Below, piece by piece: positions 1-22,885 of a stretch of 22,885 bases of DNA (position 1 is the first letter of the stretch; each line of letters starts with the position of its first letter). The translations under genes and the position numbers were made by a program. Source of the DNA: a virus. Under the pieces are notes generated by a model. The model was not told the DNA's origin, made no database searches, and saw only the letters and a list, made by a program, of their open reading frames with translations. The DNA lies in IMG/VR virus record IMGVR_UViG_3300033149_004399, positions 1 to 22,885 of that record; one strand, given 5' to 3'.

Positions 1-743
1 CCGGCAGGCACATTAACGCTCATAAAACGGATTCCTATTTCATCCTGAAAATCCATGTTGAGCGTATCATTTAGATAAATAGTGCCTGTGTCATGGTCAA
101 CATAACAATCATCTGTCACCGCGCTCGGATATGCGTGTATTTCTATGGTGTCTGTGTGAGCGATGTAACAGTCGTCGTTCTGCGCCAAGGGCACGGATAT
201 TGCTGTATCTAAAGTTGTGGTTTTTAGATTGTTGATCTTAACACATTCCCCTGACGATGGAGGATTCGCCATCCAGAAGCCGTGTTCGATGGCAAGATCA
301 AAACTGGCATTGGCATATCGTTTATCGCGCACATGCAGAGGGGGAGCAAAAGGATTGCTGTCGTGTTCCCACTTATACCCAAAAATAATAGCATAGGATG
401 TGTTGGATTCCTCCGACCCGCGCCGTTCAATCCACACAGGCTCATTTTGCCACTCTGTGATAGAATATTGTACAGCCTTTTCTAATAATCGTGTGAGCTG
501 TCGCCCTAACTCAATAACGGCATCCGCGCTTTTTCCAGAAATACCGAGTGTAAGTACGTCTACAATATTTCCCCATTTACGCATTTGCATTTGACGACCG
601 TCCGCAAGGTCAGATTCCGCCCAAATGTCCTGCGCGGGCAATCTCTGCGGCGTGTAATCCAATAGATTGATTCCACTGCCACTGCGCGAAAGCAATGTTA
701 CGCTTGTTGTGCCATCAGTAATGGTAAAACGAGGTGTTGTCAT
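1..743 (-). CDS. Putative distal tail / tail-tip protein (C-terminus beyond window)
   Basis: The frame is open from ATG 743-741 to the left edge (247 codons, no stop), so the gene is truncated by the window. Its ATG overlaps the tape measure stop as ATGA, so the two are translationally coupled. The protein starts MTTPRFTITDGTTSVTLLS and looks beta-rich. A motif beginning DDCY, with a nearby His and Asp-Thr, occurs twice 21 residues apart (codons near 174-147 and 111-81). There is no signal peptide or membrane segment. The gene directly after a siphophage tape measure is normally the distal tail (Dit) protein or a tail-tip component, and the N-terminal style fits. That assignment rests mainly on position. 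I see no lytic or receptor-binding motif in the visible part. Confidence 0.7.
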   Translation of the reverse strand, partial: MTTPRFTITDGTTSVTLLSRSGSGINLLDYTPQRLPAQDIWAESDLADGRQMQMRKWGNIVDVLTLGISGKSADAVIELGRQLTRLLEKAVQYSITEWQNEPVWIERRGSEESNTSYAIIFGYKWEHDSNPFAPPLHVRDKRYANASFDLAIEHGFWMANPPSSGECVKINNLKTTTLDTAISVPLAQNDDCYIAHTDTIEIHAYPSAVTDDCYVDHDTGTIYLNDTLNMDFQDEIGIRFMSVNVPA

Positions 744-3700
744 GCTGTATACGATGCCCTTCTTAATTGTTTCGTTATGCTATTTTGCAATAACGCTAAA
801 TCCATATTGTCTCTCACAATATTCCCGCCCATATCCACATTATAAACCGTGCGAGTTTGATGCACAATAGAGGGGGTGTATGCGCTCGTTGGGCGAGGAC
901 GATAGTTTATCAAATCATTAATTGAGGACACCAATTGGGGTGCAGTAACGGTGAGTCCTTGTGTCATGGTTGCCCCCGTTGAAGAGTCGCTGTTCGAGTT
1001 AGGCGATTCCGAAGAGGTGCCACCCAAACCAATAGCATTCCATAGTGCTTGAATAATATTGCCAATGACTTTTCTCGCCCACGTTAATAAGGATACGCCG
1101 GACAAAGAAGCAACTCCCGCTTTGATGCCATCAATAATCTTTCTACCAATACCTTGGGCGTTCTCCCAAACATTACCAAAGCCATCAACGATATTGTCCC
1201 ACACGTCTCCCGCAGTTTGTTTAATTTCCTCGAATTTGTCAGAAATGCCGGTTTTTAAACCCTCGGCTATGAGTGTGCCTTTTTCTTTGGCTTTCTCCCA
1301 AAGCTCTCCTAATCCGTCAGTGATATTAGTCCATATATTGCTGGCGGTTTCTTTAACCGCTTCGAGCTTATTTTTAATACCTTCTATAATTCCTTCTACA
1401 ATAGGTTCGCCAACTTCGGTTTCCATCAAATGTGATGGGGAAAATATCAAGAAAAACAGTGTAAAAGCGTCCAGAATGATCGTCAATATTTTGGCTACTC
1501 TTTCAGGGGTAAAATATTCTGCGAGTTTTTGTTTTATACCCTCCCAGATACCCTCAATTATAGCCCCCCCCAACTCGATCACGACGGGTACTATTATAGG
1601 AATAGATGCCGAAATTCCATCTACCAAGCCGGTTATTATCTTTTCGGTAGTAGTCTTTATAGCCTCTTGTAGCTCTGGGCTATTTGCCACGTCTGTTATG
1701 ATACCTGTCAGTGTTGTGGTAAAATTGGCAGTAAATGTGTCCCAATCGGCACCCTCGGTGATGAGCGTCAATACTTTGCCGCCCAATTCCGCGAGAGCGG
1801 GTTCTAGCTCGCTTAATAAATTTTCCTCATTTTTGATTTTTGGTTTTTGTCCATACTCCCAAGAAAACTCGTACTCGGGTTCAATAGGAATCCCCAACTC
1901 CCATTTTACAGCTCTCACTAATCTATCCCATTCGTCCTTTAAACCCCCAAGTGCTTCTTGTATCTTTCTTCTGGCTTCTCTAAAGGCGGTGTCAATGTTA
2001 AAACTCAAATCTCCTGCACCGCCCATAGCCTCTTTCAGTGCTTTAGCCATGTCTTCCATAGCACTGCCAGCACCTTTAGTCTGTTTGGTGAGTTTAATCA
2101 TCAAATTGACTAAATCGCGTTGTGCATCAACCGTTTCTTGTAGTTTGTTTTTATTCTCTTCGGCTGTTTTGAGTTCCTTCTCGCGTTTAGTAATCAATTC
2201 GCCAGCTTCTCTACGCTGGTCTTGCATTGCTCGAATTTCTTTGAGTTTGGCTTCAAGGGTTGCTTCATCTGCGCCGGAGCGCAATAATTCGTTATATTCG
2301 CGCACTAATTTTTGTACAGCCTCGTCAGATTCCTCATACCATTCAGTCGCCTTGTCTAATGCTTTTTGAGCTTTTTCTACACGCTTAATAGCTTTGGCTA
2401 ACTCAAATTCTTGTTTAATTAATTTACTAAGAGCACTACCGTATTCGCCGCCAATACTCCGAATATAATCCAATAATCCTGTATCCAATTTCCCCGTTTT
2501 TAGTGATTTGGATAGCATACGCGCCACTTCTTGCAGTTTGGTTTGAATGACAGACGAATCCAAGCCTAAGCCCGATAGCGCGCTTTCGATGGGGCTAAGA
2601 ATTTGATTTATGATACTAAAATCGGCTTTTGTCATTCCCTTGAACCATTCTTCAATTGTCTTTGCGCCCCATGTATCAATCATAGGTAGAATTTTGGGCG
2701 GTGACTGAACTTCAAATAATTCTGTAATTGTATTGGAAATAAAATTGACTAATGCAGTGATTGCATTTGCCGCACCCCGCAATAAGCCGAATCCCCACTC
2801 TTCCATCATTTCTCTGCCGTGAATAAATAAATCGGTTCCAAGTTCTATAAGCCATTGCATAAAATCAAGAATCTTTTTTGCTATCTGGTTTACAGACCAG
2901 TCGGTTTCCCCGACTATGGATCGCAGCATGTAAACAAATGTTTTACCAAAATCTTCAAAAATGCCTGTTTTGATTACTTCGCCAAATGCCAGGGCAACGG
3001 TGTGAAGAGTAGGTAGTATATCTGCCAACATCGGGCGCATAAAATCAGACATCATCACCGTTTTCAGTGTTTCAAATCGGTTTTGTAAACCTGCTATGGT
3101 TTTGCTTAATGCCTCCGCCGAACCGCCATAATGGGTAAGTGAAAAAGCAATAAGCGCGTCCGCTAAATCTTGTACGCTGATTGTGCCTTCTTGCATACGC
3201 TGGTTAAATTCATCAACCGTGATTCCCAACTCTTCTCTTAGCACCTGCGCCAAGTCAAGACCAGAGTTTGCCAATTCATATAAATCCCGCTGAAAAATTT
3301 TGCCATTTTTAGCCACTTGTGCAAAGTTGCGAGCTAATAACTCTAAGACCTCGTTAGAGAACCCCGTAGCGGCTCCAATTTCGATGAGGGCTTCTGTTAA
3401 CTCGTATGAGGTATCTAAAGCCACACCATACGCCGCAATTTTGCGGTAAAGCCCGTAAATGTCTTCTAACGGGAATGGTGATACAAGCGATAAATCAATT
3501 AATGCCTTACGGAGTTGTTCGGAAATGGGTATGGCGGCTACCATCGCGTCTCTGGCTGTTTCAAAGCGACCCTCTGTTACTAAAGCCGCTGCCACCACCG
3601 CGTTAAGGGCAGTTTCGATTTTTTGAAATTCTGTTGCTGTTTTATATAAATGCTCTAATTCGGCGCGCATATCCGCGAGAGCTTGCGTTCCTTGTTGGCG

Positions 3701-4438
3701 CAATTTGTTAAAAAATTTCCTAACGGGAGTTAAAGCAATTTTTAGAAGCGCCTTTGTTACTTTTGCTGCCGCAGAAATAATTTTTCCAAAAGCACGCAGT
3801 GCTGCCCGCCGCATATTATTAAACATTTCTATAACAGCCGCCATTGCCCTAAAATGCCATCCTCCCATCTTACCAAGCATTGAGCCTAAAGCCGCGCCAA
3901 TACCAGTGCCTATACCCGGTGCAACAGCGGAGCCTATGGCAGCGCCTAGCACTGTACCTAATGTAGTGCCAACATCTCGCATTGCATTGCCTGTTTTATC
4001 TAATAATCCTGCAAAACCCTTGAGTTTCGATTTGAAGCGAGGCATATGCGCGGCAAGCCCCCCAATAATACCTCCCATAATAGCTGTCCCCATATTGGTT
4101 CCCGCTTGTTTGGCAGTTGGCTGAACAGCGGTTGTGGTGTTTTTTACAGTTTGTCCTATTAAAACGCCCCCATCGCGCACGGCTTGATTCATGACCTGCA
4201 TTTCGCGCTGTGTATGCTGAGCCATTTGTGTAGTAGACTGCCCGATACTTTCAAAGGCAGTTTTGGCATCGCGCGCGAAGCCTTGAATGGTTCTGTTTAG
4301 CGCGGTAACATTAGAGCTAAGGCTGTCCAGAGACTTATTTAATTGCGCGATAGCATCGAAAAATGTTTTTATATCCCGCTTAAATTTATCGGTTTTAAAA
4401 TAGGCTTCAAACCCAACGGGGGTCGGCTGGTCGCTCAT
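740..4438 (-). CDS. Tail tape measure protein
   Basis: A 1232-residue protein that sets tail length and is probably ejected with the DNA. The N-terminus (about 1-100) is helical and Gln/Ala/Thr-rich. Residues about 150-195 form a glycine/alanine-rich hydrophobic stretch (GAAIGSAVAPGIGTGIGAAL) that could insert in a membrane. Residues about 270-470 match the conserved tape measure domain style (FSNEVLELLARNFAQVAKNG, RDLYELANSGLDLAQVL). A charged coiled coil lies at about 680-830. The C-terminal third has repeated segments of the form W-N/D-I-x-D-G-L/F-x-x-x-W-E-x-A, typical of tape measure tails, and two SP-S/P-x-x-x-x motifs (SPPKILP, SPSHLME). The ATG overlaps the stop of the preceding T frame (ATGA), and the stop overlaps the next ATG. 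It is the longest gene in the window, as expected for a tape measure. Confidence 0.95.
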   Translation of the reverse strand: MSDQPTPVGFEAYFKTDKFKRDIKTFFDAIAQLNKSLDSLSSNVTALNRTIQGFARDAKTAFESIGQSTTQMAQHTQREMQVMNQAVRDGGVLIGQTVKNTTTAVQPTAKQAGTNMGTAIMGGIIGGLAAHMPRFKSKLKGFAGLLDKTGNAMRDVGTTLGTVLGAAIGSAVAPGIGTGIGAALGSMLGKMGGWHFRAMAAVIEMFNNMRRAALRAFGKIISAAAKVTKALLKIALTPVRKFFNKLRQQGTQALADMRAELEHLYKTATEFQKIETALNAVVAAALVTEGRFETARDAMVAAIPISEQLRKALIDLSLVSPFPLEDIYGLYRKIAAYGVALDTSYELTEALIEIGAATGFSNEVLELLARNFAQVAKNGKIFQRDLYELANSGLDLAQVLREELGITVDEFNQRMQEGTISVQDLADALIAFSLTHYGGSAEALSKTIAGLQNRFETLKTVMMSDFMRPMLADILPTLHTVALAFGEVIKTGIFEDFGKTFVYMLRSIVGETDWSVNQIAKKILDFMQWLIELGTDLFIHGREMMEEWGFGLLRGAANAITALVNFISNTITELFEVQSPPKILPMIDTWGAKTIEEWFKGMTKADFSIINQILSPIESALSGLGLDSSVIQTKLQEVARMLSKSLKTGKLDTGLLDYIRSIGGEYGSALSKLIKQEFELAKAIKRVEKAQKALDKATEWYEESDEAVQKLVREYNELLRSGADEATLEAKLKEIRAMQDQRREAGELITKREKELKTAEENKNKLQETVDAQRDLVNLMIKLTKQTKGAGSAMEDMAKALKEAMGGAGDLSFNIDTAFREARRKIQEALGGLKDEWDRLVRAVKWELGIPIEPEYEFSWEYGQKPKIKNEENLLSELEPALAELGGKVLTLITEGADWDTFTANFTTTLTGIITDVANSPELQEAIKTTTEKIITGLVDGISASIPIIVPVVIELGGAIIEGIWEGIKQKLAEYFTPERVAKILTIILDAFTLFFLIFSPSHLMETEVGEPIVEGIIEGIKNKLEAVKETASNIWTNITDGLGELWEKAKEKGTLIAEGLKTGISDKFEEIKQTAGDVWDNIVDGFGNVWENAQGIGRKIIDGIKAGVASLSGVSLLTWARKVIGNIIQALWNAIGLGGTSSESPNSNSDSSTGATMTQGLTVTAPQLVSSINDLINYRPRPTSAYTPSIVHQTRTVYNVDMGGNIVRDNMDLALLQNSITKQLRRASYTA

Positions 4439-4716
4439 TTTTCCTTTAATCTCTTCCGCGATAGATAATTTTCATAACTCTCGATTTTGGCTGACGCAAG
4501 AGCGTGTCCATACATCACCGCCCCATCCTGATAAGGATGACATAACCCAAAATCAGAGGGAAGCCAGCCTTTATCTAAAACAGCGTCAACCTGTACGAAA
4601 AAGTCACTTGTAATCCAATTGCTACTATATGCGTCAGGAATCGCCAGCCTGTTCAGCGGAATCTGGTCGTTGGGCGGGTTCGCTGTCTTGTTCAGTCTTT
4701 TGATCGCGAAAGGATT
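4435..4716 (-). CDS. Tail assembly chaperone T extension, read by frameshift from G
   Basis: This 93-codon open frame lies in the +1 (equivalently -2) frame of the preceding gene G. It overlaps the last 27 codons of G and continues 66 codons past the G stop to a TGA that overlaps the tape measure ATG. Beyond the G stop it reads as a real protein (PDAYSSNWITSDFFVQVDAV, then WLPSDFGLCHPYQDGAVMYG). It has no credible start: no ATG with a Shine-Dalgarno occurs before the middle of the segment. Position immediately before the tape measure and lack of its own start match the T part of the lambda G/GT chaperone pair, made by programmed frameshifting. Candidate slip sites are UCC-UGA-C at the G stop (4639-4633) and CCC-G at 4678-4675. 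A sequencing indel is the main alternative. Confidence 0.75.
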   Translation of the reverse strand, partial: NPFAIKRLNKTANPPNDQIPLNRLAIPDAYSSNWITSDFFVQVDAVLDKGWLPSDFGLCHPYQDGAVMYGHALASAKIESYENYLSRKRLKEK

Positions 4717-5257
4717 TCATGGCTTGCTTGACCTCCTCGCCGCTAATCACGCCAGCAACCTTCATGGTTTCCGCCAACAAGCGCATCATTTCATCTGTGT
4801 TATCGCATAAAACAACATGCTCTACGTATAAACGCTTTACTCGCGTTTCATACTTTTCTGGATCAGGCAATAAAAGACCAGTATCTATTTTTTGCCTATG
4901 TACATATTGTTTTAAATCCTCTAAGGGAACTATCACACAATTCAGTGCTTCATACATCATGTGCTGCCACACGCGTGTTTCAAGCTCGTCTTGCTCTTGT
5001 TCATATTTAGCCCAAGCCGCCTTTTCCTCATCGGTTTCTAAGGTATCTTTGGTGTGATAGTAAATGATCTCCTCACCACCAAAAGCATCTTCGGCTTTAT
5101 AGGTTGGGCGTTGGGGCAGAGGGCGATGTTCTTCTAATTCCCAAGCGGTTTTTACAGATTCTTCTACGCGCAGCATCATCATGCGCGTAAAACCCGTGAT
5201 GGTATATTTGCGACCATCTAGGGCGATAAATGTTCCTGTTTTCTTTCCATCAATCAT
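4634..5257 (-). CDS. Tail assembly chaperone G-like protein
   Basis: A 207-residue acidic, helical protein (starts MIDGKKTGTFIALDGRKYTI) between the major tail protein and the tape measure. That is the position of the gpG tail assembly chaperone that coats the tape measure before tube polymerisation. I chose the ATG at 5257-5255 because GGGAG lies 6 bases upstream; the frame extends to an ATG at 5308 but that stretch is inside a strong hairpin and has no good ribosome site. The C-terminus is hydrophilic and low in complexity (DSEPAQRPDSAEQAG), as expected for the linker where T is appended. The ribosome site may be controlled by the hairpin at 5261-5335. Identification rests on position, length and the overlapping T frame rather than a clear motif. 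Confidence 0.7.
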   Translation of the reverse strand: MIDGKKTGTFIALDGRKYTITGFTRMMMLRVEESVKTAWELEEHRPLPQRPTYKAEDAFGGEEIIYYHTKDTLETDEEKAAWAKYEQEQDELETRVWQHMMYEALNCVIVPLEDLKQYVHRQKIDTGLLLPDPEKYETRVKRLYVEHVVLCDNTDEMMRLLAETMKVAGVISGEEVKQAMKSFRDQKTEQDSEPAQRPDSAEQAGDS

Positions 5258-5260
5258 TAT

Positions 5261-5335
5261 ATGCTCCCACTGACGGGGGGCATATCGGGGAGCAGGCGAT
5301 ATGCACACCCCGTGAGTATAGTTTTAATGCTCCCA
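5261..5335 (-). promoter_or_regulatory. Hairpin with loop complementary to the ribosome site of G
   Basis: In the 84 bases between the major tail gene and G, GCATATCG (5280-5287) pairs with CGATATGC (5297-5304). The stem is extended by ACGGGG (5273-5278) with CCCCGT (5308-5313) across a small internal loop. The apical loop contains 5288-5294, which is complementary to a 7-base sequence present twice: at 5262-5268, which contains the G ribosome site, and at 5328-5334, just after the major tail stop. No U-tract follows on the leftward transcript, so it does not look like a terminator. Loop-to-ribosome-site pairing that tunes G translation is an inference. Confidence 0.5.
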
Positions 5336-5341
5336 ACTAAT

Positions 5342-6799
5342 TTACGCTGCTATTTTAGCAATAAATGCTGTGCCGCCTTGCGGCTCACCAACAACAAAAG
5401 CCAGGTTGGGATTAACAACATGCACGGCATTGAGTCCCGCATTCGTGGGGGTAGCCAACGCGCGCCATGTCGTGCCGCCCAAAATCGTTTGTAGTACCGT
5501 GCCAACGGGTACAGCGCTGTCTAATGCCAAGAATCCAACTTGCATGTCGGAAAATTCTATGTCGTTGATAGCGGCAGGCGATCCGCCTAAGCCAGTACGT
5601 TCAGTCCATGTGGCTGCGAAATCATGTGAGTAGAACAAGTCTCCATTGGCATCCCCAACCCAAATTGTATCCTCTTCAGGCATCCGACAAGTACGCAGAT
5701 CAGGTGCGCCAGCGACAGCAGTGCCGGCTGTCCATGTGTCCCCACCATCTTCGGTGATAGCCACAACACCTCCAGCGGCAACAGCCACGCCAGTGTTGAC
5801 ATCAAAGAAATGGATATGCGTGTAGTCGTTGACAGTGATGCCGCCGGCTTCTTTGGCAACCCAGCTTTCTCCGCCGTCTTCTGATTTATAAATATAACCG
5901 GCAGCCGAGGCGAGCCAAATGTTTTGGGCGTCTAGCACATATAAACTGCCACCAAGTGTAGCACCATGTCCTGCGGCAGCACCGCCAATGTTTACGGAAG
6001 TCCAGTTAGCACCCTGGTCATCAGAATAGGCAATCATGCCCTGCCCGGCAGCCGGGGCTTCCATAGCCACTAACCAGCGCTCAGTGTTGTTATCTTTCAT
6101 AAACCATTGACATGCCATAATGTTTTCACCAGCAACGAACGGGTTGCCGGCAGCGGCAGTCCAGGTAATACCGCCGTCTTGCGAATATATCACATTGCCT
6201 AAAGCGGGGGCAACTGCGCTATCCGCAACAGCAATTAAAATATCGCCTGGCTCACGCCGCTCTTCACAATTTGCGGCGACAGAGCCGTGAATATCATTAA
6301 GGGCTTCTGTCTCTGTGGTTGTGAGGCGCTGAAGTTCAGGATAGCCCACTAAAATGATATGAGAATCGCCGCTAAACGCTACGGCGTGTGTGGATGGGGT
6401 GTCGTCAGTGTGATGCACCAGCGCGTCATAGCTATCCTCGGTAGGCTCTGCGTTAGTCATAATGATTACGCGTTCAGCATTATTGATTTCTGTAACCTTG
6501 CCATATTTCACTTGTGCAAATAACAAGGTAACAGGACAATACAATTTCTCTAATTCGCTTAGAGAAACTCCTGTTAATTGCGTCAAGGTCACGGTTGCAG
6601 GCCCTGGTGCGCCGTATGTTTTACCAACCTCATTCCAGCCATCGCCATAGGGGTTAAAGCATTTAATCAACTCTTTATCCCGTTTGGGAGAGGTCACTGG
6701 GTCAGCATCAAGGCAACGCAGCACTTGGGCGCGTGAGTTGGGGCCTGTTTTTTGAATGAAAACCGAGCCTCGGCGACTTGAAAATACTAAATCTGCCAT
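5342..6799 (-). CDS. Major tail protein with C-terminal Asp-box (BNR/Ycf48-like) beta-propeller
   Basis: A 485-residue protein. Residues about 1-170 have the composition and position of a siphophage major tail tube subunit (after the gp10-like and connector genes, before chaperone and tape measure). Residues about 200-445 carry six Asp-box-like motifs of the type S/T-x-D-x-G-x-x-W: SQDGGITW 206-213, SDDQGANW 259-266, SEDGGESW 306-313, TEDGGDTW 349-356, SHDFAATW 391-398 and the degenerate ILGGTTW 439-445. They are spaced 42-53 residues apart, as in sialidase or Ycf48 beta-propellers. No sialidase catalytic residues can be assigned, so binding or decoration of the tail surface is more likely than catalysis. 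The start ATG has GGAG upstream (GGAGTAAAAATG). The two-domain reading is an inference from sequence pattern. Confidence 0.75.
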   Translation of the reverse strand: MADLVFSSRRGSVFIQKTGPNSRAQVLRCLDADPVTSPKRDKELIKCFNPYGDGWNEVGKTYGAPGPATVTLTQLTGVSLSELEKLYCPVTLLFAQVKYGKVTEINNAERVIIMTNAEPTEDSYDALVHHTDDTPSTHAVAFSGDSHIILVGYPELQRLTTTETEALNDIHGSVAANCEERREPGDILIAVADSAVAPALGNVIYSQDGGITWTAAAGNPFVAGENIMACQWFMKDNNTERWLVAMEAPAAGQGMIAYSDDQGANWTSVNIGGAAAGHGATLGGSLYVLDAQNIWLASAAGYIYKSEDGGESWVAKEAGGITVNDYTHIHFFDVNTGVAVAAGGVVAITEDGGDTWTAGTAVAGAPDLRTCRMPEEDTIWVGDANGDLFYSHDFAATWTERTGLGGSPAAINDIEFSDMQVGFLALDSAVPVGTVLQTILGGTTWRALATPTNAGLNAVHVVNPNLAFVVGEPQGGTAFIAKIAA

Positions 6800-6801
6800 T
6801 T

Positions 6802-7185
6802 TTACTCCTTATTCTTATACTTGTTGGCGATTTGTAATATCATCGCCAAATCGGTTTTATAGGCGGCATTTAGCGCGCCAATAATCGCATTAGGATTTTG
6901 CCAAACATCTTCCGGTGTCCAAATCCCTGCGTTGTGTAACGCTATTTCGATCTCCTCTGCTGTGAGCGTGGGATGAATCTCAGAAGACCAGGGGATACCA
7001 TAATCAGGGCATTGATCCAATATATGAGTCTCTATTTTGCCCCCCGACACAGCTTTTGTTGGAACGATTTTCCGGTGGGCGCGCCCTTGATATACCCATT
7101 CAACAACAGCGTTTTTACCGCGCGAAGAAATCATATTTACCGCCTTATATGATTTTCTCTTTTTTTCTTGTTTTTCGTCAGTCAT
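6802..7185 (-). CDS. Unknown protein between gp10-like and major tail genes
   Basis: A 127-residue protein beginning with a lysine-rich segment (MTDEKQEKKRKSYKAVNMIS). Its middle reads like a small beta barrel (NAVVEWVYQGRAHRKIVPTK) and a helical C-terminus follows. The ATG lies inside the last codons of the gp10-like gene (8-base overlap), with GGAG four bases upstream, so translation is coupled. Position between the gp10-like gene and the major tail protein is where tail terminator or tail completion proteins usually lie, but I recognise no family signature. Tail completion is therefore only a positional guess. Confidence 0.65.
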   Translation of the reverse strand: MTDEKQEKKRKSYKAVNMISSRGKNAVVEWVYQGRAHRKIVPTKAVSGGKIETHILDQCPDYGIPWSSEIHPTLTAEEIEIALHNAGIWTPEDVWQNPNAIIGALNAAYKTDLAMILQIANKYKNKE

Positions 7186-7699
7186 AACGCTCCGTTTCTA
7201 ATGTTATCAATTTAAAATGTTTCATAATTTCATTAAAATCTTTTTGCACTAACGGTATTTGCTCTTCATTAATGGGCTTCTCAAAATTTCTGGCTTGTGT
7301 GCCTTTATGCTCAACGTGGTCAGTGTGTATCCAGGGGCCATTATAGTCTTTGCCGCCGTGCCGAGTGTGCAAACTTTCCACTTTTGTAACGCTGGTATAT
7401 TTTAAAGGAAAAACCAGCATGGGGGCATTTTTGGGCGTAATAGGATGCGCTTTTGTGCCAAGATCAACAAACCGATATTTTAAATTGGTGGTTTGCACCT
7501 TGACTATCATTTCATTAGGGCTTACCTGTACATTTTTGGTAAACTGCGGCACATCGTGCCAATAAGTCGTTAGTTCGCCATAGGTGTGATGCACGCGGTC
7601 AGCAAGTTTGTTGCCAATTTGCCGCATTCGATTCATGAACTTTTGTTGAGCAAAGCCGCTGTCGCTTGGCATTGTGACTTTAAACTGTAATGTAGTCAT
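7178..7699 (-). CDS. HK97 gp10-like neck/tail protein
   Basis: A 173-residue protein with the hallmarks of the HK97 gp10-like family: a helical N-terminus (MNRMRQIGNKLADRVHHTYG), the central block YRFVDLGTKAHPITPKNAPM, a hydrophobic FPLKY strand and the late HKGTQARNF block, followed by a C-terminal helix. These proteins act at the head-tail junction or as tail completion factors. The ATG directly follows the TAG of the upstream gene and its end overlaps the next gene. Its place between the connector candidate and the major tail gene agrees with the family. No unusual residues or truncation are seen. Confidence 0.8.
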   Translation of the reverse strand: MTTLQFKVTMPSDSGFAQQKFMNRMRQIGNKLADRVHHTYGELTTYWHDVPQFTKNVQVSPNEMIVKVQTTNLKYRFVDLGTKAHPITPKNAPMLVFPLKYTSVTKVESLHTRHGGKDYNGPWIHTDHVEHKGTQARNFEKPINEEQIPLVQKDFNEIMKHFKLITLETERYD

Positions 7700-8143
7700 C
7701 TATCGGCTTCGCATCATTCGGTTTTTAATAATGGCTGCCGTAGACCATTCCGTTAAACTGCGTTCCGCAGTCCCAAATGCGGGGTAATTAGCACCCGTGT
7801 AACCTTCACAAAGCTCAACATCGCCCGTCATTATCATATCAAAATTGCGCCGTAGCTCCTCAGCAATTAAACGTTTTTGCGGCGCATCATAAGGATTGGC
7901 ACAAGGACAGCCTTGAATAACAGCGGCATCTAAGATATTTAGTTTTTTAAGGTACGTCAGCGCCCAGCCAGCCAATGTGCAGTCGCAAGCCCCAGCCGCA
8001 GAGACCGCTGCGTGTATATCGGCAGCCGCCTTTTCCAGAAACTCATTGACAATGCTTTCCTCTTCGGTGTCATGATCAGTACCAGCACCACAAAAGAAAG
8101 CAAAGTATTCAGCGGCAGTAGCATAACGACCAGAGCAAGGCAT
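7700..8143 (-). CDS. Putative head-tail connector/adaptor protein
   Basis: A 147-residue, mostly helical protein. The ATG at 8143-8141 is chosen because GAGG lies 5 bases upstream (GAGGAATCAATG); the frame can be extended to a TTG at 8176, but that stretch is part of a hairpin. The protein is unusually rich in cysteine for this operon (CDCTLAGWALTYL, then GCPCANPYD), with seven to eight Cys in 147 residues. Position between capsid and gp10-like genes is that of the DNA-packaging adaptor (HK97 gp6 type), which is also all-helical. The family signature is not certain, so the function is inferred from context. Confidence 0.6.
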   Translation of the reverse strand: MPCSGRYATAAEYFAFFCGAGTDHDTEEESIVNEFLEKAAADIHAAVSAAGACDCTLAGWALTYLKKLNILDAAVIQGCPCANPYDAPQKRLIAEELRRNFDMIMTGDVELCEGYTGANYPAFGTAERSLTEWSTAAIIKNRMMRSR

Positions 8144-8159
8144 TGATTCCTCGTTTTCT

Positions 8160-8194
8160 GATAGGGCTTTCAACAATCGGTCGAAAACCCTATC
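8160..8194 (-). promoter_or_regulatory. 12-bp intercistronic hairpin without U-tract
   Basis: Arms 8160-8171 and 8183-8194 form a 12-bp stem with an 11-base loop. On the leftward transcript the only non-Watson-Crick pair is a G-U wobble, whereas the rightward transcript would have a C-A mismatch, so the structure fits the leftward mRNA. No run of T follows it on that strand, and the ribosome site of the connector gene begins a few bases later. It is probably an RNA processing, stability or translation-spacing element between head and neck genes. Confidence 0.5.
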
Positions 8195-8217
8195 TATTTA
8201 TTTTGTATTGCCAACCA

Positions 8218-9177
8218 TTACACGGCAGGCGGCGCAATCGTAACGCCGTCATCAGTGACTTCGGCTTCTGCTACGTCATCTGAGATGTTCCACATCCAGA
8301 AATCGTTGGCTCCACCGTGACATGCTGGTTGCGAATAATCGCCTTCAATCACATTTCCAGTAACAATGTTGTCATCACCAGCAGAAATATCAAAGATGGT
8401 GGTGGCAGTATAGGCATAGCCGTTCTGTTGTAAAATATTGCCCTGAAAACGGCTACCGTTAGTGTCATAGTGAATGAGATTATCACAATCCATGAATTGA
8501 TTGTTGATAATATGGTTGCGATAAGGAATCGCCAACGGTGTGTCTGTGGTGATCAATGCAGTAGCAGTTCCACCATCGTTGTGGAATAATGAAAACCAGT
8601 TATTCATAATCCATACATCATAGCAGCCGTGCGATTCAATCCCATATAATCCCTCAGTCAAACCGTCAAAATAGTTTTCGTCAATGATGGTGCGAATGGC
8701 AATATCGTCATCGCCCGAATCGGTATGTCGTAGTTCAATGCAAGCTGCCTCGGTGGGCGCACCAAAGCGGAAACCAGAAATATGCCATCCAATAGCGCGC
8801 AAATCCAAACAGGGGGCGTCTGCGGCAGCAGATACCCAAAATGGGCGATAGCGCGACCCATTAGGCATACCAACAAGGCGGACGTAATCTGCGCCCGAAT
8901 TGTAAGGGGGAGTTACAACGCTTTCGCCGTCTTCTGAAATATTCATTACCACAATCCAATCGCCGCTGGATACCTTATCAACAGCCGCCTGAGCCGTGGC
9001 TAACGGAAAATGCGGACTCCAACCCCTATTATTATCGTTTGCTTTCGGATGCAGCGCGTCTACATAGTATGTGGTTACGCCAGCACTTTGACGGAATCCC
9101 TTGCGCTGTGAACTGCCCGGAACTCCGTGCATTGGAGGGTAGAACGGGCGCAGCGTTACATTAGGGAAAAATTCCAT
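8218..9177 (-). CDS. Parallel beta-helix (pectate-lyase-fold) virion protein
   Basis: A 319-residue protein. The N-terminus is a short proline-rich tail (MEFFPNVTLRPFYPPMHGVP) that could anchor it. From about residue 35 it has the start typical of right-handed beta-helix proteins: YYVD, then GWSPHFPLATAQAAVDKVSS, GDWIVV, followed by rungs with N-rich turns (DENYFDG, MNNWFSL, IINNQFMD, FQGNILQQNG, IVTGNVIEGD). This fold serves phage tailspikes, depolymerases and head fibres. No catalytic triad can be assigned by eye. The gene sits inside the head operon between a small gene and the connector, so a capsid fibre or decoration role is more likely than a tailspike. AAGGAG precedes the ATG. Confidence 0.7.
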   Translation of the reverse strand: MEFFPNVTLRPFYPPMHGVPGSSQRKGFRQSAGVTTYYVDALHPKANDNNRGWSPHFPLATAQAAVDKVSSGDWIVVMNISEDGESVVTPPYNSGADYVRLVGMPNGSRYRPFWVSAAADAPCLDLRAIGWHISGFRFGAPTEAACIELRHTDSGDDDIAIRTIIDENYFDGLTEGLYGIESHGCYDVWIMNNWFSLFHNDGGTATALITTDTPLAIPYRNHIINNQFMDCDNLIHYDTNGSRFQGNILQQNGYAYTATTIFDISAGDDNIVTGNVIEGDYSQPACHGGANDFWMWNISDDVAEAEVTDDGVTIAPPAV

Positions 9178-9192
9178 AGTGAACTCCTTTTA

Positions 9193-9444
9193 TTAGTAGT
9201 TTTTATCTCGTTTCCAACCAGCGCGTGGAGAAACGGCGCGCGGCGTGGGATTGTCAATAAGACTGATCATACGCTTACATTTATCATAATAATCGTACGG
9301 CCACTCCCGCTCACCGCTCTCAAAGGTCTCCACAACGCGTTTTGCCACTTCGGGGCGTATACGATACGCCCCCTGTATAGCGGCAATATGTTGAGCCGAC
9401 CCATAGCTAATTGGTTCTTGAGTCTTTTTCTGTTTTTTAGCCAT
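9193..9444 (-). CDS. Small basic protein following the capsid gene
   Basis: An 83-residue protein with a lysine-rich start (MAKKQKKTQEPISYGSAQHI), a helical middle and a basic, proline-containing end. It has no recognisable domain. It is spaced 22 bases after the capsid gene and 15 before the beta-helix gene, with GGGAG upstream of its ATG, so it belongs to the head operon. Small proteins here are sometimes head completion or cementing factors, but nothing in the sequence decides this. Confidence 0.65.
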   Translation of the reverse strand: MAKKQKKTQEPISYGSAQHIAAIQGAYRIRPEVAKRVVETFESGEREWPYDYYDKCKRMISLIDNPTPRAVSPRAGWKRDKNY

Positions 9445-9466
9445 AATTTTTCGCTCCCGTTATAAA

Positions 9467-10564
9467 CTATTCGCTTGTGCCATCCGAATAATAAATGCCA
9501 CGATAATCAACAACACCCACATAGGTGTCATCATCCCAGCCCCCGATGAAATCCTCAACGGTGTATTCAATATCGCCCGTTTCATAGGAACCCATCAGCA
9601 TGGCTGGAGGGGCTGAACCCATAACCATAGCAATGTTGCTTGCTCGCATATACACATATGGCTCTTCATATCCCTGCAATCGAACAACGGGGACTGCGGG
9701 AATCGCGGCGGGGTCTGCAAACAGATACCATGGGTTTGCATCATCGGTAGTAGTAATGTAATCGTTGACAATATATCCGCGTAAGAACTTCGGGATAACA
9801 TTGAGATCATTAGCCGCTGAGCCGCTAGCCTGCGTCGAGCCAAGAATAACCTCGGCTTGCATGGCTAGGGTTGGAGGTACCACCAGATAAATTCCGCCCA
9901 CCGATAACGGATAGCCGTCGGGGTCGGTACGAGTATTCATATAGCTAATAGCTAATGCCAAGTTCTCGTGAGTTAGGCTCCCCGTACCCGCATATTGTGC
10001 CCCAAGAGCAGTCAATGCGGCTTGGGTTGTGGCATTATCAAAGAGAGCAGTAACAAACTGATTTTCAAATTGATAAGCCGCCCGTGCCATTGCACGAGGC
10101 ACTTCTTTGATTTTCCCTAAATCATCTTCGAGAATTGCGCGCCAAGAAATATCAAACTGACGAGCAAACTCTTCCACACCATAAGACACTTGCGAGTCTG
10201 AGATGCTTGTGGCACGAGCTTCGCCCTTTTCCCGTCGCTTATACAATGTGCCTGGTCTGCTTAAGCGCAGCCGGTCAACATCTCTAAATGTGGGAGCAAT
10301 GTCTGGATATGTATACTCTTTCCACGACATGTCGCGAACGCGATAATCGGCATAGAACATACGAGACAAGGCATCGGCAAAATAGTGAGAGAAGTGCGCT
10401 GTGGTAAGCACCTCTTGAAATTTGTCTGGTGTTGTACTGCGCATGGCAGTACTGTACATTTCTTCTAAGGCTTCAACACGTTTATCAAGTTCTTTGCCAG
10501 AAATGCTATTCGCCTTAAAATCTTCGTGCATCAAGCCAGACAAAAGATTAAACAGTGATTTCAT
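9467..10564 (-). CDS. Major capsid protein (HK97 fold)
   Basis: A 365-residue protein with a helical N-terminal segment (about 1-55) followed by a body consistent with an HK97-fold capsid protein: SYGVEEFARQFDISWRAILE near residues 128-147 (spine-helix region), FENQFVTALF near 166-175 and the strand GGIYLVVPPTLAMQAEVIL near 224-242. Acidic loops and a glycine-rich end (GGWDDDTYVGVVDYRG) follow. The length suits a capsid subunit made with a separate scaffold. A protease gene and nested scaffold lie upstream, and AAGGAG precedes the ATG. The sequence reads closer to the Mu gpT-like branch than to classical HK97 gp5, but this is an impression. Confidence 0.85.
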   Translation of the reverse strand: MKSLFNLLSGLMHEDFKANSISGKELDKRVEALEEMYSTAMRSTTPDKFQEVLTTAHFSHYFADALSRMFYADYRVRDMSWKEYTYPDIAPTFRDVDRLRLSRPGTLYKRREKGEARATSISDSQVSYGVEEFARQFDISWRAILEDDLGKIKEVPRAMARAAYQFENQFVTALFDNATTQAALTALGAQYAGTGSLTHENLALAISYMNTRTDPDGYPLSVGGIYLVVPPTLAMQAEVILGSTQASGSAANDLNVIPKFLRGYIVNDYITTTDDANPWYLFADPAAIPAVPVVRLQGYEEPYVYMRASNIAMVMGSAPPAMLMGSYETGDIEYTVEDFIGGWDDDTYVGVVDYRGIYYSDGTSE

Positions 10565-10575
10565 TTTTTATCTCC

Positions 10576-11094
10576 TTATACTGGTATTAATTCTGCTGCG
10601 ACAGCCCAACACCCACCAACCGTTTGCAGGACGGCAATATCTTGTGTGCTTGCGGTGTCTGCGCCAGCATCAGCCACATCGCTATCCTCGGCGGGGACAC
10701 GGAATCCAAACAGGGGATTTGGCTCGCCAGTAGAATCAAATGGGGAAGTGGATAGTTTGACAGCGACAGGCATTGTTGCACTTCGATCATAAAATATAGG
10801 GTCGCCAATTCCGATAGCTCCCCATGTCGCCTCGGCGCCCTCGGAATAAGTGCGCACATTACGCACCTCATGTTGGTACACCATCGCGAAGGTGAAATCA
10901 ATCACCGCAAACTCATCATCGTCATCAACCTTCAAGGTAGTGCCGGTTATCTGACAACCATTAATACGCGATGTAACCGCCGCTGGCAGAGACGCGGTTG
11001 GAGTGGAGTCCTCTAATTCATCAAAGGGAATATCCCAATGGCGAACCGCACCCTCACTCGATACCTCGTAGTTGCTTCTAATTTCTTCGGTCAT
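10576..11094 (-). CDS. Putative capsid decoration protein (DUF2190-like)
   Basis: A 172-residue beta-rich acidic protein. The block IGDPIFYDRSATMPVAVKLS followed by the NPLFGF segment resembles the DUF2190 family of small phage proteins, often annotated as capsid decoration proteins. The C-terminal half is alanine and aspartate rich, ending with DIAVLQTVGGCWAV. It lies between the protease/scaffold gene and the major capsid gene, exactly where such proteins occur (as gpD does in lambda). Spacing is 3 bases after the scaffold stop. The call rests on the motif and location. Confidence 0.65.
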   Translation of the reverse strand: MTEEIRSNYEVSSEGAVRHWDIPFDELEDSTPTASLPAAVTSRINGCQITGTTLKVDDDDEFAVIDFTFAMVYQHEVRNVRTYSEGAEATWGAIGIGDPIFYDRSATMPVAVKLSTSPFDSTGEPNPLFGFRVPAEDSDVADAGADTASTQDIAVLQTVGGCWAVAAELIPV

Positions 11095-11097
11095 GTG

Positions 11098-11514
11098 TTA
11101 CTCCTTTTTCTTTTTAATTTGCATAAACTCTGCAATCATTTGGTCTTTAGCTTTCTCAGCTTCTGCGAGTTTATCTGCATTACTTAATTTGTCCACCGCG
11201 CTTTTATCCATACCAAAAACTTTGCCTGATTGGGTAACATTTTTGATATATTCAAGTTCAGCATTGGCGGCTTCTTGTACTTCTTCTTTTGATATAAATT
11301 TTCCAGAATAGGCAAGGCGGGTTTGCGCATATTTTGGCAGCGCGGTCTCTGCTAAAATTTCTTTGATTTGTACAACACCCAAAAATTGTGGCTCAGGATC
11401 GCCTTCCTCAATATGCACTTCTTCGACTTGCTCTACTTGTGTCTCTGACTGCGGTTCCTGTTCCGGCTCTTCGTGGGTTTCCAATTCTTGCTTCTCATTA
11501 ATTTCTTTTGTCAT
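11098..11514 (-). CDS. Nested in-frame scaffold protein
   Basis: An internal ATG (11514-11512, residue 336 of the protease) is preceded by a perfect AAGGAG (11526-11521) at 6-base spacing. It would produce a 138-residue protein sharing the stop of the protease gene. The product is strongly acidic at first (EEPEQEPQSETQVEQVEEV), then helical with a lysine-rich end (IAEFMQIKKKKE), which is the usual make-up of a capsid scaffold. Upstream of it the protease domain ends at a serine/asparagine-rich linker. This is the lambda C/Nu3 arrangement. The ribosome site is directly visible; the separate product and its role are inferred. Confidence 0.75.
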   Translation of the reverse strand: MTKEINEKQELETHEEPEQEPQSETQVEQVEEVHIEEGDPEPQFLGVVQIKEILAETALPKYAQTRLAYSGKFISKEEVQEAANAELEYIKNVTQSGKVFGMDKSAVDKLSNADKLAEAEKAKDQMIAEFMQIKKKKE

Positions 11515-12519
11515 ATTTGACTCCTTATTTGTATTCTCAGATTCAACCAAACTCACGGCAGCCCCACCAGCACCAGCGCGCGTTACCCAGTCTACGCTGG
11601 AAACATTAGTAATGGATTCGACCTGCTTGCCTCTGCGCCCGCCGAGTTCAAATCCCTTTTTGGCTGTACCGGAGGCATAAATCGAGCATTCCATCTTTTC
11701 AAGCATTCCTAATTCATTAAGATTGCGCAATCGGTTAGCAAAGCCAGCATCGTGAATGGCAACCCTTGCAAGCGGAGCGCCCTGCGAATCAAAGCCGGCT
11801 ATATCTTCAATGGTCGCTGTCCAGGTGCGGGTTGATTTTTCATTTGGTCGGTGATCTGTTTCATACATTTTCGCACCAATAAATAAATGGGCGTCTCGTT
11901 TTAATACCTCTTTGGGATAATAATGATTGTGTGCTTTATTGCCCCAGCCAGGACGTATTAGCCGAACAATTGCATGGAGGGGGCCACCATTTTTGGTTTC
12001 AGTAAGTTCGGTAATTGGGGAAGGCTCACTTTCTGCTAATTCCACTTTGCTTTCCTCTATTTCCGCCATTTTTTTACGTTGTTCGGCTTCCATTAAAGCT
12101 CCTAATCTGACAGTAAACTCATTAGCTAAACGATTGATGGCAGCAATTTTGTCTTCAATTTCCACAGAATACATGATGTTATCTATCATGGCTTGAAAGG
12201 CGTTAGTCAGGGTCTGAATTTCAAAGATTCGATGCTCTTCTTTTTCCTTCGCCTCCAATTGTTCAAAGGAAACGATGTAACCGTTATCCAATTCTGCTAA
12301 TTTTAGTTTCTCCTCTGGTTCGACCTCCTTGACCCATTTGTCGTTCTTCTTTTTATATCCGGCGTTTTTTACCGCTCCCCAGGCAATCTTGAAAGCCCGT
12401 TCCTCGTCATGGTATTTTGCGTTAGCAGCGTTAAAAGCCTTTCTAAAAATCTCCTGTGCCTTTGCTGGCAAGACGTTTTTTACACTATCTGGTAATTCTG
12501 AATTTTTGGCATAAGGCAT
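11098..12519 (-). CDS. ChaB-domain prohead protease with fused scaffold region
   Basis: A 473-residue protein with three parts. Residues about 8-55 match the ChaB domain (LPDSVKNVLPAKAQEIFRKA, then FKIAWGAVK). A charged linker helix spans about 65-165. Residues about 180-323 look like a prohead serine protease: KAHNHYYPKEVL, TDH with candidate catalytic His223, MECSIYASG with candidate Ser279, and the block VDWVTRAGAGG typical of phage maturation proteases. Residues 336-473 are acidic then helical and are also made separately as scaffold. The ATG (12519) has AGGAG 6 bases upstream. An intrinsic terminator lies directly before this ribosome site. ChaB fused to phage proteases is known, but its role there is unclear. 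Confidence 0.8.
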   Translation of the reverse strand: MPYAKNSELPDSVKNVLPAKAQEIFRKAFNAANAKYHDEERAFKIAWGAVKNAGYKKKNDKWVKEVEPEEKLKLAELDNGYIVSFEQLEAKEKEEHRIFEIQTLTNAFQAMIDNIMYSVEIEDKIAAINRLANEFTVRLGALMEAEQRKKMAEIEESKVELAESEPSPITELTETKNGGPLHAIVRLIRPGWGNKAHNHYYPKEVLKRDAHLFIGAKMYETDHRPNEKSTRTWTATIEDIAGFDSQGAPLARVAIHDAGFANRLRNLNELGMLEKMECSIYASGTAKKGFELGGRRGKQVESITNVSSVDWVTRAGAGGAAVSLVESENTNKESNMTKEINEKQELETHEEPEQEPQSETQVEQVEEVHIEEGDPEPQFLGVVQIKEILAETALPKYAQTRLAYSGKFISKEEVQEAANAELEYIKNVTQSGKVFGMDKSAVDKLSNADKLAEAEKAKDQMIAEFMQIKKKKE

Positions 12520-12530
12520 ATATTTCTCCT

Positions 12531-12559
12531 AAATAAAAAGCCCGCTCCGGCGAGCGGGC
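12531..12559 (-). terminator. Intrinsic terminator in the leader of the protease/capsid operon
   Basis: On the leftward strand an 8-bp GC stem (GCCCGCTC pairing with GAGCGGGC, loop GCCG) is followed by TTTTTATTT. The T-tract runs directly into AGGAG (12530-12526), the ribosome site of the protease gene. It ends transcripts of the upstream terminase operon but also lies downstream of the promoter at 12619-12647, so it should interrupt that transcript too. Confidence 0.85.
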
Positions 12560-12612
12560 AATGACGGCTCATGTATATTAAAGCGGTTGAAAACAGCCCC
12601 ATATACAGATTA
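12560..12612 (-). promoter_or_regulatory. Leader between late promoter and terminator, with possible alternative fold
   Basis: The presumed transcript starts near 12612. The leader contains TGTATAT (12607-12601 as read leftward) that can pair with ATATACA (12578-12572), enclosing GGGGCTGTTTTCAACC. GGCT in that loop could instead pair with AGCC at about 12569-12566. No ORF is evident in it. With the terminator it makes an attenuator-like 5' region; the switching mechanism is an inference. Confidence 0.4.
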
Positions 12613-12618
12613 TAGCAT

Positions 12619-12647
12619 ATTGTAGCACAAATGTTCTAATTTGTCAA
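12619..12647 (-). promoter_or_regulatory. Sigma70 promoter of the protease/capsid operon
   Basis: Leftward TTGACA (12647-12642), a 17-base spacer and TACAAT (12624-12619): a near-consensus promoter. The spacer is almost filled by the operator-like repeat at 12623-12639. It lies in the intergenic region after the 51-aa gene and about 100 bases before the protease ATG. A second TATAAT at 12614-12609 lacks a good -35. Confidence 0.85.
12623..12639. promoter_or_regulatory. Operator-like repeat, copy 1
   Basis: TAGCACAAATGTTCTAA on the plus strand, identical to 20795-20811. It is an imperfect dyad (TAGCACA / TGTTCTA, 6 of 7 positions symmetrical, 2-base centre) and contains GCAC-N4-GTTC, one base from the GAAC-N4-GTTC LexA box of Bacillus-type bacteria. 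It lies between -35 and -10, where a bound repressor would block RNA polymerase. Confidence 0.75.
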
Positions 12648-12660
12648 GCATAATCCAATA

Positions 12661-12816
12661 CTACACTCTTTTTAATAATTTATCAACGATGAGACTCAGT
12701 GCTTTTAATGAATCCCAAAAATCCTTTGGCGTTTTTGCTGTCCTTAATTTGCAATAATGCCGCCAAACTTCCATGCCGCATTCTTGTTCGAGCCGGTTAA
12801 TAAATCTCCTAATCAT
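12661..12816 (-). CDS. 51-aa protein at the end of the terminase/portal operon
   Basis: ATG 12816-12814 overlaps the stop of the preceding Ig-like gene as ATGA, giving a 51-residue basic helical product (MIRRFINRLEQECGMEVWRH, then TAKTPKDFWDSLKALSLIVD) with a TAG at 12663-12661. It has no clear Shine-Dalgarno of its own, consistent with coupling. There is no recognisable family. It fills what would otherwise be a 290-base gap, and the remaining part of that gap is the promoter, leader and terminator of the next operon. Confidence 0.6.
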   Translation of the reverse strand: MIRRFINRLEQECGMEVWRHYCKLRTAKTPKDFWDSLKALSLIVDKLLKRV

Positions 12817-13559
12817 AAAATGGTGCGCGTAATAGCGGTAGACACCAAAAAACGACCTTCTCCAAGCACCGTGTTATCCATTTTAATGTCATATAGATAG
12901 GGTTCGTTGGGCTGTATTTTGTCGGATTCGACAGCCGCTAATTCAATGGTAATGTCCCCTGCAAGAGCGTCGGTTACAGTAAGTACACCATTCGCAGGGG
13001 TGTCAGCCTCATTTTTGTTAATGTAAAGCAGTCCCTCACTTTCTTCAATCTGTAAAACGCTTTGCGCATCTGCGGCAGTGTCTTTTGTCTGCATGTCCTT
13101 GACAGTGAAATATAATTGCGTGCGCCCAGTTAAATCGCCTAATCCGGCTATGGCAAAGCTCACATCGGTGGAGCGTTTAATTTCAATTTGATCTGTGCGC
13201 ATATAACGGCGTATATGAGGATTGTGTTGCAGCATACTAATTAGCGCATTGACATCAGCGTTGGTTTCCCACGCCCAGGGTGCAACATAAATAGTTTGAA
13301 ATTGAACCAGAACATCCGCGCCCGCACCTACTGTGAAGCAGGCTACGTACATATCGCTTCTTGGCATTAAGCCCGCCGAGAGCGTATAGGCATATAATCC
13401 TGGCGCATTGATTGCGTCTACTTCCACAGCCCCCGCGCCGTTGACAATGATGCCTGTTGAATTGTACACACTCACACTTGGAGCCAAGCCGACAGCGCCC
13501 GCGCCACCCAATACATATACTACGTAAAAGGTAATATCTTCTGTTTTTATCGCGGTCAT
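12813..13559 (-). CDS. Ig/BppU-like beta-sandwich virion protein
   Basis: A 248-residue, beta-rich protein in two parts. Residues about 1-90 form one domain (ITFYVVYVLGGAGAVGLAPS, then APGLYAYTL). Residues about 120-248 form a second domain with a pattern common in phage BppU-N-terminal-like or Ig-like proteins: IEIKRSTDVSFAIAGLGDL, TGRTQLYFTVKDM, DAQSVLQI, GDITIEL, then EPYLYDIKM with an ending in TAITRTIL. ATG overlaps the previous gene as ATGA and GGAG is upstream. It sits after the portal and before the protease, so it is probably an attached virion accessory protein. A baseplate role is less likely from its position. Confidence 0.6.
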   Translation of the reverse strand: MTAIKTEDITFYVVYVLGGAGAVGLAPSVSVYNSTGIIVNGAGAVEVDAINAPGLYAYTLSAGLMPRSDMYVACFTVGAGADVLVQFQTIYVAPWAWETNADVNALISMLQHNPHIRRYMRTDQIEIKRSTDVSFAIAGLGDLTGRTQLYFTVKDMQTKDTAADAQSVLQIEESEGLLYINKNEADTPANGVLTVTDALAGDITIELAAVESDKIQPNEPYLYDIKMDNTVLGEGRFLVSTAITRTIL

Positions 13560-14275
13560 TTTACTACTCCATAGATTCCCAAAGTGGCAACAACGGGATT
13601 GTCAAAAATTGCACTGCCGCGCAGCTCAACGTTTATATCGTCTACCCATACTTGTAGTTTAAGCCAATCTCCGCTTTCAACATAGATTGTGCCAGTGTAA
13701 GGGTTTGTGAGATAATCTGCCAAAACTCTATTCGCCGAACTCAATGCCTGCAAACATCTGGGTTCGTCCCATGAACTACCGTTGTCTTGACTTATTATTA
13801 CCCTTGATGCTGTATCATGCACTCCCCCTACCGCGTTATTCCAATAAGAATGTACACAACCTCCCACCCAAAAGATTCCTGTACTTTCGCATACGATAAT
13901 GCTAGTATCTTCCCCAGCCCCTCCCTCATCATAATAATGGAAATCGTCGGTTGTTTCATCTGCAACCTTCAAATTAAAAGTAATGTCTTCCCATACATTT
14001 GGATTGGTCAAAACCAATGTGCCTACTCTATGAACTTTCAATGCGGCAGCATGAAAATTATCCTGCCATTCACCAACATTATCGGCGTTGACAGTTAGCA
14101 CTTGTTCAATGTCCGCACTCGCGGCTGATATGTCTGCGGGAATGATGTTAACCCATTCCGCCTCATTGTCATCATTAATTTTAATAAATTTGCCCGTTTC
14201 ATCACCAACGATTTTAAAATCGCCAATTTCAACGCTGTCTGATATATTTGTTACGCGTACTCTTTCATGAGTCAT
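13556..14275 (-). CDS. Putative head fibre / C1q-like jelly-roll protein
   Basis: A 239-residue protein. The first 70 residues resemble fibre-shaft style linkers (IVGDETGKFIKINDDNEAEW, then ADISAASADIEQVLTV). Residues about 80-239 look like a C1q/TNF-like jelly-roll: VWEDITFNL, TGIFWVGGCVHSYW, ASRVIISQDNGSSW, TIYVESGDWLKLQVW and a final strand GIYGVVK. This domain pattern is seen at the tips of phage head and tail fibres. The ATG is 2 bases after the portal stop. Together with the next gene and the beta-helix gene it gives three potential surface proteins in the head region. Confidence 0.6.
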   Translation of the reverse strand: MTHERVRVTNISDSVEIGDFKIVGDETGKFIKINDDNEAEWVNIIPADISAASADIEQVLTVNADNVGEWQDNFHAAALKVHRVGTLVLTNPNVWEDITFNLKVADETTDDFHYYDEGGAGEDTSIIVCESTGIFWVGGCVHSYWNNAVGGVHDTASRVIISQDNGSSWDEPRCLQALSSANRVLADYLTNPYTGTIYVESGDWLKLQVWVDDINVELRGSAIFDNPVVATLGIYGVVK

Positions 14276-14276
14276 T

Positions 14277-16388
14277 TTATGCTCCTGATGGTGGTGTTAA
14301 ATATCCCCTTGAAAGAGGATCATCTGTTATTTCAAACCGGCAATCACAAGCAATTCCTTTGCACTCCAGGGTGGGTGCCTGAGGATATGCTCCAATTTGA
14401 CGCCAGTAACTTGCACGCTTGACTTTGCCAGCATATTTGAGGCAGTCGTGACAATGTTGTTCAGTCGCGCCAAGTATCCATTTCATCTTGGGGTCATTGC
14501 GCGCCATCTGTAAAGCTTTGTGATAAGCTTGTTGATAACCATTAGCCCACAAGGATTCCCGATAAGCCAAATCTCTTAATAATCCACCAGCATTTTTATC
14601 TCTCTCTAATATCCAGTCAGCTACGCCTGGGACGTGCTGCCATTCAGCCAGCACCATTGCTGATAAAGTGTTTTCCTCGTCTTGGGTGCGGTCTTCCCAT
14701 TGTAAGCCCGCTTCTTGCATTCCCGCGCGCCATCCGCGCCGCATTGAAATATCAATAATATCGCGCATCATGGTAATAAAGCCTTCTCTATCCAATGCGC
14801 CGCACCACAAACCATAAAAGGCTGAATGGATAGCACTTGCATAACCATCTTTTGTTTCCGTCATTTCTGCTTCTACAATGTCTGCCACGCTGGGCGCACC
14901 AAGTGTTTGTAACGCCATTTTGATAAGCGAGGACTGAGTTCTGATGGCTGTGTCTTGATCAATTGAGCCTTTCATTAAGCCATCGCTCACTGCCAACATC
15001 ATGTCATCAATTTCTTTAGTGCTGGTGTCAATAATGCGGTCTTGGTTGACATCCACCTCATAACTATCAAAAACTTCATGGCCATATTTGGTTTTAGCAT
15101 CAGCTACCATTTTTACCAATGTGCGCCATACAGAAGCCCAAAAACTCTGATAGCGTTGGAAACTGCGAAAAGTTGGCCCCTCCATCGCCGTAGCCGTTGC
15201 CAAGCGATAATACTCCCCACGCCCCAGATAGTGGGGATACATCTTGCCAGCGAGCGCTGTTTGTGCCAAAATCGCCACCCCGTCTTTCTCGGCGTCCGCC
15301 GCATTAGTAGGATGGGATAACCATTCTCTATCCATTGCCTCGTTTTCAACCCAAATCGAGCCGCTGGCTGGGGGCGGATTTCGCTCTATTCCACCAGAAC
15401 CACGCACCAAACTGGATTGAAGCCGCTGCTTCACTACGTCTACCATGCGCTGCCCGCCATGCACTTTAACTTTTTCAACAACGGCGGCGGCGGCTTTATT
15501 AAGAGTTGCTCTATCCTCTAAGAAGCCTTTGTAACCTCGCGACCAAGCAAAGCCAGCAGTAAGAAATGGCCATCCACGTCCATTTATTTCACGATATTTA
15601 ACGTGAAATACTAATACATCGGTACTGGGTCTATTATCTTCTGCAAACTCCGCGCCCGAATCTTCGCTGATAATCCGCGCCCGAACTGCCGCAGCCTGCT
15701 CATCCGTAGCGCGAAAATCCCGATAGTAGAGTACATGATGCTCAGAACTCACTTCGCCTGTCCACCACTCGCGCTTATAATACACTGGTATGGCAGCGTC
15801 TCCGGTTTTGTAGTATATTTTTTTGATGTCATCAGTCTCAATGATTCTGATGGTGGAGTTGCCATCAAGTTTGCTAATAAATTGTGCAAACCAATATTCG
15901 CCATCTATTTGCAGTTTATTGGATAACTCGTTGAGTTCACGCTCATTGAAGATATATTGATTGGCAGCAGATTCCCAAAATTCGCGCCACACGCGCCGTA
16001 AATCCTCGTCTCGCGGCACAATATCTGGTTGTTGTCCGAAGCCGTAATCCGTCCATAACTCAATCATATACTGCGTGATTACATCCCACACATACAAATG
16101 ACGACTTTCCTTAACCATCATCATTCGAGTTTGATTATCAAGCGATATTTTTCTTATATCTTGATTAGTCATGCGCCGAATCATAAGATCGGCTAATTGA
16201 CTATCCCACTCACCATATTTGGATGGCAAGCTCTCAAACAACCGCTCTTCTTGTTGTTCTGTGGCGGCTGTGCGCGGATATACAGCTAACACATTTAGAA
16301 GATGCTCAAATGAATCTGTAAGCTGCTCAATATCTTTTTTAAATAGTGTTCTTTTGATTAAGTCGCCCAAATTGTCTAAAATGCTCAT
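14277..16388 (-). CDS. Portal protein fused to MuF-like minor head domain
   Basis: About 703 residues from ATG 16388-16386 (GGAG 9 bases upstream; a TTG at 16403 is possible but lies within that ribosome site). The N-terminal two thirds read as a phage portal: YVWDVITQYMIELWTDYGFG, QIDGEYWFAQF, IIETDDIKKIYY, VLVFHVKYREINGRGWPFLT, and a clip/stem region YLGRGEYYRLATATAMEGPT. The last 180 residues look like the MuF / head morphogenesis family (WRAGMQEAGLQWEDR, then a Cys/His set QHCHDCLKYAG and ECKGIACDCRFE). Portal and MuF are usually separate adjacent genes; here one continuous frame carries both, with no separate MuF gene following. It starts 1 base after the terminase stop. Confidence 0.8.
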   Translation of the reverse strand: MSILDNLGDLIKRTLFKKDIEQLTDSFEHLLNVLAVYPRTAATEQQEERLFESLPSKYGEWDSQLADLMIRRMTNQDIRKISLDNQTRMMMVKESRHLYVWDVITQYMIELWTDYGFGQQPDIVPRDEDLRRVWREFWESAANQYIFNERELNELSNKLQIDGEYWFAQFISKLDGNSTIRIIETDDIKKIYYKTGDAAIPVYYKREWWTGEVSSEHHVLYYRDFRATDEQAAAVRARIISEDSGAEFAEDNRPSTDVLVFHVKYREINGRGWPFLTAGFAWSRGYKGFLEDRATLNKAAAAVVEKVKVHGGQRMVDVVKQRLQSSLVRGSGGIERNPPPASGSIWVENEAMDREWLSHPTNAADAEKDGVAILAQTALAGKMYPHYLGRGEYYRLATATAMEGPTFRSFQRYQSFWASVWRTLVKMVADAKTKYGHEVFDSYEVDVNQDRIIDTSTKEIDDMMLAVSDGLMKGSIDQDTAIRTQSSLIKMALQTLGAPSVADIVEAEMTETKDGYASAIHSAFYGLWCGALDREGFITMMRDIIDISMRRGWRAGMQEAGLQWEDRTQDEENTLSAMVLAEWQHVPGVADWILERDKNAGGLLRDLAYRESLWANGYQQAYHKALQMARNDPKMKWILGATEQHCHDCLKYAGKVKRASYWRQIGAYPQAPTLECKGIACDCRFEITDDPLSRGYLTPPSGA

Positions 16389-16389
16389 A

Positions 16390-17937
16390 TTACCAATCTC
16401 CAAAGCTGGGGGGCTGATAAGTGATATTCAATGTCTCGCCTTGCATGGTTAATTCATACAAGGTGGGGCCACAGATTGCATAAATAATAGCATCAGCATC
16501 ATCGGGGGAGCGCCCCAATCGGTCAGCCCGTCTTAATACCTCTTTATTTTCAACCCAAATTTTTCCATTTGCGCGGCGCTGATAACGAGGAACGGTTAAA
16601 TCACTCATTAGCGGCGTGTTAGCATCGTCTGGTGGCAGACAAATATCAAAACGATTGCGCGGGTCTAACATTTCTCTCATCAGCCACCAAGCCGCCGAGC
16701 GCCAATTGTAAAATTCTAATAAACCTGTTTGATCTCGCACATTCACCTTGGCATTAGAGACAAAACCAAGAGCGCGGTATCCCGCAGCATTGATTTGATG
16801 TACTACGCCAGCACCAATGCCAATACTGTCAATGACTAAGGTGGCTGTGGGGAATTTGTCCAGCAACGGCTCCAGAAAGTTAGTCATTTCAACGGTAGCC
16901 TTATCGGGGTCTTTTGGCATAAAGTGAATTATTTGTTCTATTTTGCAACCATCACAACAAATGGCAATGGTGTTTTTGTCTGCCCCCGATTTGCCGCCTG
17001 CCACGTCTACGCCAATAGAAGTTACAATACCATAACCGCCATTATCCTGCCAGTCGTGCCACCGTTGTACAGCATCTTCTACCCATGATAATGGAATAAC
17101 ACCCATAGTATCATCTGCGGCAAAATTAGCAAGCACGCGGTTTTGATACATTACCGAATCCTCCCCCCATTGACGTTTACGGTCTTCCACCCATTTTTTG
17201 TTCACGCGCCCCGTAGCCAAAAATTGATCAATCGTAATGTGATAGGTTTTCCAATCCTCATAACCAGGGACATGGGTTTGAATTTGCCAAAAGCGCCCTT
17301 TTTGATCGCCAGGCGTAGAACAGGCTAACCAGTAAGCATCTCCTGTTGAAAACGCGCCTTCTGCCGAATCCCAAATCGCATTAGGAACTTTCTTAGATTC
17401 ATCAAAGATATATAAAATATGACTCGCATGACTGCCTTCAATAAAATCGGGCGTGCTAGAAGCAACCGCAAACGCCTCCCCGTGTGCCAAACGAATAGAA
17501 AGCATCATCAATTCGTCTCTATTAAACGGTTTTCTGCCTATAATATCCCACCGTAAGCGATGAAACCACTTATGGATTTCTGGCCACAGATACTTTTCTA
17601 ACTGCCGCCAAACAGAAGCAGTGGTGGGGATTTTCCAGTCGCCAGCCATTCCCTCTCTTGTTAAAGCAAACCACAAAACCGCCCATGCCATCAGGCTGGA
17701 TTTGCCTGCCCCATGTGGAGCGCGCACGCATAACCGCCGATGAGTTACCAAGGCTTGCAAAATTTCCAATTGGTAATCGTCCGGCTTCTCGCCATCGTCA
17801 AACCGAATACAGTCCTTCACAAATTGTGCTGGGTCGGATTTGTATTTTTCCACGAAGAGCTGATAATCTGTTTGAATCTCGGTGGATTGTAAAATTCTTC
17901 GTTTCTCTAATTCGGCTAATGCTCTTGGCTGTATCAT
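16390..17937 (-). CDS. terL: Terminase large subunit
   Basis: A 515-residue packaging motor. The ATPase domain has Walker A APHGAGKS (73-80), Walker B ILYIFDE (174-180, Asp179 and Glu180) and the coupling motif CST (206-208). The nuclease domain has candidate metal ligands Asp311 (SIGVDVAGG), Asp370 (TLVIDS) and Asp479-482 (SPDDADA), so it looks intact. The ATG overlaps the small terminase stop as ATGA, and the portal gene begins right after its TAA. Length and motif order match a complete terminase. Confidence 0.95.
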   Translation of the reverse strand: MIQPRALAELEKRRILQSTEIQTDYQLFVEKYKSDPAQFVKDCIRFDDGEKPDDYQLEILQALVTHRRLCVRAPHGAGKSSLMAWAVLWFALTREGMAGDWKIPTTASVWRQLEKYLWPEIHKWFHRLRWDIIGRKPFNRDELMMLSIRLAHGEAFAVASSTPDFIEGSHASHILYIFDESKKVPNAIWDSAEGAFSTGDAYWLACSTPGDQKGRFWQIQTHVPGYEDWKTYHITIDQFLATGRVNKKWVEDRKRQWGEDSVMYQNRVLANFAADDTMGVIPLSWVEDAVQRWHDWQDNGGYGIVTSIGVDVAGGKSGADKNTIAICCDGCKIEQIIHFMPKDPDKATVEMTNFLEPLLDKFPTATLVIDSIGIGAGVVHQINAAGYRALGFVSNAKVNVRDQTGLLEFYNWRSAAWWLMREMLDPRNRFDICLPPDDANTPLMSDLTVPRYQRRANGKIWVENKEVLRRADRLGRSPDDADAIIYAICGPTLYELTMQGETLNITYQPPSFGDW

Positions 17938-18596
17938 TTTCTAATATCTAATACATCTAAAATGTGTTCTCCGTCCGCCAAGCGTGAAATTTGGTCGGGG
18001 GCTAATTTGTCAAAATCAATTTCCTCTATAAGACGATCCATACTTCTGTCTTCCATTTCCGCCGCTCTGCGGCTAATGTCAGAAGCCAGTTTGATAATCC
18101 GTAAGGCGGCTGAGACATTCAGTTTTACGGTGCGAAGCATAATGGTTGGTTTGCCCTTCTGTACCACAATACCGTCCGATGTGATAACTTGTGGGCTGCC
18201 TTCTTCAGCAATAGCCTCCTTACTAGTTAAAAAACTCGGCATTTGGTCTAAGAGATTTGAAACCATTGTTTGCAGTCGCGTGGCATTTTCCCATTCACGC
18301 TCCCGAACCTCATCCCGCCGCTCCCGCCAACGATGCGCCTCGCGCTTCCGCTCCATTTCTTCCCAACATGAAATCCTTTGCTGCCAATCTAACCGTTTTG
18401 ACCAGTCAGCCAATGTCATATAAGAGGTGGTGGGCGGGTCATCTGCGTCAAGATATTGATTGTGAAGACGCTTTAGGCTTCGACTATGCCCCATGTGAGC
18501 ATAATCCCGTAATGCTCTGTTCGCGGCTGAGGATTCGCCGCTTTCTACGGGCTGCAAAGGGTCTAAACTGTTCCAGCACACCATTTCATTACTCAT
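17934..18596 (-). CDS. Terminase small subunit
   Basis: A 220-residue protein directly upstream of and overlapping the large terminase. Its N-terminal part has repeat-like helical segments in the style of phage small terminases (ALRDYAHMGHSRSLKRLHNQ, then TLADWSKRLDWQQRISCWEE, where the W-x-x-R and W-E-E pattern recurs). A basic helical middle (REAHRWRERRDEVREREWEN) and a C-terminal acidic segment follow. This protein recognises the packaging site and hands DNA to the large subunit. The ATG overlaps the ParB-like stop as ATGA. Confidence 0.75.
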   Translation of the reverse strand: MSNEMVCWNSLDPLQPVESGESSAANRALRDYAHMGHSRSLKRLHNQYLDADDPPTTSYMTLADWSKRLDWQQRISCWEEMERKREAHRWRERRDEVREREWENATRLQTMVSNLLDQMPSFLTSKEAIAEEGSPQVITSDGIVVQKGKPTIMLRTVKLNVSAALRIIKLASDISRRAAEMEDRSMDRLIEEIDFDKLAPDQISRLADGEHILDVLDIRK

Positions 18597-19237
18597 GGCA
18601 ATTCATCTTCCAACAAATTTAATAATAATTCCACAAACTCATCATCGGTTTTAATGTGTTCTATCCGGCTTTTCATATTATGCCATTTATCATATATTTC
18701 AGCGGTGACGTGCAGTCGCAACCAACGCCAATGACTTTTTTCTTCTCGATATAATGCCAATGCCTCATCGGACACAAGTTGACTGCGCTCGCGCGGCATG
18801 GTTTGTTTGAGCAAACGATCTACCGCCAATCCATCGAATCCTGTGCCATCTAACCGCTTTTGGGCGGCTAAATCTGCCAAAATCTGAGCAGTTTTAATGT
18901 CATCCCATTCGTTTTCTCCAATGCGATTAAGCGCGATTGCTAAGGCTTCCTCTTCATCGGCGGGTATATTAATTCTGTCTGTTGGCACATACCAGTCATC
19001 TGGTCGTACTTCAATATTGTCAGGCGGCTCGGTTCCCGCCGCCTTTTTTTGCATGAGCGCATCGGCACGCCCTTCGCCAGCGATAATGTGCCCTGTGGTA
19101 TCATTGATAATAATACGATTTACAAAACCAAAACGATTAATAGATTGATGAATGTCACCCAAATTGTGTAATTTGGGATTTCTCGGCAACCGTACTAATG
19201 TAGACAACGGCTCAAATTGTGCTTTCATGTTTTTCAA
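18593..19237 (-). CDS. ParB-like N-terminal domain protein
   Basis: About 214 residues. Residues about 10-60 carry the ParB/Spo0J/Noc N-terminal pattern: LVRLPRNPKLHN, SINRFGFVNRIIIND, then GHIIAGEGRADALM, which corresponds to the conserved G-x-x-I-x-x-G-x-x-R-x-x-A box (a CTPase or nuclease fold). IPADEEEALAIALNRIGENE is the usual follow-on seen in phage ParB-like proteins. No helix-turn-helix DNA-binding domain is obvious in the C-terminus. The start may be TTG 19237 or ATG 19228; AAGGA is nearer to the TTG. It directly precedes and overlaps the small terminase, which suggests a role in DNA recognition or packaging rather than partition. Confidence 0.75.
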   Translation of the reverse strand: MKNMKAQFEPLSTLVRLPRNPKLHNLGDIHQSINRFGFVNRIIINDTTGHIIAGEGRADALMQKKAAGTEPPDNIEVRPDDWYVPTDRINIPADEEEALAIALNRIGENEWDDIKTAQILADLAAQKRLDGTGFDGLAVDRLLKQTMPRERSQLVSDEALALYREEKSHWRWLRLHVTAEIYDKWHNMKSRIEHIKTDDEFVELLLNLLEDELP

Positions 19238-19517
19238 TAATCCTTTCTAACCAACATTTATCTTGAACATAATCAGAGTTGTGATAGCGGTCAAGGTTGC
19301 TGGACATCAGAAAGTCATAATACTTTTTTAGTTCTGTTCTCAGCATTTGGTAAGCCAATGATTTGGTGCGCCCAATACCGAAAATCAACTCATTGCGTAA
19401 ATGTACGATGGATATTACATATAAGTCACCACCGTTCTCCCTTGAAGCCGCAACCTTGACCATAATCGGGCTGATGAGGCTGTGTTCTTCATCAAGATAA
19501 CGCAGTTGCTCAATCAT
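19212..19517 (-). CDS. Unknown 101-aa protein
   Basis: A 101-residue protein with a beta-strand-like first half (LISPIMVKVAASRENGGDLY, VISIVHLRNELIFGIGRT) and a helical second half (SLAYQMLRTELKKYYDFLMS). It has no recognised family. The ATG follows the stop of a 26-codon ORF by 7 bases and its end overlaps the ParB-like gene by 26 bases, so it belongs to the operon by coupling. Confidence 0.6.
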   Translation of the reverse strand: MIEQLRYLDEEHSLISPIMVKVAASRENGGDLYVISIVHLRNELIFGIGRTKSLAYQMLRTELKKYYDFLMSSNLDRYHNSDYVQDKCWLERIIEKHESTI

Positions 19518-19524
19518 TAGCCCG

Positions 19525-19605
19525 CTATCCCAATTTATAAGCGTTCCACATGCGATTTATCTTTTTCCAGTTAGTCAGGCAATAATCATTAACGCGCTCA
19601 CTCAT
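19525..19605 (-). CDS. Possible 26-aa microprotein
   Basis: ATG 19605-19603 overlaps the stop of the upstream coiled-coil gene as TGATG, giving MSERVNDYCLTNWKKINRMW plus six residues and a TAG at 19527-19525. It is basic with several aromatic residues. There is no strong ribosome site, so expression would depend on reinitiation. It fills most of the gap before the 101-aa gene. Chance occurrence is possible at this length. Confidence 0.4.
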   Translation of the reverse strand: MSERVNDYCLTNWKKINRMWNAYKLG

Positions 19606-20030
19606 CAGAATAATCCAATCAGTTTTAGAGTTATCTCAGTCAAAACCACTGTAACCAACAGCCAGGCGATTCGCATAAAGGTTTTATTGATTTTTTCAGC
19701 ATTATTCAACCTATCAATAAAACCAGGTACTTTCTTGCCGTCAACAAGAGTCCCCAACAGAGCATCTTTGATCATGCGCACATCCCCATTTAAGTTTTTC
19801 ATAAAACTTTCTACTCGCGTCATGCGCGCAATAAGAGAGTTTTCAGGATTACCATTGCCAATCATGGCGCGTCGCAATGTGTCAAGCTCCTTTTGCAATT
19901 CGTGGCGCTCCGCATAGGCGGAAACATCAAGTTCGTATTGTATATCAGCAAGCGCCGATAACGCTTCTCTTGTGTCGTCCATCTGCTTGATTTTTTCAAG
20001 GCGCTGTCTGATAAGTTCGTTGTTGGTCAT
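19605..20030 (-). CDS. Coiled-coil protein with C-terminal membrane anchor (lysis accessory?)
   Basis: A 141-residue protein. About residues 1-110 are charged and helical (LIRQRLEKIKQMDDTREALS, then VESFMKNLNGDVRMIKDALL), consistent with a coiled coil. The last 25 residues form one hydrophobic segment (AWLLVTVVLTEITLKLIGLF). This layout resembles XhlA-type haemolysin accessory proteins that act with a holin. It follows the holin-like gene by 5 bases, which supports a lysis or membrane-associated role, but no family match is certain. Confidence 0.6.
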   Translation of the reverse strand: MTNNELIRQRLEKIKQMDDTREALSALADIQYELDVSAYAERHELQKELDTLRRAMIGNGNPENSLIARMTRVESFMKNLNGDVRMIKDALLGTLVDGKKVPGFIDRLNNAEKINKTFMRIAWLLVTVVLTEITLKLIGLF

Positions 20031-20035
20031 AGTCG

Positions 20036-20317
20036 TTATTTATCTAAAATATTGTGTGTTATATTAGCTCCGCCACCAGCAATAACAGCAGTAAAAATCT
20101 GCCCTATTAGAGGATTGGGGATCAGATCAGCGAAAAGATTTAGCCCTGTCAAAAAGACAATAATGCCTGCTAAAACCCAGGCAATATACAATAGCCAAAA
20201 TTTATCCCAGCCGAACTTATCAAATATTGGCGTAATAAACCCTTCCACGAGTCGATTCACCAATATAACCAGCCCGCCAATTATTGCTACTAATTCTGCA
20301 TCTAATATATCTGACAT
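20036..20317 (-). CDS. Holin-like small membrane protein
   Basis: A 93-residue protein with three hydrophobic segments: about 8-22 (ELVAIIGGLVILVNRL), about 41-60 (FWLLYIAWVLAGIIVFLTGL) and a weaker one at about 68-84 (NPLIGQIFTAVIAGGGAN). AAGGAG lies 6 bases before the ATG. Size and topology fit a phage holin, and the next gene encodes a membrane-anchored coiled coil. No endolysin gene is visible in the window, so the lysis assignment is not proven. Confidence 0.6.
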   Translation of the reverse strand: MSDILDAELVAIIGGLVILVNRLVEGFITPIFDKFGWDKFWLLYIAWVLAGIIVFLTGLNLFADLIPNPLIGQIFTAVIAGGGANITHNILDK

Positions 20318-20327
20318 TTCATTCTCC

Positions 20328-20771
20328 TTAATTCATAGTTTTTTGTTTTCTGCGTGTTAATACCACTTTGACGCCGCAATCACCCTCTTCTTGTTCGCCG
20401 CCCCCGCTCTCTGCAACAGCAATGCGCATCCATTTGGCAAATTGATCAATTTCAATTGGGCCAAACACAAACCGCTCTGGCTCGTTAGCTGTGCCACCGT
20501 ATGCAAACTCCTCTCGCTGCACAACGGAAGCAGTATCGCTATTTGCCGCCACTGCGCCAGCATCATAAATGGAAGTCTGATACCAGTTAGCGTTATCCAG
20601 CGAAAACTCCACAACCCATGTGACAGCGCCTCCAGCCACAGAGCGCTCATAATCAATAAGCAAAGTATAGAAATCATACTCTAAACAGAGAAAAGCGGTG
20701 GAATAAACAAGGTCTTGCGTGAGCGTAGCAGTATCGCGCGCGTCTATAATTTTACGAAACACATCAGTCAT
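20328..20771 (-). CDS. First gene of the leftward operon, beta-rich unknown protein
   Basis: A 147-residue protein from ATG 20771-20769 with AGGAG 6 bases upstream. An upstream in-frame ATG at 20792 overlaps the promoter -10 and cannot be transcribed from it. The sequence is beta-rich (VTWVVEFSLDNANWYQTSIY, RFVFGPIEIDQFAKWMRIAV), with a W-Y strand pattern similar to sandwich or jelly-roll virion proteins, and ends in a basic tail (TRRKQKTMN). No family is recognised. It is 10 bases upstream of the holin-like gene. Confidence 0.7.
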   Translation of the reverse strand: MTDVFRKIIDARDTATLTQDLVYSTAFLCLEYDFYTLLIDYERSVAGGAVTWVVEFSLDNANWYQTSIYDAGAVAANSDTASVVQREEFAYGGTANEPERFVFGPIEIDQFAKWMRIAVAESGGGEQEEGDCGVKVVLTRRKQKTMN

Positions 20772-20790
20772 ATTTCTCTCCTTTCGCTTC

Positions 20791-20819
20791 ATTATAGCAC
20801 AAATGTTCTAAAATGTAAA
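20791..20819 (-). promoter_or_regulatory. Sigma70 promoter of the leftward late operon
   Basis: Leftward TTTACA (20819-20814), a 17-base spacer and consensus TATAAT (20796-20791). The spacer holds the operator-like repeat, as in the promoter at 12619-12647. The predicted start lies about 13 bases before the first ATG (20771), leaving a very short leader with AGGAGAG. Confidence 0.85.
20795..20811. promoter_or_regulatory. Operator-like repeat, copy 2
   Basis: TAGCACAAATGTTCTAA, the same 17 bases as at 12623-12639. As in copy 1, it occupies the spacer and its outer edge reaches the -10 element. It lies about 60 bases upstream of the divergent rightward -35, so it need not control that promoter. 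Confidence 0.75.
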
Positions 20820-20871
20820 GTGTTTTTAAGAGCGCAAATGTAGAGTTTTTGGTTTGAAAACAGTTTGCCCC

Positions 20872-20900
20872 TTGCATTTTTTGATGGTTTATACTATAAT
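20872..20900 (+). promoter_or_regulatory. Rightward promoter of the HNH operon
   Basis: TTGCAT (20872-20877), a 17-base spacer and consensus TATAAT (20895-20900). The HNH ATG starts at 20907, about where transcription should begin, so the transcript may be leaderless. A GAGGG lies between but is one base from the ATG. Confidence 0.75.
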
Positions 20901-20906
20901 GAGGGC

Positions 20907-21239
20907 ATGACTTTTGGACAGCCTACGCCAACAGCAAAACGATTAATCCAGAAACGCGGGTGTTTGTGTGAGGTTGAGGGTTGCTTTAACTTAGCAACCG
21001 AAGCCCATCATTGTTTATATGGGCGCAAACGTGGCAAAAAGCACCCTATTCCACAATTGGATATGGATGAAAATTTGCAGTTGGTGTGTGAAAGATGTCA
21101 TCATGTGACAGGCAAAGCCAAAAGCCATCAAAACAAAGTACATTTTTGGCATGTGCAATGTGAGCGATATGGTCATCAGCATATGGTAGATTGGCATAAC
21201 AGTTTACCTATAAAAATAAAGGAAAAAGCATATCGGTAA
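20907..21239 (+). CDS. HNH endonuclease
   Basis: A 110-residue protein from ATG 20907 (a TTG at 20865 would lie inside the promoter). It has zinc-ligand candidates Cys19/Cys21, Cys26 and Cys61/Cys64, and the HNH core: AHH (His34, His35), Asn56 in the DMDENLQLVCERCHH block, and His65/His66. The C-terminal part is basic and aromatic (FWHVQCERYG). Small HNH nucleases of this kind often lie near terminase genes and help cos-type packaging, or act as homing nucleases. Here it is divergent from the terminase operon rather than next to it in the same operon, so the role is uncertain. Confidence 0.85.
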   Translation: MTFGQPTPTAKRLIQKRGCLCEVEGCFNLATEAHHCLYGRKRGKKHPIPQLDMDENLQLVCERCHHVTGKAKSHQNKVHFWHVQCERYGHQHMVDWHNSLPIKIKEKAYR

Positions 21240-21264
21240 TGTCTTAGAAACAAAAGGAGTTAAT

Positions 21265-21438
21265 ATGATTAAATCTTTGATTACAGCAAATGTTACGTAT
21301 ACAGTTGGGGTGGATGGTGTGACAGAAATTTTAATGACGTATATGAGCGGCTTAGGTGAAGAGTGGTTTTCAGTCATATACAAAGATAGTAAACTGGTCT
21401 TAAATCCAGTTCATGTACTCGCCATAGAAATAGAATAA
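21265..21438 (+). CDS. 57-aa unknown protein
   Basis: ATG 21265 is preceded by AAAGGAG at 5-base spacing, and the frame ends at TAA 21436-21438. The protein starts MIKSLITANVTYTVGVDGVT and is mostly beta-strand-like with a hydrophobic end (LNPVHVLAIEIE). No family is recognised. It lies 25 bases after the HNH gene in the same direction. The strong ribosome site supports a real gene. Confidence 0.65.
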   Translation: MIKSLITANVTYTVGVDGVTEILMTYMSGLGEEWFSVIYKDSKLVLNPVHVLAIEIE

Positions 21439-21471
21439 TCCAAAACATATTAATATAATGAGGAGGTAGCA

Positions 21472-21768
21472 ATGGAATTTCAAAAGTTAAAACGTAGGAT
21501 GCGGAGCAAAATGCTTAATCAGCGCGAGGCAATCGCACTGGAGCGCCAGGTATACAAAGATGCTTATCAGCGTCTGAGTGGGGAAGACCAAAATAATCTG
21601 GATATGGTTATCAAACATTTACGCAACCGCGTTATTCGATATAACCGAGTTCCTGGGCGCAAGTCGTCAGAATTTGGAGTTAATTCCGCGCTCGAATTGT
21701 TGGTGGCTTTAATCCCCTATTTGGATGGAGCATGCGAGGGAAAGGAGTGTCCTCATGGCAAAATCTGA
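21472..21768 (+). CDS. 98-aa unknown helical protein
   Basis: ATG 21472 has AGGAGG upstream (AGGAGGTAGCAATG). The protein is basic and helical (MEFQKLKRRMRSKMLNQREA, then LDMVIKHLRNRVIRYNRVPG) and ends with a short Cys/His segment (CEGKECPHGKI). No family is recognised. Its last 14 bases overlap the nuclease gene that follows, so the two are coupled. Confidence 0.7.
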   Translation: MEFQKLKRRMRSKMLNQREAIALERQVYKDAYQRLSGEDQNNLDMVIKHLRNRVIRYNRVPGRKSSEFGVNSALELLVALIPYLDGACEGKECPHGKI

Positions 21769-22078
21769 GCTGGAAGCCTTATTATTATTCCAAATTAAAT
21801 CTGCCGGGCTGCCAATACCAAAATATAACTATCGTTTCCATGATACGCAACGCTGGCGTTTTGATTTCGCGTACCCTGAACACATGATAGCCATTGAGAT
21901 TGAGGGCGGGATATGGACGCAGGGCAGACACACGCGTGGTGCAGGCTTTTTGAAGGATTGTAAAAAATATAATACTGCCACCTTAATGGGTTGGGCGGTA
22001 TTGAGATTCCCAAGCAATCTTGTGAAAAGCGGCGAGGCTTTGCAGGTTATTGAGCAGGCATTGAAGGGTGCTGTATAA
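21755..22078 (+). CDS. PD-(D/E)XK-type endonuclease
   Basis: A 107-residue protein from ATG 21755, chosen for AAAGGAG 7 bases upstream. It has the PD-(D/E)XK-like core: Asp37 in WRFDFAYP, Glu48 and Glu50 in IAIEIEGG, and Lys67 nearby. It then has NTATLMGWAVLRF and a C-terminal helix. This layout resembles DUF559/Vsr-like small nucleases encoded by phages. The catalytic residues look present. It lies two genes before a DNA methyltransferase, which invites comparison with a restriction-modification or nicking module, but neither substrate nor partner can be read from sequence. Confidence 0.75.
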   Translation: MAKSELEALLLFQIKSAGLPIPKYNYRFHDTQRWRFDFAYPEHMIAIEIEGGIWTQGRHTRGAGFLKDCKKYNTATLMGWAVLRFPSNLVKSGEALQVIEQALKGAV

Positions 22079-22099
22079 CATAACGATAACTGTTATAAT
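22071..22099 (+). promoter_or_regulatory. Possible extended -10 promoter
   Basis: TGTTATAAT (22091-22099) is an extended -10 (TGnTATAAT). The -35 position, 17 bases upstream (22071-22076), is poor. A 5-bp dyad ATAAC-N7-GTTAT (22080-22096) covers the spacer and part of the -10. It lies just past the nuclease gene and could drive the next genes. Confidence 0.5.
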
Positions 22100-22132
22100 T
22101 TATACATACAATATGCTTGTGTTGGAGATGAA

Positions 22133-22171
22133 ATGATAAAAAACATAAGACAGGAAACGCTTGATGCCTGA
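22133..22171 (+). CDS. Possible 12-aa leader peptide
   Basis: ATG 22133 with GGAG 5 bases upstream opens a 12-codon frame (MIKNIRQETLDA) ending in TGA at 22169-22171. It overlaps the start of the next gene by 8 bases. It may couple or limit translation of that gene. At this length chance is possible. Confidence 0.35.
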   Translation: MIKNIRQETLDA

Positions 22172-22514
22172 TGACGCCGGCTATCCCACCCCTGACGAAC
22201 TTGAAGCCATTGCTTGTTGGGACGATCTAACGGTTGATGGCTTTGAGAAGCTGTTTGAGTATATTCAACAGCTTTGGTATTGGTCGTTTCCTTATATTGT
22301 TAAACATGATAGATGTCATTATGAGTTGCATACGGGCGGCTGGTCAGGCAATGAGGACATTATTTGCGCTATGCGGAATAATACTTTATTGTGGGCGTTA
22401 TCGTGGGAATGTGCGCGCAGGGGCGGACACTATTATTTTGATTTAGAACTCATGCCCGACGACTGCCATAACGCGCAAAACAAATGTTGGATAATTGAAT
22501 TATCCTATACATAA
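22164..22514 (+). CDS. 116-aa unknown acidic protein
   Basis: The start is taken as ATG 22164 (AGGA 8 bases upstream); a TTG sits directly before it. The protein is acidic and unusually rich in Trp and Cys (seven to eight Trp), for example FEYIQQLWYWSFPYIVKHD and LLWALSWECARRGGHYYFDL. There is no signal peptide or clear family. Its stop lies inside the palindrome at 22505-22522. Confidence 0.65.
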   Translation: MPDDAGYPTPDELEAIACWDDLTVDGFEKLFEYIQQLWYWSFPYIVKHDRCHYELHTGGWSGNEDIICAMRNNTLLWALSWECARRGGHYYFDLELMPDDCHNAQNKCWIIELSYT

Positions 22515-22523
22515 ATGTATAGA
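22495..22523 (+). promoter_or_regulatory. Promoter with palindromic operator before the methyltransferase
   Basis: TTGAAT (22495-22500), a 17-base spacer and TATAGA (22518-22523). A perfect 8-bp-arm palindrome, CTATACATAAATGTATAG (22505-22522), covers the spacer and most of the -10. This is a likely operator and differs from the leftward operator. The palindrome could alternatively be a weak terminator of the preceding gene, but it is AT-rich and no T-run follows. Confidence 0.6.
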
Positions 22524-22586
22524 ATAAATAAACTGTTAGAATAAAAGTGTAAAATTAAATGCGGTGCTACAAGAGGTGAAAAGGGC

Positions 22587-22885
22587 ATGAAACATGAAAT
22601 CTTAGCTCCAGGTATTGAAATCTATCAGGGCGATTGTTTAAATGTTTTAAAAACACTGCCTAATCAAAGCGTGGATTTGGTTTTAACAGACCCGGCTTAT
22701 GAAAGTATGATGAAATGGCAAGGCGTGGGTTCCACAGCAAGGATGGGAATGGGTGCGCCTGGCACAGACAGTGATGATTTAGAACATAAATGGTTTGATG
22801 TAATGTCGAATGATGATTTGCCAGACCTTATTCAACAAATCTATCGTGTGTTAAAAAACGAAAGACACTCATACATTATGTGCGA
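22587..22885 (+). CDS. DNA methyltransferase (DPAY type, C-terminus beyond window)
   Basis: ATG 22587 opens a frame that runs off the right edge (99 full codons visible). The N-terminus has GDCLNVLKTLPNQSVDLVLT followed by DPAY (Asp35-Tyr38), the catalytic motif of N6-adenine or N4-cytosine methyltransferases. GD (15-16) is placed as in phage DAM-like enzymes in which motif IV comes first. Upstream there is only a weak ribosome site, AAGGG, a few bases before the ATG. It probably protects phage DNA from restriction or marks it; the recognition domain is outside the window. Confidence 0.85.
   Translation, partial: MKHEILAPGIEIYQGDCLNVLKTLPNQSVDLVLTDPAYESMMKWQGVGSTARMGMGAPGTDSDDLEHKWFDVMSNDDLPDLIQQIYRVLKNERHSYIMC

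Follow-up and report, generated by a model that had tools for sequence, protein, structure and literature searches.

A promoter-like sequence, a short leader and a terminator-like hairpin stand in this order immediately before the capsid operon of the phage analysed here. The order is conserved in relatives, the leader carries compensatory changes, and an operator-like palindrome within the promoter recurs in a second copy elsewhere. With moderate confidence, we interpret the arrangement as a late promoter subject to attenuation, with the terminator acting as a gate to the capsid operon. Capsid production would then probably be held back until something lets RNA polymerase pass. This reading, drawn from sequence comparison, presumes that the predicted promoter and terminator are active and that a factor would regulate the read-through and a repressor the initiation.

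A predicted late promoter and terminator ahead of the capsid operon

The window, that is, the whole stretch of DNA that was analysed, is a virus record of 22,885 bases. Its late genes lie on the minus strand in the order terminase, portal, a few small genes, ChaB/protease, major capsid protein, and tail genes including that of the tape measure. A ParB-like protein gene (18593-19237, minus strand) lies immediately ahead of the small terminase gene. The ChaB/protease gene matches PF06150 ChaB (6.8e-17) and phrog_29592 (3.6e-10), a family whose profile spans the capsid protein too, and the capsid gene matches Phage_capsid_4 (4.5e-28) and Mu-like gpT (4.7e-08). No DNA match was found among annotated phages, whose capsids are merely ~26% identical. 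The promoter-leader-terminator unit comes after the last upstream gene and ahead of the ChaB/protease gene. All the elements named in a preliminary description, namely the late promoter, the leader, the 8-bp GC hairpin, AGGAG and the protease ATG, were located in place on the minus strand (Table 1).

Table 1. Positions of the predicted elements in the window and in three distantly related loci
Locus	Feature	Position	Strand	Remarks
Window	Major capsid protein gene	9467..10564	-	Downstream in the same operon
Window	Gene with ChaB domain and protease-like region	11098..12519	-	Opens the capsid operon; ATG 12519
Window	AGGAG ribosome binding site	12526..12530	-	Abuts the U-tract; same position in L004 and L005
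Window	Terminator U-tract TTTTTATTT	12531..12539	-	Kept in L003, slightly altered in L005, degenerate in L004
Window	Putative intrinsic terminator stem GCCCGCTC-GCCG-GAGCGGGC	12540..12559	-	Perfect 8 bp, 7 GC, -17.1 kcal/mol
Window	Leader motif UGAGCYGUC	12563..12571	-	Invariant in 4/4 save one C/U
Window	Leader hairpin I GGC-u-GUU-uuc-AAC-c-GCU	12582..12598	-	Predicted in 4/4 leaders
Window	-10-like TATAAT	12609..12614	-	4 nt past the -10; might act as a sigma-dependent pause or as a second start
Window	Putative late promoter TTGACA-17-TACAAT, extended -10 (TGC)	12619..12647	-	11/12 consensus matches
Window	Spacer palindrome TAGAACATTTGTGCTA, 16 bp, LexA/SOS-box-like putative operator	12623..12638	-	Between -35 and -10
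Window	Second putative promoter TTTACA-17-TATAAT	20791..20819	-	Identical 16-bp putative operator; no terminator; would drive the first late gene (ATG 20771)
L014	Terminator	4701-4728		ATG 4751
L030	Terminator	4506-4540		ATG 4567
L029	Two terminators			At operon start

The two hexamers of the late promoter, TTGACA (12647-12642) and TACAAT (12624-12619), are separated by a 17-bp spacer. Its score of 15.1 with a sigma70 weight matrix is the joint top of the coding strand together with that of the second promoter (15.0), and the next candidate scores 11.8. In the window and in each of three close relatives, the promoter ahead of the leader scores best on the coding strand. In the same scan of the four contigs, nothing of similar promoter strength lay between terminator and capsid gene, and the capsid message should therefore need to cross the terminator. 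The -10-like TATAAT, which is perfect in the window, is weak in the relatives (3-4 of 6 positions).

The GC-rich hairpin and following U-tract at 12559-12531 have the form of an intrinsic terminator. The stem was the sole strong terminator found on the coding strand of the window, and the scan detected none between the upstream genes and the late promoter. Fifteen of 16 stem positions are identical across the window and the three close relatives (GCCCGCUC/GAGCGGG(C/U)). The near-invariant stem thus gives no covariation signal, yet it suggests a constraint on the stem sequence that exceeds the needs of a plain terminator. Termination in L004 may be weak, its U-tract being degenerate. The distance from the stem end to the ATG is 20-21 nt in 3/4 of these phages and 22-27 nt in distant ones; L003 has a 15-nt insertion between the hairpin and the ribosome site, plus a second site.

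The close relatives, all from IMG/VR, are L003 (=L010), L004 (=L013) and L005 (=L020), with capsids 83-84% and ChaB/protease proteins 62-65% identical to those of the window. The order of promoter with 17-bp spacer, leader, terminator and ribosome site is kept in all three, and exact leader patterns detected no further relatives in IMG/VR. In 1.53 million strand-bases of viral DNA, which are not a random sample as many loci were chosen by capsid relation or operator pattern, six promoter-then-terminator pairs were seen within 110 nt against 0.28 expected from the densities of similarly strong promoters (56) and of strong terminators (75). The six comprise the window, the three close relatives and one further locus present twice.

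About 13 further loci were compared, with capsids 30-62% or proteases 36-49% identical. In three of them (L014, L030 and L029), the same operon is headed by a terminator; the best-scoring promoter on that entire strand of the locus is found 41, 148 and 110 nt ahead of it, respectively. The scan used found no terminator at the operon start in the remaining ~10. The leaders of these three loci are unrelated to that of the window, while the order of top promoter, leader, terminator and capsid-operon start is the same. L029 and L030 have in common a long structured leader, unlike that of the window and with no Rfam match. In L029 (4371-4623) and L030 (4325-4567), the promoter TTGACGTAATSATTTCGGCCGTTGTA is followed by this structured RNA (GACTAGCGACG ... 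ACGCCGAAAAGAGCGCGGATA ... GTCGCGGGGC), the terminator(s) and the ChaB/protease start codon; an 18-base pattern revealed no third contig with this RNA in IMG/VR. As judged from these loci, promoter, leader and terminator either have retained their order or have come to it anew with different RNAs. The earlier proposal that the terminator goes with this promoter, and does not solely end the previous operon, is well supported by the order in the window, its three close relatives and these three distant loci.

Two other relatives are of note. L018, a distant capsid relative, has an Rfam match to int-alpA RNA at 2471-2536 (plus strand). L023 (PWMI01000043.1), whose capsid gene is 81% identical and whose protease gene is without a ChaB domain, is binned in a Diapherotrites (archaeal) MAG and was the sole result of a genome search for the host; its contig starts past the leader region. 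Since the phages have bacterial promoters and the MAG shows none by the pattern used, L023 is likely misbinned.

Predicted structure and conservation of the leader RNA

The transcribed leader is estimated at ~53 nt from start to stem. The four leaders have mostly diverged, and they have in common hairpin I, a linker of 8-10 nt, UGAGCYGUC, three variable bases and the stem. Hairpin I consists of GGC/GCY outside, a U-C mismatch (in L005, two on each side) and the inner pairs GUU/AAC, ACC/GGU, GC/GC or CGC/GCG. Every inner sequence differs among the four leaders, and 11 of the 12 inner pairs are canonical through compensatory changes (permutation p ~1e-5, a guide only, with four sequences and boundaries set by eye).

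GAGC of the motif (12570-12567) is able to pair with GCTC in the 5' arm of the terminator (12555-12552) in all four leaders, far more weakly than the terminator itself. When the leaders were folded with only the 5' arm made, GAGC:GCUC was the dominant pairing in 4/4; its probability reached 0.67 in L004 and was 0.91-1.0 in the other three. Any fold keeping GAGC:GCUC is 8-17 kcal/mol weaker than the full terminator fold. Thus, the RNA alone should always terminate, and read-through could be regulated only with the help of a factor or a coupling event. No antiterminator fold competitive with the terminator was found in the four leaders, which speaks against an RNA-only attenuator or riboswitch.

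The alternative leader pairings proposed in the preliminary description held in part. The window contains both TGTATAT/ATATACA (arms 12601-12607 and 12572-12578) and GGCT/AGCC, and the latter can form in all four leaders, but the former is not kept in the close relatives and was rejected as a switch. When the leaders were folded, GGCT/AGCC was less stable than hairpin I plus the terminator, and about equal in L005. The leader reached no Rfam gathering threshold, permissive search included; the best permissive match, JA04 (E 0.012, 28.9 bits against a gathering threshold of 81), was driven by the terminator. A leader peptide in the frame NTG AGC YGT CAT was rejected: in L005 the loop contains a stop, and there is no ribosome site ahead of the frame; moreover, third positions are conserved as much as the others. 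GAGCYGTC occurs once elsewhere in the window (495-502), antisense to a tail gene whose message carries the motif complement, probably by chance, and the complement of UGAGCYGUC is absent from the messages of the relatives.

The spacer palindrome and comparison with known systems

The palindrome in the promoter spacer, which the preliminary description overlooked together with its second copy, reads GAAC-ATTT-GTGC, with one mismatch to GAAC-N4-GTTC, the consensus type of the LexA/SOS box, and its GTGC half also yields the extended -10. The window contains two exact copies of TAGAACATTTGTGCTA (12638-12623 and 20810-20795), inside its two best promoters, of which the second is divergent from the plus-strand early genes. 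An exact copy is present in L003/L010 and absent from L004 and L005. A scan with AGAACANNTGTGCTANAAT matched 55 IMG/VR contigs; among the 57 sites listed, the window's two sites and duplicates included, 12 had at least five of the six bases of TTGACA at 17 bp, against ~0.3 in random sequence. SOS-box-like promoters of the form AGAACANNTGTGCTATAAT lie 35 and 47 nt ahead of two classic SOS genes in L065 (1348-1989) and L054 (7774-9345), those of LexA and of a Y-family polymerase. The palindrome therefore counts as SOS-box-like, and its binder may be host LexA or a phage repressor.

Downstream of the operator promoter, L036, L041, L044, L046 and L061 share a conserved RNA (GGCACGGGCAATGCGGAG ... 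CTCCGCTCACCYGTGCCA) and a run rich in T; the genes that come next are similar to terminase genes in size and order. In L064 (520-625), a perfect hairpin (ACCGGCGTG/CACGCCGGT) stands ~7 bases past the operator promoter, and a T-rich tail, a ribosome site and a small gene come next.

In lambdoid phages, the late promoter pR' is followed by the intrinsic terminator tR' ahead of the morphogenesis genes, with Q as the antiterminator (PMC6606751). The window resembles this system in its late promoter, the prompt intrinsic terminator and an element between -35 and -10; it alone, and not its relatives, also has a perfect -10-like sequence right past the -10. It differs in having a short leader that is conserved at the RNA level and runs right up to the first ribosome site, and in that no Q-family gene was found among the window ORFs scanned, the early region lying beyond the contig end. 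The spacer palindrome was rejected as a Q-like site, since it is missing in L004 and L005, where the terminator is kept, and is present at the second promoter, where there is no terminator; it is operator-like. The AlpA-controlled alpB promoter of Pseudomonas aeruginosa has a binding element in the spacer, an intrinsic terminator just downstream and a link to DNA damage (PMC9371919). The window would be similar in all three respects, whereas no AlpA-like gene was seen in it and its SOS-box-like site lies within the promoter itself. The put RNA of HK022 is likewise a structured nascent leader near a phage promoter, but it has two long stems in ~70 nt and acts on terminators far away (PMC9378689), whereas the window has one short hairpin and a linear motif directly ahead of one terminator. 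Finally, the palindrome resembles a LexA/SOS box in sequence, and sites of its kind lie ahead of genes for LexA and a Y-family polymerase, whereas its half-site is GTGC instead of GTTC and the putative operator would control structural genes.

The literature on capsid-operon promoter-terminator gates of this kind yielded only the Q, AlpA and put systems. By analogy, the gate would work like lambda pR'-tR' and the alpB promoter. We claim no membership in either group: the spacer element is not tied to the terminator, relatives do not conserve the -10-like sequence, and neither a Q nor an AlpA gene was found in the part of the genome analysed.

Proposed control of capsid expression

RNA polymerase would initiate at ~12612 from the strong host-sigma promoter, make the leader and the hairpin, and mostly halt near 12531, freeing an RNA of ~80 nt; only read-through polymerases would transcribe the capsid operon. 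The read-through fraction would most likely climb late in infection through an antitermination event on the nascent leader, with hairpin I, UGAGCYGUC and the near-invariant terminator arm as recognition or switching elements. At minimum, the terminator would fix a low ratio of capsid message to initiation. Initiation would probably be controlled by a LexA-like repressor at the palindrome, in common with the first late promoter.

This gate is suggested by the order kept in 4/4 phages despite the divergence of the next protein, by the covariation of hairpin I, the constant linker and motif and the near-invariant stem, and by the dominance of GAGC:GCUC while the 3' arm is unmade. The same order in three distant loci and a co-occurrence far above the density expectation point in the same direction. 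Several observations argue against it: the terminator fold is far stronger than the antiterminator fold, the L004 U-tract is degenerate, the leader is represented by four sequences, ~10 distant relatives have no terminator there, and the window ORFs scanned include no antiterminator gene of a known family.

It is unlikely, in our estimate, that the terminator is a leaky and unregulated volume control and insulator, which would end upstream transcripts and trim the promoter to a constant level. Its being the only strong terminator of the coding strand, with none before the promoter, and the tolerated decay of the U-tract in L004 fit such a role, but in all seven phages having a terminator it comes after the promoter and never before, and hairpin I, UGAGCYGUC and the stem are conserved beyond what a plain terminator needs.

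The preliminary description considered a small-RNA product. One reading of this kind, an abundant phage RNA of ~80 nt that would pair in trans through UGAGCYGUC while upstream read-through feeds the capsid operon, seems distinctly unlikely. Promoter, structured conserved RNA and terminator do form a self-contained unit, and there is a below-threshold similarity, near chance level, to bacterial small RNAs of the same terminator style. However, a free-standing RNA gene needs no such constant spacing between stem and ATG as is seen in close and distant relatives, the promoter, the strongest on its strand, always heads the capsid operon, and complements of the motif are absent from the relatives' messages, the one in the window's tail gene fitting chance. 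It is very improbable that the hairpin is a 5'-end element of the capsid message that keeps the ribosome site open, protects the end and terminates poorly in the real host, since, even though it adjoins the ribosome site in 3/4 close relatives and the L004 U-tract is poor, the U-tracts in the window, in L003 and in L005 are of the kind that good intrinsic terminators have, and L003 has 15 more bases before the ribosome site.

For the terminator gate, a more specific form is tentative and, in our view, doubtful: hairpin I and UGAGCYGUC would constitute a new antitermination element that recruits a phage or host factor, giving a timed control of capsid synthesis that responds to DNA damage, and phages with Mu-gpT-like capsids would have been gated repeatedly by unrelated leader RNAs. 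If the gate is real, capsid output in these uncultured phages would be set after initiation by a compact RNA. The same order with unrelated leaders would make promoter-proximal termination a recurrent solution to late-gene timing outside the lambda group.
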